NCBI RefSeq assembly: GCF_030464345.1
Contig: NZ_VCYH01000002.1
Coordinates: 124,001 to 188,000, forward strand
DNA length: 64,000 bases
DNA from: Methanoculleus frigidifontis
GTDB lineage: Archaea; Halobacteriota; Methanomicrobia; Methanomicrobiales; Methanoculleaceae
Reading direction: 5' to 3'
Shown: piece by piece, positions 1 through 64,000 of the stretch
Position numbering within the stretch: position 1 is the first letter of the stretch
How the letters are laid out: the number at the start of each line of letters is the position of its first letter
Notes under the pieces: generated by a model
Database searches by the model: none
Told to the model about the DNA's origin: nothing
The model's input: only the letters and a program-made list of their open reading frames with translations
Made by a program: the position numbers and the translations under genes

Positions 1-189
1 CTCGATCACCGGCAGATCAGCGCTCACCTGCTCGACGAGTTCGGGATCGATCTCTACCCGGCCGACATCTTAAGTTACCTCGAAGACTCGGTTCACCTGC
101 TCGAGTCGATCCGCGACATCGCCGAGCTGCAGGAGCGGGAGAAGCTGGCAGAGAACGCATACGACCACATCCGAAAGATAGAACACTGA
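1..189 (+). CDS. C-terminal fragment of an unrecognised protein
   Basis: Frame 1 is open from the window edge to a TGA at 187-189, giving the last 62 residues of a protein that starts outside the window. The segment is Leu/Glu/Asp-rich and reads as alpha-helical, ending in a charged helix (ELQEREKLAENAYDHIRKIEH region). It has no motif I can assign. It lies 71 bp upstream of the first sugar aminotransferase and may be the preceding gene of the glycan cluster, but that is inference from position only. Confidence 0.55.
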   Translation, partial: LDHRQISAHLLDEFGIDLYPADILSYLEDSVHLLESIRDIAELQEREKLAENAYDHIRKIEH

Positions 190-260
190 TACTTTTTTTG
201 GCCGCCTGCACCGGTCCGCCAAACCCTTATTGCCGGGAAGCACCCGAAGGGGGAGACGCC

Positions 261-1622
261 ATGCCGGGGTACGAACTGATCGGGGAGGAGGAAGCCTGCG
301 CGGTCAAGGACGTCTTCACATACGGCGGTGTGCTCACCCGCTACGGACATGACCGGAAACGGAGAGGCATCTACCGCGTCGAGGAGTTCGAGCGGGCGTT
401 TTCCCGGAGGATGGGCGTCCGCCACGCACTCGCGGTCTCCTCGGGCAGCGCAGCGCTCATCGTCGCCCTGCGGGCGCTCGGGGTCGGCGACGGCGACGAG
501 GTGATCACCCAGAGTTACACCTTCGTCGCCACCCTTGAAGCGATTGCTGCGTGCGGGGGCGTCCCCGTCGTCACCGAGATAGACGCGACGCTGACGATGG
601 ACCCGGATGATCTTGCAGCACGGATCACCGACAGGACAAAAGCGATCGTCCCGGTGCACACGATGGGCATCGGCGCCCGTATGGATGCGATCCTGCGGAT
701 AGCGCGGGAGCACGGCATTCCGGTGCTCGAGGACGCCGCCCAGGCGTGCGGCGGCTCGTACCACGGCGAGCTGCTCGGGACGATCGGCAACGTCGGATGT
801 TTCAGTTTCGATTTCGAGAAGGTGATCACGACCGGCGAAGGCGGCATGATTGTTACGGACGACGGCGCGATCATCGCCCGGGCGCGGGCGTGCGCAGACC
901 ACGGCCGGGAGATGCAGGATCCGCACACGCCGGCAGATTCCGACCCGCACCCCTCTGGCGGCTTCAACTTCCGGATGAGCGAACTTTCGGGAGCCGTGGG
1001 GCTTGCACAGCTCCCAAAGATGGATACGGTGATCCGGCGGCAGCGGGAGATCAAACGACAGATACAGGAAGGCCTCTCCGACACTCCGGGACTCACATTC
1101 CGGGAGGTTCCCGATCCCACCGGCGATGCCGGGAACACGGCCGTCTTCTTCCTCGAGAGCCGGGAGGCGGCCGCGGCATTTGCCCGGTGCTGGAGGGAAC
1201 GGGGGCACGCAACACAGAACCTGCCCGACTCGCTCGCATGGGACTATGCCGCGGAGTGGAGCCATATCCTCGGCGGGTACCCCCGCTACCGGGGCAGGAA
1301 GATCAGCACCCTCTGGCCGCAATCACGGGCGATCCTGGAGCGGGGGATTGCAATCCCCCTGCAGGTCACCATGACCCCGGATGCGATCGACAGACTGATC
1401 GCCGCAGCCCGTGCGTGCGCCGGAACGGCCAATCTCAGAGCACGGCCGGCCAGGGAAGCCCGATCTTCTGCGTCAGATCCCGAAGCTCATCGTGGATTCC
1501 GCGGTCGAGCCGGAGCAGCACGATGCCGTAGACCGCTCCGCCGAGGAGCACGGCCCCGAGGACAAGGAAGACGTTCGTCAGCGGGACGGCGATCATATAC
1601 AGGCCGACAGCCGCAGCCATGA
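261..1622 (+). CDS. DegT/DnrJ/EryC1/StrS-family sugar aminotransferase
   Basis: PLP-dependent aminotransferase of the family that aminates keto-sugar nucleotides. Visible features are the SSGSAAL cofactor-phosphate region, the ED-A block (VLEDAAQACGG) and the Schiff-base lysine K187 just before TTGEGG. The start at 261 follows a GGGGGAG ribosome-binding site; upstream in-frame codons carry no family similarity. The family-like part ends near the AARACAGTANL segment, about residue 392. The frame then continues for some 60 Arg/Ala-rich residues that lie antisense to the 3' end of the flippase gene, so the tail is probably not a native domain. As the first complete gene of the glycan cluster it likely makes an amino-sugar precursor; the exact substrate cannot be read from sequence. 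Confidence 0.85.
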   Translation: MPGYELIGEEEACAVKDVFTYGGVLTRYGHDRKRRGIYRVEEFERAFSRRMGVRHALAVSSGSAALIVALRALGVGDGDEVITQSYTFVATLEAIAACGGVPVVTEIDATLTMDPDDLAARITDRTKAIVPVHTMGIGARMDAILRIAREHGIPVLEDAAQACGGSYHGELLGTIGNVGCFSFDFEKVITTGEGGMIVTDDGAIIARARACADHGREMQDPHTPADSDPHPSGGFNFRMSELSGAVGLAQLPKMDTVIRRQREIKRQIQEGLSDTPGLTFREVPDPTGDAGNTAVFFLESREAAAAFARCWRERGHATQNLPDSLAWDYAAEWSHILGGYPRYRGRKISTLWPQSRAILERGIAIPLQVTMTPDAIDRLIAAARACAGTANLRARPAREARSSASDPEAHRGFRGRAGAARCRRPLRRGARPRGQGRRSSAGRRSYTGRQPQP

Positions 1623-2913
1623 CGAGTGCAGCCGCGACGATGTTGCCGACCGGCCGCCGTTCGATCCCGACCGGCATGAACCGTGAGAGCGCCCGGTAAG
1701 CAAGGCCTGCGTTCAGCACCATCGTGGCGAGCGTGGCGACGGCGGCCCCGACGATCCCGAGCACGGGAATGAGGGCGATGTTCAGGCCGATGTTGACGGC
1801 GGCGGCGACGGCCGTCACCCGGAAGGAGTCCTTCGGCCGGTCGAGGGCGTTCAGGGTCATCGTCTGGAGGAACATAAAGACATTCGCCACCTGGACGACG
1901 AGCAGGATGGCGAGCGCCGGGGTGCCGGCAGCGAAGGACGCTCCGTAGAAGAAGTAGAGGAGCCGCTCGCCGAGCAGCCACCCCCCCGCAAGCACCGGGA
2001 CGGCGAGGAGGAGCGAGTAGGTGAACGCCCGGGTGAGCGAGGATGCGATATACTCGTGCTCTCCGTGCGCCGCCCAGTGGCTCATCCGCGGGAAGAGCGT
2101 GATATGGAGCGCCATGGTGATGAAGGTTGCAAGCGTGGTGAGCTGGAGAGCAACGCGGTAGATCCCGACATCTGCATCGGTCATGAAGTAGCCGAGCAGC
2201 ACGGTATCGGCATACGTGAAGACGAGATACCCGCTCGAGCTCAAGAACGTCCAGACCGAGAAGGAAAAAAGGCTCGAAAGATGCCGCCATCCAAAGAGCG
2301 CCGGCCGGAGATCGAGGAAGAAGAGATTGAAGACACCTGCGACGAGCAGGCCGGCGACGAAACCGCCGACCAGCCCTGCGACCCCGAACCCGACGAAGAC
2401 CGCGATGACCTGAAAGCCGATCCGCAGGACGTTGTTGAAGAGCCCGCTCAGCTGGTAAACCCCGACCTTCCCGCTCCCGTAGACACTGTAGGATACCGTG
2501 CTCGTAAAGACACTGACGAAGAGGGCAACAATCAGCCAGGAGAAGACCCCCGCCGAGGTGAGATCGACGAGAAACGGCTCAAGGAGCAGGAGCACGGCGA
2601 TGGAGACAGCCAGGAGGAGGATCCGCAGAACCCCGAAGGCCGAGAAGTATTCGTTCTGCTCTTTCCCCTCGCTGATCCTCTTGATGACGGCGCCGCCGAA
2701 CCCGCCGTCACCGACGAGGTCGAAGATGCCGAAGAATGCGACGAAGATGAAGTACGCCCCGAGCACCGCAGGACCGACCGCGTGGGCAAAGTACATCGTC
2801 GAGAGAAATCCAATTGCGGTGATCCCTACCGTCGAACTGAAACTGATGAGGCTCTGCCGCTGGACGGTATCGATGCCCATGATCCGGGCGAGGTAACGGG
2901 AGGGCTTGAACAC
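1435..2913 (-). CDS. Polysaccharide flippase (Wzx/MATE-like, MVF superfamily)
   Basis: A 492-residue polytopic membrane protein with about 12-14 hydrophobic segments. It has the early GAYFIFVAFFGIFDLVGDGGFG region and the LNALDRPKDSF loop typical of polysaccharide exporters of the Wzx/PST group, which flip lipid-linked oligosaccharides across the membrane. The start used is GTG at 2913; a weak TATA-like stretch about 30 bp upstream favours it, but ATG at 2880 (MGIDTVQ) is possible. It is the only minus-strand gene in the glycan cluster and converges on the preceding aminotransferase with a 188-bp overlap. It is likely the exporter for the glycan made by neighbouring enzymes. Confidence 0.85.
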   Translation of the reverse strand: MFKPSRYLARIMGIDTVQRQSLISFSSTVGITAIGFLSTMYFAHAVGPAVLGAYFIFVAFFGIFDLVGDGGFGGAVIKRISEGKEQNEYFSAFGVLRILLLAVSIAVLLLLEPFLVDLTSAGVFSWLIVALFVSVFTSTVSYSVYGSGKVGVYQLSGLFNNVLRIGFQVIAVFVGFGVAGLVGGFVAGLLVAGVFNLFFLDLRPALFGWRHLSSLFSFSVWTFLSSSGYLVFTYADTVLLGYFMTDADVGIYRVALQLTTLATFITMALHITLFPRMSHWAAHGEHEYIASSLTRAFTYSLLLAVPVLAGGWLLGERLLYFFYGASFAAGTPALAILLVVQVANVFMFLQTMTLNALDRPKDSFRVTAVAAAVNIGLNIALIPVLGIVGAAVATLATMVLNAGLAYRALSRFMPVGIERRPVGNIVAAALVMAAAVGLYMIAVPLTNVFLVLGAVLLGGAVYGIVLLRLDRGIHDELRDLTQKIGLPWPAVL

Positions 2914-3426
2914 AGGTACAGAAAACGAACGCAGAACTCATAATCATTTCTTCACGTCCACGCCTTTGTGTAGCATTGAACCGGGACGGTATCTTCCGAT
3001 GCCGTTGCTTCCCTGCCGAAGATCCGTTCCGCCCCGCTTCCGGAACGATCCGTTCCAGAACCCTTATCAGCACATCATAGTAAATGATCATGAAGATATC
3101 TCTCTGCCGGGAGCGTTCCATTTCTCGCTCGATGAACGGGTATGAACACGAAACCATCTGACCGGGGCGAGGAATCACATCATCTCCAGAGACCATGCCG
3201 GGACCGGCCCATCCAGGGGTTACCCAAAAAGGGCAGTCTTTGCGTCGGCGCAGGGGCATGACGTCGCTGATCGCGCGGGCGTTTCCCAAAGACGCATCAC
3301 AACTCCGGCAGTGCTGACCACATCCGGACGAATCGCATCGCAAACACATGCAGGAAACCAGAGCGACGAGCGCAGCATCACTACCGGTACGAGTAATCAC
3401 CACCGTCTCCTACGAAGGAATCAACC
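2914..3426. other. Intergenic region between flippase and second aminotransferase
   Basis: A 513-bp divergent spacer with no supported gene. It contains an AT-richer patch around 3060-3110 that could hold promoter elements, and a GAAGGA ribosome-binding site directly before the gene at 3427. A minus-strand open frame across part of it has no recognisable protein features. I see no repeat or RNA gene here. Confidence 0.5.
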
Positions 3427-4551
3427 ATGGATAAACTACCGCTTACACGACCGTACTTCGACCAGGAGGAGCTCGACGAGATCAGGAGCGTGCTCGACTC
3501 GGGCTGGGTTGCGCAGGGGCCGAAAGTACGGGAGTTTGAATCAGCCGTCGCAGAGTACCTCGGCGTCCGGCACGCCGTCGCCGTAACGAACTGCACCGCA
3601 GCGCTCCACCTCGCGCTGCTCGCCCTCGGCATCGGTCCGGGCGACGAGGTGCTCGTTGCGGACTATACATTCCCCGCAACCGGCCATGCCGTGCTCTACT
3701 GCGGTGCCCGCCCGGTCTTCATTGATATCGACCCGCTGACCTACAACCTCGATCCCGGCCGGATCGAGGAGAGTGTCACCCCGAAGACGCGGGCGATCGT
3801 CCCGGTGCACACCTTCGGGCAGCCCGCAGCGATGGATTCGATCCTGGAGATCGCAGACGACCACGGCCTTGCCGTCGTTGAGGACGCCGCCTGTGCACTC
3901 GGCGCCCGATACCGCGGCAGATACGCCGGGACGATCGGCGACGTCAGCTGCTTCTCGTTCCACGCACGCAAGGGGATCACCACAGGCGAGGGCGGAATGC
4001 TCGTCACCGACCGTGACGAGATCGCCGCGGCGGCCCGGCACCTCGCGGTCTTCGGCATGACCGCCGCCTGGGACCGCGAGAAGAGCAGCGCTTTTGCCAT
4101 CCCCGAGTTCACCGAGATCGGCTACAACTACAAGATGAGCGACATCACAGCGGCGGTGGGCGTCGCCCAGATGCGGCGGCTGGATGCGTTCATCGAGCGG
4201 CGGCGCGAACTCGCACGCATCTGGGACGCACACCTCGATCGGATCGACGGCATCACCCGGCCCTTCATCGACCCGGACGCGGAACCGGTCTACCAGAGTT
4301 ACGTCGCTCTCGTCGACCGGGGGGTCGACCGGAACCGCCTGATTGAAATGGTAATGGCGGAGGGCGTCCAGACCCAGATCGGGACATACGCCTCTCACAT
4401 CCAGCCCGTCTACCGGTCGCATGACCGGTGCGACCGGTCGCTGGACGTCTACCGCCGCGCAATCGCGCTGCCGCTGTACGTGACGCTCCGCGAGGAGGAG
4501 ATCGATGCCGCGGCACGCATCCTTGCGAGAACCCTTGGAGAGTTACAATGA
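3427..4551 (+). CDS. DegT/DnrJ/EryC1/StrS-family aminotransferase (LegC/PglE-like)
   Basis: A 374-residue PLP-dependent nucleotide-sugar aminotransferase of full family length. Hallmarks are TNCTAALHLAL at the N-terminal cofactor site, VVEDAACALGA, and the catalytic lysine K182 in FHARKGITTGEGG. The C-terminal half (YQSYV, GVQTQIGTY) matches the sugar-binding part of the family. It overlaps the epimerase gene by the ATGA motif (4548-4551), so the two are translationally coupled. With the acyltransferase two genes on, it fits synthesis of an N-acylated amino-deoxy sugar; the substrate is inferred, not shown. Confidence 0.9.
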   Translation: MDKLPLTRPYFDQEELDEIRSVLDSGWVAQGPKVREFESAVAEYLGVRHAVAVTNCTAALHLALLALGIGPGDEVLVADYTFPATGHAVLYCGARPVFIDIDPLTYNLDPGRIEESVTPKTRAIVPVHTFGQPAAMDSILEIADDHGLAVVEDAACALGARYRGRYAGTIGDVSCFSFHARKGITTGEGGMLVTDRDEIAAAARHLAVFGMTAAWDREKSSAFAIPEFTEIGYNYKMSDITAAVGVAQMRRLDAFIERRRELARIWDAHLDRIDGITRPFIDPDAEPVYQSYVALVDRGVDRNRLIEMVMAEGVQTQIGTYASHIQPVYRSHDRCDRSLDVYRRAIALPLYVTLREEEIDAAARILARTLGELQ

Positions 4552-5516
4552 GCCTTAAGAACAGATCAGTACTTGTCACCGGCGGCGCAGGGTTCATCGG
4601 GAGCCACCTTGTGGACGCCCTTGTCCGGGAAGGACCGGAGAACCTGGTGGTCGTCGATAACCTCTACCTCGGCAAAGATGAGAACCTGCGGGAGGCCCGG
4701 GAGTCCTGCCCCTCGCTCTCCATCTACCACCAGGACGTCGCCGACTACGACGCGATGCAGGCGATCATCGAGAAGGAGGGGACCGACGTCGTCTTCAACC
4801 TCGCCGTGATCCCGCTGCCGGCGTCCCTCGAAGAGCCTGCCTGGACGTTCCGGCACAACAACGATATGGTCACGACGATCTGCGAGCTCGCCCGTAAGGA
4901 CGCTTTCGAGACGCTGATCCACTTCTCGTCTTCCGAGGCCTACGGGACGTCGATCTATGCCCCGATGGACGAGAACCATCCCCTGAACGCTACGACCCCC
5001 TATGCAGCCAGCAAGGCGGCCGGCGACCTCCTGATCTTCTCCTACTGCCGCACCTTCGGACTGGATGCGGCGCTCGTCCGGCCGTTCAACAACTACGGTC
5101 CCCGGCAGAACGAGCGGAGTTACGCCGGCGTGATCCCCCTGACCATCAAGCGCATCCTGAACGGCGAGGCGCCGGTCATCCACGGCGACGGCAGGCAGAC
5201 CCGCGACTACCTCTACGTCACCGATACGGCGCGGGCGGCGATCGACGTCTACAACACCTCCGCGACCCGGAACCGGGTGCTGAACATCGCCAGCGGAAAA
5301 GAGGTCTCGATCGAGCACATCATCCGGTTTATCGCCCGCTATATGGGATGCGAGAAGAACATCGTCTACCAGCCCGAGCGCCCCGGAGACGTCCGGCGGC
5401 ATATCGCGAATGTCTTCCTGGCAGAGGACCTGATCGGGTTTTCCCCGCAGGTCTCGTTCGACGACGGCCTCGCGCAGACGATCGAGTGGTACAGGCAGCA
5501 TCTCGCGCTGCGGTAG
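4548..5516 (+). CDS. NAD-dependent epimerase/dehydratase (extended SDR)
   Basis: A 322-residue extended short-chain dehydrogenase/reductase of the UDP-glucose 4-epimerase/dTDP-glucose dehydratase type. It begins with the NAD-binding GGAGFIGSH motif, has the catalytic YxxxK pair (Y152, K156 in TPYAASKAAGD) with the preceding SSSEAYG serine region, and RPFNNYGPRQ, which contacts the sugar nucleotide. The start ATG overlaps the stop of the aminotransferase, with GGAG just upstream. It probably supplies or remodels the nucleotide sugar used by its partners. Epimerase and dehydratase cannot be separated from sequence alone. Confidence 0.9.
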   Translation: MSLKNRSVLVTGGAGFIGSHLVDALVREGPENLVVVDNLYLGKDENLREARESCPSLSIYHQDVADYDAMQAIIEKEGTDVVFNLAVIPLPASLEEPAWTFRHNNDMVTTICELARKDAFETLIHFSSSEAYGTSIYAPMDENHPLNATTPYAASKAAGDLLIFSYCRTFGLDAALVRPFNNYGPRQNERSYAGVIPLTIKRILNGEAPVIHGDGRQTRDYLYVTDTARAAIDVYNTSATRNRVLNIASGKEVSIEHIIRFIARYMGCEKNIVYQPERPGDVRRHIANVFLAEDLIGFSPQVSFDDGLAQTIEWYRQHLALR

Positions 5517-5536
5517 GCGGCCTTCGGGGAGGAACC

Positions 5537-6070
5537 ATGAACGTCGATGCTGTCCGCCCGCACCGGAGCCACGGGAGCGGGGTGTTCTCCAGGGAGGATT
5601 TCGCCCGGATCGGAGACCACGTCGTCTTCGAGGAGGGGGTACGCGTCTTCCACCCGGAGCAGATCGAGATCGGGGAGAACGTCTACGTCGGCCACGGGGC
5701 GATCCTGAAAGGCTACTACAAAAACCGGATGACCATCGGCGACCACACCTGGATCGGCCAGTCCTGCTTCCTCCACAGCGCCGGCGGCATCAGGATCGGC
5801 CGGGCAGTCGGCATCGGCCCGGGCGTCACCATCCTCACTTCGGTGCACACCGAGGGCGAGGCGTCGCAGCCGGTCATCTGCAACGATCTCACGTTCGGCG
5901 AGGTGGTGGTCGGCGACGGGTCCGATATCGGCGTCAACACGATCCTCCTGCCGGGCGTCACCATCGGCGAAGGCTGCATCATCGGCGCGGGATCGGTGGT
6001 GACGAAGGACGTCCCGGCGTACAGCGTTGCGGCGGGCAACCCCGCCCGGGTGCTCCGCAGTCGGCGATAG
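5537..6070 (+). CDS. Left-handed beta-helix acyltransferase (hexapeptide repeat)
   Basis: A 177-residue protein built of hexapeptide repeats (I/V-G-x-x-x patterns throughout, for example IGENVYVGHGAIL and IGRAVGIGPGVTIL). It ends with the NPAR(V/L) sequence typical of the LbxH O- or N-acetyltransferases of the WbbJ/MaaT group. Such trimeric enzymes use acetyl-CoA to acylate sugars. A strong GGGGAGG ribosome-binding site precedes ATG 5537, 20 bp after the epimerase stop. Placed between sugar-nucleotide enzymes and a glycosyltransferase, it probably decorates the amino sugar. Confidence 0.85.
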   Translation: MNVDAVRPHRSHGSGVFSREDFARIGDHVVFEEGVRVFHPEQIEIGENVYVGHGAILKGYYKNRMTIGDHTWIGQSCFLHSAGGIRIGRAVGIGPGVTILTSVHTEGEASQPVICNDLTFGEVVVGDGSDIGVNTILLPGVTIGEGCIIGAGSVVTKDVPAYSVAAGNPARVLRSRR

Positions 6071-6074
6071 CCTT

Positions 6075-7367
6075 ATGAAACCCCGCAGAGTTCTGATCGG
6101 CCTCACCGAGATCGCGGGCTACAACGCGAGCCTGAAGCGCGGTTTCGAGGAGCTCGGGGTTCCCTGCACGTTTCTCAACCAGCGTGCGCACCCGTTCCGG
6201 TTCGGGGGCGACGACGCGGCCTGCCTCCCGGTGCGGCTGCAGCGGTGGGCGAACGCCCGCCTCGATGCCAGCACATCCCTGCCGGTGCGGGCGCTCTTCT
6301 ACGCCATCATCCAGGCCTGCAACATCCCGCTCTTTATCAGAGTGCTGGCAACCCACGACGTCTTCATCTTCGGCTACGGCTCGACCTTCCTTGGATACTT
6401 CGATCTCCCGATCCTCAGACTTTTTGGAAAGCGGATCATCTACGTCTTCTTCGGGTCGGACGAGCGCCCGCCCTACCTCGACGGGGCGCTGATGGGGCCA
6501 GGGAAGGGGCGGACGGTCTCCGAGTGCATCCGGCTGACCGCACGGCAGAAGCAGAAGATCCGAAGGATCGAGCGGTATGCCGATCTCTGTGTCAGCCACC
6601 CGGCGTCGGCACACCTGCACGAGCGGCCGTTCGTGCAGTGGCTTGCGGTCGGCGTGCCGTTTTCTCCGCCTCCCGACGACGCCGCCCCCGGCCGGGAGGC
6701 ATCAGGCAGCGTCCGGATCCTCCACTCACCCTCCGACCCGGAGGCAAAGGGGAGCGGGATCATCCGCTCGGCGATCCGGGAACTGCAGGAGAAGGGCTAC
6801 GCCATCGAGTACGTGGAGATCACAAACAGACCGCACGCGGTGGTGCTCGAGGAGCTGCGGCGGTGCGACTTTGTGGTCGACCAGGTCTACTCCGACACAC
6901 CCATGGCGATGTTCGCCACCGAGGTGGCGGCGTTCGGCAGGCCTGCGGTCGTCGGCGGCTACTACGCCGACCGGATCCGCGAGGCGATCCCGGAAGACCT
7001 GATCCCCCCCTCCCTCTACTGCCATCCGGACCGGATCGCCGGGGCCATCGAACTGCTGGTCCGGGATGACGCCCTGCGTGCCGACCTCGGGAGGCGGGCG
7101 CAGCAGTACGTCCGGGAACGCTGGGAACCCCGGCGGGTTGCGGAGCGCTACCTGCGGCTGATCGACGGCGATGTGCCCGGGGCATGGTGCTGCGACCCGC
7201 AGGCGATCCGTTACCTGCACGGCGTCGGCTTTTCTGAGACGCATACCCGCTCCCTCCTCCGGGCGGTGATCGCGGAAGGAGGCATCGCGGCGCTCCAGGT
7301 CCCGGATAAGCCCGATCTGGAGGATCTCTTCTGCGAGTTTGCCCGGAACGGGAGTTCTCAGATATAA
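6075..7367 (+). CDS. Glycosyltransferase, GT-B fold
   Basis: A 430-residue protein with a GT-B-like architecture: an N-terminal domain (IGLTEIAGYNASLKRGFEEL) lacking membrane segments, and a C-terminal donor-binding half with YSDTPMAMFATEVAAFGRPAVVGG and a RWEPRRVAERYLRLIDG end. The start at 6075 lies 4 bp after the acyltransferase stop. The last 60 residues (LHGVGFSETHTRSLLR) form an extra short helical region beyond the usual GT core. It likely acts at the cytosolic face of the membrane, transferring a sugar onto a lipid-linked glycan. Donor and acceptor are unknown. Confidence 0.75.
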   Translation: MKPRRVLIGLTEIAGYNASLKRGFEELGVPCTFLNQRAHPFRFGGDDAACLPVRLQRWANARLDASTSLPVRALFYAIIQACNIPLFIRVLATHDVFIFGYGSTFLGYFDLPILRLFGKRIIYVFFGSDERPPYLDGALMGPGKGRTVSECIRLTARQKQKIRRIERYADLCVSHPASAHLHERPFVQWLAVGVPFSPPPDDAAPGREASGSVRILHSPSDPEAKGSGIIRSAIRELQEKGYAIEYVEITNRPHAVVLEELRRCDFVVDQVYSDTPMAMFATEVAAFGRPAVVGGYYADRIREAIPEDLIPPSLYCHPDRIAGAIELLVRDDALRADLGRRAQQYVRERWEPRRVAERYLRLIDGDVPGAWCCDPQAIRYLHGVGFSETHTRSLLRAVIAEGGIAALQVPDKPDLEDLFCEFARNGSSQI

Positions 7368-7390
7368 ACATTTTCTCTGATGCAAACTGT

Positions 7391-7410
7391 TTTCAGCCCT
7401 TTTGCTGAAA
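7391..7410. promoter_or_regulatory. Short hairpin upstream of the AsnB-type gene
   Basis: A 7-bp inverted repeat (TTTCAGC / GCTGAAA) with a 6-base CCTTTT loop lies between the glycosyltransferase stop and ATG 7432. It could be an operator, a 5'-UTR hairpin or a weak terminator for the upstream operon; nothing in the sequence decides between these. Confidence 0.35.
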
Positions 7411-7431
7411 TGTGTACTGCAGGATTGCACC

Positions 7432-9444
7432 ATGTGTGGGATTGCAGCACTCATCAGCCTGAACGGGTCGTCGGAGCACCTCACAGAGATCGCGGCGATG
7501 ACCGGAACCATCCGGCACCGCGGCCCGGACGACGAGGGGTTTGCCGTTTTTACGCAGGCACCGAAGGTGGCGGTCCTCTTCGGCGGGAGCGAAACCCCGG
7601 ATGAGGTCATGAGTGCAGGTCTGCACTATTCGCCAAAGCAGGCCTTCTGCGGTACCATCCCGGAGGACGCCGTCGTCGCCCTCGGCCACCGCCGCCTCTC
7701 GATCCTCGACCTCTCGCCGGCCGGCCATCAGCCGATCTGCACGCCCGACCGGCGCTACTGGATCGCGTACAACGGCGAGATCTACAACTACACCGAGCTC
7801 CGTGCCGAGCTCGAAGGATACGGACACCGGTTCGCATCCCACACAGACACCGAAGTGATCGTCACCGCCTATGCACAGTGGGGCAGAGACTGCCTGCATC
7901 GCTTCAACGGGATGTGGGCGTTCGTCATCTACGATGCGGAGGAGCAGAAGGTCTTCGTCGCCCGCGACCGCTACGGAATAAAACCCCTGTACTACTGGTT
8001 CTCCCCGGAAGGATTCCTTGCGATCGCATCCGAGATCAAGGCATTCACCATCCTCCCCGGATGGAAGGCCCGCCTGAACGGCCCTCGGGCATACGACTAT
8101 CTCGTCTCGAATCTCCTCGACCATACCCGGGAAACCCTCTTTCAGGGGGTGTACCAGCTCCCGGCCGGTGAAGCCGCGGAGTTCCGGGTGGAAGACGTTG
8201 AGAGCACCCTTCCGGTATACCGGTGGTACCGCCTCGAGCCGCAGCAGTTCTCCGGCACCTTCGATGCGGCGGCCGCAGAGTTTCGACGGCTGCTCAACGA
8301 CTCCGTCCACCTGCGCATGCGTTCGGATGTCCCGGGCGGGTCCTGCCTTTCGGGAGGGCTGGACTCTTCATCCATCGTCTGCCTGGTAAACGACACGCTC
8401 AGGAGCGAAGAGAAACAGGATTTTCAGAAGACATTTTCAGCCTGTTCCCACGTGAAGGAGTACGACGAGCGGGAGTTCATCGACGAAGTGATCGGCGCGC
8501 GCGACATCCAAGCGCACTACACCTACCCCTCCTTCGACATGCTTCTCAGCCAGCTTGACGACCTCATCTGGCACCAGGACGAACCGTTCAAGACAACGAG
8601 CATCTTCGCGCAGTGGCTTGTCTTCCGGCTCGCCGCAGAACAGAGGGTCAAAGTCCTGCTCGACGGGCAGGGGGCGGATGAGCAGCTCTGCGGTTACCTG
8701 TGGTTCTTCGGGTGCCGGTACGCGGACCTCTTCCGTGCCGCCGACCTGACCCGCCTCTGGAAGGAGATGCAGGCGGTTAAGTCCCTGCACGGCATACCGG
8801 AGACCCGGTCGCTTGCGATGATGGGGTATTACCTCCTCCCGCCGTCGCTCAAAAGACCGGCAATGAAGTACTTCCAGGCAGATTGCGTCCGCCCGTCGTG
8901 GATCAACGCCGATCTGCTCGCAATTCCCCGCGGTTACCTCTGGCAGCCGAACGGATCGTCGTCGGTGCCGGGAGTGACCCAGTCAATCGCGCTCGCCCAG
9001 ATGCTGTATACCAGTCTCCCGAGCCTGCTCCACTGGGAAGACAGGAACTCGATGGCGCATTCGGTCGAATCGCGGGTGCCGTTCCTGGACTACCGCCTCG
9101 TGGAGTTCATCATGGGCCTCCCCGAGGAGTACCGGATCGACGCCGGCGTGACGAAACGCGTACTCCGTGAGGCGATGAAAGGAATACTCCCTGAAAACGT
9201 CCGCATGCGGATGGATAAGATGGGATTTTACACCGCAGAGGAGCACTGGATCCGGCACGAAGGCCCCGAGATCGTGCGAAAGCTGCTCCGTGAGGCGGTG
9301 GACGCCTCGGAGGGCGTGCTGAAGGAAGAGGCCGTCGAAAGACTGGACCGAATGCTTTCCGGCGAGGAACCGGTAAGTCCCCAGGTCTGGAGATGGATCT
9401 GTTTCGGGCAGTGGATGAAGATCTTCGGCGTCCGGGTGGCGTGA
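7432..9444 (+). CDS. asnB: Asparagine synthetase-type glutamine amidotransferase (AsnB family)
   Basis: A 670-residue class II glutamine amidotransferase. The start is fixed by the nucleophilic cysteine C2 of MCGIAAL, which must be the first residue after Met removal. The N-terminal glutaminase (about residues 2-210) shows HRGPDDEGF and YNGEIYN. The C-terminal ATP-pyrophosphatase domain shows the SGGLDSSS loop and the acidic DGQGADEQLCGY block. It lies inside a glycan cluster and has the longer form common there. By analogy with AsnB-like enzymes of polysaccharide loci it may amidate a uronic acid rather than make free asparagine, but a housekeeping role cannot be excluded. Confidence 0.9.
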   Translation: MCGIAALISLNGSSEHLTEIAAMTGTIRHRGPDDEGFAVFTQAPKVAVLFGGSETPDEVMSAGLHYSPKQAFCGTIPEDAVVALGHRRLSILDLSPAGHQPICTPDRRYWIAYNGEIYNYTELRAELEGYGHRFASHTDTEVIVTAYAQWGRDCLHRFNGMWAFVIYDAEEQKVFVARDRYGIKPLYYWFSPEGFLAIASEIKAFTILPGWKARLNGPRAYDYLVSNLLDHTRETLFQGVYQLPAGEAAEFRVEDVESTLPVYRWYRLEPQQFSGTFDAAAAEFRRLLNDSVHLRMRSDVPGGSCLSGGLDSSSIVCLVNDTLRSEEKQDFQKTFSACSHVKEYDEREFIDEVIGARDIQAHYTYPSFDMLLSQLDDLIWHQDEPFKTTSIFAQWLVFRLAAEQRVKVLLDGQGADEQLCGYLWFFGCRYADLFRAADLTRLWKEMQAVKSLHGIPETRSLAMMGYYLLPPSLKRPAMKYFQADCVRPSWINADLLAIPRGYLWQPNGSSSVPGVTQSIALAQMLYTSLPSLLHWEDRNSMAHSVESRVPFLDYRLVEFIMGLPEEYRIDAGVTKRVLREAMKGILPENVRMRMDKMGFYTAEEHWIRHEGPEIVRKLLREAVDASEGVLKEEAVERLDRMLSGEEPVSPQVWRWICFGQWMKIFGVRVA

Positions 9445-9610
9445 GCGATCCGGAAAGAAGGAGCGCCGTCTTCCCACACAGTGAGAGACGCAGGTCCTCC
9501 GGGACGTAACGGTATCCCTGCAGGATCGCTATCGACGGATATGGCCCGAACTCTGCCGACATCTACCACATTTCTGCGACCGCCTGCACCGCAGATTACC
9601 GCCCCGCGAA

Positions 9611-9618
9611 TATATAAA
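9611..9618 (+). promoter_or_regulatory. TATA box for the glycosyltransferase operon
   Basis: A strongly AT-rich TATATAAA element sits in a GC-rich background about 75 bp before ATG 9689. It predicts transcription starting near 9640 and a leader of about 50 bases that carries the GGAGGG ribosome-binding site. Confidence 0.6.
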
Positions 9619-9688
9619 TAATAATATATTCATTAGACCATCCGGAAGCACCTTCGGAGGTGTGAGAACTCCACAGCAGGAGGGTTGG

Positions 9689-10696
9689 ATGGCGCAGAAA
9701 CCGAAGATCTTTTTACTGACTCCTACTCCATCTCCATTCGCAGAGCGCGACGCAGGGATACTCAGGCAGGACTACACGGTCAGAGAACTCATCCTGGAGA
9801 GCGGCAGCGGTGCGAATGGGCGCTGGAGAAAGATGGTCATATTCGCCGGGATACTGCGGGGGGTGCTGTGGGCAGACATCACCTATTCCTGGTTTGCCCA
9901 CAACCATGCCTATCTTGCGGTTATCCTGTCCAGACTATTCAGGAAAAAATCGATCGTCATTGTCGGAGGGTTTGAGGTTGCAAACGAACCCGACATCCAG
10001 TACGGCGGACTGCTCGACGCAAAGTTCTCCAGAAGAGTGCGCTACATCATCCACAATGCCGATCAGGTCTTTGCGGTCTCGGACTTCAACAGAGAGGAGA
10101 TACAAAGGCTGGACCGGCACCGCCGCATAGAGCGGGTCTATAACGGGATCGACTGCACGGCGTTCACGCCGCAGAAAGGAAAGGAAGACCTTGTCATAAC
10201 GGTATGCGTGATCACCAGGGCGGCCATACCGCTCAAGGGGCTCGACACCTTCATCAGTGCCGCACGGGCTCTGCCGCAGACGAAGTTCGCCGTCATCGGC
10301 CGGGTGCTGGACGACGGCATCGATATTCTGAAGCAGGATGCACCCTCCAATGTTGCATTCATCGAATCCCCTTCAAAGAAAGAACTCCTGCAATGGTACC
10401 GGAAAGCCCGGGTTTACTGCCAGCTCTCATATCGCGAGTCATTCGGGGTGGCGCTCGCGGAAGCGATGTCGTGCGAATGCGTTCCGGTGGTGACCGACAG
10501 AGGCGCCCTGCCGGAGATCGTCGGCGACACCGGATTCATCGTGCCGTATGGCGACCCGGAGAGCACTGCAGAGGCAATACAGGCTGCGCTGCGGTCAGGG
10601 AGAGGAAAAGACGCCCGGGAAAGGGTTCTGACTACGTTCTCGATCGAGCAGCGGCAGCAGACCATCAGAAAAGCAATCGACGGACGAATCGCATGA
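9689..10696 (+). CDS. Glycosyltransferase family 4-like protein
   Basis: A 335-residue GT-B glycosyltransferase. The N-terminal half is compact and includes a hydrophobic stretch (ILRGVLWADITYSWF) that probably associates with the membrane. The C-terminal half has the GT4 signature: YNGIDCTAF, then SYRESFGVALAEAMSCECVPVVTDRGALPEIVG with the EX7E-type glutamates. ATG 9689 is chosen because an AGGAGGG site lies 6-10 bp upstream; an earlier GTG at 9662 has none. It overlaps the next glycosyltransferase by ATGA, so the two are co-translated. Donor specificity is unknown. Confidence 0.85.
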   Translation: MAQKPKIFLLTPTPSPFAERDAGILRQDYTVRELILESGSGANGRWRKMVIFAGILRGVLWADITYSWFAHNHAYLAVILSRLFRKKSIVIVGGFEVANEPDIQYGGLLDAKFSRRVRYIIHNADQVFAVSDFNREEIQRLDRHRRIERVYNGIDCTAFTPQKGKEDLVITVCVITRAAIPLKGLDTFISAARALPQTKFAVIGRVLDDGIDILKQDAPSNVAFIESPSKKELLQWYRKARVYCQLSYRESFGVALAEAMSCECVPVVTDRGALPEIVGDTGFIVPYGDPESTAEAIQAALRSGRGKDARERVLTTFSIEQRQQTIRKAIDGRIA

Positions 10697-11832
10697 TCCG
10701 GATCTTCGCCGCCTGCAACGGCACGCTTCTTGGGAGCCTCGGGACCGGCGTCTCGCCCACCTACACCCGGATCCACTTCCTGCTGAGAGGGCTTACAGAG
10801 TATGCGGACGTCGAGATCGATGCCGTATCCTGCGATCTCCCGCCCGGCAGGAGCATATCGCGGAGACTTGCAAACAACCTCCGAAAGACCCTTACCGCAA
10901 TCCGGTCGGCGCACCGCATCCGGCGCGACCGGCCCTGGGTCTACTTCGCCTACCCGCACTCGATGACGACGGTGCAGAACCGGCTCCTCTTCTCGTTCTG
11001 TTCGCGCACCGGGGTCAGGACAATCCTCGACCTGCACGACACGCTGGAGCAGACGGGGGCGGTCGGCGACGGGAATGAACGGTTGAGCAGGAGACGTGAG
11101 GCAGACTGTCTCAGAAAGGCCTCGCTGGTCGTCGCACTGAACCGGCCGATGTGGGAGCGTGTCAGCAGCACCTACGGCCTGAACGGATCGAGACCGGTCG
11201 TCATCGCCCCGAACGCATTCGAGGACGCCTTTCTGCACCTCTACCCGGAGCCCTACCGGGCCGCGCGTGGCAGGTTCAACGTCTGCTATATCGGCGCCCT
11301 GACGAGAAACCGGGGTATCGACCTGCTGGTCGATGCCTGCACGGCCGTGCACGCGGAGAACCACGACCTGCGGCTCCACCTCTACGGCCCGTACGGGCCC
11401 GGGATTCCGGCAGAACTCCGTGACCGGATCGAGGACGCGGAGTGGATCGTCCGGCGGGAACTCCCACGAACGGAGCTCCCCGCCGCCCTGAAGGGCATGG
11501 ACGTCCTCGTCATGCCCTACAACCCGGCGGAACCTTACCTGAACCTCGCGTCCCCGACGAAACTCTACGAGTATATCGGAACCGGCATCCCGATCCTCTG
11601 CACGAAATGTGACTCACTCCTCGATGCCGGGAGCAACGGCGGCATCCTGTACGTCGACTATACGGCCGACGCCCTGCGGGATGCGATCGTCACGCTGCAC
11701 AACTGCCCGTCTCTCCGGGAGGAGATGTCACGAAGGTTATGTGCCATCAGGTCAGATCATACCTGGAGCATGAGGGCAGAGAGCGTCCGTGCGGGCATCC
11801 TCAGCTCGCTGGAACGAGAGGGGCAAGAGTGA
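10693..11832 (+). CDS. Glycosyltransferase, GT4-like
   Basis: A 379-residue GT-B protein starting at ATG 10693 inside the ATGA overlap with the upstream gene. The N-terminal domain includes a Gly/Ser-rich loop (GTLLGSLGTGVSPTYTR) for acceptor binding. The C-terminal domain shows YIGALTRNRGIDLL, the donor-site turn LHLYGPYG, and a PYNPAEPYLNLASPTKLYEYIGTGIPIL block typical of the family. It likely adds one sugar to the growing glycan in series with its two neighbours. It ends 58 bp before the next ATG. Confidence 0.85.
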   Translation: MIRIFAACNGTLLGSLGTGVSPTYTRIHFLLRGLTEYADVEIDAVSCDLPPGRSISRRLANNLRKTLTAIRSAHRIRRDRPWVYFAYPHSMTTVQNRLLFSFCSRTGVRTILDLHDTLEQTGAVGDGNERLSRRREADCLRKASLVVALNRPMWERVSSTYGLNGSRPVVIAPNAFEDAFLHLYPEPYRAARGRFNVCYIGALTRNRGIDLLVDACTAVHAENHDLRLHLYGPYGPGIPAELRDRIEDAEWIVRRELPRTELPAALKGMDVLVMPYNPAEPYLNLASPTKLYEYIGTGIPILCTKCDSLLDAGSNGGILYVDYTADALRDAIVTLHNCPSLREEMSRRLCAIRSDHTWSMRAESVRAGILSSLEREGQE

Positions 11833-11890
11833 CGATCACCAACGGCAAACGATACCCGGCGCACGGGGCGTCTCACTGCGGGGGCAGCGC

Positions 11891-13063
11891 ATGAAAGTCT
11901 GCATGGTCTCCACGACGCACCGGCCGACTGACGGAAGAATATTCCAGAAAGAGGCGAGGAGCCTTGCAAAGGCACACACTGTCACCGTGATAGCCCCGGG
12001 AGCCACGGCAGAAACGACGACCGAAGAGCAGGTGCGCATCGTCACCGTGCAGCAGCCCGGATCGTTCGCGCTTCACCCCATCACCCTGCTCCGGGTCTTC
12101 CGCGAGTGCTGGCGGCAGGACGCCGACGTCTACCACTGCCACGAGCCCGACGCCCTTCTGATCGGCATGGCCCTCAGGGTGCTGCGGGGAAAACGTGTCA
12201 TCTACGACGTCCACGAACACTGGCCGACCGAGATACCTTTCGACCTGCACGTCGCACAGGGGAGCCGTCTCCAGAGGGTCCTGACGGCGATCGTCGACCC
12301 GCTCGAACTCTTTCTGGCACGCCGCGCCGACGGCACCATCGCGGTCAGCGACAGCGTCGCAGAACGGTTCCGGGACGCCGGCCTCGATCCGGTCATCATC
12401 GCGAACTACTCGATCGCCGATCTCGAGATTCCCTGCACCCCCAGGAGAGAGGGGAAGAGGATCCTCTACATGGCCGGGAACATGCAGGCGTTCCACGGCA
12501 TCCGCGAGTGCATCCTGGCAGTATCCCAGGTCTTCTCACGCCACCCGGACGCCTCGCTGACGCTCGTCGGAAACGTCCGTGACGACGTCGGGGCGATCGT
12601 CCCCGACGAACATACCCGCGAAAGGATTCATACGACGGGATTCCTCCCCTACCGCCGGATGTACGAGACGCTCGGTGCGGGAGAGATCGGACTTCTGGTC
12701 TTCCAGCCTGCCTACTACAACATCTCCATCGGCCTGCCAAACAAACTCTTCGACTACATGCTCGTCGGGCTGCCTGTCGTCGCCAGCGACTTTCCCGAGA
12801 TACGCAACGTCGTTAACGACGCCGGCTGCGGGATCCTCGTCGACCCTACGGACATCGGCGCGATCGCCGATGCAGTTACCTACCTCCTGGAAAACCCGGA
12901 CGAGGCGCGCCAAATGGGCGAGAACGGTAGACGCGCCATAGAGCAGCGGTATAACTGGGGCCGTATGGAGACGTCGCTGCTGGCACTGTACCGAAACCTG
13001 AACGGCGAGGCCCCGGTCTCCGGCAGACCGGCTGAGCCAGCCTCTGAGGAGGGGCTGCAGTGA
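11891..13063 (+). CDS. Glycosyltransferase family 4
   Basis: A 390-residue GT4 enzyme beginning MKVCMVSTTHRP at ATG 11891; in-frame codons upstream overlap the previous gene and lack family similarity. The domain order is an N-terminal acceptor domain (YHCHEPDALLIG, IYDVHEHWPTE), a linker near residue 195, and a donor domain with LTLVGNVRDD and SIGLPNKLFDYMLVGLPVVASDFPE. These segments are close to bacterial and archaeal lipopolysaccharide or exopolysaccharide transferases. Its stop overlaps the GTG start of the HAD phosphatase gene. Confidence 0.88.
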   Translation: MKVCMVSTTHRPTDGRIFQKEARSLAKAHTVTVIAPGATAETTTEEQVRIVTVQQPGSFALHPITLLRVFRECWRQDADVYHCHEPDALLIGMALRVLRGKRVIYDVHEHWPTEIPFDLHVAQGSRLQRVLTAIVDPLELFLARRADGTIAVSDSVAERFRDAGLDPVIIANYSIADLEIPCTPRREGKRILYMAGNMQAFHGIRECILAVSQVFSRHPDASLTLVGNVRDDVGAIVPDEHTRERIHTTGFLPYRRMYETLGAGEIGLLVFQPAYYNISIGLPNKLFDYMLVGLPVVASDFPEIRNVVNDAGCGILVDPTDIGAIADAVTYLLENPDEARQMGENGRRAIEQRYNWGRMETSLLALYRNLNGEAPVSGRPAEPASEEGLQ

Positions 13064-13734
13064 TCACCACCCTCATCCTCGACTTCGACGGCGTCGTCGC
13101 CGAGTCCATCGCCATGAAGGCGGAGGCCTTCCGGGAGACCTTCTCGTTCATCCCCGAACACCAGGACGAGATCGTCGCCTACCACCTCGAAAACGGCGGC
13201 ATGTCACGCTACGACAAGTTCCGTCACATCTACGAGAATATCCTGCACGAGGACCTCACGCCCGAGCAGGAGAAGCGGCTCGCCGACCGCTACGCCGGGC
13301 AGATCTTTGAGAAGATGCTCACGATCCCCTTCGTCCCCGGAGCGGAGGAACTCCTCCGGGAGTGCTCGCGCCTGCTCCCGCTCTACATCGTTTCCGCAAC
13401 CCCGCAAGGCGAGATGCGGGAGATCACCCGCCACCGCAACCTCGATCAGTACTTCGTCCGGGTCTACGGCTCGCCGAAGACGAAGGCCGAATGCGTCCGG
13501 GAGATCCTGGCAGAGACGGGCTCATCCCCGACAGAGACCCTCTTCGTCGGCGACGCCCCGCAGGACTGGCAGGCGGCGCGGGAGACCGGCGTCCGGTTCG
13601 TTGCCCGGGTCAAACCGGGCGACCCCGATCGCTTCTCCGGGAGGCCCGGGGTCGAGGCGGTCGTGGGTAACCTTCATGAACTCCAATCCTACATACGGGA
13701 CGAACTATGCTCATCCCGATCTCGTACCCCCTGA
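13060..13734 (+). CDS. HAD-superfamily phosphatase (phosphoglycolate/beta-phosphoglucomutase-like)
   Basis: A 224-residue haloacid dehalogenase-fold hydrolase. Motif I is LDFDGVVAES with the nucleophile D8 and acid/base D10. Motif II is YIVSATPQ, motif III a lysine near SPKTKAEC, and motif IV is FVGDAPQDWQAA. The helical cap follows motif I, as in subclass I. The start is GTG 13060, overlapping the previous stop and preceded by GAGGAGGGG. The gene overlaps the next one by 28 bp. In this cluster it probably dephosphorylates a sugar phosphate or acts as a sugar phosphomutase; the substrate is not determined. Confidence 0.85.
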   Translation: MITTLILDFDGVVAESIAMKAEAFRETFSFIPEHQDEIVAYHLENGGMSRYDKFRHIYENILHEDLTPEQEKRLADRYAGQIFEKMLTIPFVPGAEELLRECSRLLPLYIVSATPQGEMREITRHRNLDQYFVRVYGSPKTKAECVREILAETGSSPTETLFVGDAPQDWQAARETGVRFVARVKPGDPDRFSGRPGVEAVVGNLHELQSYIRDELCSSRSRTP

Positions 13735-14381
13735 ACCGACAGGCGCCGCTCTATCCCGGATCGCCTCCTATCACCATCCGGGAGCAGACCTCAATCGCGG
13801 ACGGCGATCCGGAGACGACCAGCATCATCACCCTCTCCAGCCACGCAGGGACGCATATCGACCTCCCGAAACACGTCTGCACAGGCGGCGGATCGGTCGC
13901 CGACCTCCTCGCACCCGAGCCGGTCTTCGCGCCCGCGTACTGCATCGACGTTCCGACAGAGGGAGCGGTGCCGCTCCGTGCGGCGGACCTCGCACCGCAC
14001 CTCCCGGCGGTCCGGGACGGAAAAGCGCTCTTTGTCAGGACCGGCGCCTCCAGTCTCCGCGACATCAATCCGGACGTCTACGCATCGGCGCACCCCTGGG
14101 TGCACCCGGACGTCCCCGCCCTCCTCCGCACCGAATGCCCGGACCTCCACGTCTTCGGGATCGACACCATCTCGATCGCATCACCCGCCCATCCGGAGGA
14201 GAGCCGTGCCACCCATGCCGGCTTCCTCTGCACCACGCCGCGCATCTTCGTCATGGAGGACGTCGATCTCTCGTACGGGAGGCTCATCGATGAAGCGTGG
14301 ATCCTCCGCCTCTACCCGGTGCTCTTCGACGACATCGAGGGGGTGCCGGTGGTGGCGCTTGCCGAGATACCGGGGGCGTAA
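13707..14381 (+). CDS. Cyclase-family metal hydrolase (kynurenine formamidase-like)
   Basis: A 224-residue protein with the cyclase-family metal motif HxGTHxDxPxH (H46, H50, D52, H56 in SSHAGTHIDLPKH) and the conserved later histidine and glutamate region (SRATHAGFLCTTP). Relatives hydrolyse N-formylkynurenine or act on other cyclic or formylated substrates. No kynurenine or tryptophan-catabolic genes are nearby, so the role is open. The start lies within the 3' end of the HAD gene, suggesting co-translation with it as the last gene of the glycan operon. Confidence 0.82.
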   Translation: MLIPISYPLNRQAPLYPGSPPITIREQTSIADGDPETTSIITLSSHAGTHIDLPKHVCTGGGSVADLLAPEPVFAPAYCIDVPTEGAVPLRAADLAPHLPAVRDGKALFVRTGASSLRDINPDVYASAHPWVHPDVPALLRTECPDLHVFGIDTISIASPAHPEESRATHAGFLCTTPRIFVMEDVDLSYGRLIDEAWILRLYPVLFDDIEGVPVVALAEIPGA

Positions 14382-14665
14382 CAGAAGGATCTGCTCTAAA
14401 CTCGTCTGCAGGATGCAAAGTCGGTTTCCCCGGGTTCCGGTCTTCTGTGGAACTATCCGGGTCAGGGGGACCGTGACGGCTATCGCACCGGGGGAGGGGT
14501 GTCAGGGGAGGGGGCTGGCCCCATATGCGCTACCGTACCCTATGGGTGCACCGAAATTCCTGGTGCTATCGGCGGGATCCAGGCACTTGATGAGGTCCCA
14601 TCTCTTGCTCCGGATGACCGCGATCGGGGTATTCGGGGGCACGGTTTTCCCCCTGGGTATCGCCA

Positions 14666-14792
14666 TGACTGCCCCCGCCCCTTGAGGGGCGGGGGAGGAG
14701 GCCGGAGGCCGGGTGGGGTGGGGTTGATGCTGTCTGGGGATCTTCGCGGGAGACAGGGGAAGGGAAAACCCCTCCCCGTCGGCCCCACCCCG
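14666..14792 (+). repeat. Dispersed 127-bp GC-rich repeat, copy A
   Basis: Read by eye, this stretch matches the reverse complement of 50439-50565 over the same length with about 113 of 127 identical positions and no gaps. The middle block from about 14686 is nearly invariant, including GGAGGCCGGAGGCCGGG. It begins with a perfect hairpin (CCCCCGCCCC, loop TTGA, GGGGCGGGGG) and ends with a second G/C-rich hairpin around an A-rich loop. It sits outside genes. Confidence 0.85.
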
Positions 14793-14882
14793 GGGGGCGC
14801 TTAGCCGCCACGGTTCACAGCACGGGGAGACGCCCGGGACAAGCCCGGTCCGGCACCAGCCTCGTCAGGGGAAGAACGCGGT

Positions 14883-14918
14883 ATACGCTTGAACCTCCTT
14901 AGCTAAGGGTTAGCGTAT
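14883..14918. other. Nested palindrome
   Basis: ATACGCT and AGCGTAT form 7-bp outer arms around a 12-bp perfect palindrome CCTTAGCTAAGG at 14897-14908. It lies about 75 bp beyond the stop of top6A and could be a processing or termination hairpin, or a regulator site. Confidence 0.4.
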
Positions 14919-14984
14919 TTCCCACGATCCGCTTTCCGCAACGTCGCAGAAAGTCGGGTTGGGATGTGAGAGAAGGGCGCCCCG

Positions 14985-14990
14985 AAAAAA
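14985..14990 (-). terminator. Oligo-T terminator of the hisS-top6 operon
   Basis: Six consecutive T on the minus strand, immediately after the TAA of top6A. Archaeal RNA polymerase terminates at such T-tracts without needing a hairpin. Confidence 0.5.
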
Positions 14991-14993
14991 TAG

Positions 14994-16082
14994 TTAAATA
15001 ATCCCCATCTCTGATAGGCGGGTCGGCAGGTACTCCTTCGTCACGAAATCAAGCCCGCGGCTCGCAAAGGCCTGCTGTTCAGACTTCAGCTTCATCTCGA
15101 GCTGCAGGTTGATCTGCTCGCGCCAGTAGTCGGTCGCAAACCGGGGATCGGTCAGCTCCGATTTCAGCGCAGCCACGTCCTGCTCGGTGAGCTTGTCGGA
15201 GGGAAGGTTGTAGTCGGTGATGTCGCTTGGCTGCACCCCGACGAACTGTGCCTGCGGCGTGGCAAGGCGCTCGGACATATGGGCACTCTTGATCGAACCG
15301 TAGGCGACGCTGGCATATATCCGGTACGACCAGGGGTCACCGTCGGTGAAGACCACGACCGGCAGGTCCATCGTTTCATTGAGCCGCCGGAGCACCCGGC
15401 GGGTGGACCGGGCAGGCTGTCCCTTGAGGTTCACCAGGATAGCCCCATACTCCTCGTCGAACCCGTTCTCCATAAGACGGGCGTACATACCGCCGGTCTC
15501 GATCGCGATGACGAACTTCGCGTCGTGATCGATGAAGTCGAGGGTATCCACGTTATTCGGGATGGGATACCCAGCCTCGCCGACATCCTCCTGGCAGTGA
15601 ATCTCACGGACACCGCGCTGAGTAGACTCACGGAGTTTCAGGGGCCCGAAGATCGCCGCTCCGTCCTCCTCGGGGCGGAGGTGGAAGGCCTCCCGCTGCA
15701 GGTCGGTGAGGATCTCGAGATCCTCGATGAGCCGGTTGCTCTCGTCCTGCGCCCCGAACTTCGCCCGCTTCCAGCCTTCCGAGATGTAATAGAGTTCTCT
15801 CAGTGTCGAGGAGCGGCCTTCGGCGAGCTGCTGCTTTAAAAATCCGATGACGTATGCCATCTTCAGGAGATGGACGGCGCTCTTCTCGGAGGTCGCCGCC
15901 CGCGTGCTCTCCCGCTCGCCATAGGTCCAGACCTCGCTTTCGTCGTTGTACTCGATATTCTGCTTCGTCCGCGTCGGCAGCCGGATGAAGGGCACGAGGC
16001 CGTCACGCATCTGGTCGTACCAGCCGCGTGCTATCGTCACCAGCTGCTCCCTGGCACGCAGATCCATCTCTTCCCTAGACAT
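14994..16082 (-). CDS. top6A: DNA topoisomerase VI subunit A
   Basis: A 362-residue Spo11/Top6A protein that cleaves both DNA strands as the catalytic subunit of the type IIB topoisomerase. The winged-helix CAP domain carries the tyrosine pair Y98/Y99 in [11 protein letters not shown], one of which forms the covalent DNA bond. The Toprim domain shows [14 protein letters not shown] and the metal-binding DGDPWSY. Length is normal for archaea. Its ATG at 16082 overlaps the end of top6B by 8 bp, so the two subunits are made from one transcript. Confidence 0.97.
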
Positions 16083-17877
16083 CGAGATCCACCACCACTT
16101 TCTGATTCTCCTCTACGCCGCGCAGGTCGATGCTCCCGTCGCCGCTGCCCGAGTAGGTCACCTGCCACACCGTTCCGGGCGCAAGGAGGCATTTCCATAC
16201 CTTGTTGTACTCGCCGTCGAAGGCATCCACGAAGTCGGGCTTCGGTTCTGCGTCCGCCGCATCGTCGCGGGAGAGGTTGTAGAGGGTGAAGGCGATCTCC
16301 CGCGCGGTGTAGTTGTGCACGTCGATACTGACCGTTCCGTCGCTCGTCCGCTTCTTGGCGACGAGTTTTCGCATGATTTTTCCTTCGATCGGCGAAGTAT
16401 CGAGCGGCGGCAGCTCCACGATATCGCTTACCTTTGCCGCAATCTCGGGAATGATCGAGCAGATGGCACGGGCACGATCGTCCTGCTGCTTCTTCTTGTC
16501 CCGCCGGTTGAGGTACGTCTTCAGCTCCCGCCCGAGCTCCTGGAGCACGAGAACGATCTCCCGCTCGATCTCCGGGATCGACGCGATCGCGTCCTTGCTC
16601 TCGCTCGTGAAGGGGACGTTCGTCGAGGCCACGTGCACCATGATCAGCACCGGGCCTGCGGGGAGACCGGCTTGAGAGAGGCCGTACGCCTTCCAGTTCA
16701 CCTGCGAGACGCAGCCGGTGATCGCGCAGGCGCCCTGCTGGTAGAGGAGCGGGACGCGGTTTGCAAACCGCAGGATCTGCCCGGATCCCTCGGCAGGGAG
16801 CTTGCCGCCGTAGCCGATCGCCGCCTCGATGATGAACGAGTGGCCCGAGAAGACCGTGCTCGGCCGGGTGCGGGACTTGATGAAGTCGAGCGGGATCTCT
16901 TTCTCAAGACCCTTCCGGATCAGGTCTTCGCCGATCGGCGAGAGGCACTGCTGAGCCGGCGGCGCCGGGACCTTCACCTGCTGCATCGCCGCAAGGAGCC
17001 TCTTCAGCTCCTCCGCCTCGAGCCCCTTCACCTTCCGCCGCGGCTTCAGGTTCGCAAGCGCGATCATCTCCTCTGCGGTCTTCTTCCCGACGCGGGAGAA
17101 ACTGTTCACCAAAAACTCGTCGAGGGGCTCCGCGCTCACCGCCGCGATCCTTTTCAGCGCCCCGAACTCGATCCCATGGGGGTGGGGAAGGATCGCCTTC
17201 GGGCAGGGCGGCACCTCGCTGCTCACCCGCTCAAAGACGGTCAGCTCACCGTCGATATCGGCGGTGATCCGGGCATGCGGGTTGACGACCGCGGTGTAGC
17301 GGAGATACTCGAGCAGCCTCTTCTTTGCGGCGAGCGTGCTCCGAAACTCAATCTCAATCCGGGTGCCGTGCGTCCGGTCCCAGTCGATCTCCTCATGCAC
17401 CAGGACATCCGGCTCGTTCGTCTCGGTCTTGATCATCAGCTCGAACCGGTGCGCGGGTGCGTTCGCCCCGGTCCGGGAGATGACCAGCGCCGGGACGCCG
17501 GTCGTCAGCTGGGCGTAGAGCACTGCAGCGCTGATGCCGATACCCTGCTGCCCCCGGCTCTGCCGGATCTGGTGAAACCGGGAGCCGTAGAGGAGTTTGC
17601 CGAAGACGTACGGGACGTTCTTCCCGACAATCCCGGGGCCGTTGTCCTCGACCGTGATCCGGTAGACGTCGGTTCCGACCTTCCTGATGGCGACGAAGAT
17701 GTCGGGGAGGACTTCCGCCTCCTCGCAGGCGTCGAGGGCGTTGTCCACCGCCTCCTTGACGGTGGTGATGATCCCGCGCGTCGGCGAGTCGAACCCGAGC
17801 AGGTGTTTATTCTTCTCAAAGAACTCAGCGACACTGATACTCCGCTGCTGTTTCGCCAGGTCTTCAGCAAGTACCAA
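16075..17877 (-). CDS. top6B: DNA topoisomerase VI subunit B
   Basis: The 600-residue ATPase subunit of topoisomerase VI, GHKL fold. The Bergerat ATP site is visible: [14 protein letters not shown] near residues 41-54, [10 protein letters not shown] near 77-85, and the [13 protein letters not shown]-box. A transducer domain and a C-terminal extension follow. The start is TTG at 17877, supported by GAGGTGA six bases upstream and by a 14-bp overlap with the hisS stop region. It works with the downstream top6A product to relax and decatenate DNA. Confidence 0.96.
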
Positions 17878-19096
17878 ACCGTGTCACCTCGGCGATAGCG
17901 TCCGCGAGGGTCATCTCCTGCTGCTCGCCGGAGTGGAGGTTCTTGAGCGTGACCCGTCCCGACTCAATCTCGCGTTTTCCGAGCACCACAGCATAATCGG
18001 CCGTCTTCGCCGCGTGGGAGAGCTGGGCGCCAAGGCCGCGTTCCATCAGGTCGACCTCGGTCCGGATGCCCGCCTCCCGGAAGGCCCGGGCAACCTCGAG
18101 CGCGCGGGCGCGTGCCTCGGGGGTGCAGACGACGCCTGCAATCGGCTCGCCTTCGAGCAAAAGCTCCCCGAGCGAGACCATCACCCGGTCGAAACCAATC
18201 GCAAAACCGCAGGAGGCCACATCGTCGCCGCCGAAGAGGTGGGCGAGCCGGTAGGCGCCACCGCCGAGGATCTGGTTCTCGGCACCGAGGTTCGGCGCGA
18301 AGACCTCAAAGACCATCCCGGTGTAGTAGTCAAGGCCCCGGGCGATGCCGAAGTCGGCGGTGTAGGCGATCCCCTGCGCGTCCAGGATCGCAAACGTCTC
18401 CTCGATCCGCTCCCGCTCGGGAAGGTCGCCGGTGATGGCAAAGACCTCGCCGGGTGTCCTGCAGTCCATCAGCCCGACCAGGGAGGTGAAAAGGTCGCCG
18501 AGCCCCTTCTCGCCGAGCCTTTCTTCGAGGCCGGCGAGGTCATGTTTGTCGAGATATGCCATGATCTCCCGCTGCTCCTCTGCCGGGAGGCCATGCAGGA
18601 GGTGCTTCATCGGTGCGAGGTGGCCGACGTGGAGATCGAACGCTACACCGGCGGTGCGGAGCACGGCGTCGGCGAGCAGGATCACCTCGGCGTCGGCACT
18701 CGCCGTATCGGCACCGATCAGCTCGACGCCGAACTGCCAGAACTGCCGGTAGCGCCCCTTCTGGGGACGCTCGTAGCGGAAGCAGTCGGCGAAGTAGCAC
18801 CAGCGGAGGGGTTTTGGGAGCACCTTGCCCTCGTTCACGTACATCCGCATCACCGCGGCCGTGATCTCGGGGCGGAGCGTCAGTTCCCGCCCGCCTTTAT
18901 CCTCGAATGCATACATCTCGTTGATGATGCCCTCCCCCGACTTCATCGTGAAGAGTTCGAGATGCTCGAATATCGGCGTGCAGACCTCCCGGTATCCCCA
19001 GCGGCGTGCAGCGGTGCGCATCCGCGTCTCGATCAGCCTGCGGCGTTCCATCTCTTCCGGTAAAAAATCCCGTGTGCCCCGTGGTTTCTGAAGCAT
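17864..19096 (-). CDS. hisS: Histidyl-tRNA synthetase
   Basis: A 410-residue class II aminoacyl-tRNA synthetase. The start region MLQKPRGTRDFLPEEMERR contains the first HisRS signature. Motif 2 is CFRYERPQKGRYRQFWQFGVE-like, and the HisA histidine-binding motif is ARGLDYYTGMVFE. The C-terminal anticodon domain ends with LHSGEQQEMTLADAIAEV. It charges tRNA-His. It is the first gene of a hisS-top6B-top6A unit with overlapping stops and starts. Confidence 0.96.
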   Translation of the reverse strand: MLQKPRGTRDFLPEEMERRRLIETRMRTAARRWGYREVCTPIFEHLELFTMKSGEGIINEMYAFEDKGGRELTLRPEITAAVMRMYVNEGKVLPKPLRWCYFADCFRYERPQKGRYRQFWQFGVELIGADTASADAEVILLADAVLRTAGVAFDLHVGHLAPMKHLLHGLPAEEQREIMAYLDKHDLAGLEERLGEKGLGDLFTSLVGLMDCRTPGEVFAITGDLPERERIEETFAILDAQGIAYTADFGIARGLDYYTGMVFEVFAPNLGAENQILGGGAYRLAHLFGGDDVASCGFAIGFDRVMVSLGELLLEGEPIAGVVCTPEARARALEVARAFREAGIRTEVDLMERGLGAQLSHAAKTADYAVVLGKREIESGRVTLKNLHSGEQQEMTLADAIAEVTRFGTC

Positions 19097-19111
19097 TCCG
19101 TAAACTCCTGA

Positions 19112-19438
19112 TTATTTTCTCTCTTTCGAACCCTTATCTTTCCTGCGCTCCACCTCTCCCAAAAATCGTTTCAGCGTGCCCTCGCCGTGCCAGACGCGCT
19201 CCCGGGAGAGGCGTCCCTGGAGGAAGAGGGCGGCAAGGACGAGGCCGAGCCCGAGGATCTCAAGGCCCGACCAGGTCACGAAGAGGGCGAGCAGCGCGAG
19301 GGCGGTGAAGAGAACGCCCTGATACGCAGCGGTGCGGTACCCGGAAAGACCCGTCCGGTAGTATATCCGCAGGTCGCGCAGCCAGAGAAAAACGACGACC
19401 GCAACCCCGAATCCGGCGACGTACACAAGATAGGACAT
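19112..19438 (-). CDS. Small membrane protein, unknown
   Basis: A 108-residue protein with an N-terminal membrane segment (YLVYVAGFGVAVVVFLWL), a short loop with RIYYRTGLSGYRTAAYQG, and a second hydrophobic region (LFTALALLALFVTW through LGLGLVLAALFL). A basic C-terminal tail (ERRKDKGSKERK) follows. It is probably an integral membrane protein with three helices. It lies 15 bp upstream of hisS on the same strand and may share its promoter, the TATA at 19464-19473. I do not recognise the family. Confidence 0.7.
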   Translation of the reverse strand: MSYLVYVAGFGVAVVVFLWLRDLRIYYRTGLSGYRTAAYQGVLFTALALLALFVTWSGLEILGLGLVLAALFLQGRLSRERVWHGEGTLKRFLGEVERRKDKGSKERK

Positions 19439-19445
19439 GAGAAGT

Positions 19446-19473
19446 AATTATTATACCCGGAGCCCTTATTTTT
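19446..19473. promoter_or_regulatory. Divergent promoter pair
   Basis: Minus-strand AAAAATAAGG (19464-19473) is centred 31 bp from ATG 19438. Plus-strand TAATTATTATA-like sequence (19446-19454) is centred about 34 bp from ATG 19485. They serve the hisS operon and larB-nadM respectively. Confidence 0.5.
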
Positions 19474-19484
19474 GTTATTGAGAC

Positions 19485-20766
<1,282 letters not shown>

Positions 20767-20838
20767 AAGACGGCGAACAGAAAGCATATCATGGCGGCCA
20801 GCCCTCGTCATGAGTGAAGAAGAACGGATCGATGCAGC

Positions 20839-22155
20839 ATGTTCAGGACAATTACCGACCTCTTCAAACGCAAGCCGCCGGCGGCAGAACCCCTCGTGCT
20901 CGGGCTCGAGGCAGTGCCAGGGTGGCTCGGAGAGCAGGAAAATAGCATACAGGGCGAGCTTGAAGAGACGACTGCTCCGGTCCGGCAGCAGATCACGGAC
21001 GCACTGCACGATATCAGGGAGGCCGTCCGTGCGCTCACCTCGGTCAGCGAAGCATCCGTGGCACACCCGCGCCTGAAATCGATCTCCCGCTCGGCGCTCC
21101 CGGAGTTTCTCAAATCGGTCGGCCAGGCAGTCGAGAAAGAGCCGGCCGGAGAGACGGAAGCGTTCTACAGCACTGCGGCGGATATCCTGAAAGGATGCAT
21201 CAAAGCCACGCGCGGACAGGGGAAGTATCTCCAGGCGGCATTTCCCGAGGAGATGAAAGAGTTTCGCAGCGGCCTCAAAAACCTCGGCACCGGCGTCAAC
21301 CGGATGACGGAGGCGATCGCAGGATCACGGGCGCGGCTGGACGAGGTCTTGAAAGCCCGGGACGTTCACCAGAAGCTCGTCCGGGGGCGGGAGGAGTATG
21401 CCGCCGCCTGTGAGGATGCGGACGCAATGAACCGGGAGATCGCCTCCGGCAGCGACGAGCTGCGGCGAGTCGACGAGGAACTCGGCACCCTCGCGACGGG
21501 GCCGCATCACGCAGAAGCCGGAAAACTGGATCTTCGTATCGACGCGCTCTCGGAGCGGCAGGAGGAGATCGCCCGGGAGTACACGACCATCCGGACGAAC
21601 GCCCTGCACGTCCTGCGCAAGGCTGAGAAAGTGATGGAGAAGAATCTCGATCGTACGACGGCAGAGAGTATCCGGCAGCTTGAGAATGCGCTCTCCTCCC
21701 GGGTTCCAGACGCCGACGCCGAGATCACCGGGCTGCTGACCCGCGTCGTGCCCGCCGCCCTGGACGTTGTCGGCCGGCGGGAGGTCACGCTCAAGAACCG
21801 GGAGGAGCAGCACCTCTTCTCCGATGCCAAAGTCCTGCGAAGCGAGCTGGTGCGGGTCATATCCCTGCACCGGGAGGTCTCGGCAGAGCTCGATGCCGCC
21901 AGGGCAGAGCGCGCCTCCCTTGCCGGCTATGCAGAGGAACAGCGCCTCCGGGAGCGCCGGGAAACGGTGCAGGCGCAGGTTGCAGAGGCGACCGCCACGC
22001 GCGCCGCCGATAGAGAGCGGGCAGCGGCGCTTCACGAGGCGGACGAGGCGCTCCGCGAGGATCTTGCAGGCAGACTGGGAGCGCTCGCCGGGAGCGAGGC
22101 TGCCCTGCAGGCGGACGACCTGCCCGTCTGCCCGCCTGCCGAAGACTGCGAATAG
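20839..22155 (+). CDS. Large coiled-coil protein of unknown function
   Basis: A 438-residue soluble protein, rich in Glu, Ala, Arg and Leu, without membrane segments. The N-terminal 25 residues (MFRTITDLFKRKPP) are short and basic. From about residue 150 heptad-like stretches dominate (LDEVLKARDVHQKLVRGREEY, ELRRVDEELGTL, HREVSAELDAARAERASL), implying long coiled coils. The end is DDLPVCPPAEDCE with two cysteines. It lies 43 bp before a membrane protein gene on the same strand and is likely co-transcribed with it. I do not recognise the family; a scaffold or membrane-associated partner role is only a guess. Confidence 0.75.
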   Translation: MFRTITDLFKRKPPAAEPLVLGLEAVPGWLGEQENSIQGELEETTAPVRQQITDALHDIREAVRALTSVSEASVAHPRLKSISRSALPEFLKSVGQAVEKEPAGETEAFYSTAADILKGCIKATRGQGKYLQAAFPEEMKEFRSGLKNLGTGVNRMTEAIAGSRARLDEVLKARDVHQKLVRGREEYAAACEDADAMNREIASGSDELRRVDEELGTLATGPHHAEAGKLDLRIDALSERQEEIAREYTTIRTNALHVLRKAEKVMEKNLDRTTAESIRQLENALSSRVPDADAEITGLLTRVVPAALDVVGRREVTLKNREEQHLFSDAKVLRSELVRVISLHREVSAELDAARAERASLAGYAEEQRLRERRETVQAQVAEATATRAADRERAAALHEADEALREDLAGRLGALAGSEAALQADDLPVCPPAEDCE

Positions 22156-22198
22156 ATTGTTTACCTGCACCGGACAATAGTTGTACAAGGAGTTCCCA

Positions 22199-23047
22199 AT
22201 GACCACAGAGGACAGTATAGCTCTTCCGCTTCAGTGGAGCCGGCTCTGGCTCGCCGTCCCGGCACTATCCTTCGCCGGGCTCGCAATCACCCTTCTGCTC
22301 CAGCATTTTGCCGTCCCGTATGCAGCCCTGCCGGGGGTCGCCGGATGCGTCGTCGCATCGTTTCTCCTCGGCTACGTAGCCTACCAAAAGCCCCGGAGAG
22401 ACATCGTCTCCCTCTTCGCCCCGCTCTATGCGGTGCTGATATTCGTCATTCCGAACGATTTTTCCAGCGGGCCGGTCATGCAGACGCTCTATGCCGCAAG
22501 CATCAGCGTCCTCGCGCTCCGGGTAGAGAAAAGGTTTAGTAATCCGAAGCATCAGGAGAAGACAATGAAACAGTATCTGAATGAATATATCGAGCGGATA
22601 GGGCCGCTCATCAGCACTATCGATGAGGAGACCGGCCATCTCATCGCATCCTCGCTGCTGTCCTTCAAGTTCGGGCTCTATAAGAATGCGATCGAGCGAT
22701 GCGAAGAGACGCTCGCCCGGCTCCGGGAGCGGAGCGCCATGCCCGGGGCGCTCGAGGCGGCGCTGCTGATCCTGCAGGAACGCGCAGCAGACCTTGCAGA
22801 CTCGCGGCTGACGCCGAGCCCGCAGTATACGTTCGGAGAAACCGACAGGGATGCACTTGCCATCCGGCTGCCGCCCGGGGAGGGGCAGGACAGAACGGCG
22901 CTCGACCTCGACAATGCGCTGGTTCTCCTCTATGCCGTGGGGATCGAGACGTCGCCCGAGGACGAGCAGGCACTCGAAGAGCACCAGCGGTTCATCATCC
23001 AGATCCTGGACTCGTACAAAGAGCAGATCCAGACCCCGGGCGCCTGA
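22199..23047 (+). CDS. Membrane protein with C-terminal soluble domain, unknown
   Basis: A 282-residue protein. The first 115 residues contain three to four hydrophobic segments (LWLAVPALSFAGLAITLLL, LPGVAGCVVASFLLGYVAY, LFAPLYAVLIFVIP), followed by a helical soluble part of about 165 residues (EYIERIGPLISTIDEETGHLI, FKFGLYKNAIERCEETLARL). ATG 22199 is chosen because AAGGAG lies six bases upstream; an upstream TTG has no such site. The soluble half looks TPR-like or helical-bundle. It follows the coiled-coil gene and may anchor that protein at the membrane. No known family was recognised. Confidence 0.72.
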   Translation: MTTEDSIALPLQWSRLWLAVPALSFAGLAITLLLQHFAVPYAALPGVAGCVVASFLLGYVAYQKPRRDIVSLFAPLYAVLIFVIPNDFSSGPVMQTLYAASISVLALRVEKRFSNPKHQEKTMKQYLNEYIERIGPLISTIDEETGHLIASSLLSFKFGLYKNAIERCEETLARLRERSAMPGALEAALLILQERAADLADSRLTPSPQYTFGETDRDALAIRLPPGEGQDRTALDLDNALVLLYAVGIETSPEDEQALEEHQRFIIQILDSYKEQIQTPGA

Positions 23048-23128
23048 ACCCAGATATACCCGGCGTGCAGGGAAGGCCGCAGACGAAGAGCGGCGACCCT
23101 TCCCGGCACATATCCATTTTTCCCTGCA

Positions 23129-23149
23129 AACTGCTGTAATACAGCAGTT
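23129..23149. promoter_or_regulatory. 21-bp palindrome
   Basis: AACTGCTGTA, a single central A, then TACAGCAGTT form a perfect inverted repeat with 10-bp arms. It lies 80 bp downstream of the membrane protein gene. It has the form of a dimeric regulator site but could also be a 3'-end hairpin. A second 16-bp perfect palindrome, CCGGGCATATGCCCGG, is at 23286-23301. Confidence 0.4.
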
Positions 23150-23307
23150 GTTGCCCATTGCAGACGTTACAAGAGTCCCTCACTGACGGGATCGCAGATT
23201 TTGCACTCCGCGAGTGCTCTCCATCACCGATACTGTGACGGCAATCGCATCGGAGCGGGTTGTCCGGAACGGCCATGGCGAGTGCCCGGGCATATGCCCG
23301 GCTCTGC

Positions 23308-23314
23308 AAAAAAA
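23308..23314 (-). terminator. Oligo-T terminator
   Basis: Seven T on the minus strand, six bases after the stop of the gene at 23321-23641, followed by the CCGGGCATATGCCCGG palindrome. Confidence 0.5.
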
Positions 23315-23320
23315 CCCGGA

Positions 23321-23641
23321 TCAGAGCGAGTCGAGACTGATCGAGGAGAACTCCTCGGCAACCGAACTCAGCTCTTTGACGCCGAAGGCCGTCTGCACCA
23401 TCGCGAGGTCGAGATCGCGTGCGGAATCGCAGACATAATCGAGAATATCGATGGAGAGTTCCCGTTTCTGTTTGCTTTTGCGGATCTGATCGACCAGAAA
23501 CGTCATCGTATCGGGCGACTCCCCGCGGAGTTTGGCGAGGCTGATCACGCACATATAGATGCGCGTGAGGTTTCTGTCCTGTCCGGTGATGGTCTCAAAG
23601 AAGTTTCTGATGACCTGTGCCTGGAAGACCTCGCCACTCAT
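23321..23641 (-). CDS. Small helical protein, unknown
   Basis: A 106-residue soluble protein (MSGEVFQAQVIRNFFETITG...). The composition and spacing suggest an all-helical fold; no cysteine motif or membrane segment is present. An upstream in-frame ATG at 23668 exists, but a TATA element (CTTATTTAAA) overlaps that codon. Its centre lies 31 bp before ATG 23641, so the shorter form is favoured. It has its own promoter and T-tract terminator and is therefore probably monocistronic. I cannot assign a family. Confidence 0.65.
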   Translation of the reverse strand: MSGEVFQAQVIRNFFETITGQDRNLTRIYMCVISLAKLRGESPDTMTFLVDQIRKSKQKRELSIDILDYVCDSARDLDLAMVQTAFGVKELSSVAEEFSSISLDSL

Positions 23642-23713
23642 ACTAATCGAATAGTGTCTCCGTTTCATTTAAATAAGTATTGATCTGTTTCGGCCCTGCG
23701 GGCAGGCGACAGA

Positions 23714-24883
23714 TCATTTCCGGACGCTGACGATCTTGATGATGTCGCCGTGGACAAGTTCGTGGTTCTCTTTGATCCGCATGTTCTTCCGGGCATCGAT
23801 CGCGTAGAGGAATCCCTCGCCGATGTCGGTATGCACCTGGTAGGCAAGATCGTGCGGCGTCGAGCCGCGCTTCATGAGGAACGCATCGGGGAGCACCCGC
23901 CCCTGCCCGTCCATGAGCTTGTGCTCGTCCTCGACCGGGTAGACGACGATCATATCCAGGAGATCGAAGGCCGCCCGGTCGATCGCCTGCTGAACCCCGG
24001 TGCCCCCAAGCTGCTGCATGTACTCCGCCACCTTCTCAAGCCCCGCCCGCTGCGCCGCGGTGAGCGGTGCGTCGGGATTGACGGAGAAATGCGCGTCCCC
24101 GGGAATATACCGGATGAACTCCCCCTCCGCCGCCATCCGGAGCGCAAGCTCGCTCGCGGCACTCGCGAAGATGGCGCCGTAGGCCTTCAGGGAATCGAGA
24201 AACGCCGGCGGCGCCTGGTCCGCCTTGTTCGCGACGATCTCCATCGGCTTGCTGTGGTTCACCAGATGGCCGCAGAACCGGATCAGGTCTTCCTCGCCGG
24301 CCATCCGCAGATCGGCATCGATCGACGCCTCGGCCGCCTTCACGTCCTCGAGCGTCACCCCGAGCCCTGCAAAGACGTCGACGATGGCAAGCAGCAGCGA
24401 GAAATCACGCTGCTGCGCCTGCCGCTGCAGTTTCGGCCAGTGTTTGTCGAGGATGCCGTAGACCCACATCGTCATCTCGTAGCGGAGGAACTCGATGTCC
24501 TCCGCCGGGTCGTGCGAGCCGATATCCACCGGATTCCCCTCCGCATCCGTGCTCCCGCTTGCGTCCACGACGTGGAGGATGGCATTGGCCTGCCGCAGGT
24601 TGTCCAGAAACTGGTTTCCCAGCCCCCGCCCCTTATGCGCCTCGGGCACGAGACCGGCGACGTCGATCAGGCCGATCGGAATGAAGCGCACGCCGTCCCG
24701 GCACTGGGTGCACGGCACCTCCATCTCCCGGCAGGGACATGCCGTCCGCACGTATGCAACGCCGTGGTTCGCATCGATGGTCGTGAAAGGATAGTTGGCA
24801 ACCTCGGCATGCGCCAGGGTTGCTGCTCTGAAGAAGGTCGATTTCCCGCAGTTCGGTTTTCCCGCAATAGCCAGTGTGATCAT
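23714..24883 (-). CDS. YchF/OLA1-type GTP-binding protein with TGS domain
   Basis: A 389-residue TRAFAC GTPase of the archaeal/eukaryal YchF branch. G1 is AGKPNCGKST (residues 7-16), the G2 region is YPFTTIDANHGV, G3 is IDVAGLV, and the G4-like NKAD lies in MEIVANKADQ. A C-terminal TGS domain (MKRGSTPHDLAYQVHTDIG to HGDIIKIVSV) ends the protein. A CPCREMEVPC insertion with extra cysteines follows G2. ATG 24883 is preceded by GAGGGAG. The family binds ribosomes and is linked to stress and translation control. Confidence 0.92.
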   Translation of the reverse strand: MITLAIAGKPNCGKSTFFRAATLAHAEVANYPFTTIDANHGVAYVRTACPCREMEVPCTQCRDGVRFIPIGLIDVAGLVPEAHKGRGLGNQFLDNLRQANAILHVVDASGSTDAEGNPVDIGSHDPAEDIEFLRYEMTMWVYGILDKHWPKLQRQAQQRDFSLLLAIVDVFAGLGVTLEDVKAAEASIDADLRMAGEEDLIRFCGHLVNHSKPMEIVANKADQAPPAFLDSLKAYGAIFASAASELALRMAAEGEFIRYIPGDAHFSVNPDAPLTAAQRAGLEKVAEYMQQLGGTGVQQAIDRAAFDLLDMIVVYPVEDEHKLMDGQGRVLPDAFLMKRGSTPHDLAYQVHTDIGEGFLYAIDARKNMRIKENHELVHGDIIKIVSVRK

Positions 24884-25020
24884 CGGTAGCTCCCTCGCGG
24901 CGTAGGGGGCGGGAAGATGGCGACACTCGCCCCGCACCTGCCGCTCTCTATGTAGTGTTCGGGCATACCCCATCTTATTTTCTGCCTTTTCTCTATGCGA
25001 TACCGTCCCGGAAGCGATGC

Positions 25021-25029
25021 ATATCTTTA
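25021..25029 (+). promoter_or_regulatory. TATA box for small membrane protein
   Basis: ATATCTTTAA centred about 30 bp before ATG 25054, predicting a leaderless or nearly leaderless mRNA. Confidence 0.45.
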
Positions 25030-25053
25030 AGGCGAGAGCGGCGATTCTTCAGT

Positions 25054-25227
25054 ATGGCTCGAAGTATCGGGGATACGCTCGCGCTCGCCGTCGGCGTGGC
25101 AGGAGTCGCCATATTCCTTCTGGGGCTGCTGCTGTTCTTCCTCATGGCAGGTTCGGTGCTCGATTCCATCATCGTCATCCTCGCCGGCCTCGCCCTGATG
25201 GGGATTGCATGGTATTTCTGGAAATAG
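25054..25227 (+). CDS. 57-residue membrane protein
   Basis: A very small protein with two hydrophobic segments (LALAVGVAGVAIFLLGLLLFFLM and LDSIIVILAGLALMGIAWYF) separated by a short AGSV turn, a helical-hairpin topology. ATG 25054 has a TATA box 30 bp upstream. It is followed at 36 bp by the pyruvate-kinase-like gene. No family was recognised. Confidence 0.6.
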   Translation: MARSIGDTLALAVGVAGVAIFLLGLLLFFLMAGSVLDSIIVILAGLALMGIAWYFWK

Positions 25228-25263
25228 GGAGATTCTAGTAGTAGTGCGGACAAAATTGAGTAT

Positions 25264-25854
25264 ATGGGCTTCACAACAAAGAGCATTCATTATTTCGATG
25301 CACCGGGCGCGGAGAACACCCCCGATGCAGCACGGTTTGCAGTGGAGCGGGCACGTGAACTCGGGCTCCGGAGGATCGTCGTTGCAAGCTCCTCCGGAAG
25401 AACGGCCCGGGTCTTCCAGAAGGCGATCGAAGGAACCGAGGTCGAGCTGGTCGTGGTCACCTACGCCTTCGGGTTCTCAAAACCCGGCGAATGGAATTTC
25501 TCACCGGAGGCGGCCGGAGACCTCGAGGCGGCGGGCGCGACGATCGTCACCGGCACCCACGCACTCTCAGGGCTCGAGCGCGCCATATCCCGCTCGCCGA
25601 AACTCGGCGGGAGCTCCCGCACCGAGGTCATCGCCGAGACGCTCCGCCGGACGGTCGCCGTCGGGCTGAAGGTCGCCGTCGAATGCGTCCTCATCGCAGC
25701 CGATCAGGGGAAGGTGCGCGTCGATGAGGAGGTCATCGCCGTCGGGGGCACCGCGAGCGGGGCCGACACCGTCTGCGTCATCCGCCCGTCGCATACCGCG
25801 TCGTTCTTCGATCTCCAGGTCCGCGAGATCGTCGCCATGCCGAGGAACCGCTGA
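25264..25854 (+). CDS. Pyruvate kinase alpha/beta (C-terminal) domain-like protein
   Basis: A 196-residue single-domain protein resembling the C-terminal alpha/beta domain of pyruvate kinase: alternating helices and strands with RRIVVASSSGRTARVFQKAI and ELVVVTYAFGFSKPGEW near the start, and DEEVIAVGGTASGADTVCVI near the end. The catalytic barrel of pyruvate kinase is absent, so it cannot be that enzyme. Archaeal stand-alone versions have no proven function. It is 6 bp upstream of a membrane protein gene and is likely co-transcribed with it. Confidence 0.75.
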   Translation: MGFTTKSIHYFDAPGAENTPDAARFAVERARELGLRRIVVASSSGRTARVFQKAIEGTEVELVVVTYAFGFSKPGEWNFSPEAAGDLEAAGATIVTGTHALSGLERAISRSPKLGGSSRTEVIAETLRRTVAVGLKVAVECVLIAADQGKVRVDEEVIAVGGTASGADTVCVIRPSHTASFFDLQVREIVAMPRNR

Positions 25855-25860
25855 TCGGCT

Positions 25861-26694
25861 ATGGTGCTGGAATCGTTCACCGAGGCGCTCGGCCTCCTGC
25901 GCCGCCGGCCGATACTCTGGTCGATCGGGCTTGTGATGGGAGCGTTCGCAATCTTCGATATCGCGCTCCCGTTCTACGGCGGCACCTTCTATGCAGAGCC
26001 GCTGGCACTCCTCCAGGTCGTCGTCGTCCCCCTGCTCACGGCAGGCGTCTACGGCACGATAAAGACAGGAGATTACTCACCGGGGTCGTTCGCCGCCGCA
26101 GCGAAGACCTACTACTTCCGCGTCCTGCTGCCGGCATTGGTCATCTTCTTTGCTGCCGTGGTGACCGTGCTGCTGCTCGCGGCTCCCGTCGCTCTCATCG
26201 GGTTCGGCAGCGAGATCGTCGTCTTCATGCTCCTCGGCGTCTTCGTCACGTTCGTCTTCTTTACATTCTTCTACGACACCGCGGCGGTCTTCGAGGATGC
26301 AAAGGTCTTCGATTCGATCCGGAGGAGCGTCGAGTTCGTGCTCCACGCCTCCGGCAGCGTGCTCCTCTTCTTCGTCGTCACCATCGGCGTCCTGCTCGGC
26401 CTCGGCTTCGCCGGCATATTCGTCTGGGCGGCAATTCTGGCGCCGCAGCTCGAGCCCCTGACGCAGATGAACGCCACCGAACTCCAGACCGTCATGCCGC
26501 AGGACATCCTCCCCCTGATCGGCGGCGAGGGGATCTGGGTCACAGCCATCATCTACGCGCTCGTCGTCCTCATCGCGACCAGCATCCTCCACGTCTACAA
26601 GGCATGCTTCTTCCGCCGGCACGCCAGGCCGGCCACGCTGCAGCCGCAGCCGCAGGGCGAGTACGACGAGAAAGGCCGCTGGTACAAATACTGA
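25861..26694 (+). CDS. Polytopic membrane protein (DUF7847-like)
   Basis: A 277-residue protein with six likely membrane helices, among them ILWSIGLVMGAFAIFDIAL, LLPALVIFFAAVVTVLLL, VVFMLLGVFVTFVFFTFF, VLLFFVVTIGVLLGLGF and IIYALVVLIATSILHVY. A loop (FEDAKVFDSIRRSVEFV) resembles the conserved motif of archaeal DUF4013/DUF7847-type proteins. The C-terminal tail is short and basic, then Tyr-rich. The function is unknown. It is followed by a T-tract terminator. Confidence 0.7.
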   Translation: MVLESFTEALGLLRRRPILWSIGLVMGAFAIFDIALPFYGGTFYAEPLALLQVVVVPLLTAGVYGTIKTGDYSPGSFAAAAKTYYFRVLLPALVIFFAAVVTVLLLAAPVALIGFGSEIVVFMLLGVFVTFVFFTFFYDTAAVFEDAKVFDSIRRSVEFVLHASGSVLLFFVVTIGVLLGLGFAGIFVWAAILAPQLEPLTQMNATELQTVMPQDILPLIGGEGIWVTAIIYALVVLIATSILHVYKACFFRRHARPATLQPQPQGEYDEKGRWYKY

Positions 26695-26697
26695 TCC

Positions 26698-26705
26698 TTT
26701 TTTTT
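26698..26705 (+). terminator. Oligo-T terminator
   Basis: Eight T, three bases after the membrane protein stop at 26694. Confidence 0.55.
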
Positions 26706-26967
26706 GGTTCTGCACGCTTCCGCAAAAAAAACGCATCGCAGCGAAGACCTCGTGCAGGGCTGTCTCTGTGACTGCCCCGGTTCAACCGGCCGTGACGGCA
26801 AATCGTATCGGCGGATGATATACCGCAGCAGATCCGGGTGACGTGCGGAGGGAACGATCTGAGGCCGGGTAAAATCGTACAGGACACGGACAGAGTCGGT
26901 TCTTATCGGCCACGGCCGTATCCCGCACAGGCTTCGTTGGCTGTTCTCTTCGTTGCGTTCCCGAGAG

Positions 26968-28164
26968 TCAGGCCAGCAGGTATACCCCCATCGCGGCGAC
27001 GCCGCCGAAGAAGGTTGCCGTAAGGTTCGTCCCTGAGTTGCCGAAGACACCCCGGTTCTCCAGCGTTGCGCCGACGAGGCTGTCGACGTTCGTCCCGATA
27101 AAGCCTGCAAGTATCGTGACCGCAACCATCCAGAGATCGGCGATGCCCATGCCGTATGCAGCAGCCGCGACGGCAATCGCAGCCGCAACAGCGGCAACCT
27201 CCCCGCGGAGCGTCACGCCGCCGTTCGTTCCCCGGGGAACCGGCCGGAAGGTCGTTATCAGGTAGGGCGTCCCCCCGGTCATCCCGATCTCGCTGGCAAC
27301 CGTATCGGACGCGGCGGAGGCGACGCTCCCGAGGAACAGCGCGATAAAGGCGGGCTCGCCCGTCACCCCGTAGAGAACCGATGCCGCCGTGCCCACAAGC
27401 CCGTTTGCAAAGACGTTGAAGTAGCCCCGCACCCCACCGTGGGACTCGGCGACGCCGATCGATGCCTTGTAGTCGTAGCGGTAGCGTGTCGCCGCCGCGC
27501 CGATGATGAAGAACGTGAGCATGATCAGAAACCAGCGCACGTCGGCGAAGACGATGAGGATGACACCGATCAGGGCTCCGGAGAAGAGGCCGCTCACGTC
27601 CGCCACCCGGAGGCGGTAGGAGAAGTAGCCGAAGCTGAACGCGATGATCGCCGCAGCGAGGAGGAGAGTGATATCCACCTGAAAGTTGATCTCCTCAAAG
27701 AGCGCCATCGTCATCGCCACGCCGAGGGCTTCGATCATCAGGGCATCGTCCCGCTCCCGGAGCGCGGCACGGAGGAGCACCGCAACGAGAAGACCCATCA
27801 GCACGATCAGCGGGCTGAAGCGGCCGAGATATGCCATCACCGGAATCGAGGCCGCCGCGGCGGCCGCAATATGGTAGAGATACGACTTCTGGCATCCGCC
27901 GCTCATCCGGAATGCAAGTTCACCGACCACGACGATCGCCAGCGTTGCCGCAAAGACGAAGAGCGAGAGCAGCCCAAGCCCGTAGAGGACAGCAAGGGCG
28001 ATGATGGAGATCGACGCGTACCGCGTATCCCGGATCAGGAACAGGACAAGCGAGAAGGGGATGATCAGCAGCGAAAGTACCCAGGGCGGCTGGAGCAGTG
28101 GAGCGAGAACAATAAAGGCGATGGTAAGCACCGATGCCAGCACCAACCCCGGCAGCCGTGTCAT
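26968..28164 (-). CDS. DUF92 family membrane protein (VTE6-like)
   Basis: A 398-residue protein with about 10-11 membrane segments. The C-terminal half (about residues 195-398) carries the DUF92 signature: [35 protein letters not shown], and [15 protein letters not shown]. Plant VTE6 in this family makes phytyl diphosphate from phytyl phosphate. An archaeal role in polyprenyl phosphate metabolism has been suggested but is not shown here. The N-terminal half is an additional hydrophobic region. It is divergent from valS. Confidence 0.8.
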
Positions 28165-28312
28165 TCATCTACATGTGGTGTTTGTTCGGCAAAAGCCTTT
28201 CAGTTTCCTGCAGCGCCCGCCGGCGGAAACCGGCACCGCGCGGAGAGGCCGAAGATTTCATTTCCCTGCGATGCGCGGGAAACGGCCGCTGCCGCGAGGG
28301 GGAGCTTCGATC

Positions 28313-28320
28313 AATATATT
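28313..28320 (+). promoter_or_regulatory. TATA box for valS
   Basis: AATATATT in a GC-rich surround, about 36 bp before ATG 28353. Confidence 0.5.
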
Positions 28321-28352
28321 TCATTGCAGAGAGAGAAATACTGGAGCTGAAA

Positions 28353-30950
28353 ATGTCGTCGTCACATCAAATACCAAAAACCTACGATTTTGAAGAGGTT
28401 GAAAGCCGCTGGCAGGGTTCCTGGCGGGACGAGGACAACTATTTCAACCCCGCCTCAAAGAAACCTCGTTTCATCATCGATACGCCGCCGCCCTACCCCA
28501 CCGGCAACTTCCATATCGGAAACGCACTCAACTGGTGCTACATCGACTTCATCGCCCGGTACAGGCGGATGCGCGGATTCAACGTGATGTTCCCGCAGGG
28601 CTGGGACTGCCACGGCCTCCCGACCGAGGTGAAGGTCGAGGAGACATACGGCATCACCAAGAACGACGTCCCCCGGGAGGAGTTTCGCACCATGTGCCGC
28701 GAGCTCACCCTCGGCAATATTGCAAAGATGCGCAGAACGATGCGCCGCCTCGGGTTCTCCGTCGACTGGAGCAACGAGTACATCACCATGCTCCCGGAGT
28801 ACTTCGGCAAGACCCAGCGGTCGTTCCTCCAGATGCTCAGAGCCGGCGACATCTACCAGAGCGAGCACCCGGTGAACTTCTGCACCCGCTGCGAGACCGC
28901 CATCGCATTTGCGGAGGTCGCATACGAACCGCGCACGACGAAACTCAACTACTTCGACTTCGACGGCATCGAGATCGCGACCACCCGCCCCGAACTCCTG
29001 GCCGCATGCGTGGCGGTTGCGGTGCATCCCGAGGACGAACGCTACACGGCCATGACGGGCAGGAGGCTGGAAGTGCCCCTCTTCGGCCATGCCGTCCCGA
29101 TCATCGAGGACGCAGCCGTCGACCCCGCTTTCGGCAGCGGTGCGGTGATGATCTGTACGTTCGGCGACAAGATGGACGTGCACTGGTGGAAGCAGCACGA
29201 TCTCGATCTCCGGAAAGCCATCGACCGGCAGGGGATCATGACGGATACCGCCGGCCGCTACGCAGGCATGAACGCTGCCGGGTGCCGGGAAGCCATTCTC
29301 CGCGACATGGAAGATGCGGGCATCCTGATCCGGCAGGAGGAACTCGAGCAGAGGGTCGGAACCTGCTGGCGGTGCAAGACGCCGATCGAGATCCTCTCCG
29401 AGCGGCAGTGGTTTGTGAAGATCCATCAGGACGATATCCTGAAGGCCGCCCGCGCGGTCCGCTGGACGCCCGAGCATATGTTCACCCGGATGGAGAACTG
29501 GGCAGGGCAGATGGAGTGGGACTGGTGCATCTCCCGCCAGCGGATCTTCGCAACCCCCATTCCGGTCTGGTTCTGCCGCTCCTGCGGCGAGCAAGTCCTG
29601 CCGGCCGAGGAAGACCTCCCCATCGACCCGACCGTCGATACGCCGAAAGAGCCCTGCCCCCGCTGCGGCGGGACCGATTTCGAGGGTGAGGAGGATGTGC
29701 TGGACACCTGGATGGACTCGTCGATCTCGGTGCTGAACGTCACCGGGTGGAACGGCGGAACCACGCCTCCGGCCCTCTTCCCCGCGCAGATCCGGCCCCA
29801 GGGCCACGACATCATCAGGACGTGGGCGTTCTACACGATCCTCCGGGCGAACGCTCTCGTCGGCGGCCATCCGTGGGACGAGATCCTGGTCAACGGGATG
29901 GTGCTCGGCGAGGACGGGTTCAAGATGAGCAAGTCCAGAGACAATATCATCTCCCCCGAGGCGATCGTGAGCGAGTACGGTGCCGACGCCCTCCGCCAGT
30001 GGGGTGCCGGCGGCGCGGCGACCGGCTCGGATATTATGTTCAACTGGAACGACGTCGTCGCCGCGTCCCGGTTCCAGACGAAACTCTGGAACATCGTCAG
30101 GTTCGTCCTCGGCCGCCTGGAGAAGGACGGCGGGAGCGAGGCGGCGGCGGTCACCGAGGTCGCCGACCGCTGGCTGCTCGACCGGCTCTCGGAGACCGTG
30201 GCTGAGGTCACGGCGGCGATGGAGGGCTACCAGTTCGACCGCGCGCTCCGGGCGATCCGCGAGTTCGCCTGGAACACCCTCGCCGACGACTATATCGAAC
30301 TCGCCAAGGGACGCCTCTACGGCGACGATGAGGGCAGGAGCAGCGCCGCGTCCGCACTCAGAATAACCATCGACGCACTCTGCCGCATGCTCGCACCCAT
30401 CATCCCGCACTTCGCGGCGGAGTGCTACTACCACCTCACCGGGTCGGACGTCCACACACGGCCGTGGCCGGAGTTCTCCTGCGTCGACGCCGAAGCCCGG
30501 CGGCAGGGCGACCTCGTGGTGCAGATGGTTGCAGAGCTCCGGCGCTACAAACACGATGCAGGGATGGCGCTGAACGCACCGCTCGGGCAGGTGAAGATCT
30601 ACGCCCCCGAACCGGTCGACGATGCCGGCGACGCCGGGCGGGCGCTGAACGCGGACCTCCGCTGGAGCGCGGAGACGCCGGACCTCGAGCAGTACGTCAG
30701 CGACGTCGAGTTCAATATGGCGGTCGTCGGCCCCGCGCTCCGCAAGCAGGCGAAGGCGTTCATGGACGCCGTCCGGGCGCTGCCGCCCGAGCAGCTGACA
30801 AACCCGCCGCGGGCAGTCTCTGCCGGCGGAGAAGAGATCCCGGTGCCGGAGAATGCGTTCTCACCGAAGATGGCCTACCGGGTGGCAGGAGAAGAGGTGG
30901 ACGTCCTCACGGTCGGCGACGTCATCGTGACGATCGGGCACACCGCCTGA
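28353..30950 (+). CDS. valS: Valyl-tRNA synthetase
   Basis: An 865-residue class I synthetase. Motifs are HIGN at 54-57, [18 protein letters not shown], and KMSKS at 524-528. The archaeal ValRS zinc/edit region [21 protein letters not shown] is present, as is [24 protein letters not shown] considered isoleucyl-tRNA synthetase because the families are close. The GLPTE (not GLPIE) sequence, the RQWFVKI region and the length near 870 rather than above 1000 favour ValRS. The start MSSSHQ at 28353 is chosen downstream of the TATA box. It charges tRNA-Val. Its 3' end overlaps the convergent tmk by 29 bp. Confidence 0.93.
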
Positions 30951-31521
30951 TCTCGTCCGCCACAAACCCGAATATCTCCTCTTTTTCAAGCAGCGCATCG
31001 ACGAGGACGAATCGGGACGGATCGGCCGCCGCCAGGTCAAGATAGTTCTTCTGCACCGCTTCAAGGATCGTGGCCTCCTCGAAGTACTCCTGTTTTTTCG
31101 CGGCTATCCGCCGGAGCGCCTCCTCGACCGGGAGGACGAAGAGGAACGTTCTGCCCGGGCGGATCGACCAGCCGTCGTGCATCTGCCGGAGCCAGCCGAG
31201 GGGGTCGGGGAGCAGGCCGGCGAGGACGACCGGCTGGTAGGCGAACCTGCTGTCCGAGTAGCGGTCCGAGATGACGATCCGACCCTCCCCGAGGGCGGGG
31301 CGGATCACGGTATCGATATGCGCCGCATGGTCGGCGACGAAGAGCAGCGCTTCGGCGATCGGATCCATCCGCTCCGCGACCGCCCGCCGCACCGCATCCC
31401 CGATCCAGGTGGCGCCGGGTTCGCGGGTGAAGACCGGATCGAGGTCGGCGAGCGCTTCGTGCAGGGCGGCGTGCAGCGTGCTCTTCCCGCTGCCGTCGAT
31501 CCCCTCGAGGGTGATCAGCAC
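30922..31521 (-). CDS. tmk: Thymidylate kinase
   Basis: A 199-residue P-loop kinase phosphorylating dTMP to dTDP. It starts at GTG 31521, within the stop of the upstream gene, giving [15 protein letters not shown] with Walker A at residues 7-15. The DR(Y/F) dTMP-binding motif is [13 protein letters not shown], and a lid region with [13 protein letters not shown] follows. Length is typical. It is translationally coupled to the HisA/HisF-like gene. Confidence 0.9.
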
Positions 31522-32195
31522 GGCCGCCCCTCCCGGATCCACGCGAGCGGGATGGCGCCGCGATGCACGGCGGTGGCGACGATTGCGCCGTCGAACCCGA
31601 CGTCGGCGAGGAGGTGGATGTCGCCTGGGCCCGCCACCCCGCCGCCGTAGAAGAGGCGGCCGGGATACGCAGCCCGCATCGCTTCGAGATCGGTGCGGGT
31701 CAGGCCCGCTTCGGTGCCCACCGCGCCGATGTTGAGGATGATGCACCCCTCAAACGCCATCGACCCGACTTCGGCGAGCAGCCGGGCCGGCTCGATGCCC
31801 CACGGGATGACCGTGCCGCCCCGGATATCCACGCTCAGAAATCCACCCGGATAGGCGGCCAGATCCTCGACGGTGCGGGCGGCGGTCTCGGTGCCCACGA
31901 CCGGCGTCACGCCTGCAGGGTCGGCGCACTCCGCCGGTGACCTGCACCCCCGGTCGAGGTAGCAGCGCTCGACGAGCGCGGCGCACGTGCCGACCACGTC
32001 GTCCTGCGCAGCGCCGCCCCGGATCCGGTCGAGATCCGCAATATACAGGTATCGCGGCTGCATCCAGGAAACGTAGGGGACCGGTTCCGCCGACGGTGCA
32101 AGCCCCCACGTCAACGGCCGATACGTCTCCCGCTCACCTTTTCGCCCGTGTACAACCAGACCGCCTGCGAGATCGACTGCAAGAATCAGTTCCAT
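31515..32195 (-). CDS. HisA/HisF-family (beta/alpha)8 protein (TIGR00734-type)
   Basis: A 226-residue TIM barrel related to HisA and HisF: ELILAVDLAGGLVVHGRKGER at the first strand, YIADLDRIRGG near the phosphate site, and FYGGGVAGPGDIHLL at the last. It lacks the full set of HisA catalytic features and belongs to the hisA/hisF-related group of methanogens and relatives. ATG 32195 is used; an earlier start would reach into the promoter region. It is divergent from mfnB with only 44 bp between starts, which suggests a link to methanofuran or another C1 cofactor, but this is inferred. Confidence 0.8.
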   Translation of the reverse strand: MELILAVDLAGGLVVHGRKGERETYRPLTWGLAPSAEPVPYVSWMQPRYLYIADLDRIRGGAAQDDVVGTCAALVERCYLDRGCRSPAECADPAGVTPVVGTETAARTVEDLAAYPGGFLSVDIRGGTVIPWGIEPARLLAEVGSMAFEGCIILNIGAVGTEAGLTRTDLEAMRAAYPGRLFYGGGVAGPGDIHLLADVGFDGAIVATAVHRGAIPLAWIREGRPC

Positions 32196-32239
32196 GTCTT
32201 CAACGTAATCACTATTAGGCTGCAGGATCATTAATTTAT

Positions 32240-32929
32240 ATGCAATTACTCGTCAGTCCTAGCAGCATTGAGGAGGCGCGACACTCACTTTCCGCTGACA
32301 TCATCGATGTCAAGAAACCGTCCGAGGGATCGCTCGGTGCAAACTTCCCCTGGGTCATCCGGGAGGTCAAGCGGATAGCAGGGGACAAACCCGTCAGCGC
32401 TGCAATCGGGGACAATGAGTACAAACCAGGAACCGCAGCTCTTTCGGCGTACGGAGCCGCGTGTGCAGGTGCTGATTTTATCAAGGTCGGCCTGATGTTC
32501 GACGGTGAAGACCGCGCACGCGAGGTCATCGAGGCGGTAACCAGGGCCGTGAAGACTGATTTTCCGGAGAAATACGTGGTCATCGCCGCATACTCCGACT
32601 ACGAGCGGATGGGAACCATCTCGCCCTTCGCCATCAGCAGCCTTGTCGCAGACGCCGGTGCCGACGTCGCCATGATCGATACCGGGATCAAGGATGGAAT
32701 GAGTACCTTTACATTTATGGACGAAGAATCTCTCTCCCGGTTTACCCGGCAGAACCGGGAGCTCGGGCTGAAGACCGCCCTTGCCGGTTCGTTGCAGTTT
32801 GAAGACCTTGACGCCCTAAAACGCATTGACCCGGAGATCATCGGTGTCCGGGGCATGGTCTGCGGAGGAGATCGGTTATGCTCCATCCAGGCAGACCTCG
32901 TCGATAAGGCGATGAAGATGATCGGGTGA
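32240..32929 (+). CDS. mfnB: (5-Formylfuran-3-yl)methyl phosphate synthase
   Basis: A 229-residue TIM-barrel enzyme (formerly DUF556) that condenses two glyceraldehyde-3-phosphate molecules to the furan precursor of methanofuran, the C1 carrier of methanogenesis. Characteristic segments are [46 protein letters not shown] and GADFIKVGL. The length matches the family. It is followed after three bases by guaB. Its presence is strong evidence that the organism is a methanogen. Confidence 0.95.
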
Positions 32930-32932
32930 ATT

Positions 32933-34399
32933 ATGTACCCTGAAAAAATGAAGATGGAGACGGCATACACCTTCGATGATGTACTCCTGGAACCCGCGGA
33001 GTCGTATACCGAGCCTGACGAAGCGGATGTGAGAACCAGGTTCTCAAGGAATATTCCCCTGACCATCCCGCTTGTCAGCGCAGCGATGGATACGGTGACC
33101 GAGGCGCGGATGGCGATCACCATGGCACGGGAGGGCGGTATCGGCGTGATTCACCGGAACATGACCGCCGAGCACGAGGCCGAGGAAGTACGGCTCGCCA
33201 AACAGGCCGAGGACCTGATCGAACGCGAGGTTCTCACGGTAAATCCGGAAGCAACGGTCGCAGACGTCGAACGCCTGATGCGGCAGTACGGTATCGGCGG
33301 CGTTCCGGTCGTCGACGAAGGGAAGATCATCGGTATCGTGAGCCGCCGCGACATCAGGGCGATCCTCCCGCGCCGCGCGGATGCCCGGGCCACCGACTTC
33401 ATGACAAAGCAGCCCATCACCGCGAAGGACGACATCACGATGGAGGCGGCGCTCGAGATCATGTACACGAGCAAGATCGAACGCCTGCCGATCGTGGACG
33501 ATGCGGGCATCCTGATCGGGATCATTACCATGCGCGACGTCCTCGAGAAGCGCCAGTTCCCCCACGCAAACCGCGATGAGAACGGCCGGCTGCGGGTCGC
33601 AGCAGCGGTCGGGCCGTACGACTTTGGCCGCGCCATGCTGCTCGCCGAGAGCGGCGCCGACGCCCTCGTCGTCGACTGTGCGCACGGGCACAACATGAGG
33701 GTCGTCCAGGCGGTCAAGGATATCAAGGGAAGCGTCGGGGTCGACGTGGTCGCCGGCAACATCGCAACGAAAAAGGCTGCAGAAGCCCTCGCGGGAACGG
33801 TCGACGGGCTGAAGGTCGGCATCGGTCCCGGTTCCATCTGCACCACGCGTATCGTCGCCGGTGTCGGCGTGCCCCAGGTCACCGCCATTGCGAACGTCGC
33901 CGAGGTCGCGCACCCGGCCGACGTGCCGGTGATCGCCGACGGCGGCATCAGGTTCAGCGGCGATATCGCCAAGGCGATTGCGGCGGGCGCCGACTGTATC
34001 ATGGCAGGGAGTCTCTTTGCCGGCACCGACGAGGCGCCGGGGCGCGTGACCACGATCAAGGGGCGCCGGTACAAACAGTACCGGGGCATGGGCTCCCTCG
34101 GCGTGATGAGCAGCGGCGAGTCGAGCGACCGCTACTTCCAGAAGAAAGAGATCGGGCGGACGAAGTTCGTCCCGGAAGGCGTCGAGGGCGTCACCCCGTA
34201 CGTCGGCCACGTATCGGACGTCATCTACCAGCTGGTCGGCGGGCTGAAATCCGCGATGGGCTACACGGGATCTGCAACGATCGACGACCTGAAACGGAAC
34301 GGCAGGTTCGTCCGGATCACCGCCGCGGGCTATGGCGAGAGCCACCCGCATAACATCATGATCACCGATGAGGCACCGAATTACCGCCTCTTCGAGTGA
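32933..34399 (+). CDS. guaB: IMP dehydrogenase
   Basis: A 488-residue enzyme oxidising IMP to XMP, the committed step to GMP. A (beta/alpha)8 catalytic domain is split by a Bateman module with two CBS domains (roughly residues 95-210: [26 protein letters not shown]). The active-site loop is [13 protein letters not shown] with C303 as nucleophile. The flap begins [10 protein letters not shown]. The translated start at 32933 gives a short MYPEKMKME lead; ATG codons 6 or 8 are alternatives. Confidence 0.95.
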
Positions 34400-34402
34400 T
34401 CC

Positions 34403-34410
34403 ATTTATAT
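34403..34410 (+). promoter_or_regulatory. TATA box for the HTH regulator
   Basis: ATTTATAT, centred about 30 bp before ATG 34437, predicting a leaderless mRNA. Confidence 0.5.
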
Positions 34411-34436
34411 TCCCGAATCACTAACATAAAGTAAAG

Positions 34437-35063
34437 ATGCTCGAGGGCAGTGAGGTTTCCCGCCTTCTTGATATCCTGGGAAACCGGAACCGAAGACGAA
34501 TCATTGCGCTGCTGCGCCAGAAACCCTGCTTTGTGACTGAAATATCAGATCGGCTCGTACTCAGTCCCAAAGCGGTGATCGAACACCTGCAGCTGATGGA
34601 GCGTGAGCAGCTGCTCATATCGTGTCAGGATGAACGCAGGCGAAAGTATTACTACCTCTCGCAGGACATCAATGTCAGCATACACCTGCTGCACCAGCAG
34701 GACAGGGTAACACCGCCCGCATCGGAAGTAGACCAGGCGACGGCATTCATCAGATCCCTTCTCCTCTTCAGGAGGCTGATCCGGGCACGCGATGAACTTG
34801 TGAGCAACCTCGAACACCTGGAGCAGGACATCGAGGCAAAGGTGAATGTAATTCTCCAAGCAGGAGGCGGGCTGCTGTCGGGCGAGAAGGAGCTCGACGT
34901 CATGCTCGCGCTCGCTCACTACAATTTAACCCTGGAGGAACTTGAGGAACTGACGAATCTGCCCGCAGCGGAGATACGCAGCATACTGATTGCCCTCATC
35001 GAAAAGGGGCTCGTTGAGCAGACCAACACAGAATACATGATACGTGGTGTACATGGCGAATAA
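34437..35063 (+). CDS. ArsR-like winged-helix transcription regulator
   Basis: A 208-residue protein. Residues 8-75 form a winged helix: LLDILGNRNRRRIIALLRQKPCFVTEISDRL with recognition helix LSPKAVIEHLQLM, then the wing DERRRKYYYLSQ. A central helical region (FIRSLLLFRRLIRARDELVSNLEHL) probably dimerises. The C-terminal part (YNLTLEELEELTNLPAAEIRSILIALIEKGLVEQ) reads as a second winged helix. It overlaps the next gene by 11 bp. The effector is unknown, with no cysteine metal site seen. Confidence 0.82.
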   Translation: MLEGSEVSRLLDILGNRNRRRIIALLRQKPCFVTEISDRLVLSPKAVIEHLQLMEREQLLISCQDERRRKYYYLSQDINVSIHLLHQQDRVTPPASEVDQATAFIRSLLLFRRLIRARDELVSNLEHLEQDIEAKVNVILQAGGGLLSGEKELDVMLALAHYNLTLEELEELTNLPAAEIRSILIALIEKGLVEQTNTEYMIRGVHGE

Positions 35064-35472
35064 TCCCTACGACGAAATGTTCCGCAACATTGCACGGCTG
35101 ATGGAAAAACTGTTAAACGACATGCCTGCGGAAGATGCGCGGGTGATCGGGTTCACCATCGTCGCAGGTCCTGGCGGCGCGGCGCCTCCCTTCGATCTCG
35201 ACGACGTTGACACCGAGGAGCCCGAGGTTGAGGTGATCGAAGACGATACCTGCATCTTCATCACCGCACAGGTGGACGCACGCGCCGCTGCGACCGGCGC
35301 ACCGTATGTGACGTTCGACAGCGATTCGGTGACCCTCTGCACCGGGGGCGGAGAAGAGACGGTCATCGAGCTCGAATGCGAGATCGACACCATCCACAGT
35401 TTCTACAACGTCCAGCACGGCGTGATCGACGCCACCTGCCGGAAGAAGCACGCATCCGGTGCGCGCACCTGA
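35053..35472 (+). CDS. Small acidic protein, possibly Hsp20/CS-like
   Basis: A 139-residue, very acidic protein with a helical start (NPYDEMFRNIARLMEKLLNDM), an acidic linker (DLDDVDTEEPEVEVIEDD) and a beta-rich part (TCIFITAQVDARAAATGAPYVTFD, DSVTLCTGGGEETVIELECEID). The order resembles archaeal Hsp20-like proteins with a short alpha-crystallin-type sandwich, but the usual C-terminal I-x-I is not clear. It starts within the HTH regulator gene and is probably co-regulated with it. Confidence 0.6.
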   Translation: MANNPYDEMFRNIARLMEKLLNDMPAEDARVIGFTIVAGPGGAAPPFDLDDVDTEEPEVEVIEDDTCIFITAQVDARAAATGAPYVTFDSDSVTLCTGGGEETVIELECEIDTIHSFYNVQHGVIDATCRKKHASGART

Positions 35473-35563
35473 CCGGGGCGTCTCCACCATCTCTTTTTCC
35501 TCCCGGTCTCACCGGGACGGTAGATTTGATATGCACCCGGGTGCCTACAACCGGTGATGGCGT

Positions 35564-36481
35564 ATGCCGGGGTATCAGGCACTGCATGAGAGCGGCGAAC
35601 TTGCGCGGCGCGCAGAACGTGCATATGCACTGCTCCGCGACTGCACGGTCTGCCCGCAGGAATGCCACGTCGACCGGCTCGCGGGGGAGACGGGCTTCTG
35701 CAGAAGCGGCAGCCTGCCGATCGTCTCGAGCTACGGCCCCCACTTCGGCGAAGAGCCTCCGCTCGTCGGCAGGAACGGTTCGGGCACCATCTTTTTTGCA
35801 CACTGCAACATGCGCTGCATCTTCTGCCAGAACTACGAGATAAGCCAGTGCAGAGGGGGAGCCGCGATCAGCTGCGAAGACCTGGCAGAAGTCATGCTCC
35901 AGATCGAGCGGCGGGGGTGCCACAACATCAACTTCGTCTCGCCCTCCCACTTCATCCCCCAGATCCTCCGCGCGGTCGATATCGCAGCGGCGCAGGGGCT
36001 CGGCATTCCTCTGGTCTACAATAGCGGCGGGTATGACTCCGCGGACTCACTGCGACTGCTGGACGGTGTCGTCGATATCTACATGCCCGACGCCAAGTAC
36101 GGCCGTGACGACGTTGCCCTCGCTCTCTCGAAGGCGCCGGACTACGTGGAGCGGATGCAGGCGGCGCTCCGCGAGATGCACCGGCAGGTCGGCGACCTCG
36201 TCGTCGAGGACGGCATCGCCGTGCGGGGGATGATCGTCCGGCACCTGGTCCTCCCCGAGAACCTTGCGAGCAGCGAGGTTGTGATGCGGTTCATCGCCGA
36301 AGAGCTCTCACGCGACTCCTATGTCAACGTCATGGCGCAGTACCGGCCGGCGTGGAAGGCGGCCGAAGGCGGGATGGAGCCGGCCTTCACGGCGCTGCAG
36401 CGCCCGATCACGGCTGCGGAGTACCGGTATGCGGTTCGGTGTGCGATGGAGTCCGGGCTGCACCGGGGATTCTTTCAGTAA
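35564..36481 (+). CDS. Radical SAM protein, PflA-like
   Basis: A 305-residue radical S-adenosylmethionine protein. The cluster motif CxxxCxxC is C81, C85, C88 in HCNMRCIFCQNYEIS. An N-terminal cysteine-rich segment (CTVCPQECHVDRLAGETGFC) may bind another cluster or zinc. The group is annotated as pyruvate formate-lyase-activating-enzyme-like and found as a single gene in many archaea. No glycyl-radical partner is near. The start ATG 35564 has GGTGATGG upstream. The role is unknown. Confidence 0.85.
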   Translation: MPGYQALHESGELARRAERAYALLRDCTVCPQECHVDRLAGETGFCRSGSLPIVSSYGPHFGEEPPLVGRNGSGTIFFAHCNMRCIFCQNYEISQCRGGAAISCEDLAEVMLQIERRGCHNINFVSPSHFIPQILRAVDIAAAQGLGIPLVYNSGGYDSADSLRLLDGVVDIYMPDAKYGRDDVALALSKAPDYVERMQAALREMHRQVGDLVVEDGIAVRGMIVRHLVLPENLASSEVVMRFIAEELSRDSYVNVMAQYRPAWKAAEGGMEPAFTALQRPITAAEYRYAVRCAMESGLHRGFFQ

Positions 36482-36911
36482 CGCCCACCCCTGCAGGCGC
36501 GGGGAGGCGGCGAGCGCAATTCCGCAGAGGAGAAGCGCCGTTGCCGGGGCAAGAACCGCCGGGAGCACTCCGCGCAGATACCCGAACGGCAGGCTGCAGG
36601 CATCGACGACGACCCTGAGCGGCCGGGGCGGGACCGGCGGCGATTCTGCACCTGAACGCTCCAGTGCGGGCAGCTCCGTATCCCCACTGAGCGGGATTGC
36701 GTTCTTTCGGCAGATTTGAACCCGTTCATCCGCCCGGGCGGATGCGACGGCACGGATGCTCCGCTGCACGACGGAAGGAGATCCTAATCCGGACATAAAA
36801 CACGGAACTGGCCGGAAACGTCCAATGAAGACCAAAATGAGGACGGAAACGGATACAGGCCTCGTGAGCGGCTCTCCGCCGGTTCGAACGGTGCATGCTC
36901 GGGGGGAGGTG
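36482..36911. other. Intergenic region without a supported gene
   Basis: 430 bp between the radical SAM gene and the convergent antiporter gene. A minus-strand frame through it contains a hydrophobic stretch (GVLPAVLAPATALLLCGIALA) that also lies antisense to the radical SAM gene; it has no TATA or ribosome-binding site and is not called. I see no repeat or RNA gene. Confidence 0.45.
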
Positions 36912-38192
36912 TTACTCGTGGTGAGGAGAAGCGCCCGCCTCGTCATGGCTCCGTTCGGCGCGACGGCCGTACAGAAGGGTGAGGGGCGTCGCCGTCAGGC
37001 CGTGCACCACGATGGACGCAGCGACAACGAGGCTGACGAGAGGCCAGAGCGTCGCAAGACCGGTTCTCCCGGCGGCGAAACCGGCATAGAATATGGCAGA
37101 GACTCCTATGGGTCCGAACCAGCCCATGAAGAGTGCATTGAGAACTCTATTTTCCTCCCAGAGAAGTGAGCGAAAGGAGAGGAGCATCGGCAGTCGCCTG
37201 AAGAGGAGGATGGTGACGACGAGGAGAGCAGCCGGCCACCCGAACGAGAGCCAGTCCTGCCAGGGAACGACGATGCCAAAGATGACGAACATGGGGACGA
37301 CCAGAAAATAATTGACTGCTTCGAGGATCTCCTTCGCCCGGGCTTCCTGCTCTTTCCCAGCCCCTGCTTCGAGAACTGCGCTGAAGACGATACCGGCGAC
37401 GAATACCCCGAAGATACCGTCGACATCCATCAGCCGGAGCGCACCCAGAGTTGCAAAGGCGAGGGCTATCGCATAGGCGAGAACCGAACGCCTTTCAATT
37501 GTTTTCCGAGTTTCAGCCCATAGGAGAAGCCTCCCCGCTCCGTAACCTATGAGGGCGCCGGAAAGTCCGGCCACGCCGACCTGCCAGAGCACGACGTAGA
37601 TCATGGCGTCGAGCAGTGCGGATGGGGCGACGTCCTGCACGATCAGAACGGAGAGGAGAACGAACAGGAACGCGAGGCCGTCGTTCGCCCCGGACTCCGA
37701 GGAGATCAGGTTTCGGAGACGATCGGGCAGATTGGATCGTGCTACATGCCCCGTCACAATGCTGGAGGCTACCAGCGGATCGGTGGGGGTGACGATGGCG
37801 CCGATGAGCAGGCACACAGGAAAAGGAAACCGGAGAAGAACGTATACGAGAATGGTGGTGGAAAGCCACATGATCAGCATCCCCGGCCCGAGGAGCGCGG
37901 CGAGTGGTCTTCGTTCACGGTGGAAAAAACCTCTCGGTATCCGGAAGGCAACGCCCATCAGCCCGATGCCGAGCGTCAGCCGTGCAGCCTCCTCCAGCAC
38001 CAGCGGCAGATCGACACCGGAAGGCAGACGGAAAAGCCCGAAGACGGCAGGTCCCATCAGAACGCCGATGAGAAATGCAAGAAGTGGCACGGGGATGTCC
38101 CAGCTTCTGAGCTGCCGGGAGACCAGTCCGGTGATGATGACAAAGCCGCCGACCACGACCAGGGCAAGGTTCAGCGTGAACAGAGGATCCAT
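36912..38192 (-). CDS. Cation:proton antiporter, NhaP/CPA1 type
   Basis: A 426-residue membrane protein with about 12-13 helices. CPA1 hallmarks are [14 protein letters not shown] (conserved acidic site on helix TM5) and [16 protein letters not shown] (the ND pair of TM6). It exchanges Na+ or K+ for protons at the cell membrane. ATG 38192 is chosen where the homologous hydrophobic N-terminus begins; the frame is open further upstream but that part does not resemble the family. The small gene at 38171-38380 lies just before it, overlapping by 22 bp. Confidence 0.88.
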
Positions 38193-38380
38193 GCCGCACC
38201 GTCTCCCGAAATATCTCCGGATTCCGGCATCGCCGACGGCGACCGCGCAGGGAAGGAACCCGGAATGCCAATCCGTCCGGTAAAGCCTGTCCGGCCGGGG
38301 TAGAGGAGCGTCACCGCGACGAGGCTCCCGGATATGATGAGGATACGTGCGATCCGCATGTCCCCGGGAATTCCCGGCAT
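38171..38380 (-). CDS. Possible 69-residue single-helix membrane or secreted protein
   Basis: A minus-strand frame beginning [12 protein letters not shown], with one hydrophobic stretch ([16 protein letters not shown]), then a Gly/Pro/Ser-rich tail. A TATA-like GGATAAATACC on the same strand (38407-38415) is centred 31 bp before its ATG, the same spacing seen for other short genes in this window. Its end overlaps the antiporter start by 22 bp. This supports a real gene co-transcribed with the antiporter, but no homologue was recognised and chance is possible. Confidence 0.4.
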
Positions 38381-38583
38381 ATCGGGCAGTTCCTTCGCGA
38401 CCCGGGTATTTATCCTTTTCCGGGAGGGGTCGTTCCTTCGCGATTCCCAGTGCGCGAGGTTGTTCACACACCCCGGATCCGGCGCGTCGAGATCGTCGAA
38501 GTACGTCCATGCACGGGCTCTGCACCCGCCGCACCGCACCGACCACAAAACCGATAGTTCATCACCTCCCGGAACGGATCACC

Positions 38584-39321
38584 ATGGCAGAGGTGACACC
38601 GCTGCCGGCAGTGACCCACGCATCGATCAGCGACCGGGGAACACGAGCGAGGAACGAAGATGCACTCGTTACCGGATGGGTTGCCCGGTATCACCTCTTC
38701 GCGGTGGCGGACGGGCTCGGCGGGCACGCCCGGGGCAACGTGGCGAGCGCCACGGCAATCTCCGCCCTGCGGGAGACCCTGGAGCTGGCGCTCCCGCAGA
38801 CGGAGCCGCTCGCAGCCCTGTCGATGGGTTTTCGGCGGGCGAACGAGGCGATTCACCGGTATAACCGGCAGCACGGGCTGAACGCCGGGACAACGCTTGT
38901 GGCAGCGCTCCTCGACGAGAACGGCGTATGTTCCATCGGATCGGTCGGGGATTCCCGGGCGTACGTCATCACCGAAACGGCGCTCTGGCGCACGAAGGAT
39001 CACAGCCCGGTGCAGGAACTGGTGGATGCAGGACTCCTCTCTCCGGAGGAGGCGCTCGCCCACCCGCAGAAGAATGTCCTGACGCGGGCGCTCGGCCTTG
39101 CCGGGAGCGTGCAGGCCGACACGTACGAAAAAGATCTGCAGAATGCCGTCCTGCTTCTCAGCTCGGACGGCCTGCACGACGCTGTCTCCGAACGCCTGCT
39201 GCAGGAGATCGCGCTCGGATACGATCCTGCCGAGGCGTGCCGCAGGCTTGTTGCAGCCGCAAAATCAGCGGGCAGCAGCGACAACATCACCGTCGTCGTC
39301 GCCCGTCGCTCGGGGGACTGA
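38584..39321 (+). CDS. PP2C-family protein phosphatase
   Basis: A 245-residue PPM-type serine/threonine phosphatase. Metal-binding motifs in order: SDRGTRARNEDAL, FAVADGLGGHARG, IGSVGDSRAYVI, LLSSDGLHDAV and SSDNITVVVA. The length is that of the stand-alone stp/prpC group. It removes phosphate from Ser/Thr with two Mn or Mg ions. The frame is open upstream to 38347, but ATG 38584 after CGGAACGGAT is where the family begins. A cognate kinase is not in the window. Confidence 0.9.
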   Translation: MAEVTPLPAVTHASISDRGTRARNEDALVTGWVARYHLFAVADGLGGHARGNVASATAISALRETLELALPQTEPLAALSMGFRRANEAIHRYNRQHGLNAGTTLVAALLDENGVCSIGSVGDSRAYVITETALWRTKDHSPVQELVDAGLLSPEEALAHPQKNVLTRALGLAGSVQADTYEKDLQNAVLLLSSDGLHDAVSERLLQEIALGYDPAEACRRLVAAAKSAGSSDNITVVVARRSGD

Positions 39322-39326
39322 CCGGC

Positions 39327-39944
39327 TTATGAGATGGTGCTGCCGGCGAGGGCGGTCTCGATCGCCGTGCGCACACCCGCATTCTCCTCGCGTGCGAGAG
39401 CGCCTGTGAGCGCCGAAACCGCCCGTTCATCGCCGATGCGGCCGAGCGACGACGCAGCGCTCCGCCGCACGAACTCGTTCTCGTCATCGAGACGCGCAGC
39501 GAGCGGCGGGACCGCCCGCTCGTCGCCGAGAAGACCGAGCCCCTTCGCCGCCATATACCGGACATGATCTTTTTCATCGGCAAGTGCGGCAACCAGCGGA
39601 TCGAATGCAGCGGGCTCGTCTATCAGCCCGAGCGCCTCCGCCGCCCGGTAGCGCACTCTCCAGTCCGCGTCCCGGAGCGCCGCAGCGAGCGGCTCTACCG
39701 AGGGCGTGCCGAGTTTGACGAGCGCCTGCATCGCACGCTTCCGCACCTCCTTCTCAGGGTCGTGAAGGGCACCGATCAACCCCTCGACGGCCCGTGCGTC
39801 GGCAAGCGTTCCGAGGAAGATCGATGCCATCTGGCGGATGGACGAATCGTCATCCTTCGTAAGGGCTTCCCGGAGCGCCTGAATGCCCTCCTCCTCAACC
39901 GTGTAGTCTCTGTCCGAGCGGTAAGGTTCGTTTGATCTCTCCAT
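39327..39944 (-). CDS. HEAT-like (PBS-lyase) repeat protein
   Basis: A 205-residue all-helical solenoid built of about five 31-residue HEAT-like repeats with the recurring pattern AVxxLxxALxDxxxxVRxxAAxALGxIGD, for instance AFDPLVAALADEKDHVRYMAA and AVPPLAARLDDENEFVRRSAA. Such repeats bind proteins or cofactors. It converges on the PP2C gene, ending 5 bp after its stop. A GAGGTGTGA ribosome-binding site precedes ATG 39944. Confidence 0.85.
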   Translation of the reverse strand: MERSNEPYRSDRDYTVEEEGIQALREALTKDDDSSIRQMASIFLGTLADARAVEGLIGALHDPEKEVRKRAMQALVKLGTPSVEPLAAALRDADWRVRYRAAEALGLIDEPAAFDPLVAALADEKDHVRYMAAKGLGLLGDERAVPPLAARLDDENEFVRRSAASSLGRIGDERAVSALTGALAREENAGVRTAIETALAGSTIS

Positions 39945-40064
39945 GCGTCGTCACACCTCTCAATCAGCATCTGAAGAATTGCTTCATACTATGCCGCCGA
40001 TCCGTAAGTAGTGACCGATATGCATGCGGGCAGGCTCCCGCTCACCGGAGGGGAAGGAAAAAAA

Positions 40065-40202
40065 TTATCTGCCCCGCAGGATCAGCCACACAATCACCAG
40101 CACGGAGAAGAGAAAGACGGCGATAAAGAGGAACTCTTCCTCCAGGTAGAGGGCGACGTCCCCCGGGAGCGCCGTTGCCGTCGCATTCGGAAATTCTTCC
40201 AT
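40065..40202 (-). CDS. 45-residue single-helix membrane protein
   Basis: MEEFPNATATALPGDVALYLEEEF, then one membrane helix (LFIAVFLFSVLVIVWLIL) and a basic RGR end, which fits an outside-N, inside-C anchor. A TATA element (GCATTTATCTGC complement, 40226-40234) is centred 28 bp before the ATG. Function unknown. Confidence 0.5.
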   Translation of the reverse strand: MEEFPNATATALPGDVALYLEEEFLFIAVFLFSVLVIVWLILRGR

Positions 40203-40281
40203 ACGGCTTATTTTCCTGCCGCCGCAGATAAATGCAGCGGCCGCGGGTGTGTGTCAGGCGGTCACCCCGGGGGAATCTGCT

Positions 40282-40419
40282 CTACATAACCTCAGACAGC
40301 AGAACCGCCATAAACACGCCGAGGCTCGCAAACGCAACGACTGCGAGGAAGAGGATGACGTACCCCATACTGTTCATCAGTCCGTCCTCTGCCTGCGAGT
40401 GGGTGAGCGCGCGCATCAT
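40282..40419 (-). CDS. 45-residue single-helix membrane protein
   Basis: The sequence begins MMRALTHSQAEDGLMNS and continues with one membrane helix (GYVILFLAVVAFASLGVFMAVLL), ending SEVM. A strong TATA box (CTTTTAAATAATC, near 40442-40453 on the minus strand) is centred 28 bp before the ATG. It lies in tandem with the other 45-residue membrane gene but is not an evident copy of it. Confidence 0.55.
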   Translation of the reverse strand: MMRALTHSQAEDGLMNSMGYVILFLAVVAFASLGVFMAVLLSEVM

Positions 40420-40595
40420 AGGAACCCATACACACCCCACGATTATTTAAAAGTTTGCCCTGCCGGGGAGGAGCCACAGGCCCTGCCGGACGATACGGGA
40501 GCTTGCGATGCTGCGGGAAGAGGGAGGGGCAGACAGCAGGAGCCTGACGGCCACGGCGATACGATCTGCAGCACTGCCGGAGAAAGACGTTGGTA

Positions 40596-40668
40596 CGCCC
40601 AGGACGGAATTCGAATCCGTGTCGACGGCGTGACAGGCCGTCATGATAGGCCACTACACTACCTGGGC
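40596..40668 (-). tRNA. tRNA-Asp(GTC), copy 1
   Basis: 73 bases; acceptor GCCCAGG pairs with CCTGGGC, and the discriminator G fits aspartate identity. The anticodon loop CTGTCAC gives GTC. The T-arm contains TTCGAAT. The sequence is the same as the second copy. CCA is not encoded. Confidence 0.95.
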
Positions 40669-40717
40669 ACCGATGATCGGGAACAGACACTTTTCAAAAT
40701 GCAATGAGAATGGAATA

Positions 40718-40790
40718 CGCCCAGGACGGAATTCGAATCCGTGTCGACGGCGTGACAGGCCGTCATGATAGGCCACTACACTACCTGGGC
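40718..40790 (-). tRNA. tRNA-Asp(GTC), copy 2
   Basis: 73 bases with the same sequence as the copy at 40596-40668, separated by 49 bp. It lies 14 bp after the tRNA-Tyr in the direction of transcription, so the three are probably one precursor. Confidence 0.95.
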
Positions 40791-40804
40791 ACCAATGAGT
40801 GAGA

Positions 40805-40911
40805 TCCCGCCTCCCGGATTCGAACCGGGGACATCGCGGTAGCCGCGCAGTTCGCCGAAGCGGCGAGTCTATACTACAGCCGCGCACTCTACCAGTCTGA
40901 GTTAAGGCGGG
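40805..40911 (-). tRNA. tRNA-Tyr(GTA) with a 33-base intron
   Basis: 107 bases with the intron. Acceptor CCCGCCT/AGGCGGG has the C1:G72 pair required by archaeal TyrRS. Anticodon stem CGCGG/CCGCG; the loop CTGTAG is interrupted after position 37 by a 33-base intron (40841-40873), whose own hairpin is CGCCG-CTT-CGGCG, consistent with a bulge-helix-bulge substrate. A TATA-like CTTTAATAAC lies at 40941-40950. Confidence 0.92.
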
Positions 40912-40994
40912 ACACTGCGCTAACAATGTATGAGAGACTCGTTATTAAAGATGTCGATTATGCTCCCGCTTTTGCCCGGAAATCCGCCAATCCC

Positions 40995-41002
40995 TTTATA
41001 TA
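40995..41002 (+). promoter_or_regulatory. TATA box of the leuA leader
   Basis: TTTATATA centred 27-28 bp before ATG 41026 and about 64 bp before leuA ATG 41063. The predicted start of transcription is therefore near the upstream frame. Confidence 0.6.
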
Positions 41003-41025
41003 TGAGGCCGTTCAAGGAGTATGAT

Positions 41026-41088
41026 ATGGAACGCATGAACGCAGGCGCAGCCGCGTACGCTGATGCGTACTGTCTTCTTCTCCGCTAG
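41026..41088 (+). CDS. Upstream 20-codon reading frame overlapping leuA, with three Leu codons
   Basis: Reads MERMNAGAAAYADAYCLLLR then TAG. Its ATG follows AAGGAG at 41014-41019 with six bases spacing and matches the predicted transcript start. Codons 17-19 are CTT CTT CTC. It overlaps the first 26 bases of leuA in another frame. It could be a leader peptide affecting leuA; the leucine run could also arise by chance from the overlapping leuA codons. Confidence 0.4.
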   Translation: MERMNAGAAAYADAYCLLLR

Positions 41089-42598
41089 CCACGCGAACAA
41101 AAACGTCACTGTTTTCGATACCACTCTCAGAGACGGCGAGCAGACGCCGGGCATCTCGTTCACACGCGAGCAGAAACTCGGCATTGCACAGCAACTCTCG
41201 GACATCGGCGTTCACGCCATCGAAGCAGGATTCCCGGCATCGTCCGATGCCGAGAGAGAGATCGTCAGGGCAATCCGGACACTGCCGCTCTCATCAAAGG
41301 TCTGCGGCCTGGCGCGATCGCTGACCGCCGACGTCGACGCATGCCTCGACTGCGACGTGGACATGGTGCACGTCTTCATCCCGACGTCCGACATCCAGCG
41401 CGAGCACACCATCAAAAAGAGCCGCGAGCAGGTGCTCGAGGCCACCCGCTCGATCGTCGGGTATGTCCGCGACCACGTCGACCTCTGCATGTTCTCGGCG
41501 ATGGATGCCACCCGCACGGACTGGAACTACCTGATCGAGGTTTTCCGGGCGGCGGTCGACGGCGGCGCCACGATCATCAACGTCCCCGACACCGTCGGCG
41601 TCATCACACCGACGGCGATGAAGGAGCTCGTCACCCGCATCGCCGGGGAGGTGCACTGCCCGATCGACGTCCACTGCCACAACGACTTCGGCCTCGCCGT
41701 CGCCAACACCATTGCGGCGGTGGAGGCCGGGGCGGCGCAGGTGCAGGTGACGGTCAACGGCCTCGGTGAGCGGGCCGGGAACGCCGATCTCGCGCAGACG
41801 GTGATGACGCTCGAGTCCATCTACGGCATCGATACCGGGATCACCACGACCGGCCTCGTCGAGACGTCACGCCTCGTCTCCCGCTACGCCGGCATCCAGA
41901 TCCAGCCCACGCAGCCGATCGTCGGTGAGAATGCCTTTGCCCACGAGAGCGGCATCCACTCTCACGGGGTGCTCGCCCGGTCCGACACCTTCGAACCCGG
42001 GATCATGACGCCCGAGATGGTCGGGCACCGCCGGAGGCTGAAACTCGGCAAACACGCCGGGCGGCACGCCGTGCGGCAGATGCTCACCGAAGTGCACCTC
42101 GAGCCGGACGATGCCCAGCTCGACGAGATCGTCCGCCGGGTGAAGGTCATCGCCGGCAAGGGCAAACGGGTTACCGACGCAGACCTCTACGAGATCGCCG
42201 AGAGCGTCATGAAGATCCGGGCCGATGCACGGACGATCGACCTGCAGGATATCGCCATCATGACCGGAAACCATGTCCTCTCGACCGCGAGCGTGCGGGC
42301 GACCGTCAACGGGACCGAGCACACCTTCTCCAGTGTCGGGAACGGCCCGGTCGATGCCGCCGTCAAGGCGATCCTCGGCATCCTGCCGGCACCCATCCAC
42401 CTCAAGGAGTTTCACATCGACGCGATCTCGGGAGGTACGGATGCACTCGGTCACGTCACCATTGCCGTCGAGGATGCGCGGGGCAGGGTCTTTGAGGCCA
42501 GCGGCTCCAGCGACGACATCGTCCTCGCATCGGTCGAGGCGGTGATCAACGCCATCAACCTGGTCTGCAGGATAGACCGCAACGGACAGTGCGGATAA
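41063..42598 (+). CDS. leuA: 2-Isopropylmalate synthase-type acyltransferase
   Basis: A 511-residue member of the IPMS/homocitrate/citramalate synthase family, joining acetyl-CoA to a 2-oxo acid. The catalytic core opens VTVFDTTLRDGEQTPG (R23, D24 at the active site). The metal site HCHNDFGLA and GLGERAGNADL follow. A C-terminal regulatory LeuA domain (about residues 385-511, ASVRATVNGTEHTF, FEASGSSDDIVLASVEAVI) is present, favouring true IPMS. Homocitrate or citramalate synthase of the archaeal type cannot be excluded. No start with in-frame similarity exists upstream, since the frame has a stop at 41036. Confidence 0.85.
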   Translation: MRTVFFSASHANKNVTVFDTTLRDGEQTPGISFTREQKLGIAQQLSDIGVHAIEAGFPASSDAEREIVRAIRTLPLSSKVCGLARSLTADVDACLDCDVDMVHVFIPTSDIQREHTIKKSREQVLEATRSIVGYVRDHVDLCMFSAMDATRTDWNYLIEVFRAAVDGGATIINVPDTVGVITPTAMKELVTRIAGEVHCPIDVHCHNDFGLAVANTIAAVEAGAAQVQVTVNGLGERAGNADLAQTVMTLESIYGIDTGITTTGLVETSRLVSRYAGIQIQPTQPIVGENAFAHESGIHSHGVLARSDTFEPGIMTPEMVGHRRRLKLGKHAGRHAVRQMLTEVHLEPDDAQLDEIVRRVKVIAGKGKRVTDADLYEIAESVMKIRADARTIDLQDIAIMTGNHVLSTASVRATVNGTEHTFSSVGNGPVDAAVKAILGILPAPIHLKEFHIDAISGGTDALGHVTIAVEDARGRVFEASGSSDDIVLASVEAVINAINLVCRIDRNGQCG

Positions 42599-42615
42599 AA
42601 GAACAAGTGAAGGGG

Positions 42616-42978
42616 TTAACTGGCACCCGGGGGCTGCTGCCCTTCCAGCGCCCCTTTGACCTGTGCAGAGAGCTGCTCGAACCGCCCCTGCAGGGTCTTC
42701 TCCTGCTTCTCAAGGGACTTGATACGCAGTTCGAGGTTCTCGATCTTTTCGTTCAGGGATGCCAGAACCTTCTCTTTGCTCTGCTGCATCATGACCGTGC
42801 CGACGCTCATGTAGACGTTCGCATCCTCGGCGACGTCCCCGAGATCCTCGACAGCTCGCTTTGCCTCCCTGACCGTCATCTCGTACTGCGCTTTCTGCGA
42901 GACGATCGTCTGCAGCTGCTGCTGCATCTGCTGCAGCATGGCGAGCTGATTCTGAACTTTCGGCGGTATGGAATCCAT
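42616..42978 (-). CDS. pfdB: Prefoldin subunit beta
   Basis: A 120-residue co-chaperone subunit: two long coiled-coil helices (VQNQLAMLQQMQQQLQTIVSQ, EKIENLELRIKSLEKQEKTLQ) joined by a beta-hairpin region (EDANVYMSVGTVMMQ). With the alpha subunit it forms the hexamer that captures unfolded proteins. ATG 42978 follows GGTGAAG. It is the last gene of the translation superoperon and converges on leuA. Confidence 0.93.
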   Translation of the reverse strand: MDSIPPKVQNQLAMLQQMQQQLQTIVSQKAQYEMTVREAKRAVEDLGDVAEDANVYMSVGTVMMQQSKEKVLASLNEKIENLELRIKSLEKQEKTLQGRFEQLSAQVKGALEGQQPPGAS

Positions 42979-43133
42979 CTTCACCAATCTCCTGTATGGG
43001 TCTTCTGTGTCATCGTAGATATGCATGATGACGGCGGGAGAGGTCATTGCACACCTGCAAGACTCTCACGCTCTTTGCCTACATGATACGCACCTTCAGG
43101 CATTAAAAGATGAGGATTTCACCAGCAGGCCGG

Positions 43134-43895
43134 CTAGACGATCTCGTAGCGGCCGATACCGGTCTTCATCGCACCCCGAACCCGCTGCCAGCCGTCGCTC
43201 GGCCCGGTGAGGGTGAGCACCGCCCGGTCGCGCAGTTCGTTTCCGGACCAGCCGAAGACGAACCAGGTGTTCGAACCGGTCAGGCCGACGGTGATCGTCA
43301 CCCGGGCGTCGGGCGCCGCCCTGTAGGAGGCAAAGAACGCTGTTTCGTAGGTATAACAGACCGGCGGCGATGCGGGATCGTGCGGGAAGTCACACGCGAC
43401 CCCCGTCAGGCTGTACTTCGGCCGGAGCAGCGTGCTGTTTCCCAGCGGATGGGCGGTATCGATCACCGCGCCGGCGTCGGCCTCGGCGACGAGCCTGATC
43501 GGCACGAGCACCGGCGATGCGGCAGGGTTCCCCTCCTCGCCTACGGCAACCGGCGGAGGGCGGTACTCCGGTGCGATCCGGTCTGCGGTGATCTTCATGA
43601 ACGTGGCGTTTCCGGCACCGTAAAGGCCGATACCCCACCCCCGGGGAAGGCCGGCAAGGTCGCCCCTGCCGACCGCCAGGGTGACCGGGGAGCGGCCGCC
43701 GTTCTCGGGCAGCGGGAGGAAGAGGGTCACGTTCGTAAGCACTCTGTCGGTCTCGAGCGTTATCTCGTAGGTGTAGGTGCTCGAGAGCGTCTCCGCGTAG
43801 GTGCTCTGGACATAGGCAGAGAACCCTATGAACAGACCGGCCAGGAGCAGGGCGATACAAAGAATCCTGACCAGGTGCCGAAGTGCCGTATCCAT
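43134..43895 (-). CDS. Membrane-anchored or secreted protein, unknown
   Basis: A 253-residue protein with an N-terminal hydrophobic segment (ILCIALLLAGLFIGFSAYV), a probable signal or anchor, followed by a beta-rich extracellular part (YTYEITLETDRVLTNVTLFLPLPENGGRSPV...). Two cysteines (CDFPHDPASPPVC) could pair. It contains several N-x-S/T sequences suitable for N-glycosylation. It lies between pcc1 and pfdB in the superoperon, where no member is expected. No family recognised. Confidence 0.7.
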   Translation of the reverse strand: MDTALRHLVRILCIALLLAGLFIGFSAYVQSTYAETLSSTYTYEITLETDRVLTNVTLFLPLPENGGRSPVTLAVGRGDLAGLPRGWGIGLYGAGNATFMKITADRIAPEYRPPPVAVGEEGNPAASPVLVPIRLVAEADAGAVIDTAHPLGNSTLLRPKYSLTGVACDFPHDPASPPVCYTYETAFFASYRAAPDARVTITVGLTGSNTWFVFGWSGNELRDRAVLTLTGPSDGWQRVRGAMKTGIGRYEIV

Positions 43896-43946
43896 ACCAT
43901 CACCGGGGTGAAGAGGTCACCTCTGTGAACTAGGGCGACTGAGAGC

Positions 43947-43952
43947 AAAAAA
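43947..43952 (-). terminator. Oligo-T terminator after pcc1
   Basis: Six T on the minus strand, 11 bases after the stop of pcc1. Confidence 0.45.
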
Positions 43953-43962
43953 GGAAGCGATA

Positions 43963-44214
43963 CTATTCCGGGGAGGGGGAGCAGACCAGCTGGCGCACCT
44001 CGTCGGCGATGTTGATCAGCCGCAGCCAGGTGTTCAGGGCGGCACGGAGCGCCGCCGCATCGGCGGCAGTGACCGAGAGGACGAGGGTTGACTCGTCCTC
44101 GAGCCGGACCTCGGCCCGCGAACGGCCTGCAACCTCCCCCTGCTCCTGGCAGACGGAGCGGTAGAGGAGGCCGGCATCCTCGGCCGTGAACCGGAACGTC
44201 GCCGAGTAGGTCAT
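43963..44214 (-). CDS. pcc1: KEOPS complex subunit Pcc1
   Basis: An 83-residue Pcc1/CGI-121-associated subunit of KEOPS, needed for N6-threonylcarbamoyladenosine at position 37 of tRNAs. A helix-strand pattern is seen with RSRAEVRLEDESTLVLSV and AALRAALNTWLRLINIADEV. The length matches. It overlaps the Brix-domain gene by 4 bp and follows rpoP in the usual archaeal order. Confidence 0.9.
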   Translation of the reverse strand: MTYSATFRFTAEDAGLLYRSVCQEQGEVAGRSRAEVRLEDESTLVLSVTAADAAALRAALNTWLRLINIADEVRQLVCSPSPE

Positions 44215-44615
44215 GCCTCTCCCACCGTGAGGGTATAGTGCTTCCGCTGCGTGCCGTCGAACGCCAGCGTCCGCGGGTCGAGGGCGTCCGTATAGACGAC
44301 GCTCAGGTATTCTTTCAGGTCGTCGTACAGGGCGCGGTTCCCGGTGCAGAGGCCCCGGCGGATCTCACCCGCGCGGGTGTCGACGGAAAAACCGGCTACG
44401 GCGATGCTGACGAGAGGCTCTCCGTCGACGAAGAGCTCGAAAAAATATGCGCGGCGTCTGCTGGAGACGAGGAGCACCGTCCGGTTCTCCCGGAAGATCT
44501 CCTCAAGCCCCATCTTGCCGCGGGAAAAAAATCTCTCCTGAAGCGCAAATGCGAGGTCGCGCGCCAGAGACCGCACTTCAGGGAGCGGTTTTCTCGACGT
44601 GGTGACGACCGTCAT
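44211..44615 (-). CDS. Brix domain ribosome biogenesis protein (Imp4-like)
   Basis: A 134-residue archaeal single Brix-domain protein. It opens [22 protein letters not shown], the conserved Imp4/Brix start. It includes [26 protein letters not shown] and the RKHYTLTVG end. It is expected to bind rRNA precursors. Its ATG overlaps the rpoP stop by ATGA, indicating translational coupling. Confidence 0.88.
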
Positions 44616-44743
44616 CGCGCCTTGAGATCTTTTATAGCGGCGCCACGCTCTTTGAAGAGGATACGGTGTCCGCAGTAGGGGCATCGGATATTGATGTCGA
44701 TATCCACCTTCTGCTTGCACCGTGCACACTTATAGGCAGCCAA
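44612..44743 (-). CDS. rpoP: DNA-directed RNA polymerase subunit P
   Basis: A 43-residue subunit (eukaryotic Rpb12 equivalent). It has a zinc ribbon with C6, C9, C21 and C24 (YKCARCK and [10 protein letters not shown]). The start is TTG at 44743, preceded by AAGGAGGT, the strongest ribosome-binding site in this block. It is short enough to be missed by gene finders. It lies 5 bp after the L37Ae stop. Confidence 0.92.
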
Positions 44744-44748
44744 ACGGG

Positions 44749-45039
44749 TTATACCTCCTTCTGCAGCGAACGCTCGATGCTCCGGGAAGCGACACGCATC
44801 GTCGGGGTCTCCGGCACATACGTCCCTCCGGCGAACTTAAACCCGCACTTGCGGCACTCCCAGATGCCGGTACCGCGGCGGCGAACCGCCACCTGATCAC
44901 ACCGCGGGCAGGCGTGGAGAGCACGCGAGACCTTCTCGATCTGGTTGACTCTCTTTCTGATAAACCGCCCATACCGCGGGCCAAAGCGGCCCGCACTTCC
45001 GACAACCCTGCCCTTAGCACTCTGTTTGCGTTTTGCCAT
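44749..45039 (-). CDS. rpl37ae: Ribosomal protein L37Ae (eL43)
   Basis: A 96-residue large-subunit protein, [24 protein letters not shown], with zinc ribbon C44, C47, C62, C65 (HACPRCDQV and [10 protein letters not shown]). It binds 23S rRNA. It opens the second half of the superoperon under a TATA box at 45061-45070. Confidence 0.96.
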
Positions 45040-45060
45040 TCCGCATACCTCTGATATGTC

Positions 45061-45070
45061 CTTTTATATT
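45061..45070 (-). promoter_or_regulatory. TATA box for the L37Ae-rpoP-Brix-pcc1 unit
   Basis: AATATAAAAG on the minus strand, centred about 27 bp from ATG 45039, within the short gap to SBDS. Confidence 0.5.
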
Positions 45071-45101
45071 TGTGTTTTCGCTTAATATAGTTACTCAACA
45101 A

Positions 45102-45800
45102 TCATCGATCGAGAATTCTGGCGTCGGCATCTCCCTTCGACAACCGGTTCACGAGGTCGAAGAACTCCTCCTGGATCCCGGCGGGAATTCTCACGACACA
45201 GATCCACGACCCGTCCTTCTGCCATTCGTTCTGCTCGATGGTGGCCGCCGACTGGATCTCCCCGAACGCACGCGCCGCATAGTCTGCCGGGAACTTCACC
45301 GCAATCCGGATCTCCTCGAAACGGATGGGAAGAATCGGGCGGAGCGCCTTGACGGCCTCTTTGACAAGCTCGTCGAGGTGCTTGAACGGATCGGGGTTGA
45401 ACTTTGCCTGGTCCAGGGCGAGCTCGATCCGCTGCGGCGGGTGCGGAAGATTATTCTGGGGGTTGATGGCGTTTCGCGCGATGAACGTGATGACCTGCCG
45501 CCGTTTGTCGGCGATCATCTGCCTGCGCTGCTCGGCGGTGAGGTGGATCTCGCCCTTCCGGATGATCCGGCGGGCGATGGGATCGAACTCCGTGGTGTCG
45601 AAGACCTTCTTGAGCGACTCTTCGGACGCCTTCTCTGCGTGGCCTGCGTTCGAGAAGACGTACTCCGCGGCGACGACGTCCTCGAGATCGACGTCTTCGC
45701 CGTGCCGGACCAGCGCCGCCATATCGGGGTCGACGAGAACCTCGAACCGTTCACCGTGGCTTTCCAGCCGTGCCACCACTGCCTTGTCGAGGGGGATCAT
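45102..45800 (-). CDS. Ribosome maturation protein SBDS
   Basis: A 232-residue protein with the three-domain SBDS architecture. The N-terminal FYSH domain is recognisable by VVARLESHGERFEVLVDPD and IRKGEIHLTAEQRRQM. Then a helical domain (FIARNAINPQNNLPHPPQRIE) and a C-terminal ferredoxin-like domain follow. It releases the anti-association factor aIF6 from nascent large subunits. ATG 45800 (MIPLDKA) is used; GTG 45815 inside the psmA stop is an alternative. Confidence 0.93.
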   Translation of the reverse strand: MIPLDKAVVARLESHGERFEVLVDPDMAALVRHGEDVDLEDVVAAEYVFSNAGHAEKASEESLKKVFDTTEFDPIARRIIRKGEIHLTAEQRRQMIADKRRQVITFIARNAINPQNNLPHPPQRIELALDQAKFNPDPFKHLDELVKEAVKALRPILPIRFEEIRIAVKFPADYAARAFGEIQSAATIEQNEWQKDGSWICVVRIPAGIQEEFFDLVNRLSKGDADARILDR

Positions 45801-45811
45801 GCAGGACCGAC

Positions 45812-46534
45812 TCACTCTTCGTACTGCTCGACGAACGTCTTCACTTCTTCCGGCTCCATCTTCCGGAACGTCTTCTCTTCGAGGGAGACAACACCGATCT
45901 CGACCGTGTTCACGTCGAACTTGCCTTCGGTGGCGGCGTGCAGGGCTTTGAGCCCGAGCTTGATGGCATCGGCGAAGCCGGCCTCTTCGTTGTACTCGTC
46001 CTCGAAGACCTTCATGACGGCGGGCCGGCCGGTGCCGATCCCCGTCGCCTTGTACTCGAGCAGCGTGCCGCTCGGGTCGGTCTCGAAGAGACGGGCTTCA
46101 TCGTCGCTGATGCCGGCGATGAGGAGAGCGGTGCCGTACGGCCGGGCTCCGCCGAACTGGGTGTAGACCTGCATGTGGTCGCAGAGTTTCTTTGCAAGAA
46201 CCTCCACGTCGATCGGTTCGTCGTAGGAGACGCGGTTGATCTGGCTCTCCACCCGTGCCCGGTCCACGAGCGAGCGTGCGTCCCCGACGAGGCCGGAGGA
46301 CGCCACGCCGATGTGGGTGTCGATCCTGAAGATCTTCTCGATGGATACCGGTTCGAGCAGGCGGGAGCTGACCCGTTTGTCGACGATCAGGACGACGCCG
46401 TCGGCACACTTGATACCGACGGCGGTCGTGCCCCGCTTGACTGCTTCACGTGCATACTCGACCTGATAGAGCCGGCCGTCCGGGCTGAATACGGTGATTG
46501 CCCGGTCATACCCCATTTGATATTGTGGCTGCAT
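45812..46534 (-). CDS. psmA: Proteasome subunit alpha
   Basis: A 240-residue 20S proteasome alpha subunit: [27 protein letters not shown] is the diagnostic N-terminal segment that gates the pore. [18 protein letters not shown] and [14 protein letters not shown] follow. The active threonine of beta subunits is absent, as expected. The C-terminal tail [12 protein letters not shown] is acidic. It overlaps pop5 by one base. Confidence 0.97.
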
Positions 46535-47016
46535 TATCTCTCCTCCAAATCCGTTTCGGTCAAAAATAATAGCTTCTGGGTTTTAATACTTTTTTCAACC
46601 AAATCAACCTTTTGACGGGGATAGCGATACATCGTAAAATATCTTTCTCCGATGACGCACTCCTCCGGCTCAGAAACAGGCCTGATCTGCCGCATCCGTC
46701 GTTTCAGGGCATGGATGGTGCCTGAAACCGCCATCGTCCTGAGCGCAACCGCCCGATCGCCGACGGCGGTGACCGTGGCAAGGGCGGTGGCGATCGCATC
46801 CTCGGACCCCCGGCGGCACCGGACGATCAGGTACTGCTCGTCGCAGAAGACCACCGCAGGCTGCGCAAGCCCGACCACCGCATCGCCCCAGAGCGCCGTT
46901 GCCGCGTCCAGAACCGACAGATAGGCCTGTTTCTGGTCGGGGCAACTCCCGGGCGGGACGATCCGCGCCAGAATGTAGCGGCGTTTCTGCCGCATCACCG
47001 GCGGCCGCGGCTTCAC
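46534..47016 (-). CDS. rnp2: Ribonuclease P protein component 2 (Pop5/Rpp14)
   Basis: A 160-residue Pop5-type subunit that with Rpp30 activates RNase P RNA. The signature is RYILARIV and the mid-region [25 protein letters not shown]. The basic start and the helical tail fit the family, with an extended C-terminus of some 35 residues. The gene abuts rpp30 with a 4-bp overlap and psmA with one base. Confidence 0.9.
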
Positions 47017-47654
47017 GCGATCACCCTCACGGGGCGGGCGGGCCGAAGAAGCGTGCCGACCGTCGCGAGGGCTGCGGCAACTTCCTCGTGCGTCATGCCG
47101 AAGAGGGCGCAGAGCCTTTCTGTCTCCCGGACGGAGCGCTGGTCAAGGATGGAGCGTGCGTTGCTGGAGATGGTCAGCCCAAAGCCGTAGCGGCGGTGCA
47201 GCAGCAGCAGATCGGCATACCGGTGCAGAACCTTCTGCCGCCCGGCACCCCGGTAGTGAACGATCGGGTAGAGGTTGATGTCCACGGCCACGCCCCGCTC
47301 CGCGGCCGCACGTGCCGCCACATGGTCGAACGCGTTCTTCGGTGATCGGTAGATGCTCCGCAGGACGGAGACGCCACGCGCCGTGACGGCCGCCCGGTTA
47401 AAGGCGAGGTCACCCGCATCGACGAAGATCAGGTCGATCTCAGGGCCGGCCCGCTGCGCCTGTTTGAGCAGGTCTTTGACCGAGGAAGCACGGATGACCA
47501 TTCCCCGCAGGATGCACAGAGTATCGGAGCAGGCAGGCTCCCCGTCGATGACGACGATGCTGTCGAATCCGAGTTCGGAGGCTTCGATCGCCATCCTCCC
47601 GGCCGAGGAGTTCCCGGCAGGATAGGGGCATACACTTGCGTCAGTGGCGTGCAT
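47013..47654 (-). CDS. rnp3: Ribonuclease P protein component 3 (Rpp30)
   Basis: A 213-residue TIM-barrel subunit of RNase P, paired with Pop5. Segments: ASVCPYPAGNSSAGRMAIEASELGF, DIDLIFVDAGDLAFNRAAVT-like strand, and NARSILDQRSVRETERL near the C-terminus. The start at 47654 has a TATA-like CAAATAAATA overlapping the L15e stop about 30 bp upstream, so it can be transcribed independently of L15e. Confidence 0.9.
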   Translation of the reverse strand: MHATDASVCPYPAGNSSAGRMAIEASELGFDSIVVIDGEPACSDTLCILRGMVIRASSVKDLLKQAQRAGPEIDLIFVDAGDLAFNRAAVTARGVSVLRSIYRSPKNAFDHVAARAAAERGVAVDINLYPIVHYRGAGRQKVLHRYADLLLLHRRYGFGLTISSNARSILDQRSVRETERLCALFGMTHEEVAAALATVGTLLRPARPVRVIA

Positions 47655-47683
47655 CGGCGTTGTTCGTATAAAAAGAGGGATAT

Positions 47684-48274
47684 TTATTTGCCGCGGTTCG
47701 CGTGAGCACGGATGCTCGGCCGCGTCTTCTCCGTGCCGCGACCGCGCCTGCGCATGCCGCGTCCCTTCATGCCGGCGGAGGTCTTGCCGCGCTCGGCACG
47801 ACCGCGGTGAACGGGGTCTGCAATCCAGGCGAGCTGCCGGTCGCTCCGGATGGAGGGGTGGTTGCCGTCGACGAGGATGACCTCATACCACTTCTGCCGT
47901 CCGTCCTGACCGACCCAGTAGGAGTTCAAGACCTCCATGTTCGGGTACCGGCGGGCGGCACGCTCTTCGGCAAGCCGCTGCAGGCTCTTTGCGGGGGTGA
48001 CCCGGCGCATACCCATGCGGGCGCTCCGGCGTCCGCGGACGTACCGGGACTTCCTGCGTCCGCCGCGGCGGATCTTGACGCGCACGACGGCGATCCCCTG
48101 TTTTGCCTTGTAACCGAGTGTCCGGGCTCTGTCGATACGGGTCGGCCGCTCCACGCGGACGATGCTTCCCTCGCGCCGCCAGACCTGCATCCGCTCCCAG
48201 AGGAGGTCGCTGACCTCCGACTCGTCAGGTTTCTTCCAGGCCTCGCGGACGTAGGCATACATTGATTTTGCCAT
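47684..48274 (-). CDS. rpl15e: Ribosomal protein L15e
   Basis: A 196-residue basic protein, [21 protein letters not shown], typical of eL15. [28 protein letters not shown] contacts 23S rRNA and [12 protein letters not shown] ends the chain. GAGGTGAT precedes the ATG. It opens the superoperon after a leader beginning near a TATA at 48360-48367. Confidence 0.97.
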
Positions 48275-48359
48275 GTTTCTATCACCTCAGGTTCAGCGTT
48301 TCCGCCACATTCCTTTCCGGGACGGGTCCCGGGGTTCTTTATCAGGTCGGCAGGAGACG

Positions 48360-48367
48360 ATATAAAT
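48360..48367 (-). promoter_or_regulatory. TATA box for the L15e superoperon
   Basis: ATTTATAT on the minus strand, about 90 bp from the L15e ATG, predicting a leader of about 60 bases. Confidence 0.5.
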
Positions 48368-48402
48368 GCTCGTATCCGGCGGAACGTCGGGGCGAACGGC
48401 GT

Positions 48403-48870
48403 CTACTGCCCCTTCCGCTTCTCGACGACGCGGATGTCGCTGATCCGGGTGACCGGATACTGCCCGTCCTCGTCCTTCTCCGCCGACTTGACCATATCCC
48501 AGACGGTCAGGAGAGCGGTCGAGACGCCGGTGAGCGCCTCCATCTCCACACCGGTCTTCCCATACGACTTCACCGCCGCCGTCGCCTCGATGTAGCCGTC
48601 GCCTTCCGCGAAGTCGATGGTGATACTGCCGAGCGGGATCGGGTGGCACATCGGGATGAGCCGCGAGGTATCCTTCACCGCAAGCGTGGCGGCCACCCGG
48701 GCCGTCGCGAGTACGTTCCCCTTCACCGCCGTACCTTCGAGGATCGCCCGGAGCGTCTCCTCACGGAGGTATATCCGGCCGCTTGCGATCGCTTCGCGCG
48801 TGACGTCCGCCTTTCCGGTGATGTCCACCATGTGGGCGCGGTCGTTCTGGATATGGGTAAATTCAGCCAT
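48403..48870 (-). CDS. moaC: Cyclic pyranopterin monophosphate synthase (MoaC)
   Basis: A 155-residue molybdenum/tungsten cofactor enzyme. It converts the MoaA product to cyclic pyranopterin monophosphate. The family motif is LIPMCHPIPLGSITIDF; VEMEALTGVSTALLTVWDM and the KS(A)EKDEDGQYP end are conserved. AAGGAGAT sits before ATG 48870. Formylmethanofuran and formate dehydrogenases of methanogens need this cofactor. Confidence 0.95.
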   Translation of the reverse strand: MAEFTHIQNDRAHMVDITGKADVTREAIASGRIYLREETLRAILEGTAVKGNVLATARVAATLAVKDTSRLIPMCHPIPLGSITIDFAEGDGYIEATAAVKSYGKTGVEMEALTGVSTALLTVWDMVKSAEKDEDGQYPVTRISDIRVVEKRKGQ

Positions 48871-48871
48871 T

Positions 48872-50263
48872 CTATCTCCTTCCGAATACTTCGGCGGGGA
48901 TATATTCAACAAGATCGGTTGCGGCCATCCCGTTGCCCCGCCCCCCGGCAGCACGCATCCCGGCGCGCCCGTTACCGTACGCGGCAACCGCAGCCGCCTC
49001 GAAGGCCGGGAGGTGGCAGAAGAGTGCTCCGGCGAGGCCGGCGAGGACGTCGCCCGTCCCCCCGACGGTCATCGCAGGGGTACCGGTCCGGTTGAACCGC
49101 ACCCGCGTACCGTCCGAGATGATATCGACGGGGCTCTTGAGCAGGATGGTGCCGTCCCGGGCGGCCGACCGCACCGAGCGGGCACGGGCGGCGAGATCGT
49201 CCGGAAGCACATGCCCCGTCATCCGGGCAAACTCACCGGCGTGCGGCGTAGAGATCGTCTCCCGCGCCACCGGCAGCGGGTGCCGGAGGGCGTCGGCGTC
49301 GAAGACCGCCCGTCGCGCATTTTCCGCGATCGCCTGCACGACCGCATGGCTCTCTGTCCCGAGCCCCATCCCGCAGACGACGACGTCCGCCCGGTCGACG
49401 AGCCGGAGGATCGTCTCGAGGTGCTCCTCCGCAAGGTGGGTGCCGGCGAGAGGCTCGTAGATGAGGTCCGGCATCGGGATGGAGGCGGTCGAGGCGACCC
49501 TGACGAGATCGGCCCCGCCGCGGAGCGCTCCAAGGGCGGCGAGGTAGGGTGCCCCCTGGTAGGGACCGCCGCCGACGACCAGCACCTCGCCCCCCGCACC
49601 CTTATGTGCCGACGAGGCACGGCCGGGGACGAGGGTCAGGTCGCCGGGGCCGGTGAAGCACTCCGCCTCGAGCGGGATGCCGATATCCACGGCCTCGGCC
49701 GCATCCTGTTTCGGGCGGTGGAACGCGACGATCCGCGTCGCCCGGATGCCGGGGGTCGGGACGTCGGCGGCGACGACCGGCACGGCTGCCTCGTTCGCGA
49801 GGTCGGCGCAGGCGGCGAGCGGTTCGCGGAGGCTGCCCGAACCGCCGGTGCCGAGGATCGCATCGACGATGACGTCCGCGACCTCAAAGAGCCGGCGCAG
49901 CGCCAGCACGTCGGAGGTGCACCGGACCGGATGGAGGTGGACGGCGCTATGGGAGAGGAGCTGCAACTGGGCGGCGGTCTCCGGCGTCTTCCCCTCCGGA
50001 CCCGGATAGACGACGTGCACCTCGCCGTCGTGCTGCAGGTAGCGGGCGGCCACCATCCCGTCACCGCCGTTGTTGCCCTTCCCGCAGAGAATAAGAACAT
50101 TCTCCGGCCGGTATCCTCGCACAACCTCCGCAAGCGCCCGTCCGGCACTCTCCATCATCTGGAGCGACGAGAGGCCGAGCGCCATCGCGTTCTCCTCGAT
50201 CACCCGCATCCCGGCCGCATCGACCGTCCCCGCTCCGCAGAACTCACGCAGTTCGTCCGGCAT
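48872..50263 (-). CDS. nnr: Bifunctional NAD(P)H-hydrate epimerase/dehydratase
   Basis: A 463-residue fusion repairing damaged NAD(P)H. The N-terminal YjeF_N epimerase (roughly 1-205) has NVLILCGKGNNGGDGMVAARYL. The C-terminal ADP-dependent dehydratase of the ribokinase-like fold has HKGAGGEVLVVGGG, a GMGLGTE site, and GTPAMTVGGTGDVLAGLAGAL. The start may be ATG 50263 or the adjacent GTG 50266. It lies one base before moaC. Confidence 0.94.
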   Translation of the reverse strand: MPDELREFCGAGTVDAAGMRVIEENAMALGLSSLQMMESAGRALAEVVRGYRPENVLILCGKGNNGGDGMVAARYLQHDGEVHVVYPGPEGKTPETAAQLQLLSHSAVHLHPVRCTSDVLALRRLFEVADVIVDAILGTGGSGSLREPLAACADLANEAAVPVVAADVPTPGIRATRIVAFHRPKQDAAEAVDIGIPLEAECFTGPGDLTLVPGRASSAHKGAGGEVLVVGGGPYQGAPYLAALGALRGGADLVRVASTASIPMPDLIYEPLAGTHLAEEHLETILRLVDRADVVVCGMGLGTESHAVVQAIAENARRAVFDADALRHPLPVARETISTPHAGEFARMTGHVLPDDLAARARSVRSAARDGTILLKSPVDIISDGTRVRFNRTGTPAMTVGGTGDVLAGLAGALFCHLPAFEAAAVAAYGNGRAGMRAAGGRGNGMAATDLVEYIPAEVFGRR

Positions 50264-50266
50264 CAC

Positions 50267-50677
50267 GCCTCATCACCCTCCGGCGTCTCATCAGAGGTGC
50301 TGTTGATCGTCATGCAATAGATACCTTGTGAAGCCGGGCGGACGCTCCGGATTGGGCCACAGAAAGGCCTCCTCCCACGTGCTCGTTTCCCGGCATGGGA
50401 CGTCTCCCGATCCGGGGAACCGAGGCAACAATCGCAAGCGGGGTGGGGCGGGAGGGGAGGGGTTTTTCCCTCCCCTGTCTCCCGCGAAGATCCACAGACA
50501 TCATCAACCCCACCCCACCCGGCCTCCGGCCTCCTCCCCCGCCCCCAGGGGCGGGAGGGCAGTCACGCAAACGGATATCGGCAGGAAGGAGCCGGAAGAA
50601 CAGCGTCCGGCCCGTCCCCCCCCCGTTTTCCGGCGACGCCACCCTTTATTGAGCTACGGCACCCATAGTACAGAGCA
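50267..50677. other. Intergenic region with structured repeat
   Basis: 411 bp between the divergent nnr and DHH genes. It contains the inverted copy of the 127-bp repeat and, near 50643-50651, a TATA-like CTTTATTGA about 31 bp before ATG 50678. No other gene is supported. Confidence 0.6.
50439..50565 (-). repeat. Dispersed 127-bp GC-rich repeat, copy B
   Basis: On the minus strand this stretch matches 14666-14792 over equal length. Both hairpins persist although their arms differ in sequence: CCCGCCC/GGGCGGG in the first, and AGGGGAGGG/CCCTCCCCT around an A-rich loop in the second. Four G-tracts (GGGTGGGGTGGGG, then GGAT... in this copy) lie between them. Confidence 0.85.
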
Positions 50678-52075
50678 ATGGGACTCGGCGACGATATCAG
50701 GAGGGGGCTTTCGGCCATACGCGACGCGGACGAGGTGACGGTGATCTCCCACATCGACGCCGACGGCATCAGCACCGAATCGATCCTGGCGCAGGCGATC
50801 GCACGGGAAGGCATACCGGTAACATCGGTCTTCGTCCGGCAGCTCGAACCGATGGCGATGCGGCATGTCCCAAAAGACGCGTCGCTCAAGGTCTTCACCG
50901 ATCTCGGCGCCGGTCAGCAGAGCCTCCTCGAGGAGCACGGTCTCTCCGCCGAGGAAGTACTGATCGTCGACCACCACGTCGCCCAGCCCTGCGAGACCGA
51001 GTACCAACAGGTCAACTGCCTCGACCACGGCTACACCAAGATGAGCGCCGCGGGCGTCGCCTACCTGATGGCAAAAGAACTCGACCCGGGCAACATCGAT
51101 CTCGCAAAACTCGCGGTCGTCGGGAACGTCGGCGACATGATGGCCCGGGAGACCTGCGGCCTCGTCGGCCCGGCACGCGAGATCGTCGAGGACGGCGTCG
51201 CCGCGGGCAACGTCCTCGTCCGGAAGCGCGACCTGAACTGCTACGGCACCTCGACGCGGCCGATCCACGTCTGCCTCGGCTACAGCGACGACCCCTACAT
51301 CGCCGGGATCAGCAACAACACCAGCGCCGCCCTCCGGTTCCTGCAGAAACTCAAAGTCCAGTTAAAGACCGGCGACGGGCGCTGGCTCGTCTGGGAGGAG
51401 CTCAGCCACGAAGAGAAGCGGACGATCATCAGCGCACTGACCCAGCAGCTCATCGCGAGCGGGAAAGAGACGGACCGCCTCCTCGGCGAGGTCTACCTCT
51501 TCCCGGACGAACCGGCGCGGACGCCGCTGCGGAACGCCTCGGAGTACGCCACCCTGCTGAACGCCTGCGGCCGCTGGGCGAAGCCGCGGATCGGCGCCGG
51601 CGTCTGCCGGGGCGACCGCGGGCCCGCCTACCGCGACGCCGAGTACATGCTCAGCCACCACCGGGCGATCATCCGCGAGCTCCTTCAGTATATTCTGGAC
51701 GCCGGGGTGACGGAGCTCTCAAACCTCCAGTACACCCATACCGGCGAGAAGTTCCCGGACACGATCGTGGGGATCGGGGCGGGCATGGCGCTCTCCAAAC
51801 TCAACTGGCGCAAACCGATCCTGATCATGAGCGCCGTCATCGACGATGCCGAGATCACCAAAGTCTCGGTGCGGACGAACGAGTGGGCGATCGCCCGGGG
51901 CGTCGACCTGCAGGACGCGATGATGAAGGCGTCCGAGGCGGTCGGGGGTGCCGGCGGCGGGCACAAGATCGCGGCGGGTGCGTTCATCCCGAAAGAGAAA
52001 GAAGAGGAGTTTGTCAACCGTGTCAACAGAATACTCAAAGAACAGTCTGCTCTCCAGGATCCGGACGATAGCTGA
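50678..52075 (+). CDS. RecJ-like DHH-family phosphoesterase
   Basis: A 465-residue protein of the archaeal RecJ/GAN-like group. The DHH domain has ISHIDADGIST (H25, D27, D29), FTDLGAGQ and IVDHHVA. The DHHA1 end has GGAGGGHKIAAGAFIP. Archaeal relatives are single-strand exonucleases that act with the replication (CMG) machinery, although some are nucleotide phosphatases. The N-terminal 20 residues are helical. Confidence 0.88.
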   Translation: MGLGDDIRRGLSAIRDADEVTVISHIDADGISTESILAQAIAREGIPVTSVFVRQLEPMAMRHVPKDASLKVFTDLGAGQQSLLEEHGLSAEEVLIVDHHVAQPCETEYQQVNCLDHGYTKMSAAGVAYLMAKELDPGNIDLAKLAVVGNVGDMMARETCGLVGPAREIVEDGVAAGNVLVRKRDLNCYGTSTRPIHVCLGYSDDPYIAGISNNTSAALRFLQKLKVQLKTGDGRWLVWEELSHEEKRTIISALTQQLIASGKETDRLLGEVYLFPDEPARTPLRNASEYATLLNACGRWAKPRIGAGVCRGDRGPAYRDAEYMLSHHRAIIRELLQYILDAGVTELSNLQYTHTGEKFPDTIVGIGAGMALSKLNWRKPILIMSAVIDDAEITKVSVRTNEWAIARGVDLQDAMMKASEAVGGAGGGHKIAAGAFIPKEKEEEFVNRVNRILKEQSALQDPDDS

Positions 52076-52517
52076 TTTCCAGTTCGGCAGCGGGGCGGGA
52101 GACGCCCTCTTTCCGGAGACCTGCGAGTTTCAGCTCTCAACGACCGGGCGGATCCGGCAGGTGACGGACGCAGGGATCCGCCTCGCCACCGTGCGTGCCC
52201 AGGACGGCCGGCTGACGCTCGGGTTCGCCGCAGGAGTCCGCCTCCGTGAGGCTTTCCGTGCCCCGGCCGCCCGGGTCGTGGTCCGGGACGATGTCGCGCC
52301 GTTCGTCGCGGCCGGGAAGAACGCCATGGCGAAGCACGTGGTGAGCGCGGACGACTCTATCCGGGCGGGAGACGAGGTCCTCGTCGTGACGGCGGGCGAC
52401 GAACTCCTCGCCACCGGCGCTGCGCTCCTCGGGGGCGCGGAGATGCTGGCATTTAATTACGGAGTAGCAGTAAAAGTACGGCAGGGAAGGGATTCACAAT
52501 GTTTCCAGGAAAAATGA
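52020..52517 (+). CDS. PUA-domain RNA-binding protein
   Basis: A 165-residue protein starting at GTG 52020, which overlaps the DHH gene by 56 bp; GAGGAG lies upstream. The C-terminal half (VVRDDVAPFVAAGKNAMAKHVV, AGDEVLVVTAGDELLATGAALL) is a PUA domain. The N-terminal half is the pre-PUA region seen in archaeal stand-alone proteins. No pseudouridine synthase core exists. Its precise target RNA is unknown. Confidence 0.85.
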   Translation: MSTEYSKNSLLSRIRTIADFQFGSGAGDALFPETCEFQLSTTGRIRQVTDAGIRLATVRAQDGRLTLGFAAGVRLREAFRAPAARVVVRDDVAPFVAAGKNAMAKHVVSADDSIRAGDEVLVVTAGDELLATGAALLGGAEMLAFNYGVAVKVRQGRDSQCFQEK

Positions 52518-52837
52518 ACCCGAAAAAGATGAAGCAGATGATGAAGCAGATGGGCATGGAGATGGACGAGCTCGAGGGCGTCGAGAAGATCGTCATCTAC
52601 ACGGCAGACGGCAACTACGTCTTCGACAACGCAAGCGTGGTGGCAACGACGATGCAGGGCGTCACCTCCTACCAGATCACCGGCGACGCACGCTTCGAGG
52701 AGGCGGTTCCCGAGATCCCGGACGAAGACGTCGCCCTCGTTGCTTCCCAGACGGGCGCCACCGAGGATGCCGCCCGGGCAGCACTGGCCGAGACCAGAGG
52801 CGATATCGCCGAAGCCATTCTGAAGCTCGCGCAGTGA
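52499..52837 (+). CDS. nac: Nascent polypeptide-associated complex protein
   Basis: A 112-residue archaeal NAC. A Met/Lys-rich start (MNPKKMKQMMKQMGMEMDEL), the NAC beta-barrel (EKIVIYTADGNYVFDNASVVAT), and a C-terminal UBA domain (ALVASQTGATEDAARAALAETRGDIAEAILKLAQ). It contacts nascent chains at the ribosome exit. GGGAAGGGAT precedes ATG 52499. It overlaps both neighbours. Confidence 0.95.
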   Translation: MFPGKMNPKKMKQMMKQMGMEMDELEGVEKIVIYTADGNYVFDNASVVATTMQGVTSYQITGDARFEEAVPEIPDEDVALVASQTGATEDAARAALAETRGDIAEAILKLAQ

Positions 52838-53562
52838 TGATCGAGGAAGGCGACCGCGTACTCCTCACCGGGGAGAAGCGGGAATACTTTGTCCGTGCAG
52901 GCGAGGGGCAGCTCTCCACCGACCTCGGGGTGCTCGACCTCTCTGCGCTCGTCGGCGCAGCCCCGGGCGACACTGTCGCCACGCATAAAGACGTCCGGTT
53001 CACGGTTCTTATCCCGCGGCCGACCGACTTCTTCACCCACGCCCGCCGGAGCGGCGCGCCCATGCTCCCGAAGGACATCGGGATGGTGATCGCCTATACC
53101 GGCATGAACCGCCGCGACGAGGTGTTGGACGCCGGAACCGGGAGCGGTATCGCCGCAATCTACTTCGGGAACATCGCCGCACGGGTGGTCACCTGCGAGG
53201 TGCGCCCGGAGTTTGCCCGCCTTGCCGAAAAGAATATCGAGAACGCCGGGCTTGCGAACGTCGAAGTGCGCGCCTGCGACGTCCTGGAGGCGGACGGCTC
53301 CTACGACGTCGTCCACCTCGACATGGGCATCGCCGCGGCCCACGTCGAGCACGCGTGCTCTCTCGTGCGGCCCGGCGGCTACTTCGCGAGCTACACACCC
53401 TTCTTAGAACAGACGTTCACCGTCCAGGACGCCGCGCAGCACCTCTTCCGGGAGGTGCACACCTACGAGTGTATGGAGCGCGAGCTCGTCCGCTCGGGGC
53501 GCGGGACGCGGCCGTCCACCCGGGTCGGCCACAGCGGCTATATCACGATCGCGCGAAAATAG
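52834..53562 (+). CDS. trmI: tRNA (adenine-N1)-methyltransferase, TrmI-like
   Basis: A 242-residue SAM-dependent methyltransferase. A small N-terminal beta-domain (EEGDRVLLTGEKREYFV) precedes the catalytic Rossmann domain (DEVLDAGTGSGIAAIYFG; the later motif is VVHLDMG). ARCHAEAL TrmI methylates A57/A58 of tRNAs. GTG 52834 overlaps the nac stop; ATG 52837 is equally possible. Confidence 0.88.
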   Translation: MMIEEGDRVLLTGEKREYFVRAGEGQLSTDLGVLDLSALVGAAPGDTVATHKDVRFTVLIPRPTDFFTHARRSGAPMLPKDIGMVIAYTGMNRRDEVLDAGTGSGIAAIYFGNIAARVVTCEVRPEFARLAEKNIENAGLANVEVRACDVLEADGSYDVVHLDMGIAAAHVEHACSLVRPGGYFASYTPFLEQTFTVQDAAQHLFREVHTYECMERELVRSGRGTRPSTRVGHSGYITIARK

Positions 53563-53565
53563 ATT

Positions 53566-53799
53566 TTAACAGCGCTTCCCTTTTTCTTCGGGGAGCGGGT
53601 TCTCCCACCCGGTGTACCCGCAGTAGATGCAGCAGTCTCCCCCGCAGTGCGGGCATATCCGTGACGGCTGCAGCACCAGAACCCAGCCTTTCTTGTTGCA
53701 GTACAGGCACCCGAGCCCCCCGCAGTGGTTGCAGGTCTCGCGAGCGTACTCGCCTTCCATCTCCGCCATGTTCTTTACCTGGTCTTTCGGATCTGACAA
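53566..53799 (-). CDS. Small cysteine-rich zinc-binding protein
   Basis: A 77-residue protein with two zinc-knuckle groups: CNHCGGLGCLYCNKKG and CPHCGGDCCIYCGYTG, resembling the CXXCXGXG repeats of DnaJ. It reads from TTG 53799; ATG 53769, just ahead of the zinc motifs, is an alternative start. It ends 3 bp after the convergent trmI stop. Function unknown; it may bind protein or RNA. Confidence 0.7.
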   Translation of the reverse strand: MSDPKDQVKNMAEMEGEYARETCNHCGGLGCLYCNKKGWVLVLQPSRICPHCGGDCCIYCGYTGWENPLPEEKGKRC

Positions 53800-53935
53800 A
53801 GGTTGTGATCGGGGAGGGGCAACGCTGCCATCACTCTAATAGGATTGAGGAAGATACCTTGTAGAGGACAGAGCATCCCGGCGGAAGAGGCATCCCCCGC
53901 CCGGGCTCCCTGCCACGATTTCCGGAAGGTCAGGC

Positions 53936-54835
53936 ATGAAGAACCATATCATCTCGATCAGAGATTTTACCCGGAGGGAGATCGATTATCTGCTTGAGAA
54001 GGCCGGCGCATTCGATACCCGTTCTTACGACCGCCACGCCCTTGACGACAAACTCATCGCCCTCCTCTTTTTCGAACCGAGTACGCGCACTAGGATGTCC
54101 TTCGAGACGGCGATGGCACGCCTCGGCGGGAAGTCGATCAGCGTCGACAGCGTCGAGGCGAGCTCGATCGTCAAGGGAGAGACGCTCGCCGACACAATCC
54201 GGGTGGTGAGCGGATACGCAGACGCCATCGTGCTCCGCCACCCGAAAGAAGGGGCGGCACGGCTCGCGAGCGAGTTTGCGAGTGTGCCGGTCATCAATGC
54301 CGGGGACGGCGCCGGGCAGCACCCGTCCCAGACACTCCTCGACCTCTACACGATCCGCCAGTCGATGCCGCTCGACGGCATCAACGTCGGGATGCTCGGC
54401 GACCTGCGCTACGGCAGGACGGCGCATTCGCTCGCGCACGCGCTCTCCCTCTACGGGGCGGCGCTGCACACCATCGCGCCGCCGGGGCTCGAACTGCCGG
54501 CGAACATCCTCCACGACCTCCGCGACCGGGGGATGGAGGTCATCCAGCACGAGGACGTGAGCGACGTCATCAACGAACTCGACGTCCTCTACGTCACCCG
54601 CATCCAGCGGGAGCGGTTCCCTGACTCCGCGTCGTTCTACAACGTCACCTCGAGTTACCGGATCACCCCCGAGCTCCTGGGCGGCGTGCAGGAACACCTG
54701 CTGATCCTCCACCCCCTGCCGCGCTCCGGCGAGATCGACGCCGCCGTCGACCGCCTGCCCTACGCACGCTACTTCGAGCAGTCAAAGAACGGGGTGCCTG
54801 TCAGGATGGCGCTCCTCCACGAGGTGATGCAATGA
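53936..54835 (+). CDS. pyrB: Aspartate carbamoyltransferase, catalytic subunit
   Basis: A 299-residue ATCase, second step of pyrimidine synthesis. Carbamoyl-phosphate binding FFEPSTRTRMSFE, then AGDGAGQHPSQTLLDLY, and the closing HPLPR. Full length. Its stop overlaps the pyrI start by ATGA, assuring equal synthesis of the subunits. Confidence 0.97.
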   Translation: MKNHIISIRDFTRREIDYLLEKAGAFDTRSYDRHALDDKLIALLFFEPSTRTRMSFETAMARLGGKSISVDSVEASSIVKGETLADTIRVVSGYADAIVLRHPKEGAARLASEFASVPVINAGDGAGQHPSQTLLDLYTIRQSMPLDGINVGMLGDLRYGRTAHSLAHALSLYGAALHTIAPPGLELPANILHDLRDRGMEVIQHEDVSDVINELDVLYVTRIQRERFPDSASFYNVTSSYRITPELLGGVQEHLLILHPLPRSGEIDAAVDRLPYARYFEQSKNGVPVRMALLHEVMQ

Positions 54836-55302
54836 CCGAAGAGAGTCAACCGATTCGCGGGCTCCTCATCAGCCCCATCAGGAGCGGTACGGTGATCGAC
54901 CATATCACCGCCGGCGAAGCCCTGAACGTGCTGAAGATCCTCGGGATCACCGGGTCGACGACCGAATCGATCAGCGTCGCCACCAACGTGGCGAGCCACC
55001 GGATGGGCAGGAAGGACATCGTCAAGATCGAGAACCGGGAACTCCGGAAAGAAGAGGTCGACCGGATCGCCCTGATCGCCCCGCAGGCGAAGATCAACAT
55101 CATCCGGGAGTACCGGGTCTTCGAAAAAAAGGGCGTTGAGATCCCGAAGATCCTGCGGGGTGTCGTGCGCTGCCCGAACCCGGGCTGCATCACCAACACG
55201 AACGAGCCGGTGGAGAGTACCTTCGAGGTGCTCGACAAAGGGCTGCACTGCCTTTACTGCGACTGGTGGATCAAGACCGACATCGCAAGCCACATCATCT
55301 GA
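54832..55302 (+). CDS. pyrI: Aspartate carbamoyltransferase, regulatory subunit
   Basis: A 156-residue nucleotide-binding subunit of ATCase. An N-terminal allosteric domain (IRSGTVIDHITAGEALNVLKI) and a C-terminal zinc domain with C114, C119, C140 and C143. Binding of CTP or ATP adjusts pyrB activity. The 3' end overlaps the convergent coaD by 8 bp. Confidence 0.96.
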   Translation: MTEESQPIRGLLISPIRSGTVIDHITAGEALNVLKILGITGSTTESISVATNVASHRMGRKDIVKIENRELRKEEVDRIALIAPQAKINIIREYRVFEKKGVEIPKILRGVVRCPNPGCITNTNEPVESTFEVLDKGLHCLYCDWWIKTDIASHII

Positions 55303-55753
55303 TCACCCGGCCGTAGCGGTCGATCTCGCCCCGGTGAATGCGGGTGCTGGAGATCCGCCGCCCGTCCTCGGCGAGCACGCAGCGGATCTCATGGATATCA
55401 ACCTCTTTTCGCCCGAGGTTTCTGCGACGCTCGTTGATCTCGACGGCGACGGGATAGGTCTCCTCCGAGACCACCAGGACATCGAAGTCGGCCTCCAGCG
55501 CCGATCCGAACCGGTCGGAGAGGGGTTCGATATGCCATTCTGCGGCAACGCCGCTCTCCCGGATGAACTCCTCGATCTCGTGCATCCTTTCGGCGTACGG
55601 GCGGACAGGGTGGGTCTTGCTCCCCGCAAACGCGTCGGTCGTTATTCCGATCGTCACGTCGCCGCCCGAGCCGGCGGCCTGAAACGAGTGGACGAGCAGT
55701 TTTTTGTGCCCTGCGTGCAGGGGATCGAACGTCCCGCCGACCATCACTCTCAT
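55295..55753 (-). CDS. coaD: Phosphopantetheine adenylyltransferase (archaeal type)
   Basis: A 152-residue nucleotidyltransferase, penultimate step of CoA synthesis. MRVMVGGTFDPLHAGHKKLL holds the HxGH motif (H13-H16). The ISSTRIHRGEI end is the second ATP motif. ATG 55753 is chosen to match the family start; an in-frame ATG at 55789 would add 12 residues. Confidence 0.9.
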   Translation of the reverse strand: MRVMVGGTFDPLHAGHKKLLVHSFQAAGSGGDVTIGITTDAFAGSKTHPVRPYAERMHEIEEFIRESGVAAEWHIEPLSDRFGSALEADFDVLVVSEETYPVAVEINERRRNLGRKEVDIHEIRCVLAEDGRRISSTRIHRGEIDRYGRVIR

Positions 55754-55860
55754 TGTCGGGAAAGGTTGCGCCTCCGGAGTCTTATGCATAGTGATCGCTC
55801 CCGGTGCGTCCGTCGGAATGGAGAGCATTTTGTATGACCGCATCAAATAGTAGACGTACT

Positions 55861-56349
55861 ATGGAGAGCGGCATTGTTGCAGGCTCGCGGGTCTTCGTCG
55901 CGGGGAACGCAACGGTCATCGGAGACGTCACCCTCGGCGACGACGTGAGCATCTGGTTCGGTGCCGTCGTGCGTGCCGACCGGGACCGCATCGCCATCGG
56001 TGCGGAATCGAATGTGCAGGACAACGCCGTCGTCCACACAACACCCGGCTTTCCGGTCACCGTGGGAGCACAGGTCTCGGTCGGGCACGGCGCCATCCTG
56101 CACGGCTGTACGATCAGCGACCGCGTCCTCGTCGGGATGGGTGCGATCGTCCTGAACGGTGCAATCGTCGGCGAAGGTTCCGTCATCGGCGCCGGAGCGG
56201 TGGTCACCGAAGGGAAAGAGATCCCGCAAAATTCCCTGGTGCTCGGGGTGCCGGGCAGGGTGGTGAAAGAGACCGATGAAAAACAGCGTGAAGGAATTAT
56301 CAGAAATGCAACCGTATACAGCGACCTTGCCGGGAGGTACCGGGCATGA
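55861..56349 (+). CDS. Gamma-class carbonic anhydrase-like protein
   Basis: A 162-residue left-handed beta-helix protein with the three metal-binding histidines of gamma carbonic anhydrases, H59, H76 and H81 (NAVVHT, SVGHGAILHGC). Hexapeptide repeats follow, and a helical C-terminus. It likely interconverts CO2 and bicarbonate; relatives also act as acyltransferases. It overlaps the HdrA-like gene by 4 bp. Confidence 0.87.
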   Translation: MESGIVAGSRVFVAGNATVIGDVTLGDDVSIWFGAVVRADRDRIAIGAESNVQDNAVVHTTPGFPVTVGAQVSVGHGAILHGCTISDRVLVGMGAIVLNGAIVGEGSVIGAGAVVTEGKEIPQNSLVLGVPGRVVKETDEKQREGIIRNATVYSDLAGRYRA

Positions 56350-57620
56350 CTGACGTCGCGGTGATCGGGGCGGGCGTCGCCGGGATCCAGGCGGCGCTCG
56401 ACCTCGCCGACCACGCCGTCCACGTCCACCTGATCGAACGCGAACCGACGATCGGCGGGCATATGGCGCAGCTCGACAAGACGTTCCCGACGAACGACTG
56501 CTCGATGTGTATCCTCTCCCCGAAGATGGTGGAGGTGGCGCGCCACCCGAATATCACCATCCACACCTGCACCGAGGTCGCATCGGTCGCGGGCGAGGTC
56601 GGCAATTTTTCCGTGACGATCCGAAAAAAGCCCCGCTACATCAACGAGGCGGAGTGCAACGGCTGCGGCGACTGTATCGGGGTCTGCCCGGTCGAGGTCT
56701 ACAACGAGTTCGACGCCGGGATCGGCGTCCGAAAAGCCATCTACAAGCCCCACCCCCAGGCGGTGCCCGACATCGTCGTCAAGGATAACGAGCACTGCAT
56801 CGAGTGCGGGCTCTGCTACGATATCTGCGGGAGGGACGCAGTGCTCCGGGAGGATGCCGAGAAGGAAGAGACCCTCACCGTCGCCGCGGTCGTCGTCGCG
56901 ACGGGGTATGCGACCTTCGACGCCCGCCGGAAGGACCAGATGCGCTACCTCGCCGCCCCGGACGTGATCACCAGCCTCGAGTTCGAGCGGATGATCTGTG
57001 CGTCCGGCCCGACCGGCGGGAAACTCCGGCGGCTCTCGGACGGGACGACGCCGGGGAGCATCGCCTTCGTGCAGTGCGTGGGTTCGCGCGACGTCTCCAT
57101 CGACCGCCCCTACTGCTCCGGCGTCTGCTGCATGTACGCGATGAAGAACGCGATGCTCATCAAGGAGAAATCTCCCGATACGGAGGTCGTCATCTTCTAC
57201 AACGACATCCGGGCATACGGCAAGGGTTACGAGGAGTACTACGAGCGGGCGCAGAAGATGGGCGTCCGGTTCCTCCGCGGATTTCCCGGCGAGGTGGTGG
57301 CGGGCAGCGGCAGGATGACCCTGCAGGCCGAGGACACCGAGACCGGCGAGGTCAAGACGTATCACCCGGACCTCGTCGTCCTCTCGGTCGGGCTCGAACC
57401 GGCGCCGGGAGCCGCCGCGATCGCCGAACGCCTGGGCATCGAGCAGGTCGAAACAGGTTTCCTCGCCGCACGGGACGAGAAGATTGCACCCGTGCGGACG
57501 ATCCGGCCCGGGATCTATATCGCCGGAGCCGCCGCAGGCCCCCGCGACATCCCTGATTCCGTGGCGATGGGCGGTGCAGCGGCGATGCGGGCATTCCTCG
57601 ATACCCAGCGGGTGGCCTGA
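56346..57620 (+). CDS. HdrA-like FAD/iron-sulfur protein
   Basis: A 424-residue flavoprotein resembling heterodisulfide reductase subunit A. The FAD site VAVIGAGVAGIQAAL and the HdrA-specific TFPTNDCSMCILSPKMVEV are present, with two ferredoxin-type 4Fe-4S clusters (C104, C107, C110, C114 and C151, C154, C157, C161). HdrA is usually about 650 residues and carries further clusters. The distal C-terminal region with the last ferredoxin is absent here. No hdrB or hdrC is near. It may be an electron carrier between ferredoxin and another partner. Confidence 0.85.
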   Translation: MTDVAVIGAGVAGIQAALDLADHAVHVHLIEREPTIGGHMAQLDKTFPTNDCSMCILSPKMVEVARHPNITIHTCTEVASVAGEVGNFSVTIRKKPRYINEAECNGCGDCIGVCPVEVYNEFDAGIGVRKAIYKPHPQAVPDIVVKDNEHCIECGLCYDICGRDAVLREDAEKEETLTVAAVVVATGYATFDARRKDQMRYLAAPDVITSLEFERMICASGPTGGKLRRLSDGTTPGSIAFVQCVGSRDVSIDRPYCSGVCCMYAMKNAMLIKEKSPDTEVVIFYNDIRAYGKGYEEYYERAQKMGVRFLRGFPGEVVAGSGRMTLQAEDTETGEVKTYHPDLVVLSVGLEPAPGAAAIAERLGIEQVETGFLAARDEKIAPVRTIRPGIYIAGAAAGPRDIPDSVAMGGAAAMRAFLDTQRVA

Positions 57621-57624
57621 AGGG

Positions 57625-58674
57625 ATGCCAAAGGCCACGACCACCATCGCGTGGGACCCGGATACCGAGAGCATCCTCTTCATCGACCAGACGGCACTGC
57701 CCCGCCGCTACGAGGTCGTCCGGTGCAGCAGCGTCGAGCGCCTCGCCGAGGGTATCCGCCGGCTCGAGATCCGGGGGGCGCCCGCCCTCGGCGTCGCGGG
57801 AGCCCTCGGCGTCGCCCTTGCGGCGTTGACGAGCAGGAAGCCCGATCCGGACCGCTTCCGAAGCGACGTCCGGAAGGCGGCGGAAGTACTCCGCAGCACC
57901 CGCCCGACGGCGGTGAACCTGGCATGGGGGGTAGACCGGGTGCTCGACCGGGTGCTCACGGCGCCGTCGATCGAAGAGGCCCGCGCCCGCGCCGTCGCCG
58001 AGGCGGTCGCCGTCGCCGACGAGGACGAGGCGGTCTGCAGGACGCTCGGCGATTATGGGGCCGACCTGATACCGGACGGGGCGACGGTGCTCACCCACTG
58101 CAACGCCGGGGCGCTCGCCTGCCGGGCGTGGGGGACGGCGCTCGGCGTTGTCCGCTCCGCCGTCGCCGCCGGAAAAGAGGTGCGGGTGATCGCCTGCGAG
58201 ACGAGGCCGCTCAACCAGGGCTCCCGCCTGACCTGCTGGGAGATGGCGCACGAGGGGATCGACGTGACGCTGATCACCGACTCGTCTGCCGCGTACCTGA
58301 TGCAGACCGGCGCCGTCGACCTCGCCATCGTCGGGGCCGACCGGATCACCCATGACGCGGTCTTCAACAAGATCGGCACCTACATGCACGCCGTCTGCGC
58401 ACGTCACCATGCCATCCCCTTCTACGTCGCCGCGCCCCTCTCCACCTTCGACCTCGTCCACATGGCAAAAGATATTACCATTGAAGAGAGAAGCCGTGAC
58501 GAACTCGCCTGGTGCGGTGACCGGCAGCTCGCCCCCGAAGGCGTGCGGGTGCTGAATCTCGCCTTCGACGCCACGCCGCTCGATCTCGTCACCGCGATCG
58601 TCACGGAAGCAGGGGTGCTGCGCCCGCCCTACAGAGAGGCGTTCGCGTCCGCCAGGCGGGGGGATGCGCGATGA
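57625..58674 (+). CDS. mtnA: Methylthioribose-1-phosphate isomerase / aIF2B-type protein
   Basis: A 349-residue member of the eIF2B/MtnA family, turning methylthioribose-1-phosphate into the ribulose form. The substrate loop is RRLEIRGAPALG, the catalytic cysteine lies in LTHCNAGAL and the aspartate in VGADRIT. Full length. GGATG is the start at 57625, 4 bp after the HdrA-like stop. The related ribose-1,5-bisphosphate isomerase lacks the RGAPA motif, so MtnA is favoured. Confidence 0.88.
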   Translation: MPKATTTIAWDPDTESILFIDQTALPRRYEVVRCSSVERLAEGIRRLEIRGAPALGVAGALGVALAALTSRKPDPDRFRSDVRKAAEVLRSTRPTAVNLAWGVDRVLDRVLTAPSIEEARARAVAEAVAVADEDEAVCRTLGDYGADLIPDGATVLTHCNAGALACRAWGTALGVVRSAVAAGKEVRVIACETRPLNQGSRLTCWEMAHEGIDVTLITDSSAAYLMQTGAVDLAIVGADRITHDAVFNKIGTYMHAVCARHHAIPFYVAAPLSTFDLVHMAKDITIEERSRDELAWCGDRQLAPEGVRVLNLAFDATPLDLVTAIVTEAGVLRPPYREAFASARRGDAR

Positions 58675-59375
58675 TGATATTCGATTCAGGTCTCTGGACG
58701 TCGCTGATGACCGCCATCGGCGAGATCACGACGATGATCCTGGTGGGACTCCTCCTCGCGGGGGTCGCGGTCGCCGTTATTGCGTTCTTCTCCATAACGA
58801 ACGGAACATTCTACTTCCCGCGGATCCTCAAGCCCGGCATGGTGCTGATGGAGGGGCTGGTCCGGGCGATCTGCAAGCTCCTCGGGCTCGACGACAAGGA
58901 CCTGCTGACGTTCTTCATCAGGCTCCATAACGCGATGAACACCAAGGCCTTCACCGAGATTCCCCTGGAAAAAAGGGCGGTCTTTCTCCCCCAGTGCCTC
59001 CGGTCGTCGCGGTGCCCGGCCCACCTGACCCCGGAGGGCTTGAAGTGCATGAACTGCGGCCGGTGCGGTATCGGGGAGCTCAACCGGCGGCTTGAGAAGA
59101 CGGGATACCGGGTCTTCATCGTCCCCGGCTCCACCTTCATCAAACGGATGATCAAACAGTACCGGCCGGAGGGCATCATCGGCGTCGGGTGCCTGATGGA
59201 GGTAAAAGAGGGGCTCGATATGTGCGACCGGTTCGGGATTACGGCGCTCGGCGTCGTGACCCTGAAGGACGGGTGCGTGGAGACGCTGGTGAACTGGAGC
59301 GAGGTGCTCGAGACGGCGCTTATCGGCCTTGACACCCAGTTAGATCCCGTAGACCTTCACTGCCCGGCCGACTAG
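58671..59375 (+). CDS. DUF116 membrane-associated protein
   Basis: A 234-residue protein with an N-terminal membrane helix (TTMILVGLLLAGVAVAVIAFF) and the DUF116 domain: QCLRSSRCPAHLTPEGLKCMNCGRC and a later GCLMEVKEGLDMCDRFGI. Eight or so cysteines suggest an iron-sulfur cluster or zinc. Function unknown; the family is common in methanogens and sulfate reducers. It overlaps mtnA by 4 bp. Confidence 0.82.
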   Translation: MMIFDSGLWTSLMTAIGEITTMILVGLLLAGVAVAVIAFFSITNGTFYFPRILKPGMVLMEGLVRAICKLLGLDDKDLLTFFIRLHNAMNTKAFTEIPLEKRAVFLPQCLRSSRCPAHLTPEGLKCMNCGRCGIGELNRRLEKTGYRVFIVPGSTFIKRMIKQYRPEGIIGVGCLMEVKEGLDMCDRFGITALGVVTLKDGCVETLVNWSEVLETALIGLDTQLDPVDLHCPAD

Positions 59376-59750
59376 GCGCTCGCTCTTTATTTTTCCGTAG
59401 ACGTAGATCGTCTCGCTGCTGCTGACGTCGCCGACGACGACGCCGGGGCGGAGCGTGATATCCCCTCCCGCCTCGATGGAGTGAAGACGGGCGTTGTCGC
59501 AGACAGTGGCGTTCTCCTGCACGACAACCGAGCCTTTTATCTTCGCGTCGTGGCCGATGACGACGCTTCTGCTCTCCACTCTTCCGCCGACGGTCGAGAG
59601 CGGGCCTAAGTCAAGGTTACCCTCCACGATGAGGTTGCCCCAGATATGGGTCTCCGGAGGGGTGATGAAGTTGCCGTCGATCCTGACGTTGCCGTCAAAG
59701 AACGACCCCTTCGGTGCGATATAGGTATCCCCGTGCCGGTAAATCTTCAT
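59340..59750 (-). CDS. Bactofilin-like beta-helix protein
   Basis: A 136-residue protein with repeated short strands (GNVRIDGNF, GNLIVEGNLDLG, AKIKGSVVVQENATV, GDITLRPGVVVGDV) that form a right-handed beta-helix as in bactofilins/polymer-forming proteins. Its TATA-like TTTAATATATTC lies about 35 bp upstream. Its 3' end overlaps DUF116 by 36 bp convergently. Confidence 0.75.
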   Translation of the reverse strand: MKIYRHGDTYIAPKGSFFDGNVRIDGNFITPPETHIWGNLIVEGNLDLGPLSTVGGRVESRSVVIGHDAKIKGSVVVQENATVCDNARLHSIEAGGDITLRPGVVVGDVSSSETIYVYGKIKSERLVGRAVKVYGI

Positions 59751-59861
59751 AAATATCTCCCATTATGCTCAATCCGGGAATATATTAAATTTTCATAATG
59801 CGGATGCAGGAGATACAACAGGTTTGCGAGAATCGGCGGGCGCTGCGGGGACGGCGGGCCG

Positions 59862-60701
59862 CTACACGACGGCGGCCACCGTGAAGACACCGAGCGCCAG
59901 GAACATCCCGATGCGGAGGATCGCCGTCGCCTTCGAGTCCCTGACGCAGGCCGGTGTCGTGCAGAGGAGCCCTTTTGCGGCGCCGGCGAGGATGATCAGG
60001 TCGACCACGCCGATCCCGACCAGGTACACCGGCCCCCACCAGGTCCCGACCGGAAGGTAGCTGACGATGACGGCACCGGCGGCGCAGGCGAACGCGATGA
60101 ACCCGGTCCGCCGCACGCCGACGATCATCGGGAGCGTCCTGGCGCCGCCTGCCGCGTCGCCGTCCACGTCCTCGGCATCCTTCAGGAGTTCCCGGCCGAC
60201 GGTCGCGAGGAAGGTGATCCCGGCGAGCGGCAGGTTCTGCACGAGGCCGTCGATCCCGGCGAACGCCCCGCCGAAGAGGAAGATGCTCGCCGCAAGATAG
60301 GCGACGGCGACATTCCCAAAAAGCGGCGTCTTCTTGAGACTGGCAGCGTAGGCGACGAGGATGAGCGAGTTTGCGACGGCGAAGGCGAGGCAGTAGATGT
60401 TCGTGAAGACGCTCGCCGCAATGCCGGCAACGAAGAGGAAGACTGCGTAGATGCGTGCCCCTGCGAGGGTTATCTCCCCGGACGGCAGCGGCCGCGAGGG
60501 GCGGTTGATCCGGTCGATCGCAAGGTCGTAGATGTCGTTGATCACGTTGCCGCCGGCGGTGATGAGGGCGACGACCGCCACCAGCATGAGGGCCGCCGGC
60601 ACGAGGGTCCCGGTGGCGATGAGGTAGCCGAGCACGGCCGCGAACCCGGCGGCGACGGCGTTATGCGGGCGCGTTATTCTGAAAAGCGCAGGCAGACTCA
60701 T
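59862..60701 (-). CDS. Digeranylgeranylglyceryl phosphate synthase (UbiA family)
   Basis: A 279-residue polytopic prenyltransferase with eight to nine helices. It transfers the second geranylgeranyl chain to geranylgeranylglyceryl phosphate, making archaeal ether lipids. The two aspartate motifs are NDIYDLAIDRINRPSRPLPSG (D56, D59, D63) and DAEDVDGDAAGG. MSLPALFRITRPHN fits the family start. Other UbiA prenyltransferases cannot be fully excluded. Confidence 0.9.
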   Translation of the reverse strand: MSLPALFRITRPHNAVAAGFAAVLGYLIATGTLVPAALMLVAVVALITAGGNVINDIYDLAIDRINRPSRPLPSGEITLAGARIYAVFLFVAGIAASVFTNIYCLAFAVANSLILVAYAASLKKTPLFGNVAVAYLAASIFLFGGAFAGIDGLVQNLPLAGITFLATVGRELLKDAEDVDGDAAGGARTLPMIVGVRRTGFIAFACAAGAVIVSYLPVGTWWGPVYLVGIGVVDLIILAGAAKGLLCTTPACVRDSKATAILRIGMFLALGVFTVAAVV

Positions 60702-60771
60702 TGTGTTGCGGGAAATGTCGACGGGGAAACTAAAGAACCGATCGATCCGCTGTTCGCGCGCAAAAAGGAAG

Positions 60772-60846
60772 CGGGCTTGGGGGGATTTGAACCCCCGGCA
60801 TTCAGCTTAGGAGGCTGACGCCATGTCCTGGCTAGGCCACAAGCCC
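60772..60846 (-). tRNA. tRNA-Arg(CCT)
   Basis: 75 bases. Acceptor GGGCTTG/CAAGCCC with discriminator G; anticodon loop CTCCTAA gives CCT. T-arm GGGGGTTCAAATCCCCC. A TATA-like TTTTTATGAG ends about 26 bp upstream on the minus strand. Confidence 0.94.
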
Positions 60847-60914
60847 ACGCTGTGAGCATAGTACTTTCTCATAAAAAGGTATAAGGATATCGAACATCCA
60901 CATTTGATGGCAAT

Positions 60915-62024
60915 ATGGACTATAGTGAGGTAACGGAAGGAAATACGCATTTTTTTGTGCCCAGGCAGGATCCTTGCCATACCTTCCCGCCGGCGAGCAC
61001 CCCGGTCTTTTATAATCCGCGCATGGAACTGAACCGGGACGCGACGGTGCTGCTTCTTACGCATCTCCGGCCGTCGGACTATCTGGACGCCATGGGCGCC
61101 TCGGGGGTGCGGGGGCTCCGCGTCGCCCGCGAGTGCGGCATCCCGGTGACGATCAACGACCGCGAACCCGGGGCGGTCGACCTGATCCGGCAGAACGCCG
61201 CCGCCCTCGGCGACGTGGTCGCGGTGACGCACCAGGACGTCAACGTGCTGATGAGCGGCCGCAGTTTCGACGCCGTCGACCTCGACCCGTTCGGTTCGCC
61301 GGCACCCTTCGTCGACGCCGCCGTACGCAGCGCCCGGCGCTACCTCTTCGTCACCGCGACCGACACCGCCCCGCTCTGCGGCGCCCACCTCAAAGCCGGA
61401 ATGCGCCGTTACTTCGCCCGGCCGATGAACACCGAGTACCACGGCGAGGTCGCGCTCCGCATCCTGCTCGGGTTCGTCGTCCGGGAGGTCGTCAAGTACG
61501 ACCGCGGCGTAGAGCCGGTCTTCTGCTTTGCGCGGGAGCACTACGTCCGCCTCCACCTGCGGCTGCTGCGCGGGGCGGCCGCCGCCGACCGCACCCTTGC
61601 CCGGATAGGCTACATCATGCAGTGCCCGGGCTGCTTCGAGCGGACGGAAACGGCGGGGCTTCTCCCGGAGCCCTGCCGGTGCGACCGGTGCGACGCGGCG
61701 ATGGCGCCGATCGGCCCCCTCTGGCTCGGAGCCATCAACGACCACGCGACGCTTGCGGCCCTGCGGGAGCGGGCGGAGGCGATGCCGCTCGGCTCGAAGG
61801 TCCGGCTGACACGGCTCCTGGACGTCCTTGTGCAGGAACTCGACACCTCAAGCCACTACGACTATCACGTGATCGCAAAAGCGGAGAAGGTCTCCCCGAC
61901 CGGGATGGAGACCGTTCTTACACGGCTCACCGCGCTCGGCTACCGGGCGAGCCGGACGCATTATGCGGGAACCGGGATCAAGACCGATGCACCGCTCGCG
62001 GTGCTGAAAAGCGTTATTCGATAG
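60915..62024 (+). CDS. trm1: tRNA (guanine26-N2)-dimethyltransferase Trm1
   Basis: A 369-residue SAM-dependent enzyme. It starts TEGNTHFFVPRQD, with FYNPRMELNRDATVLLL, the SAM-binding LDAMGASGVRGLRVA and the catalytic region DAVDLDPFGSPAPFVDAAV. A C-terminal zinc part holds CPGCFERTE and CRCDRC. It methylates G26 in tRNAs. A TATA-like GGTATAAGG is about 30 bp upstream. Confidence 0.95.
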   Translation: MDYSEVTEGNTHFFVPRQDPCHTFPPASTPVFYNPRMELNRDATVLLLTHLRPSDYLDAMGASGVRGLRVARECGIPVTINDREPGAVDLIRQNAAALGDVVAVTHQDVNVLMSGRSFDAVDLDPFGSPAPFVDAAVRSARRYLFVTATDTAPLCGAHLKAGMRRYFARPMNTEYHGEVALRILLGFVVREVVKYDRGVEPVFCFAREHYVRLHLRLLRGAAAADRTLARIGYIMQCPGCFERTETAGLLPEPCRCDRCDAAMAPIGPLWLGAINDHATLAALRERAEAMPLGSKVRLTRLLDVLVQELDTSSHYDYHVIAKAEKVSPTGMETVLTRLTALGYRASRTHYAGTGIKTDAPLAVLKSVIR

Positions 62025-62400
62025 GCAGCCTGCCGACATCTGAGAGTTTATCACTTAAGCAGCGGTCATGCATGCGCAAGATTCCGGCAAACCTGCCTGG
62101 GCATTGTCGATCTGAAAAGGGAAGGGTATCAGCTCGCCAGTCCAAATTGGCCTCTCACATTGCTCTTCCGTGCTCCATTCCGCGGGGCGATCAGACACAA
62201 TTACTTAGATATCCTTGTTGTGAACTTCGGGGAGCGCGAGTCTTGGTGTTGTCCATAATATGAGCGGGAAACGCAAATAGCAATCATTTAAGATGGAACG
62301 CCCAAAACAATACCAATAAGAGATCATGAACCCATAATCCGGGGGGTGGATTCCCCCGGTGCTCATCAGTCAATACCAGGAAATGTTCATGTTTCGGACA

Positions 62401-62478
62401 TTACGGAGGTATGTCAAGATTGACAGTAACCTCTCTCGTATTGCCCAAACGAATTTTGATCGAGATGGACATTGTCAT
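62401..62478 (-). CDS. Possible 25-residue frame or gene remnant
   Basis: MTMSISIKIRLGNTREVTVN, then LDIPP and TAA. The ATG at 62478 follows AAGGAGGTGA, the best ribosome-binding site in the region. The length is so small that it may be the surviving start of a longer gene. Confidence 0.3.
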   Translation of the reverse strand: MTMSISIKIRLGNTREVTVNLDIPP

Positions 62479-62563
62479 TTCACCTCCTTGTAAGTTTTTA
62501 CCGTAGTGTTCCTCATCGGATTTTGTGAGAATCCTCGGAACAGTATTTGGTATTACAGACAGG

Positions 62564-62571
62564 TTTATATA
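62564..62571 (+). promoter_or_regulatory. TATA box
   Basis: TTTATATA within an AT-rich stretch; predicts a start near 62595, ahead of the 36-codon frame at 62625. Confidence 0.4.
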
Positions 62572-62624
62572 GGCATATCATTTATTGATATTTCAAAAAA
62601 ATAGACCGAATGTTTTAAGTTAAA

Positions 62625-62735
62625 ATGGTGAATAATACTAAACCATACTCACGAGTAGTATCCCACTCCGAGTATCGAAATGGAGCAATGTTCAGAGTGA
62701 GTCGGGAATTGTTCATTGAGATCACTTGGACATAA
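62625..62735 (+). CDS. Possible 36-residue frame
   Basis: Reads MVNNTKPYSRVVSHSEYRNG... to TAA. It has an upstream TATA box but no clear ribosome-binding site or recognised family. It may be a remnant. Confidence 0.25.
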   Translation: MVNNTKPYSRVVSHSEYRNGAMFRVSRELFIEITWT

Positions 62736-62780
62736 GGTTACACCTCGAAGTAAGTTTTTGCCGTCCTTGAGCCCTGTGTT

Positions 62781-63126
62781 GTGAGTGGGGCTCAAGGGTT
62801 TCCATTAAAGACACAATCGCTTAGACTAATTTTACTCTTCCTGTTCACATCCCTTGGCCAAAAACCAAATGCCCAATGGACGAAACAACAAATCGAAGAC
62901 TTTCATGAAAATCAAGTTTGTCACAACTGCGACACCATAATGAGGGTTAATCAACAGGTTCAAGCGACTTCTCGAATACAACGAAATTGGCGGAAATCTA
63001 ACCGAGGGACAAGAGGCAGACTATCATGCAGCAGCACTCTCTGGAGACTACGGAGACTGGGGAACGAACTGCACTACATACCAATGCCCAAAATGTCAAA
63101 AAGTCGTAGTAATCGAGATCGGGTGA
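62781..63126 (+). pseudogene. Frameshifted zinc-ribbon protein gene
   Basis: The first frame gives ...NAQWTKQQIEDFHENQVCHNCDTIM; after about 62940 a different frame (62944-63126) gives GLINRFKRLLEYNEIGGN and later TTYQCPKCQKVVVIEIG with a stop. Joined, they form a plausible protein with CHNC and CPKC pairs, a classic four-cysteine zinc ribbon. Low GC and the neighbouring transposase suggest an acquired gene that has decayed, or a sequencing slip. The start is uncertain. Confidence 0.5.
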
Positions 63127-63202
63127 ATCTATACGGGACCATTGGCTAGAATCCAGGAGGACATCCTAAAATTATAAGACCTCTCAGATAATATTCCGGA
63201 TC

Positions 63203-63996
63203 ATGGCCTTCCGGGAAATTGACGATGATCTCTGGGAAATCATCCGGAAATACCTCCCCTCGACGAAGCCGCACATCGGCCGACCACGGCGTGATCCCCG
63301 CGGGTTGATCAACGGTATCCTGTACGTCCTGACTACCGGGTGCACCTGGCACGACGTACCGGAAAAATATGGCACGAAATCGACGGTTCATCGGTATCAC
63401 CTCGAACTCTGTGAGAGAGGGGCGTACCAGGCGATCTTCCTCGACCTTCTCCAATCGGGATACGAGATCCGAAAAGTCGATCTCACGCATTGTTCCACCG
63501 ATACCAAGGATATCGTGGCTAAAAAAGGGGATCAACCGGCTATGATGGCTATAAGAAGGTAAACGGGAACAAGCTGAGTGCCCTGGTCGATCGAAATGGT
63601 CTCCCGCTTGCCTGCACGGTTTCACCTGCCAATACCCACGATTCACGGCTCTATGAACCAACCCTCGAAGCGTTTGAGATTCCCGGGACGGAGGAGCAAC
63701 CAATGATCATCTCGGCAGATGCGGCTTATGATGCCCGGGAGATTCGTCAGTACAACCGGAACCGGGGAATCAGGAGCAATATCCCGGTAAACAAGAGATC
63801 CCGGAGACATCCGAAACGAGGACGGCCATGCTGGTTCGATCCGGAACTCTACAAGAAGCGCAGTGCCGTCGAGCGGTTCTTCAGCTGGATTGAGGCGTTC
63901 AAGAAGATTACTCCACGGTTTGAACGCTATGAGCACTCATTCCTCGGGCTGATCCATCTGGCATGTGCCATGATGATCCGGAGAATTTTGGGATGA
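63203..63996 (+). mobile_element. IS5-family transposase, interrupted by a -1 frameshift
   Basis: The first frame (63203-63562) has FREIDDDLWEIIRKYLPSTKPHIGRPRRDPRGLINGILYVL, the DUF4096 start of IS5 transposases, and a DDE first aspartate region STDTKDIV. At the A6G4 run near 63522-63531 the coding sequence continues in the -1 frame (GSTGYDGYKKVNGNKLSALVD, MIISADAAYDAREI, then KKRSAVERFFSWIEAFKKITPRFERYE), with the DDE glutamate and R/E motif. The right end and inverted repeats are beyond the window. It is either a programmed frameshift or an inactivating indel. Confidence 0.85.
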
Positions 63997-64000
63997 GTTC

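Follow-up and report, generated by a model that had tools for sequence, protein, structure and literature searches.

Short folded repeats of Methanoculleaceae: a MITE-like palindromic family with apparent exchange of cores at fixed sites

The repeat described here is real and is most plausibly interpreted as a MITE-like family of palindromes in which cassettes turn over in an unusual way. It has two copies in the window, which is the whole analysed stretch of 64,000 nucleotides of Methanoculleus frigidifontis DNA, and it forms a large family of short folded intergenic repeats in nearly all methanogens of the Methanoculleus group that is apparently unnamed. At fixed sites the arms persist as species diverge while another core, in one orientation or the other, takes the place of the old one, which suggests a cassette that is mobile or copied.

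Results

The two copies in the window

A sequence-only reading had proposed a 127-bp intergenic repeat in inverted orientation, and both copies are indeed present at 14666-14792 (+) and 50439-50565 (-). In a search of the own genome copy 2 matches copy 1 with 91% identity over query positions 7-133 (E=1.9e-44), and a longer BLAST match joins 14666-14835 to 50565-50398 at 84%. The repeat thus stands but its proposed length does not, as the unit found by our covariance model is larger, about 146 bp.

The flanking ORFs bear out the intergenic placement. Copy 1 lies in a convergent gap between ORFs at 13707-14381 (+) and 14994-16082 (-). Its whole core, at 14658-14802 (+), matches model positions 1-146 with 106.8 bits and runs from TATCGCC to a decayed right end, GGCGctta. 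By sequence and arm consensus, it is preceded by a left arm of the A form, CACGGTTTTCCCCCTGGG, at 14640-14657 (+), and followed by a right arm of the B form, GCCGCCACGGTTCACAGCACGGGG, at 14804-14827 (+). Copy 2 is an isolated core with decayed ends at 50429-50573 (-), also matching model positions 1-146 (93.6 bits), in a divergent gap between ORFs at 48872-50266 (-) and 50678-52075 (+). It lies upstream of the ORF at 50678, and the gene downstream of it is presumably DHH-family phosphoesterase-like.

The flanks of the copies had been described as completely different. They are unlike each other, but those of copy 1 recur elsewhere in the genome, in a composite repeat of 439 bp (14477-14915, +) with matches at many own-genome loci. 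The left part of the composite, at 14481-14534, resembles a partial reverse copy of the right half of the element (TATCGCACCGGGGGAGGGG...), so the composite may consist of several elements.

The orthologous sites in G001, a genome of the same genus, hold no copy of the element. The aligned gene blocks lie 11 bp apart at the first site, compared with about 615 bp in the own genome, and 40 bp apart at the second, compared with about 309 bp. Taken alone, this comparison of two genomes is compatible with either a gain here or a clean loss there. We also observed that G001:C4 1-4800 matches several successive stretches of the own contig, G000:C2, at about 98000-108300, as is seen with repeated paralogous genes.

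Anatomy of the repeat unit

The consensus anatomy was derived from an alignment of 56 cores. The unit is a core of about 146 bp, TA-TCGCC(A)...GGCGA-TA, which usually lies between two arms of about 25-30 bp. The arms are of two kinds, A (CACGGMTTTCSA..) and B (..CACGGTCCAC), each of which occurs on both sides. The core itself is a series of G+C-rich hairpins, in which TATCGCC(A) is followed by P2 with the consensus CCCCCGCCCC/GGGGCGGGGG, P3 with the consensus AGGAG-GCC-GGA-GGC-CGGG, P4 with the consensus GGGYGGGGTGGGG/CCCCWCCCC, which encloses a variable stretch of about 25 nt and the hairpin P5, and finally GGCGATA. The two ends are inverted with respect to each other and read TATCGCC in 102 of 117 cases and GGCGATA in 76 of 117; with only 7-8 bp, these terminal inverted repeats are short for a MITE of the IS630/Tc1-mariner type.

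In copy 1 the fold and the alignment fold place P2 at 14672-14695 (+; CCCCCGCCCC TTGA GGGGCGGGGG). P3 lies at 14700-14710 (+; GGCC GGA GGCC) by the alignment fold, with compensatory variants counted in other copies, and P4 spans 14712-14792 (+) with the stem GGGTGGGGTGGGG / CCCCACCCC around the variable stretch and P5, as seen in the folds and the alignment. The structure check that the sequence-only reading had proposed finds a conserved hairpin layout with the P3 pairing kept through changes. Two-sided changes occur in 3 of the 35 pairs predicted by the alignment fold, two of them in P3, the covariation being thin because the stems hardly vary. Fold z-scores range from -2.5 to -3.7 on both strands.

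In some species the cores contain small double hairpins, which are missing at the same site in others (L067/L227, L053/L228). Such hairpins are far more frequent than in reversed sequence (23 vs 0 and 42 vs 0). They appear as a second family of the forms CGAC-stem-loop-stem-GGAG and TGAG-stem-loop-stem-CGA, in which the stems vary freely and are always complementary. These small hairpins are inserted both in the element and in other gaps (L227, L228, L221, L230 and many named Methanoculleus loci), and at a given site they are present or absent between species.

Size and taxonomic distribution of the family

The own genome has about 40 copies, counted as places at E<1e-19. The family also extends to relatives, with matches in 36 of the 40 Methanoculleaceae genomes searched and dozens of copies in most genomes of the Methanoculleus group; among these 40, none was found in G001 or in two further genera. 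A structure model search over the 159 genomes of the order finds the element in 35, with just two single weak hits outside the family. These two (G075, E 4e-6, and G119, E 1.9e-8) belong to another family of the order. Two single-contig genomes have 52 and 61 hits, some of them in direct tandem about 200-280 bp apart. An exact 23-base pattern retrieves at least 100 stretches in species genomes, with titles naming Methanoculleus, Methanomicrobiales or Euryarchaeota, and gives no match in IMG/VR viral contigs. The absence of a named family also held up, as Rfam 15 gave no match above the gathering score (the best reached 20 bits, and all were far below and taken as chance matches). In the open-access literature that we searched, no description of the repeat was found.

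Gaps that hold an element are predominantly convergent, with 50 convergent, 38 tandem and 5 divergent cases (n=93), compared with 26, 126 and 77 for gaps without one (p=1e-16), as counted with a home-made gene finder on named contigs picked because they contain elements. Element orientation is even between tandem genes (15/15). This bias to gene ends fits tolerance of the element there, and does not by itself show a function.

Empty arms and absent copies

A pattern search found five arm pairs that have no core. Three of them (G027, G028 and G032) read arm-TA-arm, while occupied sites read arm-TA-TCGCC...GGCGA-TA-arm, with a TA on both sides of the core. The single TA suggests what would be predicted from TA duplication, or from a precise loss that leaves one TA behind; the observation comprises three clean empty arm pairs, and none of them lines up with an occupied orthologue at the level of single bases. 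When the empty pair of G027 is aligned with occupied relatives, it lies in the same gap at a different base. At ten tested sites, no query made of the joined flanks matched across an empty junction in another species, which makes gains look rare. In the alignments that we drew, the gaps at empty sites are short.

Turnover of cores at shared sites

We took pairs of loci in which both flanks match and sorted them by core orientation and by variable stretch, with the cut between kept and replaced set at 80% after inspection of the data. Because the pairs share ancestry, the counts are descriptive and carry no p-value. None of the 13 pairs with flanks at least 94% identical is inverted, and 11 are kept. 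Among the 121 pairs below 94%, 63 are inverted (57 with another subtype) and 58 have the same orientation (41 with another subtype). Both orientations are found at 14 of the 24 sites represented by two or more loci. The similarity of the variable stretch is 0.62 in inverted pairs and 0.60 in random pairs. The bases beside the core ends in inverted pairs also match at about the random level, which argues that the exchange runs to the core ends. Pairs in the same orientation retain the right end in a somewhat larger share of cases (0.35 vs 0.14, n=23), which leaves room for some partial exchange.

Simple inversion in place was rejected as the main process, since the majority of inverted cores are of a different subtype; a few pairs, for example L261/L301, could be true inversions. 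The cleanest case of an inverted core is L105 vs L112, where the flank match continues through the arm to TATCGCC and an inverted match covers the core, although the two contigs share one metagenome bin, and duplication or mis-binning of the region may lie behind it. The gene-anchored site beside the DHH gene holds the element in forward orientation in 5 cases and in reverse in 9, own genome included, with 16 lacking it. At another shared site (L091:6500-7150 vs L126:4150-4800) outer inverted repeats (AAAGCCCGAAAACGGCTT / AAGCCGTTTTCGGGCTTT) enclose an inverted segment that is larger than the core.

Search for a partner enzyme

A match to known transposon ends was looked for, and the ends of the transposase loci examined do not match the element. 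In particular, no DDE_3 locus among them is flanked by TATCGCCA...TGGCGATA, and DDE_3 is absent from most carriers. An IS630 partner was dropped for want of a locus with matching ends. Y1_Tnp is found in 7 of the 40 family genomes and was not found in the own genome; G036 has the most Y1 matches (18), yet a single element match. The earlier view of a mobile or maintained element is supported by the own-genome copy number, the family-wide spread, the empty G001 sites, the lack of a strong Rfam match and these unmatched transposase ends.

Discussion

Like a MITE, the element is short, non-coding and present in many copies between genes; an autonomous relative with the same ends, as expected for an IS630/Tc1-mariner MITE, was not found among the DDE_3 loci. 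The explanation that we prefer, and to which we would give about an even chance, is a non-autonomous palindrome that exchanges its core at the TA-flanked ends. An enzyme acting in trans would cut at these ends, and cores would in this way be copied or carried from one site to another. As the core ends are reverse complements, an incoming core could take either orientation. Selection would leave copies mainly where promoters are missed. Break repair at the extruded hairpin is a serious rival, which we regard as possible rather than probable. It supposes that transposition is rare or absent today. The palindrome would be broken by a nuclease that acts on hairpins or when replication stalls, and it would be repaired by gene conversion with another copy as donor. 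Copies at new sites would then be old, and since the two ends of the break are inverted arms that are nearly identical, the incoming core could again take either orientation. Sites that are old and shared across species while their cores differ, identical variable stretches at non-orthologous sites and the fact that no enzyme was found all speak for this rival. But replacement mostly reaches the core ends and seldom stops inside, the homology of the inverted arms is just about 10 bp, and neither the first spread nor the single-TA arms would be explained. Transposition in trans is kept as the preferred reading. Tentatively, and with some doubt, the fixed arms might also be seen as a landing site, into which cores from other copies are repeatedly swapped in either orientation, via palindrome breakage or some enzyme, so that cores compete for a fixed set of sites.

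The strong hairpins on both strands, the strong bias to convergent gaps and the P3 pairing conserved through changes raise the question whether the host maintains the element under selection, as a two-way transcription terminator or a 3'-end stabiliser at gene ends. We consider this unlikely, as the element is missing from G001 and other relatives and, at a well-conserved gene pair, from half the species, and its orientation between tandem genes is even. Moreover, the removal of promoter insertions predicts the same bias, and template switching can keep hairpins perfect. Mobilisation of a REP/BIME-type repeat by a RAYT (Y1) transposase could account for the tandem arrays, the nesting of double hairpins and the G+C-rich hairpins that follow GGAG. 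The distribution of Y1, which is absent from most carriers and abundant in a genome with one element, disfavours this reading, and a unit of 146 bp that forms several hairpins is unlike a hairpin of 20-40 nt with a GTAG or CGTC tag, so that we hold the reading to be very improbable.

With more than 30 related carrier genomes and many shared sites, the gain, exchange and reversal of palindromes can be followed in nature, and transposition can be told apart from break repair. Biogas plants commonly contain these methanogens, in which hairpins this dense at gene ends may influence where transcripts end.

Several known repeats resemble the element. The ERIC or IRU elements of enterobacteria, 127 bp long with TA at the insertion point, are likewise short palindromic intergenic non-coding repeats with tens of copies. 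They are bacterial, and we claim no sequence relation; we know of no arm-and-core exchange in them. The Correia elements of Neisseria and RUP of pneumococcus are MITE-like, about 100-150 bp long, duplicate TA and are probably mobilised in trans by enzymes of the IS630 type. Our element is similar in kind and size, with TA on both sides of its core, but they have longer inverted ends and a plausible partner enzyme, for which we found no counterpart. Reviews cover MITEs, REPs and related repeats (PMC10969869, PMC3733652, PMC4666352, PMC6006769), and archaeal MITE-like repeats have been little studied (PMC10969869). REP, BIME and REPIN sequences are G+C-rich intergenic hairpins in mosaic and nested arrangements (PMC3733652, PMC3116915), which our element shares, whereas its unit is much longer, with no GTAG/CGTC tag family and no RAYT in most carriers. 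The folded sites and the apparent exchange of cassettes may also call to mind integron attC arrays, which are marked by attC core sites and a tyrosine recombinase nearby. The intrastrand-triplex repeats of E. coli, TMECO (PMC4666352), consist of a 37-nt motif that lacks inverted ends and arms and does not exchange cassettes; they are like our element in being intergenic, in having no strand bias and in the order of C-run, G-run and G-run, a likeness of sequence order alone.

Follow-up and report, generated by a model that had tools for sequence, protein, structure and literature searches.

Order-wide absence of RNA exosome genes in Methanomicrobiales and the SBDS-L37Ae spacer of Methanoculleus frigidifontis

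Introduction

The exosome is often regarded as the standard RNA-degrading machine of archaea. In exosome-bearing relatives of the Methanomicrobiales, rrp4, rrp41 and rrp42 lie between the genes for SBDS and ribosomal protein L37Ae. In the DNA studied here, a 64,000-nucleotide stretch of the Methanoculleus frigidifontis genome (hereafter the window), these two genes are separated by a spacer of 62 bp. This arrangement raises the question of whether the exosome genes were lost or moved, whether the spacer acts as a promoter, and which nucleases could carry out RNA turnover in their place.

Results

The exosome interval is reduced to a short spacer throughout the order

The gene order proposed in the earlier note, from L15e to prefoldin beta, is borne out by NCBIfam matches and, for RpoP, by the translation (Table 1), with two amendments: the Brix-like call is weak, its frame giving no match in a Pfam search, and a gene for a 253-residue protein, absent from the note's list, lies between Pcc1 and prefoldin beta. 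The start of this protein resembles a membrane anchor by eye. We take the small zinc-finger protein to be RpoP because of its cysteine pattern. In Pop5, the family match covers residues 13 to 107 of 160, and 53 residues extend past it. The superoperon flanks L15e, the RNase P parts, PsmA, SBDS and L37Ae are thus in order in the window; the step from SBDS into rrp4-rrp41-rrp42 that marks the superoperon is missing, and L37Ae comes 62 bp after SBDS. The spacer length given in the note is exact (45102 is the last base of SBDS and 45039 the first of L37Ae), and no exosome gene is at the usual place. By coordinates, the PsmA gene shares 4 bp with SBDS and 1 bp with Pop5. The only Rfam matches in the whole window are three tRNAs and the eL15 leader. 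Two of the tRNAs are tandem minus-strand tRNA-Asp genes with anticodon GTC (40595-40669 and 40717-40791; 61.5 bits each), 47 bp apart.

Table 1. Features of the gene block, DnaG and candidate RNA turnover genes (window coordinates unless a contig is named)
Feature	Location	Strand	Evidence
eL15-Euryarchaeota ribosomal protein leader	48285-48331	-	RF03144, 42 bits (gathering score 33.7)
L15e ribosomal protein	47684-48274	-	NF003269, 305.2 bits (cut-off 178)
Rpp30, RNase P component 3	47013-47654	-	NF046111, 123.8 bits (below cut-off 200)
Pop5, RNase P component 2	46534-47016	-	PF01900, 57 bits; NF002986, 39.9 bits (below cut-off 195)
PsmA, proteasome subunit alpha	45812-46534	-	TIGR03633, 364.6 bits (cut-off 287.35)
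SBDS ribosome assembly factor	45102-45815	-	TIGR00291, 299.3 bits (cut-off 126.55)
SBDS-L37Ae spacer, 62 bp; site of rrp4-rrp41-rrp42 in exosome-bearing relatives	45040-45101	-	
L37Ae (eL43) ribosomal protein	44749-45039	-	NF003058, 119.9 bits (cut-off 87)
RpoP (presumed), small zinc-finger RNA polymerase subunit, TTG start	44612-44743	-	translation
Brix-like rRNA maturation protein (weak call)	44211-44729	-	NF002093, 35.8 bits (cut-off 171)
Pcc1, KEOPS subunit	43963-44214	-	NF011470, 60.4 bits (cut-off 27)
253-aa protein	43134-43895	-	no NCBIfam or Pfam match
Prefoldin subunit beta	42616-43047	-	TIGR02338, 114.3 bits (cut-off 73)
Archaeal RecJ family nuclease, near the block	50678-52075	+	NF053576, 549.3 bits (cut-off 360)
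DnaG	C1:213440-214639		
RNB protein, 506 aa, TTG start	L101:417-1934		PF00773, 250.8 bits

We compared this locus with those of other genomes, as the earlier note had proposed. SBDS was present in all 60 order genomes drawn, and all 60 loci contained PsmA, SBDS and L37Ae, with SBDS and L37Ae as direct neighbors separated by 42 to 72 bp (46 bp in locus L052). Among the first 30 of these loci, Pcc1 was matched in every one and the Brix-like gene in 29. In exosome-bearing relatives, by contrast, SBDS lies near an RNase PH gene in 30/30 loci (within stretches of 3.4 kb or less), and L37Ae, where it was reached (5 of the 30), begins approximately 2.2 to 2.6 kb after the SBDS stop codon. At L026, the only outgroup locus with both ends clear, a frame of 266 codons runs to within 3 bp of L37Ae. 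These distances fit a deletion of about three genes between SBDS and L37Ae. Since every order genome examined shares the derived state, the deletion predates the radiation of the order, or very nearly so.

Exosome components other than DnaG are absent from the order

A genome-wide search for Rrp4, Csl4, Rrp41, Rrp42 and DnaG, also suggested in the earlier note, recovered only DnaG. The RNase_PH model (Rrp41/Rrp42) had no match in the M. frigidifontis assembly (98.99% complete, 30 contigs, approximately 1% unseen), in any of 232 Methanomicrobiales genomes at a threshold of 0.001, or in the 135 better ones among them. This model was positive in 12 of 14 controls and matched 180 of 390 genomes of the phylum with best E-values of 1e-33 or lower, at two copies per listed genome except for one with four. 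ECR1_N (the Rrp4/Csl4 N-terminal domain) and KH_6 were each absent from 106 order genomes, M. frigidifontis included, and positive in the Sulfolobus and Methanosarcina controls. The EXOSC1 (Csl4) model likewise gave 0/106, M. frigidifontis again included; it is the weakest of the four because M. acetivorans was its sole positive control, the Sulfolobus control having been missed. DnaG is kept in 105 of the 106 genomes, in 104 of them with a score over the cut-off, and only G001 lacks a match. The loss is therefore not special to M. frigidifontis but order-wide, and the note's description of a clean loss agrees with the lack of any RNase_PH, ECR1_N, KH_6 or EXOSC1 match in the searched assembly.

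Spacers are alike within a family and carry a chance-level TATA-like word

The earlier note had described a new TATA box in the spacer. The AT-rich stretch is real (AT fraction 0.68), but its TATA match is no better than in shuffled sequence: dinucleotide shuffles equaled the TATA-like score in 97% of draws for the window spacer and in 41 to 100% of draws across all 17 spacers scored. These 17 were taken from 30; the spacers omitted (L049-L052, L054, L055, L059-L061, L063, L064, L068 and L070) were near-copies or kin of rows used, plus L052. A TATA-like word is thus expected by chance because the gap is so AT-rich. A sigma-70 scan was set aside as unsuited to archaea.

Within family f1, the spacers are strongly alike. 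Nine of its 12 rows have ACTATATTA approximately 50 bp upstream of the ATG, and most f1 spacers read ACTATATTA, then GGACA, then AGAGGTA before the start codon. In the spacer alignment, GAC occupies a single column in 14 of 16 rows. Spacers with gaps of 42 to 44 bp have no upstream stretch. From its sequence, the window spacer probably holds the L37Ae ribosome-binding site, AGAGGT. Its core GGACATATCAGAGGTA (45046-45061, minus strand) has kin in most aligned order spacers at a similar distance from the L37Ae start, and it could possibly be a leader element or a start site. Within the window, this 16-base core matches itself and two places with three mismatches (0.59 expected; 1 of 100 shuffles reached at least 3).

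We considered whether the deletion forced L37Ae to acquire a TATA promoter of its own within the spacer, which the earlier note had called promoter capture. The spacer is found in 60/60 order genomes and is alike within a family, and its length of 42 to 72 bp, against the 3 bp that follow the upstream frame in L026, would suit such an event, as would the placement of ACTATATTA in f1. However, the TATA-like scores stay at shuffle level in all 17 spacers, the shortest spacers do without the upstream stretch, and the eL15 leader upstream suggests another start for the block. Taken together, these features leave promoter capture at somewhat under an even chance.

Several nuclease candidates accompany the loss

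The earlier note had concluded that RNA decay must rely on other nucleases. This was a fair inference, for which candidate genes exist (RNB, RMMBL and DHH), although their activity is putative. M. frigidifontis encodes aCPSF1 (991.1 bits) and aRNase J (455.7 bits), both over their cut-offs; aRNase J could be paired with a HAN-like S1-OB-DHH protein that scores 791 bits, below its cut-off of 840. The RecJ family nuclease near the block contains DHH, DHH-CID and DHHA1 domains (PF21763, PF02272 and PF01368), and a second RecJ-like protein (L107) reaches 245.9 bits against a cut-off of 360. The beta-CASP-linked RMMBL domain and DHH were each found in 17/17 genomes tried.

The bacterial-type, RNase R-like RNB gene is less evenly distributed. 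It is present in 92 of 106 order genomes that are at least 95% complete and absent from 14, and therefore it cannot be a general replacement for the exosome. Among 390 phylum genomes at least 90% complete, 20 have both RNase PH and RNB, 160 only RNase PH, 192 only RNB, and 18 neither; the Fisher p value of 3.7e-64 (n = 390) should not be read literally, since related genomes are counted as independent. In this draw, 16 of 106 order members have neither gene, including all 10 sampled members of genus g13 (G023, G024, G025, G027, G028, G029, G030, G040, G043 and G044), both of g16 (G097 and G099), and G120, G129, G149 and G150. A congener of G120, G119, carries RNB, as do records titled Methanocalculus and Methanocorpusculaceae UBA456. 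Outside the order, G276 and G340 also lack both genes. A further 102 phylum members beyond the order are exosome-less and carry RNB; these would be mainly Halobacteria, judging from the literature and a positive Haloferax control.

The RNB protein of the order has an altered metal site and seems separately acquired

The M. frigidifontis RNB protein consists of an RNB domain and a C-terminal S1 domain (PF18614, 64.7 bits), and its score against the NCBIfam RNase_R model (240.1 bits) is below the curated cut-off of 597.85. Its metal site departs from DxxxxxDxDD in that the fourth Asp is Gln, and this replacement of the fourth catalytic Asp recurs in the order-type motif, SIDNxDSxDLDQ or close to it. 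All 15 copies found with the family model, 7 from the order and 8 from the exosome-bearing families f14 and f21, contain DLDQ together with H-x-T-A-P-N-R-R-Y. A second RNB type (L071-L100), found in exosome-less genomes that do not belong to the order, has DFDD and HFTSPIRR in 30/30 copies. In a larger set, which includes the best 80 of 580 relatives, Asp-Asp-Asp-Gln occurs in 93 of 95 copies (the other two are truncated), a count that is biased because 80 of the 95 were retrieved using patterns derived from the motifs themselves. The same 93 copies keep the other three Asp residues and the Arg.

Phylogenetic analysis suggests that the order gained its RNB gene apart from f14 and f21. In a midpoint-rooted tree of 55 rows, hand-picked from 98 usable ones with 5 rows of the second type left out, the 22 rows assigned to the order (one of them titled only Euryarchaeota archaeon) group together with support of 99/96; this clade adjoins Micrarchaeota (98/92) inside an Omnitrophota-rich group, whereas the f14 and f21 copies group with other bacteria (100/100). 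A FastTree of all 98 rows, rooted on the second type, gives the order clade 0.73 and its grouping with Micrarchaeota 0.99. Monophyly of the order with f14 and f21 was rejected in an AU test (p = 2.7e-54; the group was chosen after the trees were seen), and the RNB gene of the order thus seems to be a separate acquisition. Record titles among the matches listed place the DLDQ type in Omnitrophota, Elusimicrobia, Micrarchaeota and further lineages as well; almost all of these records are metagenome bins, in which sequences may have been misassigned.

Four Asp residues (DxxxxxDxDD) are described in PMC8097288 as conserved in all known active RNB members; if that motif is treated as universal, the DLDQ proteins would class as probable pseudonucleases. 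In that case, the RNB protein of the order would bind RNA without cleaving it, and 3' decay would proceed without a known exosome or RNase R-type exoribonuclease. The Gln in all 15 family-model copies and in 93/95 of the motif-biased set is consistent with this reading, as is the absence of the gene from 14 of 106 genomes. Against it, the three retained Asp residues and the Arg are what a working site would be expected to keep, and the residue equivalent to Asp209, the most critical one according to PMC3293843, is retained in the order's proteins. The literature searched reports no assayed DLDQ enzyme, active or inactive, and the titles and abstract openings of open-licence papers held nothing on this RNB type in Methanomicrobiales. 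On this balance, a pseudonuclease is a serious minority reading, with roughly one chance in three.

Discussion

We consider it highly probable that the exosome genes were deleted in an ancestor, that DnaG was kept, and that other nucleases serve in RNA turnover. According to this explanation, the ancestor of the Methanomicrobiales would have lost rrp4-rrp41-rrp42 between SBDS and L37Ae, leaving the present spacer as an old deletion scar. Csl4 would have been lost as well, so that the phosphorolytic RNA exosome is gone and DnaG stays. L37Ae, which is downstream of the exosome genes in relatives, would now follow a short, AT-rich leader in which its ribosome-binding site probably lies and perhaps a promoter. 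RNA turnover would most likely proceed via aCPSF1 and aRNase J and, at 3' ends, via a horizontally acquired bacterial-type RNB protein together with the HAN-like and RecJ DHH nucleases. The absence of the exosome, the order-wide adjacency of SBDS and L37Ae, the presence of the candidate genes and the separation of the order's RNB from that of f14 and f21 are observations; that the candidates replaced the exosome, how each would act and in what sequence the events occurred we infer.

Several points weigh against parts of this explanation. The RNB protein lacks one of the four Asp residues that PMC8097288 treats as conserved in active members, and its gene is missing from 14/106 order genomes. 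The HAN-like and RecJ nucleases may act on DNA, the absence of Csl4 rests on one archaeal control, and the order's RNB clade has a support of only 0.73 in the 98-row tree. We tentatively suggest, at clearly less than even chance, that, once the exosome was lost, the order relied on a horizontally acquired RNB with an Asp-Asp-Asp-Gln site and that this protein was itself then lost in several lineages, probably including one whole genus; such lineages would have no recognized processive 3'-5' exoribonuclease, and 3' decay would fall to beta-CASP or DHH nucleases or to an enzyme as yet unrecognized.

Relocation of the exosome genes within this genome, the outcome that would have contradicted the earlier note, was looked for and rejected: nothing was found for it beyond the approximately 1% of the assembly that is unseen, and the four exosome domain models matched neither the M. 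frigidifontis genome nor the 232 (RNase_PH) or 106 (ECR1_N, KH_6, EXOSC1) order genomes, several of which are single contigs, which makes it very improbable. An exosome too diverged for the models is more improbable still: ECR1_N and KH_6 are short (38 and 47 positions) and the Csl4 model missed its Sulfolobus control, but RNase_PH is matched so strongly in 180 phylum genomes and in none of the 232 order genomes, and the SBDS-L37Ae locus is too small to house a gene.

The loss itself is already known, since exosome loss in Methanomicrobiales and Halobacteria has been published (PMC8481954, PMC4227792); a Figure 2 legend from one of these two papers names Methanospirillum hungatei and Methanocorpusculum labreanum and has the exosome-less Methanomicrobia group separately. 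Our results concern the same order and the same missing complex with DnaG kept, and do not differ on the loss; they add the 232-genome check, the spacer, the RNB type and the RNB-less genera. The replacement enzyme, the RNB site and the RNB-less genomes are less firmly established than the loss. For Methanomicrobiales, the usual view of a takeover by RNase R is less secure than it seems: the RNB protein is of a different type from that of the exosome-less phylum members beyond the order, has an altered active site and is missing in some relatives, and exosome-free 3' end decay in archaea thereby becomes a testable question in cultured methanogens.

Haloferax volcanii, as described in PMC2841640 (RNase R) and PMC10470531 (RecJ3/RecJ4-aRNase J), offers a close parallel: no exosome, an RNB protein of bacterial kinship, aRNase J and an S1-DHH nuclease, for which the HAN-like protein is the candidate in M. 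frigidifontis. The order's RNB nevertheless differs from the type found in exosome-less phylum members outside the order, which are probably Halobacteria, being 26% identical to two of them, longer (489 to 527 aa in 7 copies, compared with 432 to 457 aa in 26 of 30 second-type copies) and DLDQ rather than DFDD in its motif. In having lost a catalytic Asp, it resembles the fungal Ssd1/Dis3L2 pseudonucleases described in PMC8097288. Unlike those proteins, it changes a single Asp of the four and keeps the other three together with the Arg.
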